A DNA stretch of 64,000 nucleotides, taken from the NCBI GenBank assembly GCA_029194535.1, contig JARFXR010000001.1:1000721-1064720 (forward strand), in the 5' to 3' direction. The translations under genes were made by a program, and so were the position numbers. Position 1 is the first letter of the stretch. Every line of letters begins with the position of its first letter. This DNA is from Nitrospira sp. (GTDB lineage Bacteria; Nitrospirota; Nitrospiria; Nitrospirales; Nitrospiraceae). The notes beneath the pieces were generated by a model that saw only the letters and a list, made by a program, of their open reading frames with translations, was not told the DNA's origin and made no database searches. Positions 1 to 64,000 of the stretch are shown here, one piece after another.

Positions 1-454
1 AAGTGAGCAGCAGGGCTCGATAGGTCCAGTCGACGGCCTGCGCCTCCAACAGAATGACGGTCGAGATCGCGGCCGGTCCCGCCAACATCGGAACGGCCAG
101 CGGCGTGACGGCAATATCGTCCTTCGTGGCGCCTTCCGCCGTCTCCGCATCGGTGCCCTGCACCGGCGAGCGCTGTGCTCGCAGCATGTCGAGGGCCACC
201 AGCAATAAGACCAGCGCGCCCGCGACTTGGACAGCCGGGAGGGTGATCCCGAGGAGCGCAAAGAGACTTTGGCCGATCAGTCCGAACGCGGCAAGGATGC
301 CGACCGCGACGAAACAGGCCACACGGGCCATCCGCAGGCGCTGGGCAATCGTATCTCGGGCGGTCATCGACAGGAAGGCCGGAACCGTCGCGATGGGATC
401 CACAATGACGAAGAGGGAACTGAAGGCCAGCACGCCGTATTCGGTCAGCGTCAT
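1..454 (-). CDS. MarC family integral membrane protein (partial, runs off the window)
   Basis: The minus strand is open from an ATG at 454 to the window edge, giving 151 N-terminal residues. The protein is hydrophobic, with an early segment FVIVDPIATVPAFLSMT and a later VTPLAVPMLAGPAAISTVI; both are hallmark stretches of the MarC/UPF0056 family of inner-membrane proteins (usually about 200 aa, six membrane segments). The name comes from an old link to multiple antibiotic resistance that was not upheld; the real function is unknown. The start lies 4 bases after the stop of the DnaJ-like gene, so the two are probably cotranscribed. The C-terminal quarter is outside the window. Confidence 0.88.
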   Translation of the reverse strand, partial: MTLTEYGVLAFSSLFVIVDPIATVPAFLSMTARDTIAQRLRMARVACFVAVGILAAFGLIGQSLFALLGITLPAVQVAGALVLLLVALDMLRAQRSPVQGTDAETAEGATKDDIAVTPLAVPMLAGPAAISTVILLEAQAVDWTYRALLLT

Positions 455-458
455 CCCG

Positions 459-1484
459 CTACCGCAGTCGGGCTTGAGTCAAGAGTTCAGCGCGGGGGTC
501 GGGATGCCGCACTTTCGCCAGCCGCTCATAGAGGGACTGCTCTTCGTCCGTGACCGAGGTCGGCATGACGATCTGCAGGGTGAGAAAGAGATCGCCGTGG
601 CCACCGGCGGCCGATGGAAGCCCCTTGCCCTTCAACCGCAGCTTGCTCTCCGACCTGCTGCCGGGAGGCACTTTGACCTTCACCGGTTCCGTGAGGGTCG
701 GCGCCATGATCTCGGCGCCCAAGGCGGCTTCCCATGGGTAGACCGGCAGCGCGACATGGACGTCGCTACCCTGCCGGCGGAAGATCGGATCTGGAGGAAT
801 GACGACGTGGAGATAGAGATCGCCGCGCTTCCCTCCATTCATGCCGGGCTGCCCCTTGCCCGCCACACGGACTCTCGTGCCGTCCTGGACGCCGGCGGGA
901 ATCTTGACCTCGATGGTCTTGGCCTCGGTTTTCACTCCGGTGCCTTCGCAGGTGGGACAGGGTCTCCCTCGGAATTCGCCGCTTCCCTGGCACACCGGAC
1001 AGGTGGACGGCTCCCGCAGGCTGACCCGCTTGGTGACACCGCCGAGAACCTCTCGCAGCGTCAAATCGACCTCGGTCTCCAGGTCTTCGCCCGCCATGGC
1101 AAAGCCTCGTCCTCCGCTGCGGGTTCGTCCCCCGAACAGATTTTCAAAGATATCGGAGAACCCTTCTCCTGAGAATCCGCCTCTTGATTCCTGACCGCCG
1201 AAGCCGCGCGCCCCGGTCTGTTGCCGCGCCTTTTCAAAGGCCTCGGCCTGCTCCCATTGCGCGCCGTACTGATCGTACTTTCTCCGCTTGTCCGGATCGG
1301 ACAAGACTTCATGGGCTTCGTTGAGTTCCTTGAACTTTTTCTCCATCTCGGCTTTCCTGGCGCCGGTATGGAGGTCCGGGTGGTACTGGCGGGCGAGGCG
1401 CCTGAAGGCCTTCTTGATGTCGTCGGCCGAGGCGGAACGGGCGATGCCGAGGGTCTGATAGTAGTCGCGCGCGGTCGTCGCCAT
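459..1484 (-). CDS. dnaJ: DnaJ-like (Hsp40) co-chaperone with a half-size zinc finger
   Basis: 341 residues. An N-terminal J domain carries the HPD triad at 35-37, which stimulates the DnaK ATPase. A Gly/Phe-rich linker (about 85-130) follows, then only two CxxCxGxG units (CPVCQGSG and CPTCEGTG), then the substrate-binding beta domains ending in a DLFLTLQIV strand. Canonical DnaJ has four such units and two zinc sites; here there is room for one. It is therefore probably a second, specialised Hsp40 rather than the main DnaJ, though the fold is clearly type I-like. The ATG at 1484 is immediately followed by a typical J-domain start (ARDYYQTLG). It lies upstream of marC with a 4-base gap. Confidence 0.9.
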
Positions 1485-1670
1485 GATTTACAGAGATAAT
1501 GCCGATGATGGAAGGATCAACGGTCGTTCCTCCAGTAGGATGTTGAAAAAGTTCGCCGGCTTTGTTCTCAGCGCTCAGAGCGGGCTCGTTCGATTTCAGC
1601 TGCGATCGGTCGTAGGGCGTGAGGCCAGCTTACGGGGTTGCCGGGGCGCTTGGCAAGGGCATGAAGGCCG

Positions 1671-2291
1671 TCAGAACAGCGAATACTGCAGTCCCAGGTA
1701 CGGCAGGCCGAAATTGAGTCCTGAATTGGGCTGGCTGAGCCCGGCGTTCGAAATATGCATGAATCGATAGCCGACCGTGACCGCCCATTGAGGGCTCAGC
1801 AGAAAGGAGCAGCCGGCGCCGGCCCAGACCAGAAAATTGAACTGGCTCGATTGTTCAGGCACGCGGTCTCCTAGATCAGTCCACATCGGTCCTCCGCCCC
1901 CTTCGAGATAGGGTTGGAATCTCCCAGCTCCGATGAAGGTGTAGCCGAGTTTCGGGCTCAGGCCGATTCCGTAGGAGCCGCTCGGTTCAGAGGTGAAAAA
2001 CCCGATCAGCTCGGCGCCGAGCGAAATTTGGCCCTGGTACCAACCGGATCCCATAGGATCGGTGAGCGTGAATGAGGTCGAGAGCCCTGTCGCCCCGCCG
2101 AAGAGCTTGGTCGATTGATCTTCTGTCAGGCGAATGGGAAAGAACGGTCCGGCGGTAATTCCGACAGTCTGCGTACCGATGGGGCGCTGGGCCGAGATCT
2201 CTTCGGCATGGGCAAGCGGAGGAGTGGGCAGGAACAGTGAGAGCGAAAGCACAACCGTCACGAGGCTGCGGCGATGGTCGCGATCACCCAT
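1671..2291 (-). CDS. PagL-like outer membrane acyloxyacyl hydrolase (lipid A 3-O-deacylase family)
   Basis: 206 residues with an N-terminal signal peptide (hydrophobic VVLSLSLFLP, cleavage near AHA-EE) and alternating beta-barrel strands ending in an aromatic terminal strand (QYSLF). Near the C terminus is HISNAGLSQPNSGLN, which matches the PagL catalytic signature H-x-S-N-A with downstream N and G; in PagL the His and Ser form the active site and remove the 3-O acyl chain of lipid A. The family assignment is good. Activity on lipid A is inferred. It reads away from ttuA, and the 186 bp between it and dnaJ hold no gene. Confidence 0.75.
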   Translation of the reverse strand: MGDRDHRRSLVTVVLSLSLFLPTPPLAHAEEISAQRPIGTQTVGITAGPFFPIRLTEDQSTKLFGGATGLSTSFTLTDPMGSGWYQGQISLGAELIGFFTSEPSGSYGIGLSPKLGYTFIGAGRFQPYLEGGGGPMWTDLGDRVPEQSSQFNFLVWAGAGCSFLLSPQWAVTVGYRFMHISNAGLSQPNSGLNFGLPYLGLQYSLF

Positions 2292-2319
2292 GAACGATCG
2301 ATGGCCGTCTTGCCGGTGG

Positions 2320-3258
2320 TCAGGAAACGGAGGGGGTCTTCGCCCGTGCCATCAACTTACAGTATGAGCAGACCTCGGCGGTCGTCGGTTGCCCACAAGT
2401 CGCGCAAGGATGCAGAGCGGTCTGGTCCTTGTCCGCCATGGCGGTCTGGTTCCCGATCCCGTTGCGTGACCGGTCGAGAAAACCCCAATAGAACGTGTGT
2501 TTCGTGCCGGGGGATTCGGTTTCAAGCCGGTTCAGGACCTCCTTATAGAGGAGCGTCTTCGCGCCCTGAGCCATCGGGCATTCGTCCACGATGTAGTCGA
2601 TCTTATTCAGCACGCAATAGGCCGCCAGTTCGCGTTCCGTCAACCGATAGAGCGGCTTGACCTTCTTCGCAAACCCTTGGACGGAAGCCGGCAAGCTCGG
2701 CCCTTGCTTGTCGAGATAGTCTTCCTGCCAATGGAGCACGTTGCCGAGCAGGCGCGCCGCCTCGTCGTCCAGGTTGTGGCCCGTCGCCATGACGTCGTAT
2801 TCCTGCTCGATCGCCGCGCGATTGAATTGATAGCGTTTGATAGTTCCACAGGTACTGCAGGTCGGCCGATGCACGAGCATCGAGAGTTCCCTGATTCCGG
2901 CGCCTTCCTCCTGCTCGACGGTATGGGTGTGGAGCATCGCGCCGAGCGGAGCGGCAACGACTTCGGCGAAGCGCCGGACCTTTTCATGCGACCGCTGCGA
3001 ATAGTCCCCGATACCAAGATTCACATAGAGCGCATCGGCCTTGTAGCCCAGCTTCAACAGAATGTCCCACAAGGCCAGGCTGTCCTTGCCTCCCGAGACC
3101 GCGATCAGAATGCGGTCATCTTTTCCGAACATCCTCTGCGACTTGATGGCCCTGGCGACCTGATCGTGCACGAAGCCGTTGAAGCAGCCCTTGCAGAACG
3201 CGGCATGGTGTCGCGGCAGCTTGATGACCGCTTTTGTCTTACACTTGGTGCAGTTCAT
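2320..3258 (-). CDS. ttuA: TtuA/Ncs6-type tRNA 2-thiolation enzyme (PP-loop ATPase)
   Basis: 312 residues. There is an N-terminal zinc knuckle (C3-C6 with C22-C25), a PP-loop SGGKDS at 55-60 that binds ATP and adenylates the target uridine, central CSTCG cysteines (iron-sulfur or catalytic), and a C-terminal zinc site CATCG...CSYC. This zinc / PP-loop / zinc layout is that of TtuA and Ncs6/CTU1, which make 2-thiouridine in tRNA using a ubiquitin-like sulfur carrier, rather than of TtcA. The start codon overlaps the stop of the upstream MoaD/ThiS-like gene by four bases (ATGA), so enzyme and probable sulfur carrier are translationally coupled. The exact tRNA position modified is inferred. Confidence 0.85.
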   Translation of the reverse strand: MNCTKCKTKAVIKLPRHHAAFCKGCFNGFVHDQVARAIKSQRMFGKDDRILIAVSGGKDSLALWDILLKLGYKADALYVNLGIGDYSQRSHEKVRRFAEVVAAPLGAMLHTHTVEQEEGAGIRELSMLVHRPTCSTCGTIKRYQFNRAAIEQEYDVMATGHNLDDEAARLLGNVLHWQEDYLDKQGPSLPASVQGFAKKVKPLYRLTERELAAYCVLNKIDYIVDECPMAQGAKTLLYKEVLNRLETESPGTKHTFYWGFLDRSRNGIGNQTAMADKDQTALHPCATCGQPTTAEVCSYCKLMARAKTPSVS

Positions 3259-3485
3259 GCCAAGAAAGGTCCGGGTTCAGGTTGAGGACCGCTTCCGCCT
3301 GAGATCACCGGCCTGATTTCGATGCGGTCCTTGTCGTAGAGCATCTCGTCCTCGGTCACGAGATCATCGCCGCGGATGACCAAATGGGCTTCGACGACTA
3401 GATTCAGTTCCCGGAGCAGGTCTTTGACCTTCTTGGGCCCTTTGACGTCGACGGTTCTGGAAGGGTGGCTGAGCTGGACTTGCAT
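3255..3485 (-). CDS. TtuB-like ubiquitin-fold sulfur carrier (MoaD/ThiS superfamily)
   Basis: 76 residues, too small to stand out as an ORF. The sequence runs MQVQLSHPSRTVDV...KVKDLLRELNL...DLVTEDEMLYDKDRIEIRPVISGG, a typical beta-grasp fold ending in the Gly-Gly that is thiocarboxylated in ThiS, MoaD and TtuB. Unusually, the Gly-Gly (63-64) is not terminal: a 12-residue tail SGPQPEPGPFLA follows. Such tails would have to be removed before activation. The stop overlaps the ttuA start (ATGA), which strongly suggests it donates sulfur to TtuA. The ATG at 3485 was chosen because the beta-grasp begins directly after it; a longer upstream reading is only a shadow of galT. Confidence 0.8.
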   Translation of the reverse strand: MQVQLSHPSRTVDVKGPKKVKDLLRELNLVVEAHLVIRGDDLVTEDEMLYDKDRIEIRPVISGGSGPQPEPGPFLA

Positions 3486-3528
3486 GGGGCGATGATAAGC
3501 CCGCTCGCCGCCGGGAGCAAGGGTCCGC

Positions 3529-4533
3529 TCAGAGGTGCGTGTCGCGCAGGAACGTGGCCGACTCCTCGGGCGACACGGGATTGATGTAGAAACCGGTTCC
3601 CCACTCGAAGCCCGCCACCTGCGTGAGCTTGGGGATGATCTCCAGGTGCCAGTGATAGAAGTCTCCGGTTCGCTCGTGGAGCGGGGAACTGTGGAGGACG
3701 AAGTTGTAGGGTGGCCTGGCCAACACCTTGTCCATCCGCCGTAGCACCTCGGAAAGCATGGACGCGAGGAACTCGAACTGACCTTTTTGGCCTTCCTCGA
3801 AATAGCCGGCGTGCCGTTTGGGGAGCACCCACATTTCGAACGGAAAACGAGGTGCAAACGGGGTGATGCAGACGAATTCCGGGTTCTCGGCCACGACGCG
3901 GTCTCCGTCAGTCAATTCCTGACGGAGAATGTCGCAGTAGATGCACCGTTCCTTCTGTTGATAGTGCGCGCGGCAGCCTTCGATTTCTTCGCTGACGCTG
4001 GTGGGAATGATGGGCAGTGCGATCAACTGCGAGTGGGTGTGTTCCAGCGTCGCGCCGGCCGCGGCTCCGTGGTTCTTGAAAATCAGGATGTAGCGGAAGC
4101 GGGGGTCCTTCTTGAGATCGAGAATACGGTCGCGGTAGGCCCACAGCACGTCTTCGATCTTCTGGGCCGGCAGGTCTCCCAGGCCGTCCTTGTGCCCGGA
4201 CGTTTCGATGATGACTTCGTGCGCGCCGATGCCGTTCATCCGGTCGTAGAGACCCACCCCTTCGCGGCCCAGCTCGCCCTCCACATGCAACGCAGGAAAC
4301 TTGTTGGGAACGACCCGCACGCTCCAATTCGGCGTGTTCGCCTCGGACGGTTGGGGACGGTAGGCCATGATCTCTTTGGGCGTCAGTCGTTCCTGTCCGG
4401 GGCAGAACGGGCACAGAGCCGTCGAGATCGGCCGCGTCGGCGAGAGTTGCGAAAATTCATGCGGACGGCCGCTCCGATCGGTGGAAATGATCACCCATCG
4501 GCCGACGATCGGATCGCGTCTGAGATCAGGCAT
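3529..4533 (-). CDS. galT: Galactose-1-phosphate uridylyltransferase
   Basis: 334 residues. It carries the GalT opening (RRDPIVGRWVIIS), the zinc-ligand pair C41-x2-C44, and the HIT-type active site H165-T-H167-S-Q169, in which the second His forms the uridylyl intermediate. GalT exchanges UMP between UDP-glucose and galactose-1-phosphate in the Leloir pathway. Classical GalT has HPHPQ, so the local spelling differs slightly, as in the GalT-like proteins often found beside GH57 enzymes and glycogen genes. It lies 99 bp downstream of the GH57 gene on the same strand, so a joint role in alpha-glucan or sugar-nucleotide metabolism is likely. Confidence 0.88.
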   Translation of the reverse strand: MPDLRRDPIVGRWVIISTDRSGRPHEFSQLSPTRPISTALCPFCPGQERLTPKEIMAYRPQPSEANTPNWSVRVVPNKFPALHVEGELGREGVGLYDRMNGIGAHEVIIETSGHKDGLGDLPAQKIEDVLWAYRDRILDLKKDPRFRYILIFKNHGAAAGATLEHTHSQLIALPIIPTSVSEEIEGCRAHYQQKERCIYCDILRQELTDGDRVVAENPEFVCITPFAPRFPFEMWVLPKRHAGYFEEGQKGQFEFLASMLSEVLRRMDKVLARPPYNFVLHSSPLHERTGDFYHWHLEIIPKLTQVAGFEWGTGFYINPVSPEESATFLRDTHL

Positions 4534-4632
4534 GGTGCCTCCGGCTACTGTTCAATGTCGGATGTTGAATGTGAAATTGCAGAATACTTTAGCATCGGAC
4601 GGTGCTCATTCTTCATTCAACGTCATCGCTGT

Positions 4633-6837
4633 TCACACGCGCCACAAGTCGGATTCGTAATCCGGTCCGGGAACCGTTACCTCGGCCGGTTGATGATGAG
4701 GATATCGCGCAATCTCGAGTCCGTGTTCGAGAACGACGACGCTGATCCGCAGGAACTGGCCGGCCTCCACTCCTAGTTCCTTGAAGGGGACCGCCAACTC
4801 TGTAATCGCCCTGCGGCAGAACAGGCGCGAGGGCCCGACCTCCTGCCAGGTTCCGTCCGGCATACGTCGGGCCAACGTATACTCCGTTGTTTCGGTTTCG
4901 TTCATGGGCCAAGTCAGGCAGAAGGTCTGCCTCTGGCCCTGCAACTGTATTTCGACCTGCAGCGTCCGGCGGCGCGCCTGCTCGCCTTTTTCGGGATCGA
5001 GACGGAAGAACAAATGGTCGAGGTCCCATCCAAAGAAGATTCCGGCGAGCAATCCGTCGGCTTTCCACATGGCTCCGAGCGGTGGCTGCGTGTTGATCGT
5101 GCCGGCCCCCCGCCATTCGAAGAAATCGGTCACCTGCCCGTCAAGGGTCGGGTGCAGGAACGACACGGGATAGATGAGGCGGTCTGTTGTCGAGCCGGTC
5201 CGCACGCCGCAGATCGGTTGGTTGAGCATTTCGGGGGGCGTCGTGCCGGCGAGTGTCCACACGTTTCTCAGATGTGTGCGAAACAGACGGTCGAACTCTT
5301 CTTTGTATGCGGTATCGAAGTCGTCTCCGTACCACCAAAACCAATCGCTGCCTTCCGCCGCGTAGAGTTCGTGCCAGGCGGCCTTGGCGCGTTCCGGCGC
5401 AAGCGCAGGTGTCCGTTCAATCAGGTGCGAGCGGGTATGGCTGAGGAGAGTCCATCCTCGGTTGTCCTCCTCATGTCCGATCCAAATCTTGAAATCTTGG
5501 TTGATCCAGGAGCCTGAATGGAGGTGGTGCAAGTGGATGAACGGCGGCATCGAGGCCAGCGCCTCCGAGACGGTGGCCGTCTCGGTTTCGACCGCGCCCG
5601 GCTCATGCAGACCCTGTCGCTCCAGTGCCGTGTAGAGCGCGGACAGGAACGGTTCGCCTCCTTCGTGGTAATGTTCCCACGGGTTTTCCCCGTCCAGAAT
5701 GATCGGGACCAGCACCCTGTCGTGCGGGACGTCCCGCACGATCTGACGCAGCCGCCGGAGCACGTCTTCTGCCGCCACGTCCGGTGTGGTCTTGTGATAG
5801 ATGAATCCGAAGGCATCTGAGAGATCCCGGTCTCGAAAGACGATCGTCATCTCGCCGCCCGGCGGACCGGTCCGATAGGCGCGGTACAAATCCGACGACC
5901 GGTGCCAGTTCTGGCCGGAGGCCTGCAGCGAACGGGCGAGATTGCCTTCGTCGGTCGCCAGCCACTTGAGCCCCACGCGCGGCAACAGCGGAATCAATTC
6001 CGGACAGACCGAGCCCTCGGAGGGCCAGAGGCCGGCAGGAGGGCGGCCGAACACGCTTGTGTGGAACTCGATCGCCAGCCGCAACTGAGCCTCGGCGTCC
6101 TCCGGGGCTCGGAAGCGCGAAGGGAGCGGCAGGTCCGGTCTGGCGCGTTGGGTGATGTCGGTATCGATGACCAGCGGGAGAATCGGATGATAAAAGGGGG
6201 TCGTCGTCAGCTCGATCTGACCCCGTTCGGCCAAGGCGCGGTACATCGGGATGATTTGTTGAACGGCCGTCAGCTGCAGGGCCAGGACTTCCTGCTTGTC
6301 CGCTTCGGTGAACCCTCGATTCTTGGCCCGCAGGGCTGCCAGCCGCGGAAAGCGGCTCAGAGATCCATAGCCGAACCATGCCAGATTGAACCACACTTGA
6401 AGATCCAGAAATTCCTGAGTGGTAAACTGGCGCGCGATCCGCTCGAGCTGGGACTGGTCCGTCTCCAGACCCCGTTTGACCAGCAACTCGTGGTAACGCG
6501 GATGCGGACGCACCATGGTGGCCCAGTTGGCGGAGAAGAAGTGCCGGATCAGAAACGCCTTCTCTTCAGGACGGAGGGCTTCTGCCGGCCGTTGGGCATG
6601 TTCGAAGAAGAGATCGCGGACCCGACCCGTTCCGATTTCCTGCAGTTGTAAGAGGAGCGATGGGGTGAAATTAAAGGTCGCCTTGACGCCCGAAAACCGC
6701 TCCAGCAGATAGGCCATGTCGAAGTAGGCCTTGGTGGCATGCAGGCGGACCCAGGGCATGCTGGCCGATGCCGACACCGGGTCGGTGTAGTAGGGCTGGT
6801 GCATGTGCCACACGAAACAAATGCGCGCAGTCTTCAT
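4633..6837 (-). CDS. Glycoside hydrolase family 57 protein (alpha-amylase / glucanotransferase type)
   Basis: 734 residues, cytoplasmic (no signal peptide). The GH57 motifs are in order: HMHQP at 11-15, the nucleophile region GLWPSEG near 265, and an ILDGENPWEHY block near 395 that supplies the acid/base Asp. A further C-terminal beta-rich domain of about 200 residues ends the protein. GH57 enzymes act on alpha-1,4 and alpha-1,6 glucans (amylase, 4-alpha-glucanotransferase, branching enzyme) with retention. The substrate cannot be fixed from sequence alone. The gene is followed by galT on the same strand and diverges from vanZ. Confidence 0.88.
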   Translation of the reverse strand: MKTARICFVWHMHQPYYTDPVSASASMPWVRLHATKAYFDMAYLLERFSGVKATFNFTPSLLLQLQEIGTGRVRDLFFEHAQRPAEALRPEEKAFLIRHFFSANWATMVRPHPRYHELLVKRGLETDQSQLERIARQFTTQEFLDLQVWFNLAWFGYGSLSRFPRLAALRAKNRGFTEADKQEVLALQLTAVQQIIPMYRALAERGQIELTTTPFYHPILPLVIDTDITQRARPDLPLPSRFRAPEDAEAQLRLAIEFHTSVFGRPPAGLWPSEGSVCPELIPLLPRVGLKWLATDEGNLARSLQASGQNWHRSSDLYRAYRTGPPGGEMTIVFRDRDLSDAFGFIYHKTTPDVAAEDVLRRLRQIVRDVPHDRVLVPIILDGENPWEHYHEGGEPFLSALYTALERQGLHEPGAVETETATVSEALASMPPFIHLHHLHSGSWINQDFKIWIGHEEDNRGWTLLSHTRSHLIERTPALAPERAKAAWHELYAAEGSDWFWWYGDDFDTAYKEEFDRLFRTHLRNVWTLAGTTPPEMLNQPICGVRTGSTTDRLIYPVSFLHPTLDGQVTDFFEWRGAGTINTQPPLGAMWKADGLLAGIFFGWDLDHLFFRLDPEKGEQARRRTLQVEIQLQGQRQTFCLTWPMNETETTEYTLARRMPDGTWQEVGPSRLFCRRAITELAVPFKELGVEAGQFLRISVVVLEHGLEIARYPHHQPAEVTVPGPDYESDLWRV

Positions 6838-6912
6838 GGGTCTCGGGGAAAGAATTGCGAAGTTTCGGAGAGTATGTCATAGGGAGGTAGAGCTTGCAAT
6901 GAACGGAGGCGG

Positions 6913-7323
6913 ATGGAGACCTCGTCGGAGCCGTTGAGACAAGACGCGTGGCCGTCTCAGCTGTGGTATTGGGCACCCGTGATCGGATATGCCGCGCTGA
7001 TCTTCTACTTTTCCTCACAGTCGCATCCGGAAGAACAGCTGCCGCAGTTCCTCATGCAGGAGGTTAGCGACAAATTACTGCATGCAGTGGAGTATGCCGT
7101 GCTCGGGGTGTTGTGCTATCGAGGTTTCCGGTGGGCGGCCGGACCGGCGGCGGCGCGGCGGGCGGTGCTGCTCTCGATCGCGCTGGTTTCCGCGTACGCG
7201 ATGACGGACGAACTGCATCAATTCTTTGTTCCCTCACGCGAGGCAAGCTCATGGGATTGGGTGGCCGACACGATCGGCGCGGCGATCGGTTCTGTTTCGT
7301 GGAGCTATGTTGCAGACCGATGA
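6913..7323 (+). CDS. VanZ-like membrane protein
   Basis: 136 residues with four predicted membrane segments. It carries the VanZ landmarks FYFSSQSHPEE after the first helix, DKLLHAVEYAVLG before the second, and TDELHQFFVPSREASSWDWVADTIGA in the last loop and helix. VanZ proteins are small inner-membrane proteins of uncertain biochemical role, one of which confers low-level teicoplanin resistance. The gene is divergent from the GH57 gene with 75 bp between starts. Its stop is followed within two bases by a dispersed repeat. Confidence 0.85.
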   Translation: METSSEPLRQDAWPSQLWYWAPVIGYAALIFYFSSQSHPEEQLPQFLMQEVSDKLLHAVEYAVLGVLCYRGFRWAAGPAAARRAVLLSIALVSAYAMTDELHQFFVPSREASSWDWVADTIGAAIGSVSWSYVADR

Positions 7324-7324
7324 C

Positions 7325-7498
7325 GGTTCGTCACGAAACTGCCAAGACGCCAAGCGAGACGGGCACGCGGAGCCCCGAGAGGCCAAGGCATACTTGAAAC
7401 AGTATGTCGAGGGCGCGAGGGGCGAGCCTGCCCGCTTGGCTGCGTGAAACGTGCAGCCAAGCTTGTCGCAGCGGCGTATCGGCAGTTGCAGTAGAAGC
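7325..7498 (+). repeat. Dispersed repeat X, copy 1 (with internal insertion)
   Basis: The ends of this intergenic stretch recur at 25542-25612. The shared left end is GGTTCGTCACGAAACTG and the shared right part is GCTTGTCRCAGCGGCGT followed by TTGCAGTAGAAGC. Here the two are separated by about 120 bp that includes a GC-rich imperfect palindrome; in the other copy they are about 16 bp apart. No ORF is apparent. It occupies most of the gap between vanZ and the kinase gene. Confidence 0.65.
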
Positions 7499-7560
7499 GG
7501 TCATGAATAATGCGGGCTAGGATCTCGGTGGCCGGTTGCCGGTCCAGGAGGTGTGAAATA

Positions 7561-7589
7561 TTCGTCAAATCCACGCATTCGTGTATAAT
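7561..7589 (+). promoter_or_regulatory. Probable sigma-70-type promoter for the AmgK/MurU pair
   Basis: A perfect -10 hexamer TATAAT at 7584-7589 lies 17 bases after TTCGTC (7561-7566), a weak -35. The preferred ATG is at 7599, only 9 bases after the -10 hexamer, so the transcript would have almost no leader. An alternative GTG at 7581 would have to be transcribed from further upstream. This is a sequence match only. Confidence 0.45.
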
Positions 7590-7598
7590 GCGCCGTTG

Positions 7599-8702
7599 AT
7601 GGGTACAACCGACCCTGCGCCGCTTCAGAAGCCGCTCGGCTCTCCGGACAAGTCCCGTATTGGCGAGGCGCTGAAAGTCAGGCTTCCGTCCCCTCGCACG
7701 TTGAAGAAGCTGACCGCGCTGGCCGGCGATGCCTCCAACCGGAAATATTTTCGCGTTGAGTTCGCTGAATCCTCACCCTGCTCGCTGATTCTGATGCAGT
7801 TGGCCGAGCCGGAGGCGTTCAAGCATTCCGAGGAAGCCGTCAGCGCGACCTCGCACCGGATCACCGAGCTTCCATTTCTCAATGTCCGTACACATTTGGC
7901 GAACGCCGGGGTACCGGTTCCGGAGTTGTATTACTATGATCAAACGGCGGGTTTGCTGTACTTGGAAGATTTCGGCGACCTGACGCTGTCGGAGGCATGC
8001 CGGGACGCTCAACTGAAAGAAGTCGAAGCCCTGTACCGGCAGGCGGTCGATGTCCTGGTCGATATGCAGATCAAGGCGACCTCGCCGGCCGATCCGCAGT
8101 GCCTGGCGTTTCATCGCAGCTTCGACGTTCCGTTACTGATGTGGGAGTTCGACCATTTTCTCGAGTACGGCATCGCCGCGCGCCAGGGTCGACCGATGGC
8201 CGACGGTGAACTCTCGGAGATTCGGGATGAATTTCGGAAGATCGCCGAGCAATTAGCGGGGCAACCGCGCGTGTTCGTCCACCGCGATTACCACTCCAGA
8301 AACCTGATGGTCGACGGCCGCCGGCTGGGCGTCATCGATTTTCAGGATGCGCTGATGGGGCCGGCCACCTATGACCTGGCCTCGCTGCTGCGGGATGCGT
8401 ACATCGCGCTCGATGAAGCGCTCATCGACCGGCTGATCGATTATTTCCTCGATCGACTGGAGGAACGGCGGCATCTCTGGACGAACCGTGACGCATTTCG
8501 GCGTCTCTTGGATTTTACGAGCATTCAACGGAATCTGAAGGCGGCAGGCCGATTCGTCTACATCGATCGAGTGAAGGGCAATCCCAAGTTCTTGACCGAC
8601 ATTCCCAGGACGCTCGGTTACGTGAAGCGCAACTTGCACAAGTATCCCGAGCTCCTTAGGCTCCGCAAGCTGCTCAGTGCGCACGTGACGGAATTACAAT
8701 GA
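7599..8702 (+). CDS. amgK: AmgK-like amino-sugar (MurNAc/GlcNAc) kinase, aminoglycoside phosphotransferase fold
   Basis: 367 residues from the ATG at 7599 (a GTG at 7581 would add six). It carries the AmgK-type GDASNRKYFR motif near 45-55 and the kinase catalytic loop HRDYHSRNLMV followed by the metal-binding VIDFQDA. AmgK phosphorylates MurNAc or GlcNAc at the anomeric carbon in the cell-wall recycling route that bypasses de novo MurA synthesis. The next gene is a MurU-type uridylyltransferase, which is the expected partner. Substrate specificity is inferred from the pairing. Confidence 0.82.
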   Translation: MGTTDPAPLQKPLGSPDKSRIGEALKVRLPSPRTLKKLTALAGDASNRKYFRVEFAESSPCSLILMQLAEPEAFKHSEEAVSATSHRITELPFLNVRTHLANAGVPVPELYYYDQTAGLLYLEDFGDLTLSEACRDAQLKEVEALYRQAVDVLVDMQIKATSPADPQCLAFHRSFDVPLLMWEFDHFLEYGIAARQGRPMADGELSEIRDEFRKIAEQLAGQPRVFVHRDYHSRNLMVDGRRLGVIDFQDALMGPATYDLASLLRDAYIALDEALIDRLIDYFLDRLEERRHLWTNRDAFRRLLDFTSIQRNLKAAGRFVYIDRVKGNPKFLTDIPRTLGYVKRNLHKYPELLRLRKLLSAHVTELQ

Positions 8703-8793
8703 TCGGGACCGAAGCGGTACCGACCGATGCCGAGGCCGAACCTCGGCTGCTTCCCTCCACGAGCGCGTGCAACTCACTGGACGACATTCATTT

Positions 8794-9546
8794 ATGAAGG
8801 CAATGATCTTGGCGGCGGGGTTGGGCACCAGGCTCAGACCGCTGACAAACACGATGCCCAAGCCGCTGTTACCGGTGGGGGGCACGCCGCTCATTGTCTG
8901 GAACCTGCTTTTGTTGAAGCGTCACGGGATTCGCGACGTCATCATCAACCTGCACCATCTGGCGCCGATGATCGAGCAGGCGCTCGGCGACGGATCGAAA
9001 TACGGCATGCGCATTTCCTACTCACGGGAGCGAGTGCTGCTGGGCACCGGTGGGGCGCTCAAACAGGTCGAGGGACACTTCAACGGCGAGCCGATCTTGG
9101 TTTTGAACGGCGATACGCTTGTGGAGATCGACCTCGAGGCCGTCATCGCCTTCCATCGGGCTCGGCATGCCGCGGCCACGTTGGTCGTTCGGACCGATCC
9201 GGACGCCGCGTCATGGGGGTTGGTGGAGATCGACGACGATCAGCAAGTCGTCCGCATTACCGGGCGGGGCCGTTCGTCGCCGACCCTCACGCATCCCCGG
9301 ATGTTTGCCGGACTCCACCTCCTGCATCCCCGCCTCCTGCGCGACATCGCGAAAGGGCAGGCCTCTTCGATCATCGACGCCTACATCGCCGCGATCCAGC
9401 GGGGCGAGCCGATTCTGGGCTTCGAACATCAGGGCTACTGGTCGGACATCGGGACGCCGCAGCGCTATGCGCAGGCGGAGCACGACGCCGCCACGGGACT
9501 GATTCAGCTGTCGAGCCGTCTGCCGACAGTCCAGCCGGTTCGGTGA
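8794..9546 (+). CDS. murU: MurU-like sugar-1-phosphate nucleotidyltransferase
   Basis: 250 residues from the ATG at 8794 (MKAMILAAG); a start at 8767 only adds unrelated residues. It has the nucleotidyltransferase signature MILAAGLGTRLRPLT followed by MPKPLLPV, the metal-binding LNGDTLVEID, and GYWSDIGTPQRYAQAE near the C terminus. MurU makes UDP-MurNAc from MurNAc-1-phosphate and UTP. It is 91 bp downstream of the AmgK-like kinase on the same strand. A glucose- or mannose-1-phosphate transferase is the alternative, but size and neighbour favour MurU. Confidence 0.82.
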   Translation: MKAMILAAGLGTRLRPLTNTMPKPLLPVGGTPLIVWNLLLLKRHGIRDVIINLHHLAPMIEQALGDGSKYGMRISYSRERVLLGTGGALKQVEGHFNGEPILVLNGDTLVEIDLEAVIAFHRARHAAATLVVRTDPDAASWGLVEIDDDQQVVRITGRGRSSPTLTHPRMFAGLHLLHPRLLRDIAKGQASSIIDAYIAAIQRGEPILGFEHQGYWSDIGTPQRYAQAEHDAATGLIQLSSRLPTVQPVR

Positions 9547-9562
9547 TCGGTCCGGTTTGACG

Positions 9563-10930
9563 CTAAATCTCCTCCTGCCTCAACTTCTGTTGCTTGATCA
9601 GCCGGGCAAGGTACGTGCGCTGCAGCCGCAGCCGTTCGGCGGCTTTGGTCTGGTTGCCTTCTGCCTGTTTCAAGGCCTGGTCGATGATGTGCCGGCTGTG
9701 TTCTTCCATCGACCGGTGGTAGGGGAGCGAGACATACGTCAGGGAGTCGGAGCGTGAGAGCCCTGCCGCATCCATCGCCAGCAGATCGGGTTCGATGATT
9801 TCGGTGGGGCTCAAGATCACGGCCCGGGCGATGACGTTGTCGAGTTCGCGGATATTGCCGGGCCAGGTGTATTGCATCATGACGTCCATTGCTTCGGGAT
9901 GGAACATCATGCCGTAACGCTTGGCCTCCTTCGCGTGCCGGTTCAGGAAAAACTTAGCCAGGAGCGGCAGGTCGTCCGGACGGTCCCGCAGCGGCGGAAG
10001 CGTCAGCGTGATCACGTTCAGCCGGAAGTAGAGATCCTCCCGGAAATGCCCGTTCTTGACGGCCTGCTTGAGATCCTTGTTCGTCGCCGCGATGATCCGG
10101 ATGTTGACGGAGACCAGGCGGGTTCCTCCCACGCGGTGAAATTCCCTGTCTTGAAGCACCCGCAACAGTTTCGACTGCAACGCCAACGGCATGTCGCCGA
10201 TTTCGTCCAGAAAGACCGTCCCTGAGTCGGCCATCTCGAGCTTGCCCTTCTGCAGCCGGTCGGCGCCGGTAAAGGCCCCGCGCTCGTGGCCGAACAACTC
10301 GTTTTCAAGCAGCGTCTCGGTGAGAGCCACGCAATTGATGACGACCAGGGGATTGACATGCCGCGGGCTCCATTGGTGAATGGATCGGGCGAACAGTTCT
10401 TTCCCGGTACCGCTCTCGCCCAGCAGGAGCACGCTGGCATCGGATTTTGCCGCGCGCTGCGCCGCTTCCATAACGGAACGAATATTGGGGCTGGTACCGA
10501 TGACCGAGGTGTAGCGGCCATCGATCTCCGATTTCAGGCAGGCCACCTGCCGTTTCAGGAAGTCGCGCTCCAGCGCTTTCTCAATGACCAGCAGGAGATG
10601 ATCCTTGTCGAGAGGTTTCGTGAGGAAGTCGTAGGCGCCGCTCTTCATGGCCTCGACGGCAGCCTCAATGGAGCCGTGAGCGGTCATGACGATGACCGGG
10701 AGATCCGCCGCCGACCGGATCTTGGGAAGCCGTCTCAGGACTTCCAGGCCGGTCAAGCGGGGCATGTCCAGATCCAGCAGCATGAGCTGCGGGGCTTCCT
10801 GTTCGATCAGTTCAAGCGCCTGTAGGCCGTCTTCCGCGACGAGGGTGCTGTAGTCGCTCGCTTGAAGACGATCCTCCAGCATCGTGGCAATATCGGGGTC
10901 GTCGTCGACGATGAGGATCCTGGCTTTCAT
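9563..10930 (-). CDS. NtrC-family sigma-54-dependent response regulator
   Basis: 455 residues. The receiver domain (1-120) has the acidic pocket D9-D10-D11 and phosphoacceptor D53 (LLDLDMPR). A AAA+ domain follows with Walker A GESGTGKE, the sigma-54-contacting GAFTGA loop and the Walker B region VFLDEIGDMP. A Fis-type helix-turn-helix (QTKAAERLRLQRTYLARLIK) is at the C terminus. It activates sigma-54 promoters when phosphorylated. No histidine kinase gene is adjacent in this window, so its signal is unknown. It converges with murU, with 16 bp between the stops. Confidence 0.93.
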   Translation of the reverse strand: MKARILIVDDDPDIATMLEDRLQASDYSTLVAEDGLQALELIEQEAPQLMLLDLDMPRLTGLEVLRRLPKIRSAADLPVIVMTAHGSIEAAVEAMKSGAYDFLTKPLDKDHLLLVIEKALERDFLKRQVACLKSEIDGRYTSVIGTSPNIRSVMEAAQRAAKSDASVLLLGESGTGKELFARSIHQWSPRHVNPLVVINCVALTETLLENELFGHERGAFTGADRLQKGKLEMADSGTVFLDEIGDMPLALQSKLLRVLQDREFHRVGGTRLVSVNIRIIAATNKDLKQAVKNGHFREDLYFRLNVITLTLPPLRDRPDDLPLLAKFFLNRHAKEAKRYGMMFHPEAMDVMMQYTWPGNIRELDNVIARAVILSPTEIIEPDLLAMDAAGLSRSDSLTYVSLPYHRSMEEHSRHIIDQALKQAEGNQTKAAERLRLQRTYLARLIKQQKLRQEEI

Positions 10931-11059
10931 AGACTTGGCTTCCCCTCCTTTTCTGGACGGTTAGGCGGTCTGCGTGAGGTACGAAAGACGACGCCTGCAC
11001 CTAGGGGAGGGCTGCCGCGGGCCGGGCCGGCCGGAGCGTAACGTTGATTCATGGTCGTG

Positions 11060-12385
11060 CTACCCTTCCATGACGTTGATCACCAGCCCCGTCAGCGGTT
11101 TGGGGTAGAAGTAAGTCGATTTGTGAGGCATCCGTTCGCCCGCTACGGCCACCGCCTGAACCTCGCTGACTTTGGTGGCGTTCAGCAGTAGGGCTGCGGT
11201 GCCTGGTCCCTCCTGCGCCCAGGCCATCGCTTCCGCCTCGTCCTTCGTATAGACGATCGCTTCCTGCTCCTGCTGCGTGGGGCAGAGGACCGGCACCACG
11301 AGTTGTTGCAAGAGCGACACGTCGAGCTTGGTTCGGGGTGAGGCGTCGGCGCCCGGTCGATGGGCCGGCAGCAAGGTCAACGTCACGAACGACGGCAGGC
11401 CGCGCACGGACAGTCCGAACGTCGGAGCCGTGCGCCCGAGGTGGCGGAGAGACTCGATGAACTGCGCCCGTACGGCCGTCCTGTTGTTGGAGGTGAAGGG
11501 AAATTCCTTGACGGCGAACTTCTCGCTCAACAGGCCTTTGAGGTGTTCATAGGGAGGCAGCGGCGTGGTGGTGACGCGGTGAGTGGGCAGCACCGTCAAC
11601 CCTGGATCCTCCAGCGGCGCGAGCAGCATGAGCACGCTGTCATATGGGTGGAGACCGGAGGAAGCACCTCTCGCTTGCTGTCGGCGAGCGCGTTGGTAGT
11701 TGAGCGCTGTTTCGTACCGATGGTGTCCGTCGGCGATGAAGAGCGGCTTGCTCGCCATCACCTCGACGATCTGCCTCAGCACCGAGGGATCCGTCACGGC
11801 CCACAGCTGCTGGCGGCATCCCGCGTCGTCTCGAAAGTCGATGCGGGCCGGTACGCCCTTGACCGCATCCTCCAACAGACCCAGAACGGCGTTCTGTGGA
11901 TCGGAATAGAGCAGCCAGATCGGGCTCAAGTTTGCGCGGCAGGCCTCCAGTAAGTTCAGGCGGTCGGTCTTGGCGGCGGCTCGGGTATTTTCATGGGGAT
12001 AGATGTGCCCGGAATCGAGGGGCTCCAATTTCGTGGTGACGAGAAACCCCCGCAGCACTCTGCCTGGCGCGTCGGCCGCGGAATCAGGTGGGCGGTATTC
12101 GATGGTGTGGTAGTAGAGGGCCGGCTGCGCATCCCGTTTCATGGCGCCGGTCTTCAACCAATCACGCAGGGTGGCGGCGGCGCGCGTGTACCGGTTGTCG
12201 GCGGCGCTGTCTCCCGGTTTGTCCGTGCCGAGTTCCAAGCGGATGATGTTGTGCGCATGTCGATCGTGAAGAGCCTGCTGCCCGGCGGCGTCGATGATGT
12301 CGTACGGTGGGGCGACGACATCGCGGATGGAACCGACGGTTGCCTGATCGTACAGCGTGCCTCGGAAGGGAATGATGTGTGCCAT
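11060..12385 (-). CDS. DUF1015 family protein
   Basis: 441 residues. The opening IIPFRGTLYD...VVAPPYDIID, an internal ADGHHRYETAL block (near 210) and MLLAPLEDPGLTVLPTHR are the diagnostic segments of the DUF1015 family, which is widespread in bacteria and archaea and often sits near serine or cofactor biosynthesis genes. No function has been assigned; the conserved His-His-Arg block suggests an enzyme or nucleotide-binding role, which is inference. It is cytoplasmic. It lies 125 bp downstream of the polyprenyl synthase gene on the same strand. Confidence 0.85.
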   Translation of the reverse strand: MAHIIPFRGTLYDQATVGSIRDVVAPPYDIIDAAGQQALHDRHAHNIIRLELGTDKPGDSAADNRYTRAAATLRDWLKTGAMKRDAQPALYYHTIEYRPPDSAADAPGRVLRGFLVTTKLEPLDSGHIYPHENTRAAAKTDRLNLLEACRANLSPIWLLYSDPQNAVLGLLEDAVKGVPARIDFRDDAGCRQQLWAVTDPSVLRQIVEVMASKPLFIADGHHRYETALNYQRARRQQARGASSGLHPYDSVLMLLAPLEDPGLTVLPTHRVTTTPLPPYEHLKGLLSEKFAVKEFPFTSNNRTAVRAQFIESLRHLGRTAPTFGLSVRGLPSFVTLTLLPAHRPGADASPRTKLDVSLLQQLVVPVLCPTQQEQEAIVYTKDEAEAMAWAQEGPGTAALLLNATKVSEVQAVAVAGERMPHKSTYFYPKPLTGLVINVMEG

Positions 12386-12510
12386 GCGTCATCCTTTTCT
12401 GCGAAATGAACAAATGGTAGAGGTGCCTGGGCAAACTCGAGGGGTTGGGCCGCTTGTCCGACGTTGCCCGTTCCAGCCGGTGAAGGCGATGGAACACGTG
12501 CGGAAAACGG

Positions 12511-13515
12511 TTACCGGTCGCGGGTTACCATGTAGTCGGCAGCCGCCGAAAGGGCTCGCTTGGCTGTGCTGTCTTCGAACGAGCTGAGATCCCGTTTGGC
12601 CGCGGCGATATAGTCCTGCGCACGGTCCAGTGCATAGGTGATGGACCCGTAGTCCTCCATGAGGTGGAGGAAGCGGGTCAGGTCGTCGTCGTTCAGCGTA
12701 CGGGTTTCCATCCGGTCCTTGATCATCTGCCGGTCGCTCTCCGAACAATGTTGCAGCAGATGCAGGAGCGGGAGCGTCGCTTTCCCTTGCCGGAGATCCT
12801 GGCCGAGCGTCTTGCCCAGGGACTCTCCGTTCGCCGTGTAGTCCAGGGTATCGTCCGCCACCTGAAACGCAATGCCGAGATATTGTCCGAAGCGATACAA
12901 GGCATCCTGTTGCGATTCCGGCGCGTCGGCGAGGATGGCTCCCATCCGGCAGGCTGCGGCGATCAGGCCGGCGGTCTTGTGTTCCACGACCTTCAGGTAG
13001 TCCGCCTCCGGCATGGCCGGGTTCCCGTTGTAATGAAGCTGCAGAACTTCACCTTCCGCCATCTTCTTACAGGCCTCGGCAAGGACCTCATTGATGCCTT
13101 GGCTCCGGAACTCGACCACTTGGCACATGGCCTTGGAATAGAGATAATCCCCGACCAAGATGCTGATTTGATTTCCCCAAACTTTACGGGCGGTTCTTCG
13201 GCCCCGGCGAAGGTCCGCATCGTCCACCACGTCGTCGTGGAGTAGGGTCGCCGTATGGATGAATTCGACAAGACTTCCGAGCTGATGGTGGTCCCGGCCG
13301 ACATAGCCGCACAGCCGGGCGCTGAGCAGCAACAGCAGGGGCCGGATCCGCTTGCCTCCGCTGCTGAGGATATGGGCGGCGACAGTATTGACGAGGGTGA
13401 CGCTGGAGTCGAGATTCTTCCGGACCTGGTCTTCGACTCCCTCAAGCTCGTGACGGTAGGCGTCCCAGACATCCGCCATGGTCTGAATGGATGAGATGAC
13501 GGGACCCTGTGGCAT
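12511..13515 (-). CDS. ispB: Trans-polyprenyl diphosphate synthase (octaprenyl/solanesyl type)
   Basis: 334 residues. It has the first Asp-rich motif LLHDDVVDDADLRRG (D94, D95, D98, D99) and the second DDTLDY (near 230), both of which bind Mg-diphosphate, plus GGKRIRPLLLLLSA at 53-66. These identify a chain-elongating (E)-polyprenyl synthase that makes the quinone side chain. The small residues before the first motif are typical of long-chain enzymes, but product length cannot be fixed from sequence. It is divergent from gltB. Confidence 0.9.
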   Translation of the reverse strand: MPQGPVISSIQTMADVWDAYRHELEGVEDQVRKNLDSSVTLVNTVAAHILSSGGKRIRPLLLLLSARLCGYVGRDHHQLGSLVEFIHTATLLHDDVVDDADLRRGRRTARKVWGNQISILVGDYLYSKAMCQVVEFRSQGINEVLAEACKKMAEGEVLQLHYNGNPAMPEADYLKVVEHKTAGLIAAACRMGAILADAPESQQDALYRFGQYLGIAFQVADDTLDYTANGESLGKTLGQDLRQGKATLPLLHLLQHCSESDRQMIKDRMETRTLNDDDLTRFLHLMEDYGSITYALDRAQDYIAAAKRDLSSFEDSTAKRALSAAADYMVTRDR

Positions 13516-13732
13516 GCGGCGGATGGTAGGGCAGAGAAGGAAACAAAGTCAAGCGAACCGCCCGCAAAACCGCGTCTGTCGTCGGCTTGACAGAAGAATA
13601 ACCCTTCCATTAAGGTGAACCACAATTTAGAACGGACATCGCTTCAGAACAAACGGGATTTCTGCATCCCAGGTTCCTCTCGGCATGGCCTCCGTCCAGC
13701 AGGAAAAAACCTGCCTTTCTCACGAGATACGA

Positions 13733-16700
13733 ATGATGGAACTCCCAGGGCTTCCACCGAAGCAAGGGCTCTACGACCCTCAGCACGAAAAAGATTCGTG
13801 CGGCATCGGGTTCGTCGTCAACATCAAAGGGCAGAAGTCGCACGATATCGTCCGCAAGGGACTGCTGGTATTGGAAAACCTGACCCATCGGGGTGCGCAA
13901 GGCTGCGATCCCTGCACGGGCGACGGCGCGGGAATTCTGCTTCAAGTTCCACATGAGTTCCTGCTGCGCGCGGCTGGAGACGTCGGCGTCAAGCTGCCCG
14001 GCGCCGGAGAATACGGCGTGGGCCAGTTGTTCCTGCCGCCGAACGCCGATTCCCGCCGCCAGTGTGAAGGACTCTTCGCCGAGATCGTGAAGCAGGAAGG
14101 CGCCCGCCTACTCGGCTGGCGCGACGTAGCGGTGAAGAGCGACGCCATCGGGGTCCAGGCGCGGAAGACCGAACCCTTCATGCGCCAGGTCTTCATCGCC
14201 CGTGATGTGCTGAACGAAGCGCAGTTCGAGCGCAAGCTGTATGTCGTCCGGAGGCGGGTCGAAAAGGCCATCAAGGAATCGGCGATTCAGGGGCGGGAAT
14301 ACTTTTACGTGCCGAGCCTTTCGGCGAACACCATCGTCTACAAGGGTTTGCTGCTGCCGCATCAGATGGCAGCCTACTATCAAGACCTCAACGACGAGCG
14401 CATGGTCAGCGCGCTGGCCCTGGTCCATTCCCGTTTCAGCACGAACACCTTCCCGACCTGGCCGCTCGCCCACCCCTATCGCTACGTGTGCCACAACGGC
14501 GAGATCAACACGTTGAAGGGCAACGTCAATTGGATGAAAGCGCGGCAGGGCCGTCTCCATTCCGAGCTGTTCGGCAAGGACATGGAGAAGCTCTTCCCGA
14601 TCGTCTCGGAGAATCAGAGCGATTCGGCCTGTCTCGACAACGCGCTCGAGTTTCTGCTCCTGGGCGGCCGCTCGTTGCCGCACACGATGATGATGCTGAT
14701 TCCGGAACCCTGGGTCGCGAATCCGCAAATGGATCTCGATCGCCGCGGGTTCTACCAGTATCACGCCGCCATGATGGAGCCGTGGGACGGCCCGGCCGCG
14801 GTCTGTTTTACCGACGGCAAGATGATCGGCGCGACACTGGACCGCAACGGACTGAGGCCCTGCCGCTATCACGTGACGACGGACGGCATGGTCGTGCTGG
14901 CCTCAGAGGCCGGCGTCCTTCCAGCCGACGCTCAGGACATCCGCATGAAAGGCCGGCTCATGCCGGGCCGCATGTTCCTCGTCGATACGGCAAAGGGCCG
15001 GATCATCGACGACGAAGAGATCAAGGCGGACATCGTCGGTCGCAAGCCCTATCGCAGCTGGGTGACCCAGTACGGTGTTTCGCTCGACGAGCTGCCGGAG
15101 CCGTTGAATGTCCCGCAGCCGGACCATCCGACGATCCGCCAGCGGCAGCAGGCCTTCGGCTATACGGTCGAAGAGCTCAAGATGGTCATTACGCCCATGA
15201 TCGTGACCGGTGAAGAGGCGATCTCGTCCATGGGCACGGACACGCCTCTCGCGGTGCTCTCCGACCGTCCGCAACTGCTCTTCAAGTACTTCAAGCAACT
15301 GTTCGCGCAGGTGACGAATCCGCCCATCGATCCGATCCGCGAGCAGCTCGTGATGTCGCTGGTGACGAACATTGGACCGAAGCCGAATCTCATGGACGAA
15401 TCCCCCGAGTCCTGCCGCCGCATCAAGGTCCAGCAGCCGATTCTGACGAACGCCGATCTGCAGAAGATCCGAGGCATCTCGGATCCGAATTTCAAGAGCA
15501 AGACGCTCCGCATGCTGTTCCGGGTCGCCGAAGGGCCCGACGGACTCGGCGCAGCGGTCGACGAACTGTGCCGAGAGGCCTCGCAGGCGATCAAGGACGG
15601 CTACAAGTTCCTGATTCTGAGCGATCGCGGCGTGAATGACGAATGGGCGCCGATCCCGAGCCTGCTGGGCATCTCGGCGGTGCACCATCATCTGGTGCGG
15701 GAATGCAGCAGAACCGAGGTCGGATTGATCCTCGAAACCGGCGAGCCCCGCGACGTGCACCAGTTCGCCTGCCTGATCGGCTACGGCGCCGGGACGATCA
15801 ATCCCTATCTGGTCTTCGAGTCCCTGGTGGACATGGAGCGCGACAACTATCTGCCGGAAGGACTCGATGCCCAGACGGCGGAGGGCAAGTTCATCAAGGC
15901 CATCAACAAGGGTCTGCTCAAGATCTTCTCCAAGATGGGCATCTCGACGGTGCAGTCCTACTGCGGGGCACAGATTTTCGAAGCGATCGGATTGAACCAC
16001 GAATTGATCGACCGCTATTTCACCGGCACACCCTCGCGCGTGGAAGGGGTCGGGATTCGTGAAATCGGAGAAGAAACGCTGCGCCGACATCGCGTCGCCT
16101 ACGAGCCTGCCGCCATCCGGCAGCTCGATTTCGGTGGGGAGATTCACTACCGCATCCAAGGCGAACACCACAATTGGAACCCGGAGACCATCTACAAGTT
16201 GCAGCATGCCAGCAAGTCGAACGACCCGAAAACCTACGCCGAGTTCGCCCAACTGGTGAACGACGAGAGCAAGCGCCGGTCGAACTTGCGCGGTTTGCTC
16301 GATTTCAAGTTCGCGCAGACCCCGATTCCGATCGAGGAAGTCGAGCCGGCCAAAGAGATCGTCAAACGCTTCAACACCGGCGCCATGTCGTTCGGGTCGA
16401 TCAGCAAGGAGGCGCACGAGACGCTCGCGATCGCGATGAACCGCCTCGGCGGCAAGAGTAATACCGGCGAGGGCGGCGAGGATCCGGAACGTTTCACGCC
16501 CCTGCCGAACGGCGATTCCAAGAACAGTTACATCAAGCAGGTGGCTTCGGCACGATTCGGCGTGACGGCCCATTACCTGGTGAACGCCCGCGAACTGCAG
16601 ATCAAGATGGCTCAGGGCGCCAAGCCGGGCGAGGGGGGGCAGCTGCCGGGCCACAAAGTCGATGAGAACATCGCAAAGTTTCGTTATGCGACGCCGGGCG

Positions 16701-18253
16701 TGCAACTGATTTCTCCGCCGCCGCACCACGATATCTACTCGATCGAGGACCTGGCTCAATTGATCTTCGACCTGAAGAATTCCAACCCGGATGCCGGTGT
16801 ATCGGTCAAACTGGTCGCGGAGGTGGGGGTCGGGACGGTGGCCGCCGGGGTGTCCAAAGCGCATGCGGACAAGGTGCTGATCAGCGGCGATTCCGGTGGG
16901 ACCGGCGCGTCGCCGTTGTCGTCGATCAAGTACGGCGGCATTCCCTGGGAACTGGGCCTGGCCGAGACGCACCAGACGCTGGTGCTCAATGATCTGCGCG
17001 GCCGCATTCGCGTCGAGACCGACGGGCAGTTGAAGACCGGGCGCGACGTCGTGATCGCGACGCTGCTCGGCGCGGAAGAATACGGCTTTGCGACGGCGCC
17101 GCTGATCGTCGAAGGCTGCATCATGATGCGCAAGTGCCATCTGAACACCTGCCCGGTCGGGATCGCCACGCAGGATCCCGAACTGCGCAAGAAGTTCAAC
17201 GGCAAACCGGAGCATATCGTCAATTATCTCTTCTTCGTTGCGGAAGAAGCCCGGCAGTTGATGGCCAAGCTCGGGTTCCGGACGATCAATGAAATGGTCG
17301 GCCGGGTCGACAAGCTCAAGATCACCAAAGCGGTCGATCATTGGAAGGCAAAGGGGCTGGACCTCACTCCACTGCTCACGATGCCGGATGTGGGGCAGGA
17401 CGTGCCGCGCTACTGCGTCCAAACACAGGATCACGGCCTGGCCGATATTCTCGACAACAAGCTGGTGGAGTTGTGCAAGCCGGCGATTGAGAAGGGCGAG
17501 AAGGTGACCTTTGAGCTGCCGATTAAGAACGTGAACCGGACGACCGGCACGGTACTCTCGAGCAAGATCGCGAAGAAGTACGGACTGGAAGGTTTGCCGG
17601 AAGATACGATCTCGATCAAGTTCACTGGATCCGCCGGGCAATCGTTCGGCGCGTTCCTGGCCAGGGGCATCACGCTCACGCTGGAAGGCGAATCCAACGA
17701 TTACATCGGCAAAGGTCTGTCAGGCGGCAAGATCATCGTGTTCCCACCCAAGAACGTGTTGTTCACGCCGGAGGACACGATCCTCATCGGCAATACGTCG
17801 CTCTACGGCGCAACCCAGGGCGAGGCCTACTTCTACGGCATGGCCGGCGAACGGTTTGCCGTCAGGAACAGCGGGGCGCGCGCGGTCGTCGAAGGCACAG
17901 GGGACCACGGCTGCGAATATATGACGGGCGGGGTTGTCGTCGTGCTCGGCCGCACCGGCCGTAATTTCGCCGCAGGTATGTCCGGCGGCGTCGCCTTCGT
18001 GCTGGATGATCTCGGCAAGTTCCAAAGCCGATGCAACACCGGTATGGTCGAGTTGGAGCCGGTTGCGACGAAAGAGGACAGGCGGTTGCTTCACGACCTG
18101 ATTACCAAGCACTTCATGTACACGGGCAGCCGGCGGGCGAAGCAGGTGTTGGACACGTTCGACGCCACACTGCCGAAATTCGTGAAGGTGATGCCGGTCG
18201 ATTACAAGCGGGTGCTTGAAGAACGGAAACGGAAGGCGAGCGCGGTACATTGA
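13733..18253 (+). CDS. gltB: Glutamate synthase large subunit
   Basis: About 1506 residues from the ATG at 13733; an ATG at 13685 would add 16 residues without a good ribosome site. The class II amidotransferase nucleophile is the Cys of KDSCGIGF, so the short leader before it is a propeptide that is cleaved off. The central domain and FMN-binding synthase domain follow ([30 protein letters not shown]), then the 3Fe-4S cluster motif [18 protein letters not shown], then the GltB C-terminal beta-helix with repeated Gly residues. The enzyme transfers the glutamine amide to 2-oxoglutarate. gltD lies directly downstream, giving the two-subunit NADPH-dependent bacterial form. Confidence 0.97.
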
Positions 18254-18256
18254 GGA

Positions 18257-18290
18257 AGTGCTGAGCACCCAGCGCTCAGGACTCAGGAAC
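18257..18290 (+). repeat. Short 7-bp-period repeat in the gltB-gltD gap
   Basis: The junction reads GTGCTGAGCACCCAGCGCT then CAGGACTCAGGAAC, a run of CAG-xxCT units with 7-bp spacing. The same unit family appears inside the membrane-protein gene at 35490-35559. The sequence occupies the whole gap and may place the gltD ribosome site in a small hairpin (GTGCTGAGCAC is self-complementary). Confidence 0.5.
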
Positions 18291-19727
18291 ATGGGCGACC
18301 CCAAAGGTTTCATGAAATATGCTCGCGAGGGCCCGAGGCGGAAGCCCGTCGAGCTGCGCGTGCTCGATTGGAAGGAGATGTACGAGCCCATCTCCGAGGA
18401 CAAGCTGAAGATTCAGGGCGCGCGCTGCATGGATTGCGGTGTGCCATTCTGCCAGGGCGGCACCGGTTGTCCCGTCGTGAACTTGATTCCCGAATGGAAC
18501 GATTTGGTCTATCGCGGGCGCTGGCAGGATGCGTTGAAAGCCCTTCACAGCACCAACAACTTTCCCGAATTCACCGGTCGCCTCTGTCCGGCTCCTTGCG
18601 AAGGAGCCTGCGTGCTCGGCATCAACGAAGATCCGGTCTCCATTCGCATCATCGAGTGGAATATCGTCGACCGCGGGTTCAACGAAGGGCTGGTGTTTCC
18701 CGTCATGCCGGTCATGAAGACGGGCAAGACCGTGGCGATCATCGGATCGGGCCCGGCGGGATTGGCGGCGGCGCAACAGCTGGCGCGCACCGGCCACAGC
18801 GTGACGCTGTTCGAGAAGGCCGACCGCATCGGCGGGTTGCTCCGTTACGGCATTCCGGATTTCAAGATGGAGAAGTGGGTCATCGACCGCCGTCTGGAGC
18901 AGATGAAAGCCGAAGGGGTGGAGTTCAGAACCGGCGTGACGGTCGGCAAGGACGTGACGGGCGAGCAGCTGCGCAAGCAGTTCGACGCGGTGGGGCTCAC
19001 GATGGGAGCCGAACAGGCGCGCGAGTTGCCGATCCCCGGTCGGGAACTCAAAGGCGTGCATTTGGCGATGGAGTATCTGACCCAGCAAAACAAGCGGACG
19101 GCCGGCATTCCCGTCACGGAGGAGCCGCTCACGGCGAAGGGCAAGCGGGTCGTCATCATCGGAGGCGGTGATACGGGATCGGACTGTTTGGGGACGGCGC
19201 ATCGCCAGGGCTGCGTGGAAGCGCACCAGTTTGAGTTGCTCCCTGAGCCGCCGCCGCAGCGGGCCGACTCAACGCCCTGGCCTCTCTGGCCGATGCAACT
19301 CCGGACATCGCATGCGCACGAAGAAGGCTGCGACCGGCAGTGGAGTGTCTCAACCACGAAATTCACCGGGCACAACGGGCACGTCACCAAACTGCACGGG
19401 CATCGCGTCAAGTTCGAAGGCGGGAAATTTGTTCCCATGCCGAACACCGAGTTCGAGATGGACGCGGACCTTGTCCTGCTGGCCATGGGGTTCACCGGTC
19501 CGGTGAAGAACGGCTTGCTCGACAGCCTGGGCGTGGCGTATGACCAGCGTGGCGCGGTATCGGTGGACGACAACTTCATGACCAACCTCGACGGCGTCTT
19601 TGCCGGCGGCGACACCAAGCGCGGCGCCTCGCTCATTGTGTGGGCCATCGCCGAAGGCCGCAAGATGGCCGCGGGGATCGACCGCTATCTCCAAGCCGGA
19701 AAATCCGCCAAGCAGCCAGTCAAGTAG
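18291..19727 (+). CDS. gltD: Glutamate synthase small subunit
   Basis: 478 residues from the ATG at 18291 (MGDPKGFMKYAREGP), the usual GltD opening; an ATG at 18216 would overlap gltB and begin with unrelated residues. An N-terminal pair of 4Fe-4S cysteine clusters (CMDCGVPFCQGGTGCP and CPAPCEGACVLGI) is followed by the FAD-binding IIGSGPAGLAAAQQLAR and the NADPH-binding VVIIGGGDTGSDC. The subunit passes electrons from NADPH to GltB. The 37-bp gap after gltB holds a short heptad-like repeat (CAGCGCTCAGGACTCAGG). Confidence 0.96.
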   Translation: MGDPKGFMKYAREGPRRKPVELRVLDWKEMYEPISEDKLKIQGARCMDCGVPFCQGGTGCPVVNLIPEWNDLVYRGRWQDALKALHSTNNFPEFTGRLCPAPCEGACVLGINEDPVSIRIIEWNIVDRGFNEGLVFPVMPVMKTGKTVAIIGSGPAGLAAAQQLARTGHSVTLFEKADRIGGLLRYGIPDFKMEKWVIDRRLEQMKAEGVEFRTGVTVGKDVTGEQLRKQFDAVGLTMGAEQARELPIPGRELKGVHLAMEYLTQQNKRTAGIPVTEEPLTAKGKRVVIIGGGDTGSDCLGTAHRQGCVEAHQFELLPEPPPQRADSTPWPLWPMQLRTSHAHEEGCDRQWSVSTTKFTGHNGHVTKLHGHRVKFEGGKFVPMPNTEFEMDADLVLLAMGFTGPVKNGLLDSLGVAYDQRGAVSVDDNFMTNLDGVFAGGDTKRGASLIVWAIAEGRKMAAGIDRYLQAGKSAKQPVK

Positions 19728-19941
19728 GGGAGACCGGCTCCCGCCTTTGCCGAGCCTTCGGCGGGTGTCTGTCCCCGTCTAATTTCCATATTGGATTGTG
19801 TGTGCCAGGGCGCATCGCTTCCTTGCCTCCCGGAGCGGGTCCGGCCGCCCCACCGTCTCGGCGGCGCGCACAAGCGTGATGCTCATTATTCTTCGCATCG
19901 TGCGCCCTTCCGGCCTCAGCCGAGCGGAACTTGCGCACATA

Positions 19942-20031
19942 GCGCTCACAATGTTCGCGTTGTGCCTCCTTCTGGAATTCCCTCAGCTGCGATCATGCTG
20001 ATCGCAGTGCTTCAGTCAGTTCCAGCGTTCC
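19942..20031 (+). repeat. Dispersed repeat Y, copy 1
   Basis: About 90 bp that recurs in inverted orientation at 25634-25721. Shared segments include GCTCACAA-GTTCGCG, CCTTCT-GAATTCC, TCAGCTGCGATCAT, GATCGCA-TGCTTC and GTCAG-TCCAGC. The core GCGATCAT...ATGATCGC is an imperfect palindrome. The match is well above chance but carries scattered substitutions, so the copies are old. Confidence 0.7.
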
Positions 20032-20127
20032 TTCTCGGCTGAGTCTCGGTGGGACCCCGCTCCTACGGCAACGTCCTCGACGAGCCCTGGCACACCCTGT
20101 TGAAGCCTTAGTCGATTCCTGGCACCG
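20028..20127 (+). repeat. Degenerate ~100-bp unit, copy 1 of 2
   Basis: Aligns with 20233-20331, 205 bp downstream. Shared landmarks in order are TTCC-TCTCGGCTGA, CTCGG-GGG-CCCGCTCCT, GGCAA-GTC, GAGCCC, TTGA-G-CTTA-TCG and TTCCTG. It has no coding potential. It could be a decayed non-autonomous element or a tandem duplication. Confidence 0.55.
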
Positions 20128-20232
20128 TTCAGCCCACCCATCCCTTCAGAGGAGTCGCCCCTCCTAACTTGAAAAGCGGGTCCGGGCGGGGCGGGGTGTC
20201 CCGTTCGCCGTGCCACCCGCAATGTCCAATCA

Positions 20233-20331
20233 TTCTTTCCTCGGCTGACCCTCGGCGGGCCCCCGCTCCTCAGGCAAAGTCGCTCCGAGCCCCTGCGTGC
20301 GCGCTTGAGGTCTTATTCGGTTCCTGAAACG
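20233..20331 (+). repeat. Degenerate ~100-bp unit, copy 2 of 2
   Basis: Second copy of the unit at 20028-20127, beginning TTCTTTCCTCGGCTGACC and ending TTCGGTTCCTGAAACG. It lies about 200 bp before the start of the integrase remnant. Confidence 0.55.
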
Positions 20332-20528
20332 ATCCGGTCACCCAGTGTTCAGCCGTCTCCTTCCGCTGTGGACACTTCGTTGCAGCGTGCCGCACGTCTG
20401 ATCGAACAATCCTCCGATCGAAGAAATGGGAGTATTTCTCAGGGCGATCATCTAGGGATCTGCTTGACCAAGGAGGTAAACCGGAGGAGAATGCGCCGCG
20501 CTGGGTCATACGTTCCCCACACAAGCAT

Positions 20529-21539
20529 ATGGAAGAGTTGGCGACAGCAAGCAGACATGCGGAGCCCAGGCGGAGCCAAGGGTTGAGTAAGCTGATCGAT
20601 CCGATTCGGATTCGGCCGGGAGCGTCGGGAAAGCTGATCGTGCAGCTTCCGTATTCTCCCGACTATGTGGCGAAGATCAAGACGATGGCCGGTCGAGGGT
20701 GGCACCAGGGCGAGAAGTATTGGACAGTTCCGCATACCGGCACCGTGCTTCGCCATCTGCTGGCCCTCTTTCTGGGAGAGTCAGTCGAGATCGATCCAGC
20801 GGTTCGCGCAGTGAATGGTACGCGTTACGGAGCGAGCCTACTGTCAGTGGGTCAAGCGCTTCATGCGCTTTCATGGTCCGCGGCCCTTGGCCGACATGGG
20901 CGAACCGGAAATCGGCCCGTTCCTCTCAGGCTTGGCGACGGCGTCTCATGTCGGCGCCTCAACACAAAACCAAGCCCTCAACTCAAGGACGTCGATCCAG
21001 CACACAACCAGATCGTCGTGCGAGGGGGCAAGGGCGACAAGGATCGCTACACCACGCTCCCTATGGCCATCAAAGCGCCACTTGTTCAGCATCTCAACGC
21101 AGTCAGACGGCAACATGAGGAAGATCTTCGGCAAGGCCTTGGTCGCGTCGTGCTTCCTCACGCGCTTGACCGCAAATACCCCAACGCAGGCAAGGAATGG
21201 GGCTGGCAGTGGGTGTTCCCGGCATCGAGCCATTACATTGCTCCACTGACAAGAGAGTAACGCCGTCACCATCTTCACGAATCAGTCATGCAAAAGACGG
21301 TGAGGGAGGCACGACTGAAGGCTGGGATCGTCAAGCCAGCGAGCTGCCACACGCTGCGGCATTCGTTCGCCACTCACCTGCTGGAAGACGGATATGCCAT
21401 CCGGACAGTTCAGGAATTGCTGGGTCACACCGACGCGCGAACGACCATGATCTACACCCATGTCCTGAATCGGGGCGGAAAAGGAGTCCGGAGCCCAGCC
21501 GATGGGCTGGTCCAAGGGTTGGGTCCCTCGCAGCGATAA
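20529..21539 (+). pseudogene. Integron-type tyrosine recombinase (IntI-like), inactivated
   Basis: Three frame-disrupted blocks together resemble an integron integrase with an N-terminal arm domain (IRIRPGASGKLIVQLPYSP...EKYWTVPHTGTVLRHLL). Near 20811 the frame shifts, and the core-binding domain continues as TERAYCQWVKRFMRFHGPRP...HVGASTQNQALN. Near 20985 about 65 residues are missing, including the first catalytic Arg. The frame then returns with LKDVDPAHNQIVVRGGKG...KYPNAGKEWGWQWVFPASS, the IntI-specific insertion. An in-frame TAA at 21258 precedes [42 protein letters not shown] and GKGVRSP, which hold the HxxR, second His and Tyr. Shift, internal deletion and stop make it dead. It points the same way as the cassettes that follow. 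Confidence 0.88.
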
Positions 21540-21683
21540 CGGAACGATGCTGGTCGACATAGCATGCCGCCGCCGCCCCACGGACAATGTTGACAAGGGA
21601 TTGAATAACCAGAAGAATCTCCCACTAGCTCGCAGGCTTTCGGTGCGCGCTATGCCGGTCAGGATACTCAATAGTTATGCCGC
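21540..21683 (+). other. Probable attI region ending at a first recombination core
   Basis: The gap between the integrase remnant and the first cassette gene ends in GTTATGCCGC (21674-21683). That decamer is the exact reverse complement of GCGGCATAAC (22166-22175), the outer arm of the first attC. This pairing is expected when TTATGC is the 5' edge of cassette 1, and it places the attI-cassette joint at 21674/21675. The attI body itself has no consensus that can be checked here. Confidence 0.6.
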
Positions 21684-21728
21684 ACAAAAAACCCACAACG
21701 TGATTGCCCCAACACTTGGAGGAACATC

Positions 21729-22163
21729 GTGGAACAACGACTGAGTCTCATCACCCTCGGCGTGGCAGACTTGGCTCGAGCCAAAGCATTCTATGAGAAG
21801 GTAGTTGGCTGGCAGCCTGCCCCAAGCCCGCCTGAAATCGCCTTCTTCGACCTTGGAGGTGTCGTCTTCTCGCTATTCACTGATTCTGAACTTGCGAAAG
21901 ATTTCGGCGAGAAGGCCGGCAAGTCCTCATATCAAGGATTTGCCTTGGCCCACAACGTTCGGAGCGCTGCGGAGGTAGATGCGCTGTTCGCCAAACTGAA
22001 GGCAAATGGTGCGAACATTGTGAAGGAACCCGAGAAGGTGTTTTGGGGCGGTTACTCAGGCTATTTTGCAGATCCGGATGGTCACAAATGGGAGATAGCA
22101 TTCAATCCGTATTGGACGATTCTCGAAGATGGGAGAGTCTCTATGCAACCTCCTGTTCAATAG
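21729..22163 (+). CDS. VOC (glyoxalase/bleomycin-resistance fold) protein, cassette 1
   Basis: 144 residues from a GTG at 21729 with a good GGAGGA ribosome site. One vicinal-oxygen-chelate module: LITLGVADLARAKAFYEKVVGW at the start and GGYSGYFADPDGHKWEIAFNP near the end, the usual positions of the metal-ligand His and Glu. Proteins of this kind include lyases, dioxygenases and drug-binding resistance proteins; the substrate cannot be told. VOC proteins are common integron cassette cargo. The stop lies 3 bases before attC 1. Confidence 0.85.
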   Translation: MEQRLSLITLGVADLARAKAFYEKVVGWQPAPSPPEIAFFDLGGVVFSLFTDSELAKDFGEKAGKSSYQGFALAHNVRSAAEVDALFAKLKANGANIVKEPEKVFWGGYSGYFADPDGHKWEIAFNPYWTILEDGRVSMQPPVQ

Positions 22164-22165
22164 GT

Positions 22166-22246
22166 GCGGCATAACAACGCGATGCACCTGACCGTCAACA
22201 GCCGGCTTCGCCGCCTGGTGACGGCAGGTGATCGCGAGCGTTAGGC
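22166..22246 (+). other. attC site 1 (end of cassette 1)
   Basis: R'' core GCATAAC (22169-22175) and R' core GTTAGGC (22240-22246) bracket a near-perfect hairpin. CGCGAT-g-CACCTG-a-CCGTCA pairs with TGACGG-CAGGTG-ATCGCG, leaving two unpaired bases on one strand, the arrangement by which IntI recognises a folded attC. The outer arm is exactly complementary to the cassette's own 5' edge at 21674-21683. The orientation (AAC then GTT) agrees with cassette genes on the plus strand. Confidence 0.88.
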
Positions 22247-22267
22247 CGTCCTATAGAGGGAGACCGC

Positions 22268-22696
22268 ATGGCGGGATATTGGTGGGAATGCGAAGGTTGC
22301 GCTGAGCGTTTCGAATTCCCGGAAGTAACCGGTGCGGCGAGCATGGGCAGTTTCGTATCGGACAAACTGATGCCCTCCGACTGGGACCAATCACTCCTCG
22401 CACCGATCTGTGGCAAATGCCGAAGGGCCACTCTCCGAGTTACATACGAGTTCCCGAGAGAGGACAAGCTCATCCTGCGCGTCATTCACATCGTCTGGCT
22501 GCAATACGACGACTATGTGCCTATAATGTGGGAAACGCATCTGAAGGATTCACCCACTGAGCGGTGCTTCGACTTCAAGTATCAGCGTGGCCGAAACCCG
22601 TGGGGCCTGAACAAAGCGGCTGTTTTATCCCGGCAAGACCTTCATACGCTGTTCGAGCGCTATCGGCAAAAAACTGGAGTGAACGACTTTCCGTAA
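22268..22696 (+). CDS. Unknown protein with two CxxC pairs, cassette 2
   Basis: 142 residues. It opens MAGYWWECEGCAERFEFPE and has CGKC about 40 residues later, so a zinc ribbon at the N terminus is likely. The rest contains an aromatic segment (VWLQYDDYVPIMWE) and ends without a signal or membrane helix. I do not recognise the family. An AGAGGGAGA ribosome site lies just before the ATG. It is flanked by attC 1 (start of cassette at 22241) and attC 2, so it is a single-gene cassette. Confidence 0.75.
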   Translation: MAGYWWECEGCAERFEFPEVTGAASMGSFVSDKLMPSDWDQSLLAPICGKCRRATLRVTYEFPREDKLILRVIHIVWLQYDDYVPIMWETHLKDSPTERCFDFKYQRGRNPWGLNKAAVLSRQDLHTLFERYRQKTGVNDFP

Positions 22697-22705
22697 TCGA
22701 AATGG

Positions 22706-22786
22706 CCGGGCTAACCCGGACGGGCCGCCAGCGTCGCGCAGCTTCTACGGTCAGTGCTGACCCGCCGCACAGCAACACGTTAGCCC
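22706..22786 (+). other. attC site 2 (end of cassette 2)
   Basis: R'' core GGCTAAC (22709-22715) and R' core GTTAGCC (22779-22785), 64 bp apart, with GGACGGG and ACCCGCC as the principal internal arms. The stem is less regular than in sites 1 and 3. The R' plus next base, GTTAGCCCC, forms the left edge of cassette 3 and is matched by the outer arm of attC 3. Confidence 0.75.
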
Positions 22787-23001
22787 CTTCATTCCTGCAC
22801 CGGGAGACGCGATGGATTTCCGGTATCGACTTCATCTTGAGAACCGGAGCGAGTTACGATGACCTTGTCGCCCTCATCCAAGGTAATTCGCGATACGTCT
22901 TAGGCAAGATCAATAGCGCACCAAGAAGGCGAAAGACACAGGCTGGGTCGAGGTCGTTCGCTGTGAGTGAAGTGCGGGAGTGAGCTGGGTGAGGAGCCTC
23001 C
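22780..23001 (+). other. Leader of cassette 3, no intact gene
   Basis: 220 bp between attC 2 and the toxin gene. A 16-codon frame begins at an ATG after GGGAGACGCG (22811) and ends at a TGA, and a different frame stays open for about 60 codons (SGIDFILRTGASYDDLVALIQGN). It may be the remains of another small cassette gene or simply the leader and promoter of the toxin-antitoxin pair; I cannot choose between these. Confidence 0.4.
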
Positions 23002-23295
23002 ATGCCTTTCAAGATTACGATCACGGATGACGCCGATCGTCAGTACCAATCGTTGCCAGTGCGCGAGCAGCGAATCCTGGAGGCCGCAATCCAGTCCCGT
23101 CTGGAGCACGAACCGACCAAGCCGACGAAAGCGATCAAGCGTTTGCGTCCGAATCCACTCGCGGAATTCGAGCTGCGGGCGGGCGACCTGCGAGCCCTGT
23201 ATAATGTCGAAGGTGACGAAGTCGTTATTCTGATCGTCGGCCGTAAGATGGGCAACAAACTGATTGTGGAGGGGGAGGAGTTCCATGGCCATTAA
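23002..23295 (+). CDS. RelE/ParE-superfamily toxin, cassette 3
   Basis: 97 residues. FKITITDDADRQYQSLPVRE opens the fold, AIKRLRPNPLAEFELRAGDLRALYNV follows, and the last strand is EVVILIVGRKMGNKLIVEG. This is the compact RelE/ParE layout with the basic, substrate-positioning strand (ELRAGDLRALY). Such toxins cleave mRNA on the ribosome or inhibit gyrase; which applies here is not visible. It precedes and overlaps its presumed antitoxin by 11 bases, the reverse of the usual order. Type II pairs are typical stabilising cargo in integrons. Confidence 0.82.
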   Translation: MPFKITITDDADRQYQSLPVREQRILEAAIQSRLEHEPTKPTKAIKRLRPNPLAEFELRAGDLRALYNVEGDEVVILIVGRKMGNKLIVEGEEFHGH

Positions 23296-23551
23296 GACAA
23301 TCCCGTTGAGCCGCTTGGAAGCGGACCTCAAAAAGACGCTGAATGAGTGCGCTGAGTCTGGCGAGACTGTTGTGGTCGAGATGCCGGATCAACGGCTCTT
23401 AGCAATCCAAACGCTGGAGCCGCAGGAAGACGACACGTTGATAGATGAGTTGCTGGCGTCCAATCCGAAGTTTCAAGCGTTAGTAAAGAAATCAAAGGCC
23501 AGCCTGCGCAAACCGTTTGCTGCGGGGAAGCCGGGGCTAACCAACGGCTGA
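23285..23551 (+). CDS. Antitoxin of the cassette 3 pair
   Basis: 88 residues from the ATG at 23285, which lies inside the toxin's last codons with GGAGGGGGAGGA just upstream. The first part (AIKTIPLSRLEADLKKTLNECAESGETVVVEMP) resembles the DNA-binding N terminus of Phd/YefM-type antitoxins, and the acidic second half would wrap the toxin. Its stop codon lies inside attC 3, so the last residues (KPGLTNG) are encoded by the recombination site. The family label is inference from position and pattern. Confidence 0.75.
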   Translation: MAIKTIPLSRLEADLKKTLNECAESGETVVVEMPDQRLLAIQTLEPQEDDTLIDELLASNPKFQALVKKSKASLRKPFAAGKPGLTNG

Positions 23552-23635
23552 AGCTGACCGGGGCCGGCATCCTGGTTTTGCAAGCATCAGTGTTGTTGCA
23601 GGCGACCCCGGCAGCTTAGCCGAACGTTAGGTGCC
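23533..23635 (+). other. attC site 3 (end of cassette 3)
   Basis: R'' core GGCTAAC (23535-23541) and R' core GTTAGGT (23626-23632). The stem is excellent: CGGCT-g-AAGCTG-a-CCGGGG pairs with CCCCGG-CAGCTT-AGCCG, with two unpaired bases as in attC 1. The outer arm GGGGCTAAC exactly complements GTTAGCCCC at 22779-22787, the 5' edge of this cassette. The loop is longer than in site 1 (about 45 bases). Confidence 0.88.
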
Positions 23636-23638
23636 AGG

Positions 23639-23930
23639 ATGAAATCTGGAAGATCGAAGCTTCGCCGAAGCCTTGAAGCGATCCTTCAATCCACATCCGA
23701 TGTTCTCTTTCCGCAGCATTTGGGGGGCGGAACAAAGGGGTCGGGAGTCTTTTCTCGACGGCCCGTGAGCCTTTAAGACTCCCGACCCCTTTTCGTCCGC
23801 GCTTGATGGCTATCAACGGAGCCAGGAATCAATCACGCTCCGATCGCTTCAGGGTCTGGGTATCAAACCGGTCGGCTTTCGACAACTCTCTGCAGAGGTC
23901 GAGCAGTGCGCCAAGCAAGCCTCAGCCTAA
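23639..23930 (+). pseudogene. Small cassette 4 ORF interrupted by a palindromic element
   Basis: An ATG at 23639 (after CAGG) opens a frame MKSGRSKLRRSLEAILQST...LFPQH that runs straight into the palindromic element at 23722 and ends on its TAA at 23774. After the element an open stretch DGYQRSQESITLRSLQGLG...VEQCAKQASA ends at 23928-23930, right at attC 4. Removing about 70-76 bp would join both halves into one frame of some 70-75 codons. I do not recognise the family. The frame prediction depends on the exact ends of the inserted element. Confidence 0.55.
23722..23798 (+). mobile_element. 77-bp palindromic element, copy 1 (REP/MITE-like)
   Basis: Perfect 18-bp inverted arms AAAGGGGTCGGGAGTCTT (23734-23751) and its complement (23775-23792) enclose a 23-base loop. 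A copy with only two differences over 77 bp lies 890 bp away at 24612-24688. Non-autonomous palindromes of this look are often mobilised by REP-associated tyrosine transposases; no such transposase gene is in the window. The element interrupts the cassette 4 ORF and gives it the tail GGGTKGSGVFSRRPVSL before a stop. Confidence 0.82.
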
Positions 23931-23988
23931 CACTTCACTCAACCGGATGCCGCCGAGGCACGCCACTTCGCTCGCCCTGTTAGCCGGC
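23924..23988 (+). other. attC site 4 (end of cassette 4), degenerate
   Basis: R'' core GCCTAAC (23925-23931) and R' core GTTAGCC (23979-23985) are in the right order and spacing (61 bp overall). The internal arms pair poorly, so the site is either eroded or a non-standard fold. The R'' GCCTAAC agrees with the first bases of the cassette's own 5' edge (GTTAGG at 23626). Confidence 0.6.
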
Positions 23989-24075
23989 ACACCTTACCGT
24001 GAAGCGGGCATATTTGCGGTGAAGAGTACCGCGTGGTCCGCGGAACATTGCCGTAAAAAAGTGTGGAGGCTGTAA

Positions 24076-24666
24076 GTGCAAACTCAGAGCAGCGTAGACC
24101 TTAGACGAAAGGTCCAGCACCTTCGAGACATGTTGATCCAATGGGCGACTAATCAAATTACCACCCAATCGGAAAGGGGTGTGAAAGCCAAATTCCGAAC
24201 AGAATACAAAGCGCTGCGCCAAGACATTATCGACAACTCGGACGCCGACATCTACCACGCTCTGCCTGAGGCAGTCCGTTTGTACTTAGACATCTCAGAT
24301 TTCTGGGGCTACGTAAAAAAGAAGCTTCCTCACACCGCGAGGGAACGAACCAATTTCCTCCATAAAGAGTTCAAGCCGGTTCTCCTGCGACTGGATCGTC
24401 CAGCGGGAAAGCTCATTGATCCGGTCCCTGAGTTTGCGCCACTCGCATTTGACGACAAGATGAAGGAGATACTCAATCGCCGATGGCGAGAATGCCAAGT
24501 CTGTGCTCAGGCGGGTGCACATCTCGCGGCGATCGTCATGATGGGTGGATTGCTTGAGAACTTGTTCGTGGCACGACAAGGGGCATTGAAGGACAAGACC
24601 TCGCTCATTGCGGGGGGGGGAACAAAGGGGTCGGGAGTCTTTTCTCGACGGCCGGTGAGCCTTTAA
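24076..24666 (+). pseudogene. Unknown protein, cassette 5, truncated by the palindromic element
   Basis: A GTG at 24076 with GGAGG upstream opens 178 plausible residues: a basic, helical, probably coiled N-terminal part (SSVDLRRKVQHLRDMLIQW), a middle LPEAVRLYLDISDFWGYVKKKLPHTARERTNFLHKEF, and AHLAAIVMMGGLLENLFVARQGALKDKTSLIA. It then enters the palindromic element and ends with the same 17-residue tail as the cassette 4 ORF. The first 178 residues look genuine; the original C terminus (perhaps ending near 24750) has been displaced. I do not recognise the family. The product may still be made in truncated form. Confidence 0.65.
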
Positions 24667-24688
24667 GACTCCCGACCCCTTTTCGTCC
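24612..24688 (+). mobile_element. 77-bp palindromic element, copy 2 (REP/MITE-like)
   Basis: Same element as at 23722-23798, with arms at 24624-24641 and 24665-24682. It interrupts the cassette 5 ORF. Near identity to the first copy implies recent duplication or transposition within the cassette array. Confidence 0.82.
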
Positions 24689-24781
24689 ACCTGTTGTTGT
24701 CCGCGAGCGAGCGCGTTCCAAAGTTTCGAGCGGCAAGGATCGCGGGCTGAATGACCAGCCCGCCAGATCCCGGTCGGCATG

Positions 24782-24842
24782 GCGAGCTAACAACCGATCG
24801 CAGCGGATGGCGCTTCGCCGCCGTTGAATCGGGACGTGAGGA
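24782..24842 (+). other. attC site 5 (end of cassette 5), R' core mutated
   Basis: R'' core AGCTAAC (24785-24791) is followed by a stem CCGAT-c-GCAGCGG-a-TGGCG that pairs with GCCgCCGTTGaATCGG, allowing one G-T pair, and then ACGTGAGG where ACGTTAGG would be expected. Total length is about 60 bp, the classical attC size. The mutated R' core should block recombination at this joint. Confidence 0.65.
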
Positions 24843-24910
24843 AGACCTGGAATAGGTGAACTCCAGCAGCCCGAAACCCCACAAGCACTGATCAACCAGG
24901 AGGCACAGCG

Positions 24911-25300
24911 ATGAGCAGCGATATCCGGCAGCAGATCGAATCTGTGAACGCGCAATTCGTGAGTGCATTCAAGCGCGGTGACGCGATGGCCTTGGCTCAC
25001 CTCTATACTCCCGCGGCCCAGTTGCTCCCGGCAAATAGCGACTTCGTTCGCGGCACGGCGGCCATCCGCACGTTTTGGCAGAGCGTGATCGACATGGGTC
25101 TCAAGGGCGCGAGCTTGGAAACAACTGAGCTGGAGGCCCACGGCGATACGGCAATCGAGGTTGGTCGATACCGGCTTCTCGCTGGCGGCGACGCCGTTGC
25201 CGACCAGGGCAAGTACCTTGTCGTGTGGAAGCACGACAACGGGAAGTGGAAGCTCCATCGCGATATCTGGACGACGAGCCAACCGGTTGCGGCATCGTGA
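24911..25300 (+). CDS. SnoaL-like / DUF4440 protein, cassette 6
   Basis: 129 residues. The N-terminal helix IRQQIESVNAQFVSAFKRGDAMALAHLYTPAAQLLPAN and the later AIRTFWQSVIDMGLKGASLET, YLVVWKHDNGKWKLHRDIWTTS are characteristic of the cone-shaped SnoaL/NTF2 fold (SgcJ/EcaC type). Members include small isomerases, hydrolases and ligand-binding proteins; the role here is unknown. AGGAGG lies 9 bases before the ATG. It follows attC 5, but no attC is visible after it, so the array's recognisable part ends here. Confidence 0.8.
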   Translation: MSSDIRQQIESVNAQFVSAFKRGDAMALAHLYTPAAQLLPANSDFVRGTAAIRTFWQSVIDMGLKGASLETTELEAHGDTAIEVGRYRLLAGGDAVADQGKYLVVWKHDNGKWKLHRDIWTTSQPVAAS

Positions 25301-25541
25301 GTCTGCCCGATGCGCGAGGCCACTTGACGGCGATCGATGGAGCGGGCGCGCGATCTGGCATTCGGTTCCCCATCGACCCCCCGGCTAGGTCTCACATGAT
25401 TGAGTTTCTTGAAGGCAGGAAAATGTACCGGGAGTCTTGTCACGACGAGTGATCTACAGAGACCGCCGGCTTGCTTCCGCGCGACCTTGTCGGAGGAACG
25501 GGAACCCGCAGAGGCTTGGCCAGCTCAGAATATTCATGGAG

Positions 25542-25612
25542 GGTTCGTCACGAAACTGTGGCCTTGCCAGGCTGGCTTGTCACAGCGGCGTGCCCGCGAT
25601 TGCAGTAGAAGC
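25542..25612 (+). repeat. Dispersed repeat X, copy 2
   Basis: Short form of the repeat at 7325-7498: GGTTCGTCACGAAACTG, a 16-base spacer, GCTTGTCACAGCGGCGT and TTGCAGTAGAAGC. It directly adjoins repeat Y copy 2, which suggests X and Y were once parts of one unit. Confidence 0.7.
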
Positions 25613-25633
25613 TTTCTTTGGATATCGCGCGCA

Positions 25634-25721
25634 GGGAAAGCTGGACCTGACCGAAGCATTGCGATCGAATGATCGCAGCTGAAGGAATTCGAGAAGGGTG
25701 CGCGGCGCGAACCTTGTGAGC
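25634..25721 (-). repeat. Dispersed repeat Y, copy 2 (inverted relative to copy 1)
   Basis: The reverse complement of this segment aligns with 19942-20031. With copy 1 it forms a 5.6-kb-apart inverted pair that encloses the integrase remnant and the cassettes. Confidence 0.7.
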
Positions 25722-25881
25722 TGTCTACACAGATTTCGCTCGACCAGGCCAGCGGTCCTCAAGTAATCCCTAAGCGTTTTCAATCTCCTGTGATCTTGAG
25801 CGCGTTATCTCCTTGCTTGCTTCCCCCTTATGCACATGTGTATTGTCAGACGAGGCGTACACATTCCCTATCGGAGGGGTT

Positions 25882-26011
25882 ATGTGCACCAACATCGTGA
25901 TCGATAACAGCCCTATGCGACAGGCGATGTAGGCCACGGGGCTTTCAACCAAAAGGGCGGTCGTCGAAGAGGGGCTTCGGTTGCTTGTTAAGGTACAGGG
26001 TCAGGAAGGGA
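25882..26011 (+). pseudogene. vapB: VapB-like antitoxin, inactivated
   Basis: From the ATG at 25882 (GGAGGGGT upstream) the frame reads MCTNIVIDNSPMRQAM, then TAG at 25930-25932, then ATGLSTKRAVVEEGLRLLVKVQGQEG, the familiar VapB ribbon-helix-helix N terminus (TNIVID...A..TGL.TKR..VEE.LRLLV). The C-terminal, toxin-binding half is absent: the sequence passes at about 26011 directly into the toxin coding region in another frame. Nonsense mutation plus deletion make it non-functional. Confidence 0.82.
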
Positions 26012-26383
26012 TGGGTCGACTATCTTCGGGGAACCAGCACGGCCCATACGGACTGGCTTGAAGCCAATCTCACAGATGAGCGGTTTGGTCTCACTGACTT
26101 GATTCTGTGCGAGGTGTTGCAGGGTATCACGACGGATGGCCGATTCGATGCAGTTCAGGAAGATCTTCTCAGATTTGAAGTCTTTGAGACGGGAACCGTT
26201 GAACTGGCCATTCAAACTGCTCTGAACTATCGAACGCTGCGCACCGCTGAACGCACAGTCCGTAGGACCATCGATGCTCTCATCGCATCGTTCTGTCCAA
26301 TGGAGGGGCACAGGTTGCTTCATAACGATCGCGACGATGATCCATTTGAAGATATGCTCGGATTGAAAGTTGTCCATCCTTAG
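26012..26383 (+). pseudogene. vapC: VapC-like PIN-domain toxin, 5' truncated
   Basis: The recognisable part begins WVDYLRGTSTAHTDWLEANL and includes LCEVLQG (catalytic Glu), RRTIDALIASFC and LLHNDRDDDPFEDMLGLKVV, the conserved PIN tail. The expected start (about MILVDTSV), which holds the first catalytic Asp, is missing. An upstream ATG at 25985 is in frame but supplies unrelated residues (LRYRVRKG). The tail also reads DRDDDPF where DRDFDPF is usual. One deletion at about 26011 explains loss of both the antitoxin's end and the toxin's start. Nuclease activity is unlikely. Confidence 0.8.
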
Positions 26384-26692
26384 CGAAAAAGCAGTTCCAG
26401 AATCATTGGTTGTCCTCATGCGAGTGAGCGGTGCACCTGCTGCCCCACTTTGACACGTCCTCACTGGAGGAACGGGGACCTGCCGAGGCATGGCCAGCGT
26501 GGATCATTGATGAGGCTTCGGTAGGAATAACAGGGACATTCTGAATTTCCGGTGACGGCGGCTCATCCTGTGGCAAGAATTCTGAATGTCCCTGTTTCTT
26601 TCCCCTCGGGAATGGATGGAGGTACGGCGGACGCACGATGATCCGGTTGCGATGAGGCGATTCACCCTCACATATCGAAGAGAGGAGAACCC
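26384..26692. other. 309-bp intergenic stretch with a repeat block and a palindrome
   Basis: Between the vapC remnant and the YidB-like gene. It holds the second copy of a ~32-bp block (GGAGGAACGGGGACC..., 26466-26498) and a long palindrome at 26529-26596. No gene is supported. Confidence 0.5.
26529..26596 (+). mobile_element. 68-bp palindrome (second REP/MITE-like type)
   Basis: Exact 13-bp inverted arms AACAGGGACATTC (26529-26541) and GAATGTCCCTGTT (26584-26596), with a second nested pair (TGAATTT / AGAATTCT). The architecture is like the GGGGTCGGG palindromes 2 kb upstream but the sequence differs. Only one copy is present in the window. It could instead be a bidirectional terminator, though neither side ends in a T-run beyond TTTC. 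Confidence 0.6.
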
Positions 26693-27148
26693 ATGAGCTT
26701 CCTCGACGGACTACTCAAGCAGGCAATGGGCGGGTCGAATAAGACCGGCGGCCTCGGCGACATCGTATCGCTGGTGTCCAAGAATCCGCAGATTCTCTCG
26801 GCACTGACCGGGCTTCTTAGCACCCGTGACGCGTCGATCGGCGGGAGCGGAGGTCTGGCCGGGATGGTTGGCGCGTTCCAGAGCAAGGGTTTGGGCGACA
26901 TGATCTCGGCGTGGATCTCGACGGGGCCCAACCCGGAGATTTCGGCTGCGCAGGTGACCGATGTGCTCGGCAAAGAAACAGTGGAGCAGTTCGCCGGCAA
27001 GGCGGGTGTGCCGGCGTCCGAAGCGGGCTCCCTCCTCGCAGGGTTGTTGCCGGCCGCAATCGATCACCTGACGCCAGGGGGAAAGGTTCCGGACGCGAAC
27101 ACCCTGGAGCACTCGCTGAGCTCACTCCTCTCCAAGTTGGCGCGATAG
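26693..27148 (+). CDS. YidB-like (DUF937) protein
   Basis: 151 residues starting MSFLDGLLKQAMGG, then GGLGDIVSLVSKNPQILSALTGLL, GLAGMVGAFQSKGLGDMISAWI and a C-terminal TPGGKVPDANTLEHSLSSLL. This matches the YidB/DUF937 family of small soluble proteins (about 130-150 aa) of unknown function. A GAGAGGAGA ribosome site precedes the ATG. It stands alone, 186 bp before the first sulfatase. Confidence 0.85.
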   Translation: MSFLDGLLKQAMGGSNKTGGLGDIVSLVSKNPQILSALTGLLSTRDASIGGSGGLAGMVGAFQSKGLGDMISAWISTGPNPEISAAQVTDVLGKETVEQFAGKAGVPASEAGSLLAGLLPAAIDHLTPGGKVPDANTLEHSLSSLLSKLAR

Positions 27149-27334
27149 GCGATTCCAGGGGGCAGGGGGATTGACGCGCCCACGCTTTGGTCCGTGTGAG
27201 TTGAGTCGGGGACCTCAGGGGTTCGTATTCTGGTGGACGGGTTTTGAGTAGAGGAGGCTAGGTGGATCGACCGGTACATTGCCAGGCGATGCCAAGGTCC
27301 TGCCGCTCGTGACATCACAGAGAAGGAGACAAGA

Positions 27335-29689
27335 ATGAGCCGTCAGCTTACGTTAGTGGGCTTCATCACATCGCTGCTGCTGCCGAGCTTGGGCCTGGCT
27401 CAAGGGAGCCTGCCCTTTCCGCCCACGCCGTCTGGTAGTAAGGCAGGGCCGACCGTGGCTCAATCGGAGTACGTGCCACACAAGCCGGAGAGCCATCTGC
27501 CGGCCGGCGCGCCGAACATCCTGATCATCATGCTGGACGATGTCGGGCCAGCGCTGCCCGGCACCTACGGCGGCCCGATCCACACGCCGACGCTGGATCG
27601 CATCGCCGCGAGTGGGATCTCCTTCAACGCGTTCCACAACGCGGCGATGTGCTCTCCGACCCGCGCGGCCTTGCTCACCGGCCGAAACCATCATCGGGTC
27701 GGCTTCGGGCAGATCGCCGAGCTCGCCAACGACTGGGACGGATACTCTGGTCACTGGCCCGCGACAACGGCATCCGTCGCCAAGGTTCTGGGCTACTACG
27801 GCTACAACGCGGCTGCGTTCGGCAAGTGGCACAACACACCCGCCGAACAAACCACGAGCCAGGGACCGTATGATCGGTGGCCGGTGGGACGCCTGGTCGG
27901 CTTCGACTACTTCTACGGGTTTCTCGCCGGCGAGTCATCCCAGTGGGAGCCGGCCGTCGTTGAGAACACGGTACGCCTCCCGGCCCCGCACCGGGTGGGT
28001 TATCACTTCACTGAAGACATGACCGACAAGGCCGTCGGCTGGCTCCGCCGCCAGCACGCCCTCGCGCCCACTCAACCATTCTTCATGTACTGGGCTCCCG
28101 GCGCTTCGCACGGGCCGCATCACATCTTCAAGGAGTGGGCCGACAAGTACAAGGGCCGGTTCGACAAGGGGTGGGATGCGGTGCGCGAGGAGATCTTCGC
28201 GCGCCAGCAGAAGTTGGACTGGATTCCGGCCGATGCGAAGCTCACGCCACGTCCCGCAACCCTGCCCGCCTGGGACAGCATTCCGGAGAGCGAACGAGCC
28301 TTCCAGCTCCGGCTGATGGAGGTCTTCGCTGGCTATACCGAGCACGCCGACAGGCAGGCCGGCCGGCTCATCGACGAGCTGGAACGGCTCGGCCTGCGCG
28401 ACAACACGTTGGTATTCTACGTATGGGGCGACAACGGCTCCAGCGCCGAGGGCCAGAACGGAACCATCAGCGAGTTGCTGGCGCAGAACGGGATCCCCAC
28501 CCATATTAACGACCACATCCGCGCACTCGACGAGGTCGGAGGGCTCGCCGCGCTCGGGAGCAACAAGACCGACAACATGTACCACGCGGGTTGGGCCTGG
28601 GCGGGTTCCACCCCGTTCCAGGGCGTCAAGTTGAACGCGGGCCATTTCGGCGGAACCCGCACGCCGCTCGCGGTGAGCTGGCCGAAGTCGATCAAACCCG
28701 ACAAGGCGATCCGGACGCAGTTTCACCACGTCAACGACATCGTACCCACGATCTACGAGGTGCTCGGAATCCCGGCGCCGCGCACGGTGGACGGGGTGAC
28801 CCAGCAGCCGATGGACGGGATCAGCCTCCAGTACACCTTCGCCGACGCTGCAGCACCAGAGCGCAAAGGACCGCAGTACTTCGAGGTGATGGGTGACCGG
28901 GGCATCTACGCCGACGGGTGGTTCGCATCGGTGTGGGGTCCTCGCGTGCCGTGGGTGCCCGGCCTACCGCCCGGGATCGCCAAGTGGAATCCCGACCAGG
29001 ACACCTGGAGACTCTACGATCTCAAGCACGATGTTTCCCAGGCCACCGACCTCGCCGCCGCACAACCTGAGAAGGTCGCGGAGATGAAGAAGCTGTTCGA
29101 TGAGCAGGCGAAGGCCAACCTGGTCTATCCGGTCGGCGGGGGCCTGTGGTCCATCGTCTGGAGCCCACAGTTGGCGCCGCACAACCCCGCCACGCAGTTC
29201 GACTACACGCAGGACGTGGTCGGCGTTCCAGAGTTTGCCGCGCCCAAGGTCGGCGCTCGAAGCAACCTCGTCCAACTGGAGGTCGAGCTCGGTCCGGAAT
29301 CGAAGGGCGTGCTCTACGCGCTCGGCGCGTTTTCCGGTGGGATCGCCCTGTGGGTGGACAAGGACAAGTTGTCCTTCGAGTACAACCTGTTCGAGATTGA
29401 GCGGACGCGGCTCGAAACGGCCAGCCCGTTGCCTCAAGGAAAGACGAAGATCGAAGTCGAGACGCGTATTGCGGCGCCGAGGGGGGGCGCCGATGTCACG
29501 ATCCGCGTGGACGGCCGTGAGGTGGCGAAGGGCCGCGTTCCGCGCACGGCCGCACTCGCCTTCACGGCAAACGACGCGTTCGATGTCGGCACGGACAGCT
29601 ACTCGCCGGTGTCCCAGGCGTACTTCGACCGCGCTCCCTTCACCTTCAATGGTCGTATAGATAGGGTGCACATCGAGTACTTGCCGTGA
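27335..29689 (+). CDS. Arylsulfatase 1 (periplasmic, formylglycine type)
   Basis: 784 residues with a signal peptide (LVGFITSLLLPSLGLAQG). The metal site begins with LDDVG (D68, D69). The maturation motif C106-S-P-T-R is followed by AALLTGRN, where Cys is converted to formylglycine; a later WGDNGSSAEG supplies the Asp-Asn metal ligands. The last 180 residues are a beta-sandwich domain. These enzymes hydrolyse sulfate esters. An AGAAGGAGA ribosome site is 6-14 bases upstream. It is followed by a paralogue (second sulfatase) and an attC-like sequence in between. The substrate is unknown. Confidence 0.92.
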   Translation: MSRQLTLVGFITSLLLPSLGLAQGSLPFPPTPSGSKAGPTVAQSEYVPHKPESHLPAGAPNILIIMLDDVGPALPGTYGGPIHTPTLDRIAASGISFNAFHNAAMCSPTRAALLTGRNHHRVGFGQIAELANDWDGYSGHWPATTASVAKVLGYYGYNAAAFGKWHNTPAEQTTSQGPYDRWPVGRLVGFDYFYGFLAGESSQWEPAVVENTVRLPAPHRVGYHFTEDMTDKAVGWLRRQHALAPTQPFFMYWAPGASHGPHHIFKEWADKYKGRFDKGWDAVREEIFARQQKLDWIPADAKLTPRPATLPAWDSIPESERAFQLRLMEVFAGYTEHADRQAGRLIDELERLGLRDNTLVFYVWGDNGSSAEGQNGTISELLAQNGIPTHINDHIRALDEVGGLAALGSNKTDNMYHAGWAWAGSTPFQGVKLNAGHFGGTRTPLAVSWPKSIKPDKAIRTQFHHVNDIVPTIYEVLGIPAPRTVDGVTQQPMDGISLQYTFADAAAPERKGPQYFEVMGDRGIYADGWFASVWGPRVPWVPGLPPGIAKWNPDQDTWRLYDLKHDVSQATDLAAAQPEKVAEMKKLFDEQAKANLVYPVGGGLWSIVWSPQLAPHNPATQFDYTQDVVGVPEFAAPKVGARSNLVQLEVELGPESKGVLYALGAFSGGIALWVDKDKLSFEYNLFEIERTRLETASPLPQGKTKIEVETRIAAPRGGADVTIRVDGREVAKGRVPRTAALAFTANDAFDVGTDSYSPVSQAYFDRAPFTFNGRIDRVHIEYLP

Positions 29690-29830
29690 TGTCTGTCCGG
29701 GCGCCGGCGCATGACGTGTCTTTGGGGGGATCCGTGGGCTGCCTTGTGGGGTACGATTCGCGGTTGCTTCCGACGCGCGGCAAACGCGAATCTACGGCCG
29801 CCATTGTGCTCAGCCCGTGGAGAGGTCATG

Positions 29831-29924
29831 ACGAACCAACGGCTGAAGGCGACCGGACCCCATCTGGTTTTCCGAGGGCACAGCTCTTTGCAGGCGGTTC
29901 AGGCGGTTTAGCCGACGGTTCGCC
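29831..29924 (+). other. attC-like sequence between the two sulfatase genes
   Basis: Aligns with attC 3 in the same orientation: AACCAACGGCTGAAG, GACCGG, ATCTGGTTTT, TTGCAGGCG and TTTAGCCGA occur in the same order as in attC 3. The outer arms are CGAACC (29832-29837) and GGTTCG (29917-29922), reverse complements of each other, but the core is GGTTCGC rather than GTTRRRY. The inner stem is partly eroded. It looks like a diverged attC lying 140 bp after the stop of sulfatase 1. Confidence 0.55.
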
Positions 29925-29963
29925 AACCTGTGGGTAGACTCACCGATGAAAGGAGAGTTGTAG

Positions 29964-32357
29964 ATGCAACGTTCGACGATAGTCATTGCGCTGATCCTCC
30001 TCGTCATGTTGCCGACCTGGGCGACTGCCCAAGACGTTCTGCCTCGGCCGGAGCAGCCCTTCAAGGGCCACATCGGGCGCACGACGAAGGACTCCACGCC
30101 GGACTTCCCGAAGGAAGTGCAGGCTCCAAAGGGCGCGCCGAATGTGCTGCTCGTCTTGATCGACGACGCCGGCTTCGGCGTGTCCACGACGTTCGGCGGG
30201 CCGGTTCCCACGCCTGCGCTGGACCGGGTGGCCAAGGCTGGGCTGCGCTATACGCAGTTCCACACCACGGCGCTCTGCTCGCCCACGCGCGCGGCGCTGC
30301 TCTCGGGACGTAATCACCATTCCGCCGCGACCGGCGTCGTCATGGAGATGGGCACCGGCTATCCCGGCTACAACTCGATCATGCCGAAGAGCACCGGCAC
30401 CTTTGCCCAAGTGCTCAAGCAGAACGGCTACAACACCGCCTGGTACGGCAAGAACCACAACGTGCCCGACTGGCACTCCAGCCAGGCCGGCCCCTACGAC
30501 CTGTGGCCTACCGAGCTCGGCTTCGAGTATTTCTACGGGTTCATCGGCGCCGACACTAACAACTGGGCACCGGCCCTGTTCGAAGGCACCAAGCCCATCG
30601 AGCCGCCGCATGACGATCCCAGCTACCACCTCGACGTGGACATGGCCGACAAGGCCATCGCCCGCATCCGGCTGCTGAACGCGGTGGCGCCGGACAAACC
30701 GTGGCTGCAGTACTTCGCGCCCGGCACCTCCCACGCCCCGCACCATGCGCCCAAGGATTGGATCGCCAAGTTCAAGGGCCGGTTCGACCAGGGCTGGGAC
30801 AAGGTACGCGAGGAGACCTTTGCGCGACAGAAGCAGATCGGCATCATCCCAGCCAACACCCAGCTTACGCCGCGTCCCAAGGAGATCCCGGCGTGGGACT
30901 CGTTCGATGCTGACCACAAGAAGGTCTTTGCCCGGATGATGGAGGTCTATGCGGCGGCGCTCTCACATGCCGACCATGAGATCGGCCGCGTCATTGATGC
31001 CATCGAGGATATGGGCGATCTCGACAATACACTGATCATCTACATCATGGGCGACAACGGCGCGAGCGGCGAGGGCACGCCGCAGGGTCTGCTCAACGAA
31101 GCGTCGATCATGAACGGCATCCCCGAGGACTTCAGCCAGGTCCTGGCGCGCATCGACGAGCTCGGGTCTCCCACGACCTTCAACCATTTCCCGGTCGGCT
31201 GGGCGCATGCCATGGACACGCCGTTCCAGTGGACCAAGCAGATCGCGTCGCACTTCGGCGGCATGCGCAACGGCATGGCCATCTCCTGGCCGGCGCGGAT
31301 TAAGGACCGGGGCGGCATCCGCACCCAGTTCCACCACGTGATCGACATCGCCCCCACCATCCTCGAGGCCGCGGGCGTGGCGTTCCCCGCCCAGCTCAAC
31401 GGCGTAGCCCAGAAGCCGATCGAAGGTGTGAGCATGGTCTACACCTTCGATGATGCCAAGGGGCCGTCGAGGCGCCGCACCCAGTATTTCGAGATGATGG
31501 TGAACCGCGCGATCTACAACGACGGCTGGGTGGCTGCTACCGCACCGGCCCGCGTGCCTTGGGTGGTCGCGGGCCAACTGCCCGAGGCCGATGAGTACAG
31601 ATGGGAGCTCTACAACGTCGCGGAGGACTTCAGCCAGGCCGTGAACCTCGCTGACAAGCAGCCCGCGAAGCTCCGCGAGCTACAAGATCTGTTCTGGGTC
31701 GAGGCCGCCAAGTACAACGTGCTGCCGCTCGACAACAGCGTGGTCGCGCGCTTCGACGTCCGGCTGCGCCCCAGCCTCACCCGAGGGCGTAGCGTGTTTA
31801 CCTACTTCGACGGCATGACGCGGATTCCCGAAGGGAGCGCGCCGGACCTCAAGAACAAGTCCTGGAAAATCGGCGCCGACGTGGATGTCCCCAAGGATGG
31901 TGCAAACGGCGTGATCGCCACGCAGGGCGGACGTTTCAACGGCTGGGGCCTGTATCTGCTCGACGGCAAACCCGTGTTCCACTACAACCTTGCGGGTGTC
32001 CAGAGGTTTAACATCGCGGGCACGGAGAAGCTGGACCCGGGCAAGCACGTCATTCTCGTGGACTTCAAATACGACGGCGGCGGCTTCGGCAAGGGCGGTA
32101 CGGTCACGATCACCGTGGACGACAAGCCGGTAGCCACGGGCCGCATCGACCGCACCTATGCGTTCCGCGTCTCGCTCGACGAAACGCTGGATATCGGCGA
32201 AGACACAGGTACGCCGGTCAGCGAGGAGTATAAGGTGCCGTTCAAGTTCAGCGGCAAGTTGAACCGCGTCCTCATCCGGCTCTCCGACGCGCCGCTCAGC
32301 GCCGACGATGAGGAGCAGATCCGGAGGGCCAAGGCCGCGATCACTCTGTCGCAATAA
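29964..32357 (+). CDS. Arylsulfatase 2 (periplasmic, formylglycine type)
   Basis: 797 residues with a signal peptide ([18 protein letters not shown]). It has the same layout as sulfatase 1: metal ligands D67-D68, C105[10 protein letters not shown] as the formylglycine site, a later [10 protein letters not shown], and a C-terminal beta domain ending [13 protein letters not shown]. The two are recognisable paralogues, but clearly diverged (different spacing and loops). An AAAGGAGAG ribosome site lies upstream. It probably works in the periplasm on organosulfate esters; it needs a formylglycine-generating enzyme, and no convincing one is in this window. Confidence 0.92.
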
Positions 32358-32401
32358 AGGAGAGGCGCCAAAGCAACCAAGGGGGCGGGCGGTTGTGCCA
32401 C

Positions 32402-32425
32402 GCCGGCTAACAAGGGCCTGCAGCG
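32402..32425 (+). other. Half attC-like site after sulfatase 2
   Basis: GCCGGCTAACAAGGGCCTGC resembles the left half (R'' core GGCTAAC plus the next arm) of an attC in plus orientation, 45 bp after the sulfatase 2 stop. No matching right half or GTTRRRY core follows; instead the sequence enters the sulfatase remnant. It may be a scar of a truncated site or a chance match. Confidence 0.35.
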
Positions 32426-32494
32426 AATAGTCTACGGCCCACGTACCGGTGTCGCTCCGGTTTCTGGCTGCAGCGCGGGGTTGCGTGTTTCCCG

Positions 32495-32682
32495 CGGGCG
32501 AACCGGCCGACGTGAGAACGGACGACGTCACGCTGGCCACGAAAGCCTATAAGGAACGAGACAACAAATTCACCGGCAAGATCCACAGCGTCACGATTGA
32601 ATTGAAAGAGCCGACAGCCGCCGGCAGTGCGACCGAGCAGGCCGTGCACGAAGCTTCCACGCGGAAACTCATGGCTGATTAA
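32495..32682 (+). pseudogene. C-terminal remnant of a third arylsulfatase
   Basis: The frame reads FPAGEPADVRTDDVTLATKA...ERDNKFTGKIHSVTIELKEPTAAGS and ends at a TAA. The stretch KFTGKIHSVTIELK matches the closing strand of the sulfatase C-terminal domain (compare [13 protein letters not shown] in sulfatase 2). The rest of the gene is gone, and the short ORF that can be drawn from 32449 begins in unrelated sequence. The remnant indicates that at least three sulfatase genes once lay in tandem. Confidence 0.7.
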
Positions 32683-32773
32683 GAGCAGGTCGGGGGACTG
32701 TCCTTGTCCGAAGGCAGGTCGAGGACGCCACGATCATGATCTTGACTCAATGCGAATGGCGATACCTTACGGT

Positions 32774-33064
32774 TCAGCGATACTTGCCGCTCCGGAGCAA
32801 CGATTTGATGTCATCGTGGTTTCCTAGGAAGGAGATGAAGAGATCGGTCTGCCGGTCTTGGAATATGAAACGCCACGCAAGACTTCCCCGACACTCAAAC
32901 AGCTTCTCTCCCAGTTTTCGGATGCCTAGACCGTTGTGGGTGTGCGGCTGGCCAAAGCCTTCAGCCAGCTCACAGAGCGCCAACAAGCACTCGATCTTTT
33001 CCGCGCGTGTGAGCTTCCGCAACCGGCGCAGGACAGCCGGATCGATCGTGAGGGCTCTAGCCAA
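32774..33064 (-). CDS. RelE-superfamily toxin-like protein
   Basis: 96 residues. LTIDPAVLRRLRKLTRAEKIECLLALCELAEGFGQPH forms two helices, then IRKLGEKLFECRGSLAWRFIFQDRQTDLFISFLGNHDDIKSLLR gives the RelE-type beta core. It overlaps the upstream gene by 8 bases, and that gene has a Phd-like start, so this is a second type II toxin-antitoxin pair in the usual antitoxin-toxin order. mRNA interferase activity is inferred. Confidence 0.75.
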   Translation of the reverse strand: MARALTIDPAVLRRLRKLTRAEKIECLLALCELAEGFGQPHTHNGLGIRKLGEKLFECRGSLAWRFIFQDRQTDLFISFLGNHDDIKSLLRSGKYR

Positions 33065-33335
33065 GCATCTTCCTCAGTTGCTCGGCCGTGAGGCTCATCA
33101 GTTTTCCCGAACGTTGGAGTCGCCGATACTGTCTGTCTGTGGCCTGCTCCAGAGCGGAGACTTGTTTAGGCGTCGCTCCGTATTCGCGCTGCGCGTAGTC
33201 AGTGGATTCCACTTCGACCTTTCGCAGTGCTATGATGTCCGCCCCACAGATAATCCCGACGTCCTCTCCGCGGGACGCAGCCGCCAGCCAACGGCTGAGA
33301 TTCTTTCTCGCAGCCGTAATGGTCAGAGTCTTCAT
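33057..33335 (-). CDS. Phd/YefM-type antitoxin
   Basis: 92 residues. MKTLTITAARKNLSRWLAAASRGEDVGIICGADIIALRKVEVE is a Phd/YefM DNA-binding N terminus (the xTxxxARxNLxxxLxxAxxGE pattern). The C-terminal half (QVSALEQATDRQYRRLQRSG...LTAEQLRKMLG) would bind the toxin. AT-rich sequence with a candidate promoter (TTGACA at 33361-33366 read on the minus strand's upstream side) precedes it. It is translated just before, and overlaps, the RelE-like gene. Confidence 0.75.
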   Translation of the reverse strand: MKTLTITAARKNLSRWLAAASRGEDVGIICGADIIALRKVEVESTDYAQREYGATPKQVSALEQATDRQYRRLQRSGKLMSLTAEQLRKMLG

Positions 33336-33507
33336 ATGGTTAATGTACAGTCTATAAATCGTCTTGTCAAAGAACGCTGGGATTCATAACTGTCAATGTT
33401 TACAGTCTTGACGCGCGACGCTGAGTGCTGCCCTGCTCAACGTAGGTACTCTCGGAATCCGTCTCACACGGGGGGCATGTTCAACTGGAGGACAGAGGAG
33501 GAGGAAG

Positions 33508-34044
33508 ATGAAATCAATGGGGATCGTGGTGTTGGCGGTTCTTGCACTGTTCGTGGGTTCCGGTTCTGTTGCCACCGCAGAAGAAGGAACGGTGAGGGCG
33601 GCGGCCACATGGAAGTCGCGCTCGTTCGTCTTTCCGGTCGGCCCGGACCAAGCGTATTTGGTGGGCGTGTATAGCGGGACGCTCTATGTCGATGACGGGA
33701 AAGGCGCCCTGCATGCCGCGTCCATCGTCTGTCCCGCCACCGCCGAAGGTGATCTTAAGACGATGACAAAGACAGGGCAGGGGCGATGCATTCTTACGGC
33801 CGAGGACGGCGACCGCATCTACGCGCGCTTTTCCTGCACCGGGAATCTTGAAGGTTGCCGTGGCCCGTTCAAGATCGAAGGGGGAACGGGAAGATTTGCC
33901 GGCACCACCGGAGAAGGGGAAATGATTTCGCGCATACTGGTACGTCAGATGACGACCGTTACAGGCTTCGAGACTGTCGAGCAGGAAGGCGAGGGAGTTG
34001 CCGTCTGGCCTTCGTTGACCTATCGGATTCCGGAGAAGAATTGA
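33508..34044 (+). CDS. Secreted beta-barrel protein of unknown function
   Basis: 178 residues with a signal peptide (IVVLAVLALFVGSGSVATAEE). The mature part is beta-rich, with cysteines in IVCPATAEG, GRCILTAEDGD and SCTGNLEGCRG that could form two disulfides, and FKIEGGTGRFAGTTGEGEMISR, a turn seen in allene-oxide-cyclase-like and dirigent-like barrels. I cannot name a family with certainty. AGGAGGAGG precedes the ATG. A small glycine-zipper protein follows 41 bp downstream. Confidence 0.7.
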   Translation: MKSMGIVVLAVLALFVGSGSVATAEEGTVRAAATWKSRSFVFPVGPDQAYLVGVYSGTLYVDDGKGALHAASIVCPATAEGDLKTMTKTGQGRCILTAEDGDRIYARFSCTGNLEGCRGPFKIEGGTGRFAGTTGEGEMISRILVRQMTTVTGFETVEQEGEGVAVWPSLTYRIPEKN

Positions 34045-34085
34045 TAGCTGGCACATCCGCCATCACCAATCATTCGGAGGCTCTT

Positions 34086-34556
34086 ATGATTCGTGCATTA
34101 CTCGTTGCCGTGATGCCGGTGCTTATCGCTCTGATCGGATTCTCAAGCGACATCGGCGCCCAGATGTTCGTCTATCCCGAGAAGGGACAAACCAAGGACC
34201 AGCAGGAGCTGGATCAATTCACCTGTTACAAGTGGGCCAAGGAACAGACCGGGATCGACCCCTATCGGCAAACCGCCGCTGCGCCCCCTCCGCCAGAAGG
34301 CGGACAAGCCGTACGGGGAGCGGCGAGGGGCGCAGCGCTCGGCGCCGTCGGGGGCGCCATCGGGGGCAATGCCGGTAAGGGTGCCGCGATCGGGGCTGCC
34401 GTCGGAGGTGGTGCTGGCATGATGCGACGGCGGCGGGCCGAGATGGAATATGAACACCAGGTCGAGGAACAGGCGGCCGACCGTCAGGCTGCTCAGCAAA
34501 CGTTCAACCGAGCCTATGGTGTTTGCTTGGAGGGGAAAGGATACAAGGTGGGGTAA
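34086..34556 (+). CDS. Glycine-zipper membrane-associated protein
   Basis: 156 residues. A signal peptide or anchor (LLVAVMPVLIALIGFSSDIGAQ) is followed by an aromatic Cys-containing segment (LDQFTCYKWAKEQTGIDPY), a glycine-zipper hairpin (VRGAARGAALGAVGGAIGGNAGKGAAIGAAVGGG) and a charged helix. This arrangement is typical of YMGG-like glycine-zipper proteins of the cell envelope. A GGAGG site is 8 bases before the ATG at 34086. Function unknown. Confidence 0.8.
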   Translation: MIRALLVAVMPVLIALIGFSSDIGAQMFVYPEKGQTKDQQELDQFTCYKWAKEQTGIDPYRQTAAAPPPPEGGQAVRGAARGAALGAVGGAIGGNAGKGAAIGAAVGGGAGMMRRRRAEMEYEHQVEEQAADRQAAQQTFNRAYGVCLEGKGYKVG

Positions 34557-34829
34557 GGCCGTCCCGGGTCGGCGTCAGAAGCGTCCAGGCTACCGGATTG
34601 TCATGAAGAGACGGCGTGGCGGATTGAATGCTCGAGTTCCACTCGGTCAGACCCATCTCGGTCGTTCCGGAAGGCGGGGAGTCGAGCAAGTAGGTCGGCG
34701 AGCAGTCGGATCTGCTTCGCTGCCTTGGACGTAACACGGTCGAAGTACACGAGTTGAGTAGGTCCGTTCGGCCCGTTCACATTTTCGAGGATTGCAGGTA
34801 TGGTAGAGCTGCCGGTGCACAGTAACACT

Positions 34830-35267
34830 ATGGCGCAACAGAAATATCCCCGCAGTCCAAAAATTCTTCTCGGCGGCATCGCCCATCTCGGACGCTTTAT
34901 CGACAAGATTCGTCTCCGGAACGCCGGTCTGATTCAGGACTACAACTACATGACGGTCGGGTTCGATAAGTACCTGATCGACTTTCTCGGCATCGATGCC
35001 AAGGCGTTCGAACAACGTGCCCTGGCAGGTGGGAGCGACGAGGAATTGCTCGCGTGGGTTGCGGCGCGCGGAAAAGACCTGACGCATGACGAAGTCGTTC
35101 AGTGGAGCCGGGGGCTGCTCGCTTCCGAACCCAAAGATGAGGCGGCGCGCCAACGGTTCCAAAACCGCCTGCAAGAAGTCGCCGCGAAACGGGGCGTGAC
35201 GGTGAGCGCGCTCCCGTCGGTTTCCACCTGGGCGGACGTCATCGAACTCGATGAGGAACGGATGTAA
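34830..35267 (+). CDS. DUF5069 family protein
   Basis: 145 residues from the ATG at 34830 (MAQQKYPRSPK); an ATG at 34800 would add ten. PRSPKILLGGIAHLGRFIDKIRLRNAG, DYNYMTVGFDKYLIDFLGID and LTHDEVVQWSRGL are the conserved blocks of this small soluble family, which has no known function. It is followed 11 bp later by a membrane protein gene on the same strand. Confidence 0.82.
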   Translation: MAQQKYPRSPKILLGGIAHLGRFIDKIRLRNAGLIQDYNYMTVGFDKYLIDFLGIDAKAFEQRALAGGSDEELLAWVAARGKDLTHDEVVQWSRGLLASEPKDEAARQRFQNRLQEVAAKRGVTVSALPSVSTWADVIELDEERM

Positions 35268-35278
35268 AGGCGATCGCC

Positions 35279-36433
35279 ATGGGCAGAGCCGGTGTGCTTG
35301 CGGTCGTGATGGCGCTGCTGCTCGGCCTGCCGCTGCTGGGAGTCTGGATTGCCGGCAAATCTCTGTGGCCCTACCTAGAGTTCCCTCCCCGCACCGATTA
35401 TGCGGTGCATGCACCATTCTCCTGGATCGCGTTTCTCGCCGTCGCGTTGTTGACGGCACTGGCCGTCGGTCCGATCTTGCAACGAATCCTCACTTCAAAC
35501 TCCCGTCTTCAGCACTCGACTCTCGCAGCTCAGGACTCAGCACTCAGAACTCATCACTGTTGTTTTCCTTGGTGGGGATGGGCTGGCGTCGCATGGACTC
35601 TCCTCTGGTGGGTGCTCGCTTGGACGAGATTCACGCGGATGACGTCGATCCAGGAGCACACGTTCACCCCGCTTTGGCTCGGCTACATCGTGACGGCCAA
35701 TGCATGGACGTTATCCCGAACCGGTCGATGTCTGATACTGGATCGTCCCCGGTTCCTTCTCGCTCTGTTTCCCGTCAGCGCCGGTTTTTGGTGGACCTTC
35801 GAGTATCTCGATCGATTCGCGCAGAACTGGTATTACGTCGGGGTCGATGACCTCTCGCTGCTGAGCTATATACTGCGTGGCACCGTGGCATTTTCCACTG
35901 TGCTTCCAGCCGTTGTATCCACGGTCGATCTGCTGGCATCCTTCCGACGCCTGAGCTCCGGATTGGACCGTTTCTGGAGGATCCCGGTCCGGCATGTACC
36001 GCCTGTTGCGTGGTCCGGCCTGGCGTTGTCCTGTGCAGGTCTGCTGGGTGTGGGCCTCTGGCCGGAACACCTGTTCGGGTCGGTCTGGGTCGCTCCCTTG
36101 TTGTTGGCTGTCTCGATGCAAACCCTCCACGGCGAACCGACGATCTTCGCACCGATCGCGCAAGGCGATTGGCGGTTGGCGTGGCACTACGGACTGGCGG
36201 CGTTGATCTGTGGGATCTGGTGGGAACTATGGAATTGGGGCAGTCTGGCGAAGTGGCAGTACACCGTGCCGTACGTGCATCGCTTCCAGATATTCGAAAT
36301 GCCGCTGCTCGGCTACGCGGGCTATTTCCCGTTTGGATTGGAATGTTTGGTCGCGGTTCACTGGTGCCTGCGCCGAGAACACTACGCGGAGGCACCCTTG
36401 GCGGTACTCCACCGCGTTGATTCTCAGGGTTGA
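35279..36433 (+). CDS. Polytopic membrane protein of unknown function
   Basis: 384 residues with about nine to ten hydrophobic segments beginning VLAVVMALLLGLPLLGVWIAG. Conserved-looking loops include EYLDRFAQNWYYVG and GIWWELWNWGSLAKWQYTVPYV. I do not recognise the family. A loop near residues 75-95 (NSRLQHSTLAAQDSALRTHH) is encoded by a 7-bp-period repeat and is probably a late in-frame insertion. It lies 11 bp after the DUF5069 gene. Confidence 0.75.
   Translation: MGRAGVLAVVMALLLGLPLLGVWIAGKSLWPYLEFPPRTDYAVHAPFSWIAFLAVALLTALAVGPILQRILTSNSRLQHSTLAAQDSALRTHHCCFPWWGWAGVAWTLLWWVLAWTRFTRMTSIQEHTFTPLWLGYIVTANAWTLSRTGRCLILDRPRFLLALFPVSAGFWWTFEYLDRFAQNWYYVGVDDLSLLSYILRGTVAFSTVLPAVVSTVDLLASFRRLSSGLDRFWRIPVRHVPPVAWSGLALSCAGLLGVGLWPEHLFGSVWVAPLLLAVSMQTLHGEPTIFAPIAQGDWRLAWHYGLAALICGIWWELWNWGSLAKWQYTVPYVHRFQIFEMPLLGYAGYFPFGLECLVAVHWCLRREHYAEAPLAVLHRVDSQG
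35490..35559 (+). repeat. 7-bp-period repeat inside the membrane protein gene
   Basis: Units of the form CAGCACT, CAGGACT, CAGCACT, CAGAACT run for about 50-70 bp and stay in frame with the gene, encoding a Ser/Gln/Leu-rich loop. Similar units fill the gltB-gltD gap at 18257-18290. Confidence 0.7.
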
Positions 36434-36504
36434 AGTCATTATGATCCCTCGCGTTTGTCGATCTCGCCTGCCGGGACGGACGGCCCACATTCGGAGGAAT
36501 GCCT

Positions 36505-36810
36505 ATGCAGATGCTGATGGTGGTCTTTCGTTCCTCTCTCAAAGAACGAGTTCACGAGCTGCTTCACAAATGCGACGTTCGGGCCTTCACCGAAGTCAAC
36601 CAGACGATCGGTTACGGTCAGACCGGCCCGGCCGACGGACTATCGTTCTACCCGGGAACGAACACCGTCATTCTGGTGTCGCTCGACGACGACCGTGTGA
36701 CGCGTGTCACAAACTCGGTCGCGGTCTGGTGTGAGGAAGCGGCGAAGCATCCCGGTTGGAAGAAACCGGCTCTTCGCGTATTCGCGTGGCCTTGTACGCA
36801 GATTATTTAG
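36505..36810 (+). CDS. Small P-II-like protein (PG0541-type)
   Basis: 101 residues from the ATG at 36505; the GGAGGA at 36493 is properly spaced for it, while an ATG at 36499 is too close. MLMVVFRSSLKERVHELLHKCDVRAFTEVNQTIGYGQTG resembles the first beta-alpha-beta of P-II-like transporter-associated regulators, and NTVILVSLDDDRVTRVTNSVAVWCEE the second. These trimeric proteins usually regulate neighbouring membrane transporters. The partner here is not evident. Confidence 0.65.
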   Translation: MQMLMVVFRSSLKERVHELLHKCDVRAFTEVNQTIGYGQTGPADGLSFYPGTNTVILVSLDDDRVTRVTNSVAVWCEEAAKHPGWKKPALRVFAWPCTQII

Positions 36811-36875
36811 AGGGCGTTGCGGCCTTGGAGGACGCCCATTTTGAATACCCTTTGGGAATAGGGTTGAGGGATACG

Positions 36876-37307
36876 CTAGGCCGCGGCCTTGGTGAGCAGT
36901 TTCTTCACCTCGACGTGCGCGAAGATGACGTCGGGAGCTCGTTGAAGCGCTTCGTAGTAGCTCCGTTCAAATCCATCACCCTCTTCAGATGGCCTGGTCA
37001 GTCTCCGGACTTCGGAGAGAAGTTCTTCCACCTCGACGGCGGTCAGCTCGTTCTCTCCGTCGAGTAATTCATCCACACGGATGACCAGTTGGGAGAGAGG
37101 ATGCAGCCAGGTGAACCAGGGATCGTTCAAGACCAGTTGCAGCAGTTGCCCGGTTGACGCCACACGACCGTTGATCCGCTCGTAGGTCAGCTGCTCCGCG
37201 ATGATCAGCGCCTTGTGCAGTCCCAATAATCCGCGGCGGACGTCGAGCAGGATCTGCCGAAGGACCACCGATGAGGACGTTGACCGCTGATGCGACGACA
37301 ATGCCAT
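36876..37307 (-). CDS. Unknown helical protein, tandem paralogue A
   Basis: 143 residues. MALSS is followed by a helical first half (RQILLDVRRGLLGLHKALIIAEQLTYERINGRV) and by NDPWFTWLHPLSQLVIRVDELLD, then GDGFERSYYEALQRAPDVIFAHVEVKKLL. It is clearly related to the next gene upstream, with the same length and the same WFTWLHP and YEALQRAPDV landmarks. There is no signal peptide. I do not recognise the family; the gene pair lies beside a PilZ protein, transcribed in the opposite direction. Confidence 0.75.
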   Translation of the reverse strand: MALSSHQRSTSSSVVLRQILLDVRRGLLGLHKALIIAEQLTYERINGRVASTGQLLQLVLNDPWFTWLHPLSQLVIRVDELLDGENELTAVEVEELLSEVRRLTRPSEEGDGFERSYYEALQRAPDVIFAHVEVKKLLTKAAA

Positions 37308-37416
37308 GGGTCTATTCTAACAGGTCATAGGAAAAATGCCGTGGCACCGGCCTGCAAGCGAGGACAGTTCATACGGCGACGACACCTCGTGACGCCGCGA
37401 ACAGCGTCGGTGAGAC

Positions 37417-37848
37417 CTATGCGGCTTCCGGGAGCAGGCGCTTCAGACGAAAGTGAGCGAGGACCACGTCGGGAGCTCGCTGCAGCGCTTCAAAGTAGGC
37501 GCGCGCGAAGCCGTCGCCCGCGATCGACGGCCGGAGCATGTTCTCAAGTTCTCCAAGCAGGTGGCCGAGGTTTTCGTCGCTGATCTCGAATGTGTCGTCG
37601 TCGAGTAGATGGTCGATCCGAACCAGGAGATCGGAAAAGGGGTGCAGCCAAGTGAACCAGGGATTGCATTGCAGCAAATCCAGGAGCGTTTCAACCGATC
37701 CTACGGGGCCGATGACGCCCTCATACGTCGATTGTTCGGCGATAATCAGCGCGCCGTGAAGACTCATGAGGTGTTCGCGAATCATCAGCAACATGCGCCT
37801 GCGGGGATCGACCGGAACCAGAGCAGTCGTTTGCGACGAGAGAGCCAT
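37417..37848 (-). CDS. Unknown helical protein, tandem paralogue B
   Basis: 143 residues from the ATG at 37848 (MALSSQTTAL), chosen to match paralogue A; an ATG at 38007 would extend into the PilZ gene's promoter. Shared landmarks are LHGALIIAEQSTYEGVIGPV, CNPWFTWLHPFSDLLVRIDHLLDD and FEALQRAPDVVLAHFRLKRLLPEA. The 109-bp gap to paralogue A has no other feature. Divergent from the PilZ gene, with 157 bp between starts. Confidence 0.75.
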   Translation of the reverse strand: MALSSQTTALVPVDPRRRMLLMIREHLMSLHGALIIAEQSTYEGVIGPVGSVETLLDLLQCNPWFTWLHPFSDLLVRIDHLLDDDTFEISDENLGHLLGELENMLRPSIAGDGFARAYFEALQRAPDVVLAHFRLKRLLPEAA

Positions 37849-38005
37849 GTCACAAGTGTAGCAGGCTCTGAAAATTGCGCAGATATTGCGCCAGGGGACT
37901 CCCGGTCCTGCGCGGATGATTTCGGTGCGGAAAGCGAGTATGCTGCGGACGTCGTCGGAGCAGTGACGGTTCCGCCGATGGGATCCGGCGGCGAGGACAG
38001 GTTTC

Positions 38006-38335
38006 ATGGAACGTAGAAAGTATCGGCGCGTGCCGGCTCAACTCAAGGGACTGCTACGCGGCAACTCACACGAGGTCGAGGGCACGACCGTGGATCTGTC
38101 GCTCGGAGGCGCAAAGATCGAAAGCAGCCTAGATGTCCATCCGGGGAAAATGATCGTGATCCGCCTGATGATTCCGGGGGTCGAAGAGCCGGTTTCGATT
38201 CCGGAGGCGCTGGTCCGCTGGGTTGAGCCGCACCAGTTCGGCGTCGAATTTCAGCATGTCGACCAGAAAGAACTCGACGAGTTAGAGCAACTGCTCGACG
38301 AATTTGAGGAGGTGGAAGGCAGCGGACACGCCTAG
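38006..38335 (+). CDS. PilZ-domain protein
   Basis: 109 residues. RRKYRRVPAQLKG (RxxxR motif) and DLSLGGAKIES (D-x-S-x-x-G motif) are the two cyclic-di-GMP-binding signatures of PilZ, and the beta barrel closes with ALVRWVEPHQFGVEFQHV. A single-domain PilZ adaptor that probably binds cyclic-di-GMP and signals to an unknown partner. The acidic C terminus (ELEQLLDEFEEVE) is helical. Confidence 0.88.
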   Translation: MERRKYRRVPAQLKGLLRGNSHEVEGTTVDLSLGGAKIESSLDVHPGKMIVIRLMIPGVEEPVSIPEALVRWVEPHQFGVEFQHVDQKELDELEQLLDEFEEVEGSGHA

Positions 38336-38366
38336 CGGACAGGTTGAGGTGAAGGCGGCAGTCCCT

Positions 38367-38531
38367 TCAGCTCTCGTAGTACACGACGACGGTGGTCTTG
38401 CTGCATTTGCAGCAGGTCCCTCGGCCGGTCATCGGAACCTGTCCCGACTTTTCTGCTGCCTGGATTTGCGCATCTTCCGTCCGTCCTACCTTGTTGTAAC
38501 AATCGCTGCAATAGGTCGCGGTCTTTGCCAT
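38367..38531 (-). CDS. Small zinc-ribbon-like protein
   Basis: 54 residues, shorter than most gene finders report. It starts MAKTATYCSDCYNKVG and ends GRGTCCKCSKTTVVVYYES, so two C-x2-C pairs are about 30 residues apart, as in a zinc ribbon. GGAGGAAC lies just before the ATG. Longer readings of this frame begin upstream in non-coding sequence. Function unknown; possibly a nucleic-acid- or protein-binding adaptor. Confidence 0.7.
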   Translation of the reverse strand: MAKTATYCSDCYNKVGRTEDAQIQAAEKSGQVPMTGRGTCCKCSKTTVVVYYES

Positions 38532-38729
38532 AGTTCCTCCTTGGTTTGAATCCGGATGGTTGCGTTCGCGCAGCAGATACGCACGAATTAGTACCGGACG
38601 TATGGTCCAAGTATAACGCGCGTCGGGCAAGACACCAGCGTCGGTCTGCACGGGGGGATGAACAGGGAACCAAAGGAGAGCGGCCACGCACGGGGTCCGG
38701 CGGCGGCCAAGCAGCGTTTTAGCGGGCGG

Positions 38730-39401
38730 CTAAAGCCCGGGTCGGGTGCCGAATCCGGCGAACAGTTCGCCGGTGAGGTATCCGGCTTGGTCCGCGAGGC
38801 CGGTATCCTTGCGCCTGAGATGATCGTTGAGAATTGTCCCGTCTGCGGCGCGGTGGACATGCGGCAGGCCGAGGTTCATGTGGTAGCGTTCCACGGCTCC
38901 TGAGACCCGGCTGATGAAGGTGATGGTGCCGTCACGTTCCTGCCGCTCCACGATACCCACGTGCGTGAGCGGATCGTTCATTTTCCCGTCGCCGTTGGAG
39001 TCCCAAGTGTTGTCGAAGAAGACCAGGTCTCCGGGCCTGACCGCCGGTCCCTGGTGGACGCTGCCGTATTCCCGGATGTGGTTATAAATGAGCCGGACCC
39101 CATTGGCATGCCGGTCCACCATCCGGCTTTCGTAGAGATCGATGCCGTGTTCGAGAAACACGGCGCGCGTGACACCGGCGCAGTCATAATGGATTCGGTG
39201 GCCGTTCACTTCGACGGTGCGCGCGCCGACGAGCCTGGCGGCGCTCCGGACGATGGCCGATCGGCTGGGCGCGACTTCCGTCGAGCGGCAACAGACCTGG
39301 CTGGACACGGGTGCGGCACCGGTTCGGTCCCGTTGCATGGAAGAGCAGCCGACCAGCGTGATGGCGACGATGAAGCCGCCGATGAAAACCTTGTGTCGCA
39401 T
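38730..39401 (-). CDS. NlpC/P60-like lipoprotein
   Basis: 223 residues from the ATG at 39401. A lipobox (FIVAITLVGC-SS) gives a lipid-modified Cys. The catalytic domain has HYDCAGVTRAVFLEHG (nucleophile Cys), then PGDLVFFDNTWDSNGDGKMNDPLTHVGIVE (His), the NlpC/CHAP-type order. Such enzymes cleave peptidoglycan peptides in the periplasm. The Asp-Ser-Asn-Gly-Asp insert resembles a calcium-binding loop. It reads toward the zinc-ribbon gene and is 78 bp downstream of the SUMF1-fold gene. Confidence 0.8.
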   Translation of the reverse strand: MRHKVFIGGFIVAITLVGCSSMQRDRTGAAPVSSQVCCRSTEVAPSRSAIVRSAARLVGARTVEVNGHRIHYDCAGVTRAVFLEHGIDLYESRMVDRHANGVRLIYNHIREYGSVHQGPAVRPGDLVFFDNTWDSNGDGKMNDPLTHVGIVERQERDGTITFISRVSGAVERYHMNLGLPHVHRAADGTILNDHLRRKDTGLADQAGYLTGELFAGFGTRPGL

Positions 39402-39479
39402 AGGGAGAGCAGCCGCGGTTGATCCGCGTCGACTCGGAGCCCAGGCTATCACGGCGATCGCGGTCCGCCAAGCAGAGCG

Positions 39480-40385
39480 TCACTTTTCGGTGGGCGGTCG
39501 CCCTGGAGGTGAAACGGTGGCCGCGCAGCGAAAGCCGATGGTGGGTGAGCGATTGTCCGGCGGCGCGCCGCCCCGTGTCGCGGTGCGGAGCATGATCGCC
39601 TTGCTCTTCCATGACCCGCCACGGACGCTCTTGTATCGCCCGCTCACAGGCCCCGGAGGATTGCGCTCCGGCATGTACGCGTAATAGTCGAAGCCGAACC
39701 AGTCCTGCACCCATTCGGCGACGTTTCCGGCCGCATGGTGGATGCCGTAGGGGCTTCGACCGTTCTCAAGAGAATCAACCGGTGCGAGGATGGGAATTTC
39801 ATGAACGTGATGCTGGCCGAACATCGCAAGCCGGTTGTCGGGCGCCTGAGATCCCCAGGGGAACAGGTTGCCGTCTTCGCCGCGCGCACTCTTTTCCCAT
39901 TCCGCCTCCGTCGGCAGACGTTTCCCCTTGGAGCTGCACAGGTCTCTGGCCTCGTACCACGAAACGTAGAGCGCCGGCCAGCGGCTCAACGTGTGGTCCG
40001 AGATGGAATGGACCGTGATGACGTGCCAGATCAGCTTCTGTAATTCTTCGGAGGGCGTCTGCTTGCGGTGTTGCAAGAAGAGGAGATACTCGCCCAAGCT
40101 CACCTCGTCCCGGTCCATCGCATAGGCATCGAGCCACACCCGCTGCTGGGGCAGTTCCGTGTCGTCGAATTGCGTCCAGAGTCCGTAGGGATCGTCGTCG
40201 ATCCGCTTGCTGCCAATCAGGAACTGACCGGCCGGAATCACGATCGTGGGCGAGGACACGGCCAGCGCCGCAATTGCGGCGAGGTGTCGGGATAACTCCG
40301 CAGAGGGGACAGGCGTTGCGGCGGTGGTAGGAAGGGCGCATAGCACAAGGAAAACCGCGAGAAAGACAGGCCGGAATGGGGGCAT
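39480..40385 (-). CDS. SUMF1/FGE-fold protein, catalytic cysteines absent
   Basis: 301 residues with a signal peptide (VFLAVFLVLCALPTTAA). The FGE-sulfatase fold is plain: IPAGQFLIGSKR, YAMDRDEVSLGEYLLFL, RLPTEAEWEKSARG, YGIHHAAGNVAEWVQDWF, VRGGSWKSKAIMLRTATR and TIGFRCA. True formylglycine-generating enzymes have two active-site Cys after RGGS; here that stretch is KSKAIMLR. So it should not convert sulfatase Cys to formylglycine and is more likely a binding or non-FGE member. Its start overlaps the upstream lipoprotein's stop by one base (TAATG). Confidence 0.85.
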   Translation of the reverse strand: MPPFRPVFLAVFLVLCALPTTAATPVPSAELSRHLAAIAALAVSSPTIVIPAGQFLIGSKRIDDDPYGLWTQFDDTELPQQRVWLDAYAMDRDEVSLGEYLLFLQHRKQTPSEELQKLIWHVITVHSISDHTLSRWPALYVSWYEARDLCSSKGKRLPTEAEWEKSARGEDGNLFPWGSQAPDNRLAMFGQHHVHEIPILAPVDSLENGRSPYGIHHAAGNVAEWVQDWFGFDYYAYMPERNPPGPVSGRYKSVRGGSWKSKAIMLRTATRGGAPPDNRSPTIGFRCAATVSPPGRPPTEK

Positions 40386-41116
40386 TACGTTTTGCTTGGA
40401 GCGGCCAGGGTCTTGCCGATCTCACCGATCAAGCGCCGTTCGATCTCGGCGGTTTCTTCGGGGCTCACGCTCAGAATTCGCCCGCCTTGCGCCAGTTTCT
40501 CGAAATCGGCCTTGACGGTCAGACGCGTGAGGTTGGTCGGTTGAGCCTGCAGGGACACCACGTATTGGTTCCGGAAGCCGGCCACCTCCAGCGACACGGG
40601 ATTGGAGATCTTGCGCTCAGTGACGTACACGGCCTTCTGCTCCGTCCTGATACTGACCTTGACCTGATACCCGTTTCGGCCCAAGGCCTCCTCCACCGTT
40701 TTCGCGACCGTGCTCAACGGATGCGGCGTGTCTTCCGTCTGCGAGCCCTTCGTATCGACATGGATACTCTGGGCGGCTTGCTCGACCGCGGTTCGTTTGA
40801 TGTCCGCCGTCAATTTTCTGGCTTGGATCAATTGCGTGTCCAGTTGATCGGCGGCCGCCTTGGCTTCGGCTTTCGCGCTCTCCACCGCCTTTTTTGCGTC
40901 ACGGAGCTCTTGATTGAGCAGGTCGATCTGCTGCTGCATGACCTTATTCCCGTCCTGCAACGATGACACGAGCGATTCCTGTCTGGCCAGTTGCTTCTTG
41001 AGTTGGTCATTGTCCGCCCGCAGCGGCGAATCGTCCGGTTTGCAGCCGGCCGCAGTCACGAGGCCGATGGTGAGCAGGGTCATCAACACCTGTCGAACGA
41101 TAGGGTGGTCGCGCAT
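40385..41116 (-). CDS. Coiled-coil lipoprotein of unknown function
   Basis: 243 residues. A lipobox (LLTIGLVTAAGC-KP) is followed by a long coiled coil (about 35-110) rich in Gln, Lys and Ala, and then a folded domain (VEEALGRNGYQVKVSIRTEQKAVYVTERKISNPVSL...YVVSLQAQPTNLTRLTVKADFEKL). Probably an outer- or inner-membrane-anchored periplasmic protein. The gene is cotranscribed with the SUMF1-fold gene. I do not recognise the C-terminal domain. Confidence 0.75.
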   Translation of the reverse strand: MRDHPIVRQVLMTLLTIGLVTAAGCKPDDSPLRADNDQLKKQLARQESLVSSLQDGNKVMQQQIDLLNQELRDAKKAVESAKAEAKAAADQLDTQLIQARKLTADIKRTAVEQAAQSIHVDTKGSQTEDTPHPLSTVAKTVEEALGRNGYQVKVSIRTEQKAVYVTERKISNPVSLEVAGFRNQYVVSLQAQPTNLTRLTVKADFEKLAQGGRILSVSPEETAEIERRLIGEIGKTLAAPSKT

Positions 41117-41270
41117 CAGTCCGTGCTCCTCGCGGTGCTCCTTGGGGGGCGATTATCCATGCTTCACCGGCAGTTGTCCATGAGGATTCTCGATCGACGC
41201 GGTTTGACCCTCCGGTCTTGCGCGCGCTATCCTCATCAGAGCACGAGGTAGAGTGGACCGGACCGCCGTC

Positions 41271-41909
41271 ATGACCGACTTCATCCGGAAAACGTTTCCT
41301 GTGCCACCCCTCGGATGCAATTGCTCCATCCTCGGGGATTCCGGCTCCGGGCAGGCCCTCGTCGTTGACCCGGGCGGCGCTCCCGAGCACATCCTGCACG
41401 AGATCCGGCAGCTGGGATTATCGGTCACCGCGATCCTCCATACACATGCCCACTTCGATCATTTTCTCGCTTCCGGCGAAATCAAGAAGGCCACGGGCGC
41501 TGCTCTGTGTCTGCACCCGGCCGATCGTGAGCTGTGGACCATGCTCGACGTCCAATGCCGGATGTTCGGGGTCCCCTATATAGCCGTTCCGCTGCCGGAT
41601 CATTGGCTGCGCGACGAGGAGAAGATCTCATTCGGCGCCGAGACGATGGTCGCCCTCCACACGCCCGGCCATACGCCAGGATCCATGAGCTTTCATGTGC
41701 CGGATCAGAAGATCGTGCTGGCGGGTGACACATTATTTCGCGGCAGTATCGGACGGACGGACCTCTGGGGTGGTGATTTCGACAGCATCGAGCGGTCCAT
41801 CCGTGAGCGGCTGTATACGTTGGATGAAGGGACCATCGTGGTGACCGGGCACGGGGCGGAGACCGAAATCGGCTGGGAAAAAGAGTCCAACCAGTTTTTC
41901 CGTCGGTGA
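41271..41909 (+). CDS. MBL-fold metallo-hydrolase (glyoxalase II-like)
   Basis: 212 residues from the ATG at 41271 (a GTG at 41253 would add six). The metal motif is H59-x-H61-x-D63-H64, followed by HTPGHTPGSMSFH, LAGDTLFRGSIGRTDL and VTGHGAETEIGWE. This is the spacing of the small glyoxalase II-like hydrolases (YcbL type), which act on thioesters. The substrate is unproven. The gene stands alone. Confidence 0.88.
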   Translation: MTDFIRKTFPVPPLGCNCSILGDSGSGQALVVDPGGAPEHILHEIRQLGLSVTAILHTHAHFDHFLASGEIKKATGAALCLHPADRELWTMLDVQCRMFGVPYIAVPLPDHWLRDEEKISFGAETMVALHTPGHTPGSMSFHVPDQKIVLAGDTLFRGSIGRTDLWGGDFDSIERSIRERLYTLDEGTIVVTGHGAETEIGWEKESNQFFRR

Positions 41910-42067
41910 CCGGTCGCCAGGGGCGGGCGAAATCCAAGCGCATAGAGGCTCACCTCACGGGTCGCGTGTGATCATGAGCCGACCTCGATTCTGGGAAAGC
42001 GTCTCGTCCTGTCGGCGGCCGACGGATCAGTTGACGAATGTTCAGTCTCGGCTGGAGGAGGTGTCCA

Positions 42068-42562
42068 ATGATCAGAGGCAGTCTGTTCGCCCTCTTATTG
42101 GGAGTCGCCGGCTGGTCCATTGGTCTTGCGGAGGAGCCGGCGAAATCGTCCGAGCCGGTCAGGATTACCGACGTCAAGGTCCGCCTGTCCGATCACGGTC
42201 CGGTTGTGCTGTTGGGGGCCGAAGGGAAGGCGATTCCGATATTCGTCGATCTGACGGTAGCCTTGTCGATTCAGGGAGCGCTCAACCACGAGAAGCTGGC
42301 CCGTCCCCTGACACATGACCTGATGCACACGATCCTTGAAACCTACGGAGGGACGGTTACTCAGACAATCATCACCTTGAAGGGGGGTACGTACTACGGA
42401 GCGCTGACGGTGGCGGTCAGAGGGGATACGAAAGTGTTCGACAGCCGATCCTCGGATTCAATCGCCCTCGCCATTCACTTCAACGCGCCGATCATCGTCA
42501 GCCGGGAGCTGCTCGATTCGGCCGGCCGAATGGTGGAAACACAAAAACCCGAGGACCTATGA
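42068..42562 (+). CDS. Secreted bifunctional nuclease (BFN/DUF151) domain protein
   Basis: 164 residues from the ATG at 42068 with a signal peptide (SLFALLLGVAGWSIGLAEE). The BFN domain follows: VVLLGAEGKAIPIFV, RPLTHDLMHTILETYGGTV, IITLKGGTYYGALTVAV and DSRSSDSIALAIHFNAPIIVS. Cytoplasmic BFN proteins are common; export is unusual. The nuclease activity described for a plant member has not been shown for bacterial ones. It converges with the small secreted protein gene, with only 3 bases between the stops. Confidence 0.8.
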   Translation: MIRGSLFALLLGVAGWSIGLAEEPAKSSEPVRITDVKVRLSDHGPVVLLGAEGKAIPIFVDLTVALSIQGALNHEKLARPLTHDLMHTILETYGGTVTQTIITLKGGTYYGALTVAVRGDTKVFDSRSSDSIALAIHFNAPIIVSRELLDSAGRMVETQKPEDL

Positions 42563-42565
42563 CGG

Positions 42566-42928
42566 TTACTCCTTCGCCATCCGCTCCTTGAGTCGTTCCA
42601 GTCGCCGCTCGGTCGAGTGTTTGATGAACTCCATATTCTGAGCCAAATGTTGCTCCGCCGTGATCTGTCCCGCATCACGGCGTCGTTGCTGCTCCAATCC
42701 GAATTGCGCGATGGACGACCCGTCCTCCTGATTCAGCGCTTTCCAGATGTCGGCGCAACGGACTTGTTTGGCCGGGGGATATCGATCGCAAGGAGGACCG
42801 GCCGCCTGGACGCGGTGCGCGATGCAGCTCAGCAGGCCGGCCAACACGACGGCCTGAACGGCCGAGCGTCGCGGAGACCGAAGGACTGCGGTCGAGCATG
42901 CACTGGATGGCGGAGTGGGCGGCGTCAT
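42566..42928 (-). CDS. Small secreted protein of unknown function
   Basis: 120 residues. An N-terminal signal peptide (AVQAVVLAGLLSCIAHRVQAAG) is followed by a mature part with two Cys (PPCDRYPPAKQVRCADIW) that probably form a disulfide, then a charged helix (EQHLAQNMEFIKHSTERRLERLKERM). No family recognised. It starts 3 bases after the trpS stop, so it is likely the last gene of the M50-trpS operon. Confidence 0.65.
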   Translation of the reverse strand: MTPPTPPSSACSTAVLRSPRRSAVQAVVLAGLLSCIAHRVQAAGPPCDRYPPAKQVRCADIWKALNQEDGSSIAQFGLEQQRRRDAGQITAEQHLAQNMEFIKHSTERRLERLKERMAKE

Positions 42929-42931
42929 GGC

Positions 42932-43918
42932 CTAGATCCGCATGGCTTCGGTCACGTCGTGCAGCGTGGCCTTGGCGACCTCGCCGGCTTTGCGGCTTCC
43001 CTCTGCCACGATCTCCTCGAGCCGTGATGGTTCTTTCGTCAGGGCGGCACGGGCTTCCCAGATGGGGATCATGCGTTCGACCAGCCGGTCGGCCACGAGT
43101 TTCTTGCAATCAATGCAGCCGATCGCAGCCGTCCGGCATTCCCGGTTGATCTGTTCGATGACCGGAAGGGGCGAAAAGATCTTGTGGAAGTCGTAGACCG
43201 GGCACACGTCGGGATTGCCCGGATCATGACGCCGGACACGGGCCGGGTCGGTCATCATCGTCTTCAATTTTTGCCGCACAACCGGTTCGGTGTCGGACAG
43301 ATTGATGGTGTTGCCGTAGCTCTTGCTCATCTTTCGGCCGTCGGTGCCCAGCACTTTGGGAAACTTCGTCAGATGCTCCATCGGCTCCGGGAACACCGGA
43401 CGGTAGAGACTGTTGAATCGCCTGGCCAACTCGCGCGTCAGCTCCAGATGGGGAAGCTGATCCTTGCCGACCGGCACGAAGTCCGGTTTGTACAACAAGA
43501 TATCGGCAGCCTGAAGTACCGGATAGCCGAGAAATCCGTAGGTGCTGAGATCCTTCTCCTTGATCTCTTCCTGCTTTTCCTTGTAGGTCGGATTCCGCTC
43601 GAGCCAGGACACTGGAATGATCATCGAGAGGAGGAGATGCAGCACGGCGTGCTCGGGTATCCGTGACTGGATGAAGACCGTAGAGCGAACCGGGTCGATC
43701 CCGGCCGCGAGCCAATCGATCAGCAGTTCACGCACGAATTCCCGGATTCGGCTGGTGTCTGCGTAGTTGGACGAGAGGGCGTGCCAGTCCGCGACGAAGA
43801 AATAACATTCGTGTTGGTCTTGCAAGGCTTTCCAGTTCTCCAGGGCGCCGAGGTAATTCCCCAGGTGCAGCAACCCGCTCGGCTGCATCCCGCTGAGCAC
43901 CCGTTTCCTACCGGTCAT
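42932..43918 (-). CDS. trpS: Tryptophanyl-tRNA synthetase
   Basis: 328 residues from the ATG at 43918 (MTGRKRVLSGMQPSGLLHLGNY). The class I signatures are PSGLLHLGN (HIGH-type) and KMSKSYGN (KMSKS); YPVLQAADILLYKPDFVPVGKDQ lies between. A longer reading frame upstream overlaps the M50 gene and is not real. It charges tRNA-Trp. The start overlaps the M50 stop by four bases (ATGA), so the two are translationally coupled. Confidence 0.96.
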   Translation of the reverse strand: MTGRKRVLSGMQPSGLLHLGNYLGALENWKALQDQHECYFFVADWHALSSNYADTSRIREFVRELLIDWLAAGIDPVRSTVFIQSRIPEHAVLHLLLSMIIPVSWLERNPTYKEKQEEIKEKDLSTYGFLGYPVLQAADILLYKPDFVPVGKDQLPHLELTRELARRFNSLYRPVFPEPMEHLTKFPKVLGTDGRKMSKSYGNTINLSDTEPVVRQKLKTMMTDPARVRRHDPGNPDVCPVYDFHKIFSPLPVIEQINRECRTAAIGCIDCKKLVADRLVERMIPIWEARAALTKEPSRLEEIVAEGSRKAGEVAKATLHDVTEAMRI

Positions 43919-44661
43919 TGAGCGGATCCTCCTGTGCTGAAGCCCAGGGCGGTTGAGAGCAACGTTCCTGAGAGGCCGGTTGCGAAGACGCTCGAAATCG
44001 TATGAATGATGCGCAGCTCCTTGTCGAAGACCAGCAGCCCGACCAGAATCAGCATGCCGTAGGGCTCCAGGCGGGCCAGCACCATGGCCGGTTGAGAGGG
44101 CAGCAGACTGACAAGGATGCGTCCCCCGTCGAGTGGGGGGATCGGAATCAAATTGAACAGGCCGAGGAATACGTTGATGAGCACCGAATAGAAGGCCATG
44201 ACCGCGATGGGCAGCAGGAACATCGCACTCAGAGACGCGTCCTGTTCGTCGGCACCGCTGGCCGCACCGCGGATCGAGAGATCGGGATCCATGGTCATGA
44301 TCGCGGCGAGGACCAGCGCGCTGACGACGGCCAGCGCGAGATTCATTCCTGGTCCGGCCGCCGCCACGAGGGCCATGTCGCGCCGTGGACGAGTCATGTT
44401 CCGCGGATCGATCGGGACGGGCTTGGCCCATCCGAGCAGGAAGCTGCCGGGCAACATCAGACAGAGCAACGGCATGAGGATCGTCCCGAAGGGATCGATG
44501 TGGGCCAGCGGATTCAGCGTAAGCCTCCCTTGGAGCTTGGCCGTCGGATCCCCGCATTTATCCGCCATCCATCCGTGGGCATACTCATGCAGGACCATGG
44601 CGAACAGCAAGGGGAGCCCCATGTACGAAATCTGATAAAGAATGTGGCCGATGCCGTTCAT
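43915..44661 (-). CDS. Site-2 protease family membrane metallopeptidase (M50)
   Basis: 248 residues with about six membrane segments. The zinc motif is H25-E-Y-A-H29, and the third ligand is in LFNLIPIPPLDGGRIL (Asp of LDGG). These match the compact M50B rhomboid-independent site-2 proteases that sit next to trpS and scpA in many bacteria. It cleaves membrane substrates; the targets are unknown. It overlaps trpS downstream. Confidence 0.92.
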   Translation of the reverse strand: MNGIGHILYQISYMGLPLLFAMVLHEYAHGWMADKCGDPTAKLQGRLTLNPLAHIDPFGTILMPLLCLMLPGSFLLGWAKPVPIDPRNMTRPRRDMALVAAAGPGMNLALAVVSALVLAAIMTMDPDLSIRGAASGADEQDASLSAMFLLPIAVMAFYSVLINVFLGLFNLIPIPPLDGGRILVSLLPSQPAMVLARLEPYGMLILVGLLVFDKELRIIHTISSVFATGLSGTLLSTALGFSTGGSAQ

Positions 44662-44692
44662 GTCGATGGTTCAGCCGTTACTGCACTCTATT

Positions 44693-46678
44693 CTAGTCCA
44701 CCTGAATAAAACGCCCGCGCTTCACTTGAATCAGAAAGAGCGGTCGATTGAGCGAGCCGTCGGCCAGAAAGGCAGCCGGCCCTCCCAGCGCGGGGAGGTC
44801 CGGCTGCGACACCAGAAAATCCCTCACCCCTTCGCCGGAGGCGGCGCCTTTTCTGACCGCCTCGAGTACGAACCGGGCTGCATCGTATCCTTGCATGGCG
44901 AAGAGAGTCGGGCTCGTCTGAAACCGCTTCCTGTAGTGCGAGACGAACACCTGAACGTTCGGATTGGGGCTGTCGACAAAAAAACCGTCCACAAACACGG
45001 ATCCGTCGATCGATTGATCGGCGGTCCGGGCGAAGTCCGGCACGTTCCACCCGTTGCTGCCGAGAAACGGGACCTTCATATCGTGAAAATTCAATTGTGC
45101 GGCGATGAGCCCCACGTCCGCAGCCCGTCCTGGAATATAGATGGCGTCGAACCCCGGTGTATAGAGCACTTTCTTATCCATTTTCGTGGACTTACCGCCG
45201 AGTTTTGCCTGGTCCACGGGAACTGAGAGGCCGTATTTCTTGAGGTCCTCGGCCTTCATCCGTTTGAGCTGTTGGCCGAGGTCGCTCTCGCCCTCTTTGT
45301 ACGATTCGATGGCGATGATCTCGCCGTCGTGCGAGTGGATCTCCTGGGCGAACCAACGGGCCAGCTCACGCCCGTACGTCGTGTCCGGATGCAAGATACA
45401 GAAACGGCGGAATCCCTGCTCCCCCACCGCGTAGGCGGCGATGCGCTTGGCCTGTAGCTGGTACGTGAGGGCCGTGCTAAACGTATAGCTGCCGAGGCGC
45501 CGGACATTCGGAAGCGTGGCCGTCGGGGTCAATAGGGGGATGTGCGCGCGTTCCGCCAACTCGGCCATGACTGGAAGATTTTTCGAGAGGAGCGGCCCGA
45601 TGATCGCGATCGGCCGGTCGCCCGCCAGTACCGAGCCGAGATCGTCGATGAATGATCCGCGTTCGGTCTCCGGATCTTTGACCAAGAGTCCCACCGACGG
45701 TCCCCCTCCACCCTCGCCGTTCAATGCTACCGCCAGTTCGATCCCGCTCAAGACCTCATTCGAGAACGGGGCCAGCTTGCCGGAAAGCGGGAGGACGGCG
45801 GCGATCAAGAACTGATTCGATTTCAGCTTGGTCTGTAACGAAGAGAGCTGGTCGGTGGCTTTCGCGCCATAGGGATGGGCGGGGAAATGGGCGAGGAACT
45901 GCTGGATTTGCCGGGCGGCCTGATGGTCCTCTCCACGGCTCAGATACAATTCGATCAGCCGAATCGAAGCCAGGTCTCCGGGAAAACTCTTCGGATAGGC
46001 TTCCCGGATCCGCTCGAGCGCCTTCTTGTCGAACGACTCGTTGATCACGGTGCGGATCTGGCCACGGATTTCTTCCGCCTGTTCGCTTGTGCTCAGCGCC
46101 ATCTCCTCCAGCCAGGCTTGGATGGCGCGGGAATACTCTTTCTTCTGGAGATACAGTTCTCCGCTGATGTGCACCGCTTCGCGTTTCGCGGTCTCGTCTT
46201 GCGACAGGGCGCGGATTCCCGTCAAAATCGGAAACGCAAGGTCGGGGTTGCCCATGGCCGCGTGGGTCCTGGCGAGCAGCAGCTTTCCTCGATCGCTCAC
46301 CTCGGAATTGGGAAATTCCGTCTGCAATTGCTGCAGGTACTTCAGGCTCTCGGCATATTGCTGTGAGCCGTACAATGCGGCGGCGAGCAAGAGATACGTG
46401 TCGTCGAGGAGATCCGGTTTGGGCCCGGTGGTGAGGAACCGCCGAAGCAGCGTGACCGCTTCCTCCGCCTGTCCTTGATCGATTAGTCGCTTGGCCTGAT
46501 TCAGGGTCGGGTGATTTGCCGGCGCATTCTTGCCGGGCTCGGTCTTCACGGATTCTGTCTTTCCTGATGGCGTCTTGCCGGATTGCGCAGGCAGGGCGGT
46601 TGTCGATACGCACACACTTGCCAGCAGCGCGGCGCAGCAGAACAGCCGTCGGGCTCCGCCGCCGAATGCGACGACCAT
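44693..46678 (-). CDS. LpoA-like protein: TPR region plus periplasmic-binding domain
   Basis: 661 residues from the ATG at 46678; an ATG at 46795 would only add a poor leader. A signal peptide (LFCCAALLASVCVSTTALPAQ) is followed by TPR-like helices (about 40-290; AEEAVTLLRRF, YAESLKYLQQLQTEFPNSEV), then a type I periplasmic binding fold (IAAVLPLSGKLAPFSNEVLSGIELA, AIIGPLLSKNLPVMAELAE, PGFDAIYIPGRAADVGLIAAQLN, GSNGWNVPDFAR). This is the LpoA architecture, which activates PBP1A from the outer membrane in proteobacteria. Activation of a penicillin-binding protein here is inference. It could alternatively be an amino-acid-type binding protein. Confidence 0.8.
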   Translation of the reverse strand: MVVAFGGGARRLFCCAALLASVCVSTTALPAQSGKTPSGKTESVKTEPGKNAPANHPTLNQAKRLIDQGQAEEAVTLLRRFLTTGPKPDLLDDTYLLLAAALYGSQQYAESLKYLQQLQTEFPNSEVSDRGKLLLARTHAAMGNPDLAFPILTGIRALSQDETAKREAVHISGELYLQKKEYSRAIQAWLEEMALSTSEQAEEIRGQIRTVINESFDKKALERIREAYPKSFPGDLASIRLIELYLSRGEDHQAARQIQQFLAHFPAHPYGAKATDQLSSLQTKLKSNQFLIAAVLPLSGKLAPFSNEVLSGIELAVALNGEGGGGPSVGLLVKDPETERGSFIDDLGSVLAGDRPIAIIGPLLSKNLPVMAELAERAHIPLLTPTATLPNVRRLGSYTFSTALTYQLQAKRIAAYAVGEQGFRRFCILHPDTTYGRELARWFAQEIHSHDGEIIAIESYKEGESDLGQQLKRMKAEDLKKYGLSVPVDQAKLGGKSTKMDKKVLYTPGFDAIYIPGRAADVGLIAAQLNFHDMKVPFLGSNGWNVPDFARTADQSIDGSVFVDGFFVDSPNPNVQVFVSHYRKRFQTSPTLFAMQGYDAARFVLEAVRKGAASGEGVRDFLVSQPDLPALGGPAAFLADGSLNRPLFLIQVKRGRFIQVD

Positions 46679-46862
46679 CTCGACGAGGGAACAGAACCAT
46701 GCGTGAAAAGGTCGGAGAGTCACGGTCAGTTGCGGAGTACAGGGATCTGATTCCGGTAAAAGCTGACTACTATCGGAAACCCTGTGGGGTGTCAAGGTTG
46801 TCCGCTGTCGGTCCCACTGTCAAAAGTTCCGATCATTGGCTATCATCAACGTCAACGTTATT

Positions 46863-47759
46863 ATGATGACCGATCCATTGGTCGAGCGATATCTGAATCA
46901 TCTTCGGATCGAGGGAGGATTGGCGCGCAATACGATCGACGCCTACCGGCGCGACCTGTCGAAATTTCAATTATACCTCGAACGTGAGGGCGTCCCGTCG
47001 TTGGAGCACGTGACTTCGGCGAGTCTGCGAAAGTTCCTGGCGGCGCTCCGGGCCGCCAAGCTCTCCTCTTCGTCGTCGGCGCGCTGTCTCTCGGCGGTGC
47101 GGGGGTGGTTTCGGTTTCTTCGAGTGGAACGACTGATCGAACATGATCCCGCCGCCGGCGTCGCGGTGGGTCGTCGCGGACTGCGCTTGCCGCGAACGCT
47201 CTCGCGCGACGAGGTGACGGTGCTGCTCGATTTGCCTCCGCAGCCCAGTCTCGAAGATGCGCGCGATCGAACGATGACGGAAATGCTGTATGCCACCGGA
47301 CTCCGTGTGACGGAACTGATGAAGATCGAAGCGGCGCAGGTCGATTTGGCGGTGGGGTGTCTGCGGGTGATGGGCAAAGGGTCGAAACAGCGGCTCGTGC
47401 CGATAGGAGAGACGGCGCGCCGGCTGCTGCAGCGGTATGTGGAGGATGTGCGCCCACGATTGCTCAACAGGCGCACGTCCCGTCACCTGTTCGTGTCGCG
47501 GCGCGGCGGGGCGATGACCCGGCAGGCGTTCTGGAAGATGCTGAAGCTCCGGGCGAGACGGGCGGGCATTTTCCATGCGGTCTCGCCGCATGTCCTCCGG
47601 CACTCCTTCGCCTCGCATTTGCTCGAAGGCGGCGCGGATCTGCGGGCCGTTCAGGCATTTCTCGGGCATGCGAATATCGCGACGACCCAGATCTACACGC
47701 ACGTGGAGCGGGAACGGCTCAAGGCCGTTCATACACGATACTTCCCGCGTCGGGGATGA
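46863..47759 (+). CDS. xerD: Tyrosine recombinase XerD
   Basis: 298 residues from the ATG at 46863. The core-binding domain starts DPLVERYLNHLRIEGGLARNTIDAYRRDL. The catalytic residues are complete: Arg in TGLRVTELMKIE, Lys in GKGSKQRLVPI, HVLRHSFASHLLEGG (HxxR), LGHANIATTQIYTHV (His, Tyr). It resolves chromosome dimers at dif with XerC and FtsK. It is not associated with the integron island 14 kb away. The ATG at 46836 adds residues not typical of XerD. Confidence 0.93.
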   Translation: MMTDPLVERYLNHLRIEGGLARNTIDAYRRDLSKFQLYLEREGVPSLEHVTSASLRKFLAALRAAKLSSSSSARCLSAVRGWFRFLRVERLIEHDPAAGVAVGRRGLRLPRTLSRDEVTVLLDLPPQPSLEDARDRTMTEMLYATGLRVTELMKIEAAQVDLAVGCLRVMGKGSKQRLVPIGETARRLLQRYVEDVRPRLLNRRTSRHLFVSRRGGAMTRQAFWKMLKLRARRAGIFHAVSPHVLRHSFASHLLEGGADLRAVQAFLGHANIATTQIYTHVERERLKAVHTRYFPRRG

Positions 47760-47855
47760 GGAGTCCGCACGACTTTCAAGAGATTTCTCGGAACGCGTGA
47801 TTTGGACGGCTCAGGGGCTGTCATAAGGAGACTGCAAGAAGAGTGCGCGATGTGG

Positions 47856-47884
47856 TTGACAAGAGTCAACGGACTTGGTAGCAT
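47856..47884 (+). promoter_or_regulatory. Sigma-70-type promoter of tRNA-Val
   Basis: TTGACA (47856-47861), a 17-base spacer and TAGCAT (47879-47884), with the tRNA beginning 22 bases later. Spacing and position fit a tRNA promoter. Confidence 0.65.
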
Positions 47885-47906
47885 CCGCCAGCTTGCTAGA
47901 AAAATC

Positions 47907-47982
47907 GGGCGGATAGCTCAGTTGGAAGAGCGCTGCCCTTACAAGGCAGAGGTCACAGGTTCGATCCCTGTTCCGCCTACCA
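47907..47982 (+). tRNA. tRNA-Val (anticodon TAC)
   Basis: 76 bases including an encoded CCA. The acceptor stem GGGCGGA pairs with TCCGCCT (one G-T pair), the D arm is GCTCAGTTGGAAGAGC, the anticodon stem-loop CTGCCCTTACAAGGCAG has TAC, and the T arm is CACAGGTTCGATCCCTG. All conserved positions are present. Confidence 0.95.
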
Positions 47983-48105
47983 GTATTGAGGCGGTCGCGG
48001 GTGAGACATGAGACGAAAGATACAGGAACAATAAAAACTGTTGATCGGACCAACCGCTACAAATAGTCTTGTCAGTCAGATCTTCCGCAATCAGTAGAGT
48101 CACGT

Positions 48106-48183
48106 GGGGCCGTCGTTCAGCCTGGTTAGGACGCCAGATTGTCAATCTGGAGGTCGCGGGTTCAAATCCCGTCGGCCCCGCCA
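48106..48183 (+). tRNA. tRNA-Asp (anticodon GTC)
   Basis: 78 bases including an encoded CCA. The acceptor GGGGCCG pairs with CGGCCCC, the discriminator is G, the anticodon stem-loop is CCAGATTGTCAATCTGG (GTC), and the T arm GCGGGTTCAAATCCCGT. A possible own promoter is TTGATC-17-TAGTCT at 48041-48069. A T-run directly after CCA may serve as the terminator of a short tRNA transcript. Confidence 0.95.
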
Positions 48184-48348
48184 TTTTTTTGAGTCAGCCT
48201 GTGTGTGTTGAGGAGGGTGCACCTGCGACAGGTGATTCGTCGGGTTTGATCCGGTGCAATCCCTCCGGCCTCCGAGTGATCCCCGGCAACTGCTACAATC
48301 CGTGCGCGGGTCGATGAATAGGCCGCGGTTCAGGAAAGGTATAGGCAC

Positions 48349-49047
48349 ATGTTTCAAGCGGGATTGACAGGGTTAGTCGGCACGCTCGGGACAGTCTCCA
48401 AAGTCGTCCTGTTGCTGTTGTTCGTGTTTTCGGTCATCTCATGGGCCATCATCTTCGCGAAGTGGCGCGCGTTTCGTTCGGCGGACCGCGGAGACAAACA
48501 CTTCATGAATCTTCTGGCCAAGTCCCGTGACTTGAACGAACTCCACCGTCAGGTTCGCCATTTACCGGGCAGCCCTTCGGCGGCCGTTTTCGAAGGGGTG
48601 ATGGATCGCTTGGTCGGTGCTCGCGCGGACGGCCAAGACGGGTCCGCGCCCATCGACCGGCACCTGGTCGAACGTAGCGCGGCGCATCTGTCTCAAAGTC
48701 AACTCTCCAAGCTCGAATCGGCGCTGCCGTTTCTCGCGACTACGGGCAACATTACCCCGTTCGTGGGATTGCTGGGAACGGTCATGGGCATCATCGATGC
48801 CTTTCGTGAGATCGGATCGCAGGGAACTGCCAGCATTGCCGCGGTGGCGCCCGGGGTATCGGAAGCCCTCATCGCGACGGCGGCCGGACTGTTCACCGCG
48901 ATCCCCGCGGTCATCGCCTACAACTATTTCCTGACGCGTATTAGGCGCACGGCTTTTCGCCTCGACACCGTAACGATTGAGTTGTTGGGTGCCGTGCCGT
49001 CTCCCGCTCCGACGTCCACGCCGGTTCCCGTGGGGGCTCAGCGATGA
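48349..49047 (+). CDS. tolQ: TolQ, proton-channel subunit of the Tol-Pal system
   Basis: 232 residues with three membrane segments: one near the N terminus (VVLLLLFVFSVISWAIIFAKWRAF), then ATTGNITPFVGLLGTVMGIIDAF and ALIATAAGLFTAIPAVIAYNYF. The last two carry the Thr/Gly residues of the TolQ/ExbB proton path. With TolR it uses the proton motive force to drive TolA during outer-membrane constriction. It opens the tol operon, overlapping tolR by four bases. Confidence 0.93.
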   Translation: MFQAGLTGLVGTLGTVSKVVLLLLFVFSVISWAIIFAKWRAFRSADRGDKHFMNLLAKSRDLNELHRQVRHLPGSPSAAVFEGVMDRLVGARADGQDGSAPIDRHLVERSAAHLSQSQLSKLESALPFLATTGNITPFVGLLGTVMGIIDAFREIGSQGTASIAAVAPGVSEALIATAAGLFTAIPAVIAYNYFLTRIRRTAFRLDTVTIELLGAVPSPAPTSTPVPVGAQR

Positions 49048-49496
49048 TGTTTGAATCACGACAGCGGCGCTTCATGGCGGAGATCAACGTGATTCCGCTG
49101 GTCGACGTCGTGTTGGTCTTGCTCGTGATTTTCATGGTCACCGCTCCGATGCTGTATCGCGGCATGGACATCAAGTTGCCCACTTCCGCCACGAACAGCA
49201 TCAAGCCCGAGATGCGCAAGGTCCTGACCATCGAAAAAGACCAGCGGCTCTATCTCGACAAGGACGCGGTGGGGGTGGCGCAGTTGGAGCAAAAGCTAAA
49301 ATTATTGAAACAGGATCACCCCGACGTATCATTGTATTTGCGGGCCGACCGTGACGTGCCGTATGGGGTAGTCGTGCAGGTCATGGACGGTGTGAAAAAG
49401 GCGGGCATCGAGAAGATCGGGATGGTCACGGATCCCACGGGCCCCGAGCACGTGAGTGATCCAATAGTTTCGGGACCATCAGCTCGCAAGAATTAG
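49044..49496 (+). CDS. tolR: TolR, inner-membrane component of the Tol-Pal system
   Basis: 150 residues. The single membrane helix (INVIPLVDVVLVLLVIFMVTAPML) contains D21, the essential proton-carrying Asp of TolR/ExbD. The periplasmic domain has VLTIEKDQRLYLDKDAV and DVSLYLRADRDVPYGVVVQVMDGVKKAG, the usual fold. It partners TolQ. Confidence 0.93.
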   Translation: MMFESRQRRFMAEINVIPLVDVVLVLLVIFMVTAPMLYRGMDIKLPTSATNSIKPEMRKVLTIEKDQRLYLDKDAVGVAQLEQKLKLLKQDHPDVSLYLRADRDVPYGVVVQVMDGVKKAGIEKIGMVTDPTGPEHVSDPIVSGPSARKN

Positions 49497-49516
49497 CCAG
49501 GAGTCCACCAGGTCGT

Positions 49517-50791
49517 ATGTCGGCTCAAACGCACGTCCACCCGCTCCAGTGGTTCGACGTCGAAGACCAGAGCAAGTTTTTCTCGAAGTTGAACCGAGCA
49601 CTGGTGGTCTCGTTCCTTTTGCATGTCGTCCTCTTCCTCGTGGTGGCGGGGCTCCGTCTTCCGCACCGCGGCGAGCGTCCCCTGGCGTCGCTGGAAGTGT
49701 CGCTTGTCGGTATGCCGACTCCGGTTCAGCGTGTGGAAACCCAAAGGCCCGTCGAACAGCCCAAAACACCCGTGCCGCGCCGCGCTTCACCTCAGCCGGT
49801 CAAACAGCCCGCACCAGCTCCCCCGGTAGAGCAGGCCCCGCCGAGTCCACCGGCCAAGCAGGCTACGCCGATTCCCGTGCCGGTCGCCCCGGTCCCTACA
49901 CCGACTCCTCCTGCTCCGGTCGCAGCCCCGGCTCGCCAAAGCATCGCCAAAGACATTCTTCGCGATCTTCAACTGGCGCCGGTTCCCACACCGGCTCCTT
50001 CTGCTCCGGTCGCAGCCCCGGCTCGCCAAAGCATCGCCAAAGACATTCTTCGCGATCTTCAAATGCCGTCGGTTCCCACACCGGCTCCTCCTGCTCCGGT
50101 CGCAGCCCCGGCTCGCCAAAGCATCGCCAAAGACATTCTTCGCGATCTTCAACTGCCGCCGGATGCCCCGAAACTCGGCGAATTGACTCCGGCCAAGACG
50201 GTCGGACAGCCTCAGCCCCACACCCAGGCTGCCAAGGTCAAGCTGCCGGACTTGCCCATACCCGATGCTGTACCCGATCACGTCGTGAAGACCCCACAGC
50301 AGGTATCGCAGACATCCTTGAGCGAGGCCCAGAACCGAGAGTTGGAAGAGGAGCTGAAGAAGGTTAAGCACTTTCAACCGGCCGCCAAGCTGGAGATTCC
50401 CAAGGAGGTTCCACCCAAGGCCGTACCTCCGCAACAGGAAGCCTCTGTGCCCGTGGTCAAGGTGGCACCGCAGACGATGCTGAAGGCCTTCGGGACCTCC
50501 GGCACGAATCCGTTCTGGGCGAGGGTGGAGGCCATCATCAAGAGCCACTGGGAGCCGCCTCCCATCGATGCCAGCGGCAGCACGTACAGTGTCGTGGTGA
50601 AGTTTCGCTTTTACCGCAACGGCACGGTCAAAGATATTGGGATCGGACACTCGTCGGGGAACGAATATTTCGATATCGCGGGTCGGCGCGCCGTACAGAA
50701 GCCCGGTACCTTCCCCCCGTTTCCGGCCGAGATGACTGAGGCCTATCAGGATGTCGAGATGGTTTTTCGCGTAGGAGAGGCATTGGGATGA
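49517..50791 (+). CDS. tolA: TolA-like / TonB-family energy transducer with Pro-rich repeats
   Basis: 424 residues. A single N-terminal membrane helix (ALVVSFLLHVVLFLVVAGLRLP) is followed by a long proline-rich periplasmic region with three 30-residue repeats (AAPARQSIAKDILRDLQ), then a coiled segment (EAQNRELEEELKKVKHFQPAAKLE), and a C-terminal TonB/TolA-type domain (NPFWARVEAIIKSHWEPPPI...FYRNGTVKDIGIGHSSGNEYFDIAGRRAV). E. coli TolA has an alanine/lysine helical stalk instead. Position between tolR and tolB makes TolA the safe assignment. It overlaps tolB by four bases. Confidence 0.88.
   Translation: MSAQTHVHPLQWFDVEDQSKFFSKLNRALVVSFLLHVVLFLVVAGLRLPHRGERPLASLEVSLVGMPTPVQRVETQRPVEQPKTPVPRRASPQPVKQPAPAPPVEQAPPSPPAKQATPIPVPVAPVPTPTPPAPVAAPARQSIAKDILRDLQLAPVPTPAPSAPVAAPARQSIAKDILRDLQMPSVPTPAPPAPVAAPARQSIAKDILRDLQLPPDAPKLGELTPAKTVGQPQPHTQAAKVKLPDLPIPDAVPDHVVKTPQQVSQTSLSEAQNRELEEELKKVKHFQPAAKLEIPKEVPPKAVPPQQEASVPVVKVAPQTMLKAFGTSGTNPFWARVEAIIKSHWEPPPIDASGSTYSVVVKFRFYRNGTVKDIGIGHSSGNEYFDIAGRRAVQKPGTFPPFPAEMTEAYQDVEMVFRVGEALG
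49891..50160 (+). repeat. Three tandem 90-bp repeats within tolA
   Basis: Near-identical units start at 49891, 49981 and 50071 with a 90-bp (30-codon) period, each containing CTCGCCAAAGCATCGCCAAA and encoding PAPVAAPARQSIAKDILRDL. Differences are a few bases per unit, so the expansion is recent. Copy number is likely to vary between strains. Confidence 0.95.
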
Positions 50792-52131
50792 TTGTCATGA
50801 AACTGGTCGGCACAGTCCTGGTCGCCCTGCTCTTGGCGGCGGGTGTCGTGGGGATTCTGGAGTCCGGGGCGGCCGATGTCTTCCTGGAAGCGACACGGCC
50901 CGACTTTCAGAAGATTTCGCTGGGCGTGGTCGGCATCCAGAACGGAGGCGGTCCCGAATGGCTCGGCGGCCGGCTGGAAGAGGTCTTGAAAAAGGATGTG
51001 AAGCGCTCGCTGATCTTCGAGTTGGTGGATCTCCCTAGTCTGGGGATCAAGGTTCGCGACGTCGGAAACGGTACGGGCAGCGGATCCGCGTCCATCTTCA
51101 AGCAGGCCGCCGAGAGCGGAGTGTCGGTGCTTGTTTGGGGGAAAGCAGGTTTGAAGGAAGGGGAGAAGGATGCGGACGTCACGATGGAGGGGTTTGTCTA
51201 CGACAGCGGCAGCGACGAAGTCGTGGGCGGAAAGCGCTATGCCGGCTCACCATCTGTGGTTCGATTGATGGCCCATCGATTTGCGGACGAACTAGTCTTT
51301 CGCTACACGGGGGAGCCGGGGATCGCCAGGACCAAGATCGCCTATGTGGCGGCGCAAGGAGCCGCTCGCGAGCTATACGTAATGGACTATGACGGCTACG
51401 ATGCGCGCCAATTGACGGCGGACGGGTTTCTCAACCTCATGCCGCGATGGTCGCCCGATCGCCGGTTCCTCGTCTTCACGGCCTATCGGGACCGTAACAC
51501 CCAGGACATCGACATGATTGAACTGGCGACCGGCAAGCGATGGACGATCTTCTCACAGGGAGGGCTGAATATTACCCCGGCTCTGTCGCCCGACGGGAAT
51601 TTTCTGGCGTTCGCCTCCAGCCATGAAGGCAATTCAGAAATCTATCGTTTGGACACCAGGACCAAAACCAACCAGCGTCTGACGGTGAATCCTTCGGGGG
51701 ATTTGTCTCCATCATGGTCTCCGACTGGTAGGGAACTTGCCTTTGTGTCCGATAGAGGGGGCGGACCGCAAGTCTTCCTAATGAGCGCCGACGGATCGAA
51801 TGTGCGTCGATTGACGTTCGAAGGGGATTACAATGCGGCTCCATCCTGGTCGCCGCGCGGGAACTGGATCGCCTACGTTTGTCGAACGCCTCGAAAGGAA
51901 TATAAGCTCTGCGTCATTACACCTGACGGGCAGAAGCGTATGCAATTGACTACAGGTCCTGGGGTGGACGATTCCCCTTCCTGGTCTCCAGACGGCCGGC
52001 ACTTGGTCTTCAGCTCCGCGGCTGACGGGAAGAGCCATGTCTACATGATCGATTCGGATGGTAAGAACATGGAGCGCCTGACATTTGAAGGAACGCATAA
52101 CAGCGCTCCGTCTTGGTCGCCTGCGTCCTGA
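50788..52131 (+). CDS. tolB: TolB, periplasmic beta-propeller of the Tol-Pal system
   Basis: 447 residues with an N-terminal signal sequence (LVALLLAAGVVGILESGAAD). The N-terminal domain is followed by a six-bladed propeller with repeating motifs such as LMPRWSPDRRFLVFTAYRD, ITPALSPDGNFLAFASSHE, LSPSWSPTGRELAFVSDRG and DSPSWSPDGRHLVFSSAAD. TolB binds Pal. Its ATG overlaps the tolA stop (ATGA). Confidence 0.93.
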   Translation: MIVMKLVGTVLVALLLAAGVVGILESGAADVFLEATRPDFQKISLGVVGIQNGGGPEWLGGRLEEVLKKDVKRSLIFELVDLPSLGIKVRDVGNGTGSGSASIFKQAAESGVSVLVWGKAGLKEGEKDADVTMEGFVYDSGSDEVVGGKRYAGSPSVVRLMAHRFADELVFRYTGEPGIARTKIAYVAAQGAARELYVMDYDGYDARQLTADGFLNLMPRWSPDRRFLVFTAYRDRNTQDIDMIELATGKRWTIFSQGGLNITPALSPDGNFLAFASSHEGNSEIYRLDTRTKTNQRLTVNPSGDLSPSWSPTGRELAFVSDRGGGPQVFLMSADGSNVRRLTFEGDYNAAPSWSPRGNWIAYVCRTPRKEYKLCVITPDGQKRMQLTTGPGVDDSPSWSPDGRHLVFSSAADGKSHVYMIDSDGKNMERLTFEGTHNSAPSWSPAS

Positions 52132-52187
52132 GGTTGTCGGGAACTTCGACTGCTTGAACACCAACTTTCAAAGAGGAGACTGCACCC

Positions 52188-53051
52188 ATGCGTACGATGC
52201 CTAAGATATTGCCGATCGCCTTGATCGCAACCGCTCTTCTGGTCGGCCCGGCCGGTTGTGCAAAGAAAGGCGTTCAATCCGCGGGAGACCAAACCGCCCA
52301 GCAGAGCGCGGGAAAGAGCGCGACCGCCGGATCCGGTTCTGGCTCCTCGAGCAGCATGAAGTCGGGAGTGGGGAGTTTTCCCGATACGAGCATGCAATCC
52401 GGGAGCGGTGGTCTGAAGGGCCTGGATAAGAATCCTGCTGAAGAACGCCTCGCCGGTGGTCTCGGCGGTAGTCCCGACGGCGGTCCCGGAGGCGGTCCCG
52501 GAGGCGGTTCTGGCGGCGGTGCCGGCGGGGGTCCGGTTGGTGGTGCCGTCGGTTCTCCCCGTAGCGGTTCCGGTAGTGGTCCCGGCGGTGGTCCGAGCGG
52601 CAGTTCGGGCGCCAGCGCCGGTAGCGGTACGCTGCTCGCCAAGGCGGATCCGTCGGAAAGCGCCGGGCGCCAGCTCGACGAGATTCGGGCGGAGCAGGCC
52701 GCTTCTGCGGCGGCCGGGCTGCGGGATGTCTTTTTCGGCTACGATAGTTGGACGATTTCAGAGGAGGGGCGGCAATCGCTCGGCCGTGATGCCGAATGGA
52801 TGAAGTCCAATCCGAGCGCGATGATCAAGGTGGAAGGCCATTGCGATGAGCGGGGTACTGCCGCGTACAATCTGGTACTGGGGGAGAAGCGTGCCAAAGC
52901 GGTGAGGAACTACCTGGTCGAACTGGGCATCGGTGCCAATCGGCTGTCCGTCGTGTCCTACGGGAAGGAACGCCCGTTTTGTAACGACCATGCGGAGTCA
53001 TGTTACCAACAGAACAGGCGCGGTCACCTGGTTGTCCGGACCGGCAAGTAG
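52188..53051 (+). CDS. pal: Peptidoglycan-associated lipoprotein Pal
   Basis: 287 residues, longer than the usual 170-190 owing to an inserted glycine-rich linker. A signal peptide and lipobox (LLVGPAGC-AK) are followed by a Ser/Gly linker (about 40-145), a helix, and the OmpA-like domain FFGYDSWTISEEGRQSLGRDA, MIKVEGHCDERGTAAYNLVLGEKRA and LSVVSYGKERPFC, which binds diaminopimelate of peptidoglycan. Anchored in the outer membrane, it completes the Tol-Pal bridge. The linker is encoded by repeated GGCGGTxxCGGA units. Confidence 0.93.
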   Translation: MRTMPKILPIALIATALLVGPAGCAKKGVQSAGDQTAQQSAGKSATAGSGSGSSSSMKSGVGSFPDTSMQSGSGGLKGLDKNPAEERLAGGLGGSPDGGPGGGPGGGSGGGAGGGPVGGAVGSPRSGSGSGPGGGPSGSSGASAGSGTLLAKADPSESAGRQLDEIRAEQAASAAAGLRDVFFGYDSWTISEEGRQSLGRDAEWMKSNPSAMIKVEGHCDERGTAAYNLVLGEKRAKAVRNYLVELGIGANRLSVVSYGKERPFCNDHAESCYQQNRRGHLVVRTGK

Positions 53052-53120
53052 TCCGATGTCACGCCCTGCCGGATTCCCGCGCCGACTGGAAGTGGACGAC
53101 TCGAAGAGGGGACTGTAGCG

Positions 53121-54929
53121 ATGAAGCCTGAAGCGAACATCATGTGGATGTGGACAGCGGCGGGCGGCGTGCTGTGGGCACTGAGCATGGGTGGCTGTGT
53201 CGCGCAGCAGGCTGATCTGAAGACCACGGAGGGCCGGCTGCAGAAGAGCATCAAGCAGTCGAACGAAGAACTGGCGCAGCGCGGCGCGCAGCAGCGGCAG
53301 GAGTTGGAGGAACTCAAAGGACAGGAGATTCCTCGTTTGCGGGGCGACGTTGATCGTGTGCAGCATCTGACCCAGGAGCTCCAAGGCAAACAGGAAGACC
53401 TGAAGCAACGCTCGGTCGGGCTGGAACAGCAGACCAAGAAGTTGGACCAAAAGTTGGACCAGTGGGCCAAGAATCTTGAGACGGAGAATACCGCGCGGCA
53501 CTCGCAACTTCGGGAAAGTCTCAATGCCCAGGATACGAAGAGCAAGGCCGATCGGGACCAGTTACGGAGCGAGGTCAACAATCGACTCGATGAAATCAAC
53601 CGGCAGATGGAGCTGTTGCGGAAAGACATCATCGAGGTAGTGCAGAAATCCAATACCGCGTTGGCGAAAAATGTGGATGGCAAACTGGACGAACAGCGCA
53701 GAACGGTGACGGAGAATCAAGCCCGCACGGAGCAGTTGGCGAACAAGTTCGCTCAGTTTAGTCAGGCCCTGACCGGATTTCGGGAATCGCTGACGGGCTT
53801 GAGTGAGCGCGTGGGTCAGGAAGAGCAGGCCAATCGCGCCATGGCTTCGAAAGTGGAAGCTGATGCCAAGGCCTCCACGACCCATATCAACGAATCGACC
53901 AAGGCGGTGACCGGTCATCTGAATGAGGTGAACAAGAGCGTCGCCTCCGTCGCCCAAAAGCTCGCGACCCGTCTGGATGAACAGGATAAGCGGCTCGATG
54001 CGCTCGCCAGGTCGCTGGATCATATGCCGAATGAAGTGAACAAGATGTCGACCGAAATGAACAAGGGCGTCGCCTCCGTCGCCCAAAAGCTCGCGGCCCG
54101 TGTGGATGAACAGGATCAACGGCTCGATACGCTCACCAGGTCTCAGGATCATATGTCGAATGAAGTGAACAGGATGTCGACTGAAGTGAACAAGGGCGTC
54201 GCCTCGGTCGCCCAAAAGCTCGCGACCCGCGTGGATGAACAGGATCAACGGCTCGATACGCTGACCAGGGCGCTGGACCACATGTCGCAGGAGGTGCAAG
54301 CTCTAGGGATGGCGAAGAACGGGCAACGATCACAGCTCACCCAGGCGACCCAACTGCCCGCAGTCGCTCCGGTTCCCGCCCCCCCCATGTCAGTCCAGGA
54401 GAGCGCCGCAAAGCAGGAGAAGGACGCCGCCGTGGCATCCCTCTCGACGCAAGTGCCGGAGCATACCCCGATGGCCGTCGATCGGCCGGCTGCTTCCGAC
54501 GAGTCGGAGGAAGCCGTGAAATCCGTCGCTGGACGGAATTCCGATCGGCCGGACAAGGCGGAGTATGAACATGTCCTTGGGTTGTTCCGGGACGGCGACC
54601 TGGACGGAGCGCGACGGGGCTTCACCGCTTTCCTGAGCCAATACCCCAACTCGGATCTCGCGCCCAATGCCCGGTATTGGCTCGGGGAATCCCACTATGG
54701 CAAAAAGGACTACAAACAGGCGATCGACGCGTATGATCGCGTCGAGATGGATTACCCGCAGAGCGAAAAAGTTCCCGCGGCGATTCTCAAGAAAGGCTAC
54801 GCCTACTTGGCATTGAAAGACAAGAAACGCGCATCCTCCGCGTTCAAGCAAGTGGTGACCTTGTATCCGAAAAGTACAGAGGCCGGTAAGGCATACGACA
54901 AACTGGCTCAGTTGAAGGAGACCCGATAG
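53121..54929 (+). CDS. CpoB/YbgF-like lipoprotein with long coiled coil and repeats
   Basis: 602 residues, about twice the usual CpoB length. A lipobox (LSMGGC-VAQ) and a Gln-rich coiled coil fill the first 400 residues, including three tandem 43-residue repeats (VASVAQKLATRVDEQDQRLD). A Pro/Ala linker follows. The last 130 residues are TPRs (YEHVLGLFRDGDLDGARRGFTAFLSQYPNSD, YWLGESHYGKKDYKQAIDAYDRV). CpoB coordinates peptidoglycan synthesis with Tol-driven constriction in E. coli. A second, normal-size copy follows. Confidence 0.85.
   Translation: MKPEANIMWMWTAAGGVLWALSMGGCVAQQADLKTTEGRLQKSIKQSNEELAQRGAQQRQELEELKGQEIPRLRGDVDRVQHLTQELQGKQEDLKQRSVGLEQQTKKLDQKLDQWAKNLETENTARHSQLRESLNAQDTKSKADRDQLRSEVNNRLDEINRQMELLRKDIIEVVQKSNTALAKNVDGKLDEQRRTVTENQARTEQLANKFAQFSQALTGFRESLTGLSERVGQEEQANRAMASKVEADAKASTTHINESTKAVTGHLNEVNKSVASVAQKLATRLDEQDKRLDALARSLDHMPNEVNKMSTEMNKGVASVAQKLAARVDEQDQRLDTLTRSQDHMSNEVNRMSTEVNKGVASVAQKLATRVDEQDQRLDTLTRALDHMSQEVQALGMAKNGQRSQLTQATQLPAVAPVPAPPMSVQESAAKQEKDAAVASLSTQVPEHTPMAVDRPAASDESEEAVKSVAGRNSDRPDKAEYEHVLGLFRDGDLDGARRGFTAFLSQYPNSDLAPNARYWLGESHYGKKDYKQAIDAYDRVEMDYPQSEKVPAAILKKGYAYLALKDKKRASSAFKQVVTLYPKSTEAGKAYDKLAQLKETR
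53931..54300 (+). repeat. Three tandem 129-bp repeats in the long CpoB-like gene
   Basis: Units begin at about 53931, 54060 and 54189 (129 bp, 43 codons), each starting AACAAGRGCGTCGCCTC and encoding VASVAQKLA.R.DEQD.RLD plus DHM..EVN. The period is compatible with a continuous coiled coil, so copy-number change would alter the reach of the lipoprotein without breaking it. Confidence 0.9.
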
Positions 54930-54934
54930 CGGCG

Positions 54935-55702
54935 ATGGGCACACTCACATCGGTTTGCGGAGCGACGATGACGGCAGCCGGGCTTCTCTTCCTGTCCGGG
55001 TGCGCAAAACATGCTGATTTTATCGAGTTGCGCGAGCACTTGGCGACGATGGCCAAATCTCAAGAGCAGGATCAAAAGCGACTGGATGCCTTGCAGCGCC
55101 GGATGGAGACGTTGGAACGAATCAAGGACGGTGACGGCGCCAGGCCGAAGTTCGACGAAGTATCTGCTCGGATTCAGAAGCTTGAGAGCCGGTTGGCCAA
55201 AGTCGAAGAGAACGCCGCAGGCTCGTCGTTCGCCAGGATCGAGCCGGGGCCGAGCGAACCGGCCCGATCCAAGGCCCAAAAGCCCGGCAGTTCGGTGGAA
55301 CCCCCGGCGATCCCGGGAGTGCCGGCCATCACACCGACCTCGGCATTCAACTTGGCGTACAACGACTATCTCAACGGCAAGTACGATCTGGCGGTCTCAG
55401 GGTTTCAACGGTTTGTGAAGGATTTCCCCGGCACGTCGCTGACCCCGAACGCGTACTACTGGCTCGGTGAATCCTACTACCAGCAAAAGGACTATGTCCG
55501 GGCGATGCAATCGTTTGAGTATGTGTCCACCGAATATCCGGGCAATGAGAAGGTGCCCGCCTCGCTCTTCAAGCTCGGGCTGGCTGCGGGAGAAACCGGT
55601 GACCTGGCCAAGTCGAAGAAAAATCTCAGGCGGGTGATCGAAGAATTCCCGACATCCGACGAGGCGAAACTGGCCAAGAACAAGCTGGCAGAAATCCGAT
55701 GA
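54935..55702 (+). CDS. ybgF: CpoB/YbgF, Tol-Pal-associated lipoprotein
   Basis: 255 residues. A lipobox (LLFLSGC-AK) is followed by a trimeric coiled coil (DFIELREHLATMAKSQEQDQKRLDALQRRMETLE), a Pro-rich linker and three TPR units (AFNLAYNDYLNGKYDLAVSGFQRFVKDFPGTSL, AYYWLGESYYQQKDYVRAMQSFEYV, KVPASLFKLGLAAGETGDLAKSKKNLRRVI). This is the standard CpoB size and layout. It starts 5 bases after the larger CpoB-like gene. Confidence 0.9.
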   Translation: MGTLTSVCGATMTAAGLLFLSGCAKHADFIELREHLATMAKSQEQDQKRLDALQRRMETLERIKDGDGARPKFDEVSARIQKLESRLAKVEENAAGSSFARIEPGPSEPARSKAQKPGSSVEPPAIPGVPAITPTSAFNLAYNDYLNGKYDLAVSGFQRFVKDFPGTSLTPNAYYWLGESYYQQKDYVRAMQSFEYVSTEYPGNEKVPASLFKLGLAAGETGDLAKSKKNLRRVIEEFPTSDEAKLAKNKLAEIR

Positions 55703-55765
55703 TCCCGCTCGCATCCGTTTCCCATGCACCGACGCTCCTCCTGCGCTCCTCCGGAGTCTGATTTG

Positions 55766-57556
55766 ATGGCCGTTGCCGGCTGCGTTCCCACCATCCACAT
55801 TCTGCCGGGCGACGTGGTCAGCCGGATCGCCGCCGGAGAAGTCATCGAGCGGCCGGCGGCCGTCGTCAAGGAATTGGTGGAGAACAGCCTTGACGCGGGA
55901 AGCCGCCGGATCTCGATCGAGGTCAAAGACGGAGGTCTGTCCCTCATTCGCGTGACGGACGACGGGGCCGGGATTGGTCGGATCGATCTTCCTCTCGCCT
56001 TTCAGCGTCATGCCACCAGCAAGCTCACATCCGACCAAGATTTGGCTGCTGTCACGACGATGGGGTTTCGCGGCGAAGCCTTGCCGAGCATCGCTTCGGT
56101 GTCCAAGGTGGCCGTCACGACGTTCACCGGACGCGAGGCCGTCGGCACGCATCTGACGTTGGTCGGAGGTGTGGTCGGGGCGGTGACCGATGCGCCGCCC
56201 GTTCAGGGGACGAGGCTCGAGGTGTCCGATTTGTTTTACAATCAGCCGGCCCGGAAGAAATTTCTCAGAGCGAGGAGCACGGAATTCTCCCATATCAGTC
56301 ACGCCGTGCAGCAGGCCGCGTTGGCTTGGTCCTCGGTGCATTTTCGATTGACCCACAACGGCCACGAAATCCTGAATTATCCCGCCGTCACTGAGGAGCG
56401 AGACCGTATCCTGCAGGTCTATGGCCGGACATTCCTGACCTCCACCGTCGAGGTCCTGGGCCGCGTCATGGGCTACGTAATCCGTGGCGTGGTGGTCGAT
56501 CCGGTCCAGGGACGGACGGCGAAGACTCCGCAGGATCTTTTCGTGAACCGGCGACCGGTGCGCAGTTCGACCGTGTTTCATGCCGTCACGAGGGGATATG
56601 CCTCGCTTCTGGCGAAAGGCTGTCATCCGACGTTCGTCCTGTATCTCGAAGCGGATCCTGACAAGCTCGATGTGAATGTGCACCCCGCGAAGCGGGAAAT
56701 TCGCTTTGCCGAGACCGACCGGATTCATCAGTTGGTCGTTCAGACCCTCCGACGCGTTTTCAGCGGTCCCGAGCGGACGGTGGCATCGGCCATTGCGAGC
56801 GATCTTCCGCGGGCTCGGCTTCATGAAGCGTCGCCGGCCGGCATATCGGTGGAAGGGACCGAGCATGAAACAGGCGCACATCGGCCGGCAGGGCCGGCAT
56901 CCGAACCGGTTTCCGACAATCAACTGACCTGGGTTCGGGAGTTCGAGACATCGTACGGGGATGGCCCGTCGCCTGACATCGTGCCGTTCGGTCAAATGCT
57001 CCGCCGCTATGTCATTGCACAGGTAGGGCAGGAAATGCACGTCATCGATCAACATACCGCCCATGAGCGCGTCCTGTTCCAACGAATCCATCGAACATGG
57101 CAGCGGCGGAAGCTGGTTTCGCAGCCGCTGTTGATTCCGGAAACGGTCGAGTTGTCGGCGGCGGAATTCGCCCTCTTGACGAAGCATCTCGAAGCATTGG
57201 AAACGCTGGGACTGGCCATCGAGCCGTTCGGAGCGACGGCTGTGGCCGTGCGATCCGTTCCGGTCGGAACCGGTGATATGGATATCGCCGCACTGCTGCG
57301 CGATCTGCTGGACGACGTCGCGCAATGGGACCGAATCTCTTCGCTCGACGATCGCGTCGCACCCATACTGGCCTCCCTAGCCTGTCACAGCGCGGTCCGA
57401 GCCGGGCGGCATATGGCGCTGCCGGAGATCAGGCAATTGGTGCGCGATTGGGTCGAGGAGGGGCTCGTCATGACCTGCCCTCACGGCCGACGCACGGCGT
57501 TTAGGATGTCGAGAGATGAACTCGACAAACTCTTCGGGCGGGTTGGGTGGACGTGA
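55766..57556 (+). CDS. mutL: DNA mismatch repair protein MutL
   Basis: 596 residues from the ATG at 55766 (an ATG at 55724 adds 14). The GHKL ATPase is clear: VIERPAAVVKELVENSLDAG, VTDDGAGIG and GFRGEALPSIASVSKV. In the C-terminal endonuclease domain DQHTAHERVLFQ corresponds to DQHAxxExxxxE; the middle Ala is Thr and the last Glu is Gln. ACHSAVRAG and CPHGRRT, two other metal-site motifs, are present. It nicks DNA and couples MutS to downstream repair. It shares its 3' end with the start of miaA. Confidence 0.93.
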   Translation: MAVAGCVPTIHILPGDVVSRIAAGEVIERPAAVVKELVENSLDAGSRRISIEVKDGGLSLIRVTDDGAGIGRIDLPLAFQRHATSKLTSDQDLAAVTTMGFRGEALPSIASVSKVAVTTFTGREAVGTHLTLVGGVVGAVTDAPPVQGTRLEVSDLFYNQPARKKFLRARSTEFSHISHAVQQAALAWSSVHFRLTHNGHEILNYPAVTEERDRILQVYGRTFLTSTVEVLGRVMGYVIRGVVVDPVQGRTAKTPQDLFVNRRPVRSSTVFHAVTRGYASLLAKGCHPTFVLYLEADPDKLDVNVHPAKREIRFAETDRIHQLVVQTLRRVFSGPERTVASAIASDLPRARLHEASPAGISVEGTEHETGAHRPAGPASEPVSDNQLTWVREFETSYGDGPSPDIVPFGQMLRRYVIAQVGQEMHVIDQHTAHERVLFQRIHRTWQRRKLVSQPLLIPETVELSAAEFALLTKHLEALETLGLAIEPFGATAVAVRSVPVGTGDMDIAALLRDLLDDVAQWDRISSLDDRVAPILASLACHSAVRAGRHMALPEIRQLVRDWVEEGLVMTCPHGRRTAFRMSRDELDKLFGRVGWT

Positions 57557-57576
57557 CGCCGAGCGCACTCCTTCCG

Positions 57577-58545
57577 ATGTCCCTTCTGACTGACGCGCAG
57601 GTTCGGCTGAAGCCGCTGGTCGTGATTGTCGGCCCGACGGCGGTAGGAAAGAGCCGCGTCGCCGTGGAGGTGGCCAAGCATTTCAACACTGAGGTGCTGA
57701 CCGCGGATTCCCGCCAAGTGTATTACGGAATGGATCTGGGCACCGATAAGCCGGCTCTTTCCGAACGGCAGGGAATCCCTCATCGCTTGATCGATCTGGT
57801 CCCGCCGGATCAAGCCTTCAATGCCGGTCTCTACCGTCGCCACGCGGTGGACGCGATCGAGCGGTTACACCGCTTCCGCCTGATACCGTTGGTCGTCGGA
57901 GGGACTGGATTGTACGTGCGGACTCTGGTGAGGGGACTCTGTGCGGCTCCTCCGGCTCAGCCCTCGGTCCGTACTCGGTTGCAGGAAGAGGCGAAGGAGT
58001 CCGGAGCTGGAAGCTTGTACAGCCGATTGGCCTCGGTGGACCCGGTCTCCGCGTCCAAATTGCATCCGCACGACACCGCAAAGGTGATTCGGGCGCTTGA
58101 AGTTCAGCAGTTGTCCGGGAAGCCGATGTCCGCCTTTCATGCGGCGCACGCTTTCGGCGACCAGCCGTATCGCACGCTGTTGATCGGGCTCGATCGGAAT
58201 CGGGAGGCGTTGTACCGGCGGATCGAGGCGCGGATCGATTGGCAGTTGGAGCATGGGTTTCTCAAAGAAACGGCGGGATTGCTGGCTCAAGGGTATCATC
58301 GAGAGAGTTCTGCGATGAAGGGGCTCGGTTACCGCCACGCGGCGGACTTTCTTGCCGGGGACTGCGAGTATGCCGAAATGGTCAGGCGATTCAAGCGGGA
58401 TACCAGACATTTCGCCAAGCGCCAGCTGACATGGTTTCGCCGTGACCCCGCCGTCCACTGGCTCGGCATCGAAGAGTCGGAATCTCCGGAGCACACGGCG
58501 GCTCGGATCACGGAACGGATCGACCGGTTCCTGGCCTCGCTGTAG
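57577..58545 (+). CDS. miaA: tRNA dimethylallyltransferase
   Basis: 322 residues from the ATG at 57577; a GTG at 57547 would overlap mutL by 10 bases and add ten. It has the P-loop VIVGPTAVGKSRVAVEVA, TADSRQVYYGMDLGTDKP, VVGGTGLYVRTLVRGLC and the C-terminal TRHFAKRQLTWFRRD. MiaA attaches dimethylallyl to A37 of tRNAs that read UNN codons. mutL-miaA adjacency is common in bacteria. Confidence 0.95.
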   Translation: MSLLTDAQVRLKPLVVIVGPTAVGKSRVAVEVAKHFNTEVLTADSRQVYYGMDLGTDKPALSERQGIPHRLIDLVPPDQAFNAGLYRRHAVDAIERLHRFRLIPLVVGGTGLYVRTLVRGLCAAPPAQPSVRTRLQEEAKESGAGSLYSRLASVDPVSASKLHPHDTAKVIRALEVQQLSGKPMSAFHAAHAFGDQPYRTLLIGLDRNREALYRRIEARIDWQLEHGFLKETAGLLAQGYHRESSAMKGLGYRHAADFLAGDCEYAEMVRRFKRDTRHFAKRQLTWFRRDPAVHWLGIEESESPEHTAARITERIDRFLASL

Positions 58546-58596
58546 CTGGTCGAGACGAGGCGCCTTGACTCCGAGGGAAAGCGAGACGATGACACT

Positions 58597-59493
58597 ATGA
58601 AGCGACGAGAACCGGCGGTGCGGGCGGACATCGGCATCATCGGCGGAAGCGGGTTATACGATATGGAAGGACTGGGGCATGTCAAAGAGGTGGCGGTGCG
58701 AACGCCGTTCGGTTCCCCGTCCGACGCCGTCATCCTCGGGGAGTTGGACGGGATCCGCATCGCGTTTCTGTCACGCCACGGACGGGGGCATACGTTCAGT
58801 CCGTCCGAGATCAACTATCGGGCCAACGTCTATGCGCTGAAGTCTCTGGGCGTCCGACGGCTTATCTCGGTCAGCGCGGTCGGGAGTATGAAGGAGTCGA
58901 TCAAGCCGGGGCACGTCGTCTTCCCGGACCAGTTCATCGACCTGACGAAACGCAGAGCGTCGACCTTCTTCGAGGGCGGTGCGGTGGCGCATGTGGCTTT
59001 CGGCGAGCCGATCTGTCGTTCTCTGGCTTCCCATCTCTCGGCCGCGGCCCGTTCCGTCGGGGCGACGGTTCATGACGGCGGCACATATGTCTGCATCGAA
59101 GGCCCTCAGTTCTCCACCAAAGCCGAATCGCACCTGTATCGGCAGTGGGGCGTCAGCGTCATCGGCATGACGAATCTTCCGGAGGCCAAGCTCGCGCGGG
59201 AAGCAGAACTCTGTTACGCCACGGTCGCCTTGGCGACCGACTATGATTGCTGGCACGAGACGGAAGAGCCGGTGACCGTCGAGGCGATCTTGGCGACACT
59301 GCGGCAAAATGTGGCGTTGGCGAAGCGGCTCCTCCGGGTTTCGGTACAGTCGGCAGCGGCAGGCGACGAGTGCCTCTGCCAGCGGGCGTTGCGCGACGCC
59401 ATCGTGACGGATCCCGCTCGAATCCGGGCTGCGCTTCGCCGCACATTGGCGGTCTTCACTGACCGCCTGGCTCCCGCGAAAGGAAAACGGTGA
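58597..59493 (+). CDS. mtnP: S-methyl-5'-thioadenosine phosphorylase
   Basis: 298 residues. It has ADIGIIGGSGLYDMEGL, TPFGSPSDAVILGEL, FLSRHGRGHTFSPSEINYRANVYALKSLG, CIEGPQFSTKAES and IGMTNLPEAKLAREAELCYATVALATDYDCW, the full MTAP signature set. The enzyme splits methylthioadenosine (from polyamine or ACC-type metabolism) into adenine and methylthioribose-1-phosphate. A PfkB-type kinase follows 4 bp downstream. Confidence 0.94.
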   Translation: MKRREPAVRADIGIIGGSGLYDMEGLGHVKEVAVRTPFGSPSDAVILGELDGIRIAFLSRHGRGHTFSPSEINYRANVYALKSLGVRRLISVSAVGSMKESIKPGHVVFPDQFIDLTKRRASTFFEGGAVAHVAFGEPICRSLASHLSAAARSVGATVHDGGTYVCIEGPQFSTKAESHLYRQWGVSVIGMTNLPEAKLAREAELCYATVALATDYDCWHETEEPVTVEAILATLRQNVALAKRLLRVSVQSAAAGDECLCQRALRDAIVTDPARIRAALRRTLAVFTDRLAPAKGKR

Positions 59494-59497
59494 TTGC

Positions 59498-60412
59498 ATG
59501 GGTACATTGCTCGTAGTTGGGTCGGTCGCGTTGGACACAGTCAAGACGCCGTTCGGAGCGGTGGAAGAGGTGCTGGGCGGTTCGGCCACCTACTTCTCCA
59601 CTTCGGCGAGCTATTTTGCGGACGTCAATCTGATCGCGGTGGTGGGCGAAGATTTTCCGTCGCAACATCTCATGTTTCTGAAAAGCCGCAAGATCGATCT
59701 TGCTGGATTGGAACGGCGGCCGGGCGCCACGTTCCGGTGGAAGGGAGAATACACTCATCAGCTCAACGAAGCGCACACGCTGGATACCAAGCTCAACGTC
59801 TTTGAAACCTTCCGTCCGAAGATTCCGGAACGCTATCGCGCTCCGGACGTCCTATTCCTTGGAAATATCGACCCGGAACTGCAATTGGACGTGCTGAACA
59901 AACTGCCGCGGCCTCCGCTCATCGCGTGCGATACCATGAACTTCTGGATCAACGGCAAGCGCGACGCTCTGTGGCGGGTGTTGGAGAAGGTGGACATTCT
60001 GATCATCAACGACGGAGAGGCGCGCGCGTTGGGTGAAGATTCCAATCTGGTCAAGGTGGCGCAGAAAGTTCTGGCGCGTGGGCCGAAGCATTTGATCATC
60101 AAACGGGGCGAGTACGGCGTGCTGATGTTCAATGAAAAGCAGGTGTTCGGCGCCCCGGCCTTTCCGCTCGACGATGTACGCGATCCGACAGGAGCCGGTG
60201 ATACCTTTGCTGGCGGTTTTCTGGGGCATTTGGCCGCAACCGGGAACCGATCTCCCGAGGCATTCAAGCAAGCCATCATATTTGGTAGCGTCATGGCCTC
60301 CTTTACCGTAGAAGCCTTTAGTCTTGACCGCTTGCGCATCCTGGATTACAAAGAGATCCAGGAACGCTTCAGAGCCTTCAAGCAGTTGACCCATTTCGAG
60401 GACCTTCCGTGA
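59498..60412 (+). CDS. PfkB-family carbohydrate/nucleoside kinase
   Basis: 304 residues. GSATYFSTSASYFADVNLIAVVGEDFP marks the N-terminal substrate site, and RDPTGAGDTFAGGFLGHLA the ATP site with the catalytic Asp. It closely follows mtnP, so the substrate may come from the same pathway (adenosine or a ribose derivative); this is inference. It ends in a GTGA overlap with the next gene. Confidence 0.88.
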   Translation: MGTLLVVGSVALDTVKTPFGAVEEVLGGSATYFSTSASYFADVNLIAVVGEDFPSQHLMFLKSRKIDLAGLERRPGATFRWKGEYTHQLNEAHTLDTKLNVFETFRPKIPERYRAPDVLFLGNIDPELQLDVLNKLPRPPLIACDTMNFWINGKRDALWRVLEKVDILIINDGEARALGEDSNLVKVAQKVLARGPKHLIIKRGEYGVLMFNEKQVFGAPAFPLDDVRDPTGAGDTFAGGFLGHLAATGNRSPEAFKQAIIFGSVMASFTVEAFSLDRLRILDYKEIQERFRAFKQLTHFEDLP

Positions 60413-61098
60413 CCACGACTCCTTCGAGGGCGGCTGTCGGCCGTCGGTCGTCGTATTGCGCCGCTGTGGCGGTCATCGGTCTGGGCCTATTGACCGGCTG
60501 CGCAACGTCCGACGAGTCAAAGCAAAAGTCCAAGGGGTACTATCAGGAAGGATTGGCCAGCCTCGACCGGGATCGTCAGAAAGCCTACGTGTCCTTTCAA
60601 AAGGCCGTTCAGCTGAATCCCGACAACAAAGAGGCTCGATACGGTCTGGGTCACATTCTTGCTCTCCAGGGCAAGTTTGCTCAGGCCGAACAGGAATTTC
60701 GGGCGGCGATCAAGATCGACGAGGACTACTCGGAGGCGCATACGTACCTGGGGCAGGTGTTGATCAGTCAGGACCGATGGGCCGAAGCGGTTCCGGAGTT
60801 TCGAAAGGCGCTGACCAATCCGCTATACAGTACGCCGGACCTCGCCCGCTTCCATCTCGGGCGCGCGCTGGCCCATGAAGGCGATCTGCAGGGCGCCATG
60901 GAGGCGCTGGAGGATGCGCTGACGGTGAACCCGCCGAATGTGCCTCCTGCGCAGTCAAATCTTGAACTGGGGCGGATCTACTACAAGATGGGATTCGATC
61001 GGCGCGCCGTCGAGACCCTTACGAAAGTCACCCTGATCGACAAGAACGGAGAGTACGGGGCGGCGGCCAGGGAGATGCTGGCTCGTTTGAAACCGTGA
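60409..61098 (+). CDS. TPR lipoprotein (PilF/BamD-like)
   Basis: 229 residues from a GTG at 60409 that overlaps the kinase stop (GTGA). A lipobox (GLGLLTGC-AT) is followed by four to five TPR units (AYVSFQKAVQLNPDNKEARYGLGHILALQGKFAQAEQEF, AEAVPEFRKALTNPLYSTPDLARFHLG, RRAVETLTKV). It resembles PilF/PilW, the outer-membrane pilotin for type IV pilus secretins, but other TPR lipoproteins look alike. Confidence 0.82.
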   Translation: MTTTPSRAAVGRRSSYCAAVAVIGLGLLTGCATSDESKQKSKGYYQEGLASLDRDRQKAYVSFQKAVQLNPDNKEARYGLGHILALQGKFAQAEQEFRAAIKIDEDYSEAHTYLGQVLISQDRWAEAVPEFRKALTNPLYSTPDLARFHLGRALAHEGDLQGAMEALEDALTVNPPNVPPAQSNLELGRIYYKMGFDRRAVETLTKVTLIDKNGEYGAAAREMLARLKP

Positions 61099-61222
61099 TC
61101 CGATCCTGTCGAACCTGATCCCGGGTGTGCATGGTGCGGACCCGAGACGACGAGGCTGTTTGGGTCATTCGTTCGGGCGTGGGGGACGCCCAGCCTGTCC
61201 ATAACGCGCGAGAGAGAACGGC

Positions 61223-62167
61223 ATGGAATCGATCGGCGATTTTTTCAAGCAGGTTCGCGAAACCAAAGGTCTGACGATCGACGAGGTGGCGTCGAAAACC
61301 AGAATCCGCTCCGATTTCGTCAGGGCGCTCGAGGAAGGGAACTTCGCTAAATTGCCCGACCAGGTATTTGCCAGAGGGTTCGTGCGCTCCTACGCCCGGT
61401 CGTTGGGACTCGACGAAGAAGATGCCATCCACCGTTTCATCCAGTCTGCCGGCGCGTTCTATGAGAAACAGGATGAAAAGGAACGGCTAAAAGCCAGGCA
61501 GGTTCAGGAAGAACGAAAGCGACAGGCCAACCGCAAGGCCGTCGCGGTCGCCATCGGTATCGCGATCATCACGCTCGTGTTTTTGTTGAGCCGTGAACAG
61601 TCCACCGTGCTGGTGCGTCGTCCGGCGATGGATCTCCCGCCTGCCGCCGGCAAGCGGACAAGCGCCCCGGCTCCCGAGGCCCGCGACGGGGCACCCAAGA
61701 CCGAGCCCGAGCCACTGCCGGCCTCCGCGCCGCCCTCCAAATCCAAACCGGCCGATACGCCGCCGCCTGCTCCACCGAAGACGGAGACCAGCTCTCCACG
61801 TGCGTCAAGCCCCGCCCCGGCCGTCGCTGCCACTCAACCTGTGCCCCTGGCCGTTCCGCCCCCCGCGCCGATTGGATCAGACGGCCCGCTCGGAGGCATC
61901 TCATTGGAAGCAGCTCCCGACGCAACGGACCAGCTGGTGCTGGATCTGGAAGCCACGGAATTGAGCTGGGTGGTCATCCAAATCGACGGTGGCAGTCCTC
62001 AGGAAGCGTTGCTTCGGCCCGGCGAAAAGGCCAAGTGGAAGGGGCAGGATCAGTTCGTGTTGACCCTCGGCAACGCCGGTGGTGTGAAAGCAGAGTTGAA
62101 CGGCAAACCACAGAAGCCGTTCGGTCCAAGCGGCAAGGTCGCCCGCGATATTGTCCTCAAGCGCTGA
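61223..62167 (+). CDS. rodZ: RodZ-like HTH membrane protein
   Basis: 314 residues. The N-terminal HTH (GDFFKQVRETKGLTIDEVASKTRIRSDFVRALEEGNFAKLPDQVFARGFVRSYA) is of the HTH_25 type that binds MreB in RodZ. A basic stretch (KARQVQEERKRQANRK) and a single membrane helix (AVAVAIGIAIITLVFLLS) follow, then a Pro-rich periplasmic linker and a DUF4115-type beta domain (LVLDLEATELSWVVIQIDGGSPQEALLRPGEKAKWKG). It positions the elongation machinery. It is the last gene of the co-directional cluster. Confidence 0.88.
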   Translation: MESIGDFFKQVRETKGLTIDEVASKTRIRSDFVRALEEGNFAKLPDQVFARGFVRSYARSLGLDEEDAIHRFIQSAGAFYEKQDEKERLKARQVQEERKRQANRKAVAVAIGIAIITLVFLLSREQSTVLVRRPAMDLPPAAGKRTSAPAPEARDGAPKTEPEPLPASAPPSKSKPADTPPPAPPKTETSSPRASSPAPAVAATQPVPLAVPPPAPIGSDGPLGGISLEAAPDATDQLVLDLEATELSWVVIQIDGGSPQEALLRPGEKAKWKGQDQFVLTLGNAGGVKAELNGKPQKPFGPSGKVARDIVLKR

Positions 62168-62576
62168 TCACTCGTCGGTTCTCCCTATTTATCCCAGGCA
62201 GTTCCGCGCAGCAGGCTCCACCGAGCTTGCTGAGGCAGGAAGTCACAGGTGGGGCCTAAAGGTGTCCGGAGCCTGAAGTCGTGTGCAACGGCCTTGCGCT
62301 AACGTAGCGAAATATCTGTTCCTGGATTGTGGACGTTGTGGCATGAGCTTTGATGGTCCTTCAGACTCAGGGGCGGATGGAACGAGGTTGCACGTGCCGC
62401 TGAAAAGTTCCAGGAGCGGCCGGCCGCAACAGAGCGGAATCATAGTCGAATTGCTTGACATCGCCGGAACGCCATTGTTATAGTCCCGAACGTTTTTCGT
62501 CCTTTTGGTCAACGAGCCGACGGCCTTATGGCCGGCCTCAGATCTGCGGTAGGTCCAACACAAAGGAGGATTTCTG
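62168..62576. other. 409-bp intergenic region ahead of the cytochrome gene
   Basis: No gene is supported. It contains the sigma-70-type promoter at 62455-62484 and an 85-base leader to the cytochrome start. The first 280 bp show no obvious structure other than short GC-rich inverted repeats. Confidence 0.5.
62455..62484 (+). promoter_or_regulatory. Strong sigma-70-type promoter for the cytochrome gene
   Basis: TTGACA (62455-62460), an 18-base spacer, TATAGT (62479-62484). The near-consensus hexamers predict strong constitutive transcription, starting about 85 bases before the ATG at 62577, which has an AAGGAGG ribosome site. Confidence 0.72.
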
Positions 62577-63026
62577 ATGGGGACTTTTTCTAAGTTTTTG
62601 GGAGTCAGCGCTGCGGTGCTGATGTTGTCCGCGAGCGTGGCGGGAGCCGAAGAGAAGGATCCGTTGAAGCCGCGCGTTCCGGCCGACCAGATGGCCGATG
62701 CCAAGGCGATGAAGAACCCGGTTGCGGCTTCCCCGGAGAACATCGCCAAGGGAAAGGCGTTGTTCGAGGGTAAGGGCACCTGCTTCAACTGCCATGGGAA
62801 GGAAGGCAAGGGCGACGGTCCTGCCGGTGCGATCCTCAATCCCAGCCCGCGGAACTTCACAAACTGCAAGTTCCACAAGAAGCGGAAGGACGGCGAGCTG
62901 TTTTGGGTGATCAAGAACGGCAGCCCGGGAACCGGTATGGTTTCGTTGATTCCTGCGGCGATCACCGAAGAAGAAGCGTGGACGATCATCAATTACGAGC
63001 GGAGCTTCTGCAAGGGCGAAGAGTAG
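62577..63026 (+). CDS. Small secreted mono-heme c-type cytochrome
   Basis: 149 residues. A signal peptide (FLGVSAAVLMLSASVAGAEE) is followed by a single heme-attachment motif C69-F-N-C72-H73, next to GKEGKGDGPAG as in class I cytochromes; Met in GTGMVSLIPA is the likely sixth ligand. Near-consensus promoter, ribosome site and terminator suggest it is abundant. It is probably a periplasmic electron carrier; the partners are not visible here. Confidence 0.92.
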   Translation: MGTFSKFLGVSAAVLMLSASVAGAEEKDPLKPRVPADQMADAKAMKNPVAASPENIAKGKALFEGKGTCFNCHGKEGKGDGPAGAILNPSPRNFTNCKFHKKRKDGELFWVIKNGSPGTGMVSLIPAAITEEEAWTIINYERSFCKGEE

Positions 63027-63050
63027 TCGATCCGCCGTCGTGTTTCGATT

Positions 63051-63083
63051 GGGGTGGAGGTGATCCCTCCACCCCTTTTTTTG
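63051..63083 (+). terminator. Rho-independent terminator after the cytochrome gene
   Basis: The stem GGGGTGGAGG pairs exactly with CCTCCACCCC around a TGATC-type loop and is followed by seven T residues. It lies 25 bases after the stop. It may also serve the converging gene on the other strand. Confidence 0.9.
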
Positions 63084-63101
63084 TCTGTGGAGGCATGTTG
63101 C

Positions 63102-64000
63102 TCAGGGTGCTTCGACGGCGGTGATCGCGGCCGGTTTCGTCAGGACCACTGCACCGGCTGGATCCGTAGCTTTCAACGGGGGAAGGACGAGCGGACGCTG
63201 CTCTTGTCCGTACTGACTCTTAGAGGCCCACGGTACCTTCTGCCCCAGATAAGCGGCAGTTTCTCCTAACGTCACCTCGCCGTCCCGATTGGTATCGGCG
63301 TCTCCGCGCAGCGCGCGGAGGAAGTAATAGGTAAACAGTCCGTGCCGGTGTTTTTCGTCCTCAATGGATCGTCCCAGGCTGCTTACGGACACGACATGAA
63401 CCGATGAGCTGCGGGAAGCGGCCCACTGCGGACCCGAACCCTTTGCGCGACCATCGGTCCCTGATCCGAGCCGCGATACGGTTCCGTCGAACAGCACGAT
63501 CGTCTGCCTCGCTTTCACACGGGCCAACGCTGCTTCCAGATCTTTGAGCGGGTAGGAGCGGGAGACGGAAGCGAGGCTTCCATCGTAGGGGAGGAGATAC
63601 ACCTCTCCGGTCGGCGACACCGTTGCCACTCCCGCAAAATAGACGATCACAACCGCATCTCTCCCTGCGTGGGCAGGTAACCAGTCGAGCAGCGCTTCGT
63701 CGATATCGGGGCGCAACGCTTTCCAGTCCTGGAGCAGGCGGACATTGGATGCCGGCACCCCGCCGAGCGACTGTAGGTAGGCCGCCACCATTTCGGCATC
63801 GGAGGCCCCATATTTCCGGACCGGCAATTGTGAGTCCCGATAGGAACCGATACCGATCGATAGGAGAAATGTGTTGGCGCGTTTAAACCCGGCGGCGCCG
63901 GCCGGGATTTGATCCACGTCGTCCGCGTTCACGGCAGTCGGTTGCACGGTGACGGAGAGGACTTGCTCGGGGGCGGCAGCGACGCTCGGATCCGAGACGT
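63102..64000 (-). CDS. Caspase-fold (C14-like) protein, catalytic dyad missing; 5' end outside window
   Basis: The frame is open from the window edge to a stop at 63102, about 299 residues. The caspase-like core is plain: TFLLSIGIGSYRDSQLPVRKYGASDAEMVAAYLQSLGG, RDAVVIVYFAGVATVSPTGEVYLLPYDG, TIVLFDGTVSRLGSG, and a later GLFTYYFLRALRGDADTNRDGEVTLGE with a calcium-type loop. In active relatives the second block reads YFSGHG and the third DSCxSG. Here His is Val and Cys is Gly. It should lack protease activity; it may be a regulatory or scaffold relative. The N terminus (signal or other domains) is not visible; a GTG at 63947 is only an internal start. Confidence 0.82.
   Translation of the reverse strand, partial: VSDPSVAAAPEQVLSVTVQPTAVNADDVDQIPAGAAGFKRANTFLLSIGIGSYRDSQLPVRKYGASDAEMVAAYLQSLGGVPASNVRLLQDWKALRPDIDEALLDWLPAHAGRDAVVIVYFAGVATVSPTGEVYLLPYDGSLASVSRSYPLKDLEAALARVKARQTIVLFDGTVSRLGSGTDGRAKGSGPQWAASRSSSVHVVSVSSLGRSIEDEKHRHGLFTYYFLRALRGDADTNRDGEVTLGETAAYLGQKVPWASKSQYGQEQRPLVLPPLKATDPAGAVVLTKPAAITAVEAP

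Follow-up and report, generated by a model that had tools for sequence, protein, structure and literature searches.

Paired 77-bp palindromes in a Nitrospira cassette array are probably short derivatives of a RAYT-encoding transposon

Introduction

In a 64,000-nucleotide stretch of a Nitrospira genome (the window, referring to the whole of the DNA analysed here), two neighbouring ORFs of an integron cassette array end in the same amino acid sequence, which in both cases is encoded by a copy of one 77-bp palindrome. This raises the question of how the same palindrome came to lie in two adjacent cassettes, and whether the protein tail that it supplies has any meaning. The preliminary description of the locus proposed a mobile palindrome of the REP type, inserted in the same frame into two ORFs, giving both an unusual shared C-terminus and possibly favouring cassettes as its target. 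We examined the window, the 3.98-Mb genome holding it and related genomes. The palindromes are best explained as non-autonomous MITE/REPIN-like copies of a RAYT/TIRYT element of approximately 760 bp, with a common origin and local movement accounting for the pair; we place the probability of this reading at about 0.88.

Results

The paired palindromes

The features of the locus are collected in Table 1. The two-copy claim of the preliminary description was reproduced for positions, palindromic arms, frame and tail. The copies are 97% identical (75 of 77 bases) at an offset of 890 bp, and each is composed of perfect 18-nt inverted arms around a 23-nt spacer. When folded as single-stranded DNA and compared with shuffled sequences, they gave z values of −5.2 (copy 1) and −4.8 (copy 2). 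Both ORFs terminate in GGGTKGSGVFSRRPVSL followed by TAA, read in the same element frame, so that 17 amino acids of each are derived from the palindrome. The element proper likely spans approximately 23729-23798 in copy 1 (GGAACAAAGGGG...CCCCTTTTCGTCC); a left extension, GGGGGG(C/G), is common to the two window copies and absent from other copies. Outside the 77 bp, no sequence common to both copies was found on either side. No empty site was found for either window copy, which counts against the best explanation.

A second, unrelated palindrome was observed at 26518-26600 (AACAGGGACATTCTGAAT...ATTCTGAATGTCCCTGTT, fold z −6.0). Elsewhere in the genome it is represented by one lone arm and by a full hairpin (C1:267502-267565), which lies about 850 bp away from a remnant resembling an integron integrase (C1:268406).

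Table 1. Features of the cassette array around the two palindromes (window coordinates)
Feature	Position	Strand	Remarks
Integron integrase pseudogene	20815..21509	+	Two fragments; profile positions 71-138 missing; in-frame TAA
attC 3 (before copy 1)	23535..23632	+	Structural scan and fold
ORF1, short ORF with element-encoded tail	23639..23776	+	No homologue of the 27 upstream codons in the searched genomes
Palindromic element, copy 1	23722..23798	+	Arms 23734-23751 and 23775-23792
C-terminal remnant of a 200-280 aa family	23799..23930	+	About 43 codons; N-terminal part missing
attC 4 (between the copies)	23925..23985	+	Structural scan with RNA energies
ORF2, truncated family member	24076..24666	+	Last 17 codons from copy 2
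Palindromic element, copy 2	24612..24688	+	Arms 24624-24641 and 24665-24682

The arms of the palindromes bound a RAYT-encoding element

The genome contains two 762-bp elements (C1:759897-760658 and C1:771016-771777) that are 100% identical over their full length and unlike in their outer flanks, and each of them carries, enclosed by the arms known from the window hairpins, a gene for a 224-aa Y1_Tnp/REP_Tyr_transpos protein. The complete identity of these copies points to recent movement, and the element has apparently been active recently. The proposal of a REP-type mobile palindrome, for which a REP-associated tyrosine transposase gene might be present, was thereby borne out. Against the NCBIfam model for REP-associated tyrosine transposases, the protein scored 64.7 bits (E 8e-18); this match is well above chance, yet it lies under the curated cut-off of 80 and counts against the best explanation.

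The terminal arms of the parent element read (GGAT)AAAAGGGGTCGGGAGTC...GACTCCCGACCCCTTTT. Its left arm runs into TTTTCTTGACA, with a −35-like box and TATAAC 17 bp further on, and this end holds a promoter-like arrangement (TTGACA-17 nt-TATAAC); the window hairpins have TTTTCTCGAC at the corresponding place. The hairpins retain the TTTTCT(T/C)GAC portion of the parent left end and then stop matching, which is as expected for internal-deletion derivatives of the parent. The inner right ends differ (ACAAAGACTCC in the parent versus TTTAAGACTCC in the hairpins), so that deletion within the parent copies as they now stand does not simply yield the hairpins, a further point against the best explanation.

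Related copies lie close to each other

Copies of the element were counted by sequence search. The arm AAGGGGTCGGGAGTC has 25 exact occurrences genome-wide, compared with 0 for a reversed control pattern, and the genome holds seven full hairpins (the window pair and five others) in addition to many single arms, forming a dispersed repeat family whose copies are often paired or clustered. Relatives of the RAYT (E below 1e-30) were present in 94 of 296 genomes. At the 30 RAYT loci examined, the left arm was found in 28 cases and both arms in 14. Among named genomes, the left end of the parent was matched exactly in eight Nitrospira/Nitrospiraceae records and one Baikal gammaproteobacterial MAG; a search for plasmid matches returned none.

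The spacers of the window copies are 0.96 identical, and the next best copy reaches 0.78. An inverted sister pair with 0.82 identity lies 1.35 kb apart on contig C3 of the same genome, nearby sister copies in genome G007 (1.00 and 0.96 identity) are located within about 4 kb, and a sister pair in G106 (0.96 identity) is 4.2 kb apart. The copies closest in sequence thus tend to lie closest in the genome, which suggests local hopping rather than a preference for cassettes.

At four loci (L054, L050, L053 and L076), stretches of 11-19 bp that span flank and outer arm are duplicated in tandem, at either end of the element; examples outside the window are AAACAATCAAAGGGGTC and GATCAAAGCAAAGGGGTCG, each present twice. 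These duplications suggest error-prone handling of the element ends and could reveal the cleavage position. Possibly the window copies show the remains of such a duplication (GGGGGCGG before AACAAAGGGGTCGG).

Both cassette genes are broken

Copy 1 had been described as interrupting an ORF whose frame resumes behind it. The plus-strand frame past copy 1 is indeed open, up to a TAA at 23928 within attC 4, but the reading of the two sides as a single interrupted gene was not confirmed. The sequence after the copy corresponds to the last ~40 residues of its family (69% identity to L111 and 56% to L112), and the first 165-235 residues of the family are absent from the 90 bp separating attC 3 and copy 1. 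Comparison of the sequence upstream of copy 1 with the N-terminal parts of the family gave no score beating shuffles, and an N-terminal piece of this family was matched weakly 1.05 Mb away in the genome. The 27 upstream codons of ORF1 had a coding score of −0.14, compared with 0.17-0.40 for other cassette genes. Given the missing residues, and the lack of homology and coding signal upstream, the frame past copy 1 is a remnant and not a resumption.

The homologues of ORF2 (L105-L109, from the same bacterial family and phylum) have open frames of 223-295 aa. They align with ORF2 up to the junction and then extend for 80-100 aa, with a conserved stretch that in the closest homologues includes YRNYIHP, which we take to resemble a HEPN-type motif. 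This continuation is absent genome-wide, the closest homologue matching only the window part upstream of copy 2, and a search with ORF2 for related loci among genome contigs gave no result. Since the homologues do not end in the palindrome-derived tail and continue past a junction beyond which ORF2 lacks the corresponding sequence, ORF2 is truncated and the tail stands in for a conserved region. When the sequence after copy 2 was compared with homologue C-termini, the sole hit was LLLSAS, the six residues that end one ORF2 homologue. This agreement lacks significance (p about 0.19); it would be compatible with an internal deletion at copy 2 and is a point against the best explanation. PADLOC, Pfam and NCBIfam provided no name for either of the two families.

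Neither gene is intact, each lacking sequence next to its element, and simple interruption of a gene that then resumes was not supported. The gene parts may have been lost when the element arrived or by later recombination between hairpins, or the losses may predate its arrival. A broader proposal, that RAYT-driven local hopping would delete adjacent DNA and prune cassettes, regularly leaving truncated or chimeric cassette genes, seems quite unlikely.

The missing gene sequence at both junctions is also what would be left if the pair had come from duplication or rearrangement within the array, through recombination between hairpins and not through transposition, and if this recombination had removed the gene parts. 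The window copies are closest to each other and alone carry the GGGGGG(C/G) extension, in agreement with such an origin. However, a rearranged or duplicated array offers no reason for the absence of common sequence beyond the 77 bp, and tandem duplication leaves the inverted sister pair on C3 unexplained; we regard this origin as unlikely and retain common descent with local movement as the preferred reading.

Transcription signals, cassette preference and the shared tail

The hairpin has a GC-rich 18-bp stem followed by TTTTC, and many REPs are located downstream of genes (PMC3733652), as would suit a role of the palindromes in ending transcription of the cassettes or stabilising their mRNA. 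A terminator scan, in which the permitted loop length is exceeded by these hairpins, nevertheless did not flag them, and no fitting Rfam family was found, the Rfam search giving only sub-threshold chance matches (miRNA-type hairpins at both window copies and, at another place, a serC leader). Such a role is improbable.

A preference for integrons, in which the folded single strands of cassettes would attract the element, was suggested by the fact that one cassette array holds two of the seven genomic hairpins. Our home-made structural scan for attC sites, which recovers attC 2-4 of the window and misses attC 1, detected no attC-like site in the stretches examined around the genome's other hairpins and both parent elements, and local clustering is seen outside integrons as well. 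The integrase of this array is a pseudogene, so that the element would not be expected to interact with IntI at present. The bottom-strand DNA fold of attC 4 was no better than those of shuffles. Cassette preference, as put forward in the preliminary description, is unsupported, and we consider it very improbable.

Two further observations were made in the array. Cassette 3 (23002-23548) contains overlapping small ORFs of 97 and 95 aa in a toxin-antitoxin-like layout, without a Pfam match. A possible decayed attC was recognised by eye after ORF2 (24780-24840, GAGCTAACAACCGATCGCAGCGG...CCGTTGAATCGGGACGTGAGG), with GTGAG instead of GTTAG as the right core; the scan did not flag it.

Further copies of the palindrome were found, and they show no constant insertion frame. 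Most of the 31 distinct hairpins inspected in the genome and its relatives are intergenic, with no coding-like frame leading into them, and the few entered by a frame with a positive score are entered in all three frames, giving tails such as GSGV..., GVGS... and RGRES. Two copies fall into one forward frame with a chance of about 1/3; moreover, the window copies are sisters, so that their shared frame does not represent two independent events. From its sequence, the tail GGGTKGSGVFSRRPVSL-stop is a chance reading of the left arm and spacer in one of the three forward frames. It is a translation into a stop and no functional module, and the reading of the shared C-terminus as something unusual is unsupported. 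Although both window copies yield the identical tail in frame, the notion of a functional C-terminus (e.g., a targeting or degradation signal) with a selected insertion frame is hardly credible and already largely refuted, given these frame data, the lack of homologue and coding signal in the host part of ORF1 and the loss of the conserved C-terminal third of the family from ORF2.

Discussion

The preferred reading, in which the palindromes are non-autonomous copies of the RAYT-encoding element, can be put as a sequence of events, the enzymatic part of which is modelled on known RAYTs and on the Y1 enzymes of IS200/IS605. Internal deletion of a single-strand transposon of about 760 bp would have produced the 77-bp hairpin. 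The RAYT would act on it in trans, the Y1 enzyme recognising the arms as they fold within single-stranded DNA (on the lagging strand, for instance) and moving the hairpin over short distances. One window copy would in this way have seeded the other. The outcome would be the present arrangement, with both copies in an integron that has lost its integrase and inside two damaged cassette genes.

In a phylum that has received little study, the genome clearly combines a RAYT-type element, apparently active in the recent past, with short derivatives of it, and the movement of REP-like hairpins could be modelled on this case. A further lesson is that a mobile palindrome can create, as an artefact of annotation, a striking protein tail shared by neighbouring genes.

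Several known systems resemble the family described here. Rickettsia palindromic elements (RPEs; Ogata et al. 2000, as described in PMC10969869) are short palindromes within ORFs that add an element-coded peptide, as is also seen here. According to that source, RPEs often lie in frame inside proteins thought to remain functional, whereas the genes at our locus are truncated, most copies of the family are intergenic and neither window copy sits in frame within a protein that stayed intact. CGTC REPs are characterised by a CGTC end tag and by having no dedicated flanking transposase. The present family departs from both features, as the window copies end in TTTTCGTCC with a tag that is not conserved elsewhere (TTTTATCC, TTTTCATC, TTTTCTTT), and the RAYT carries the same arms. 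With REPINs and their RAYTs (Bertels and Rainey 2011, PMC3116915; Nunvar et al. 2010, PMC2817692), the family shares two inverted units forming a hairpin, a mostly extragenic location and a RAYT in the same genome. In contrast to GTAG REPs and REPINs, the GTAG (GTRG) at the foot of the hairpin is absent and AACAA/AATAA precedes the stem; the copy number is low (7 hairpins), and the transposase-bearing copies themselves multiply.

A close parallel in organisation is provided by TIRtrons, in which a RAYT-like (TIRYT) gene lies between terminal inverted repeats and which are accompanied by TIR repeat families (Di Nocera et al. 2013, PMC3733652). The TIRs of TIRtrons are not related to GTAG REPs, and many carry GGGGWSAS (PMC3733652), a motif matched by the arm GGGGTCGG at 7 of 8 positions. 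Nitrospira is not mentioned in that work; nevertheless, the Y1/HUH RAYT-like gene is placed here between the same inverted arms, and the repeats are moderately abundant and occur single, paired or clustered. A RAYT-like gene in long inverted repeats, with the same repeats dispersed, corresponds to a TIRtron, and the element family is therefore a new one of a kind already known.
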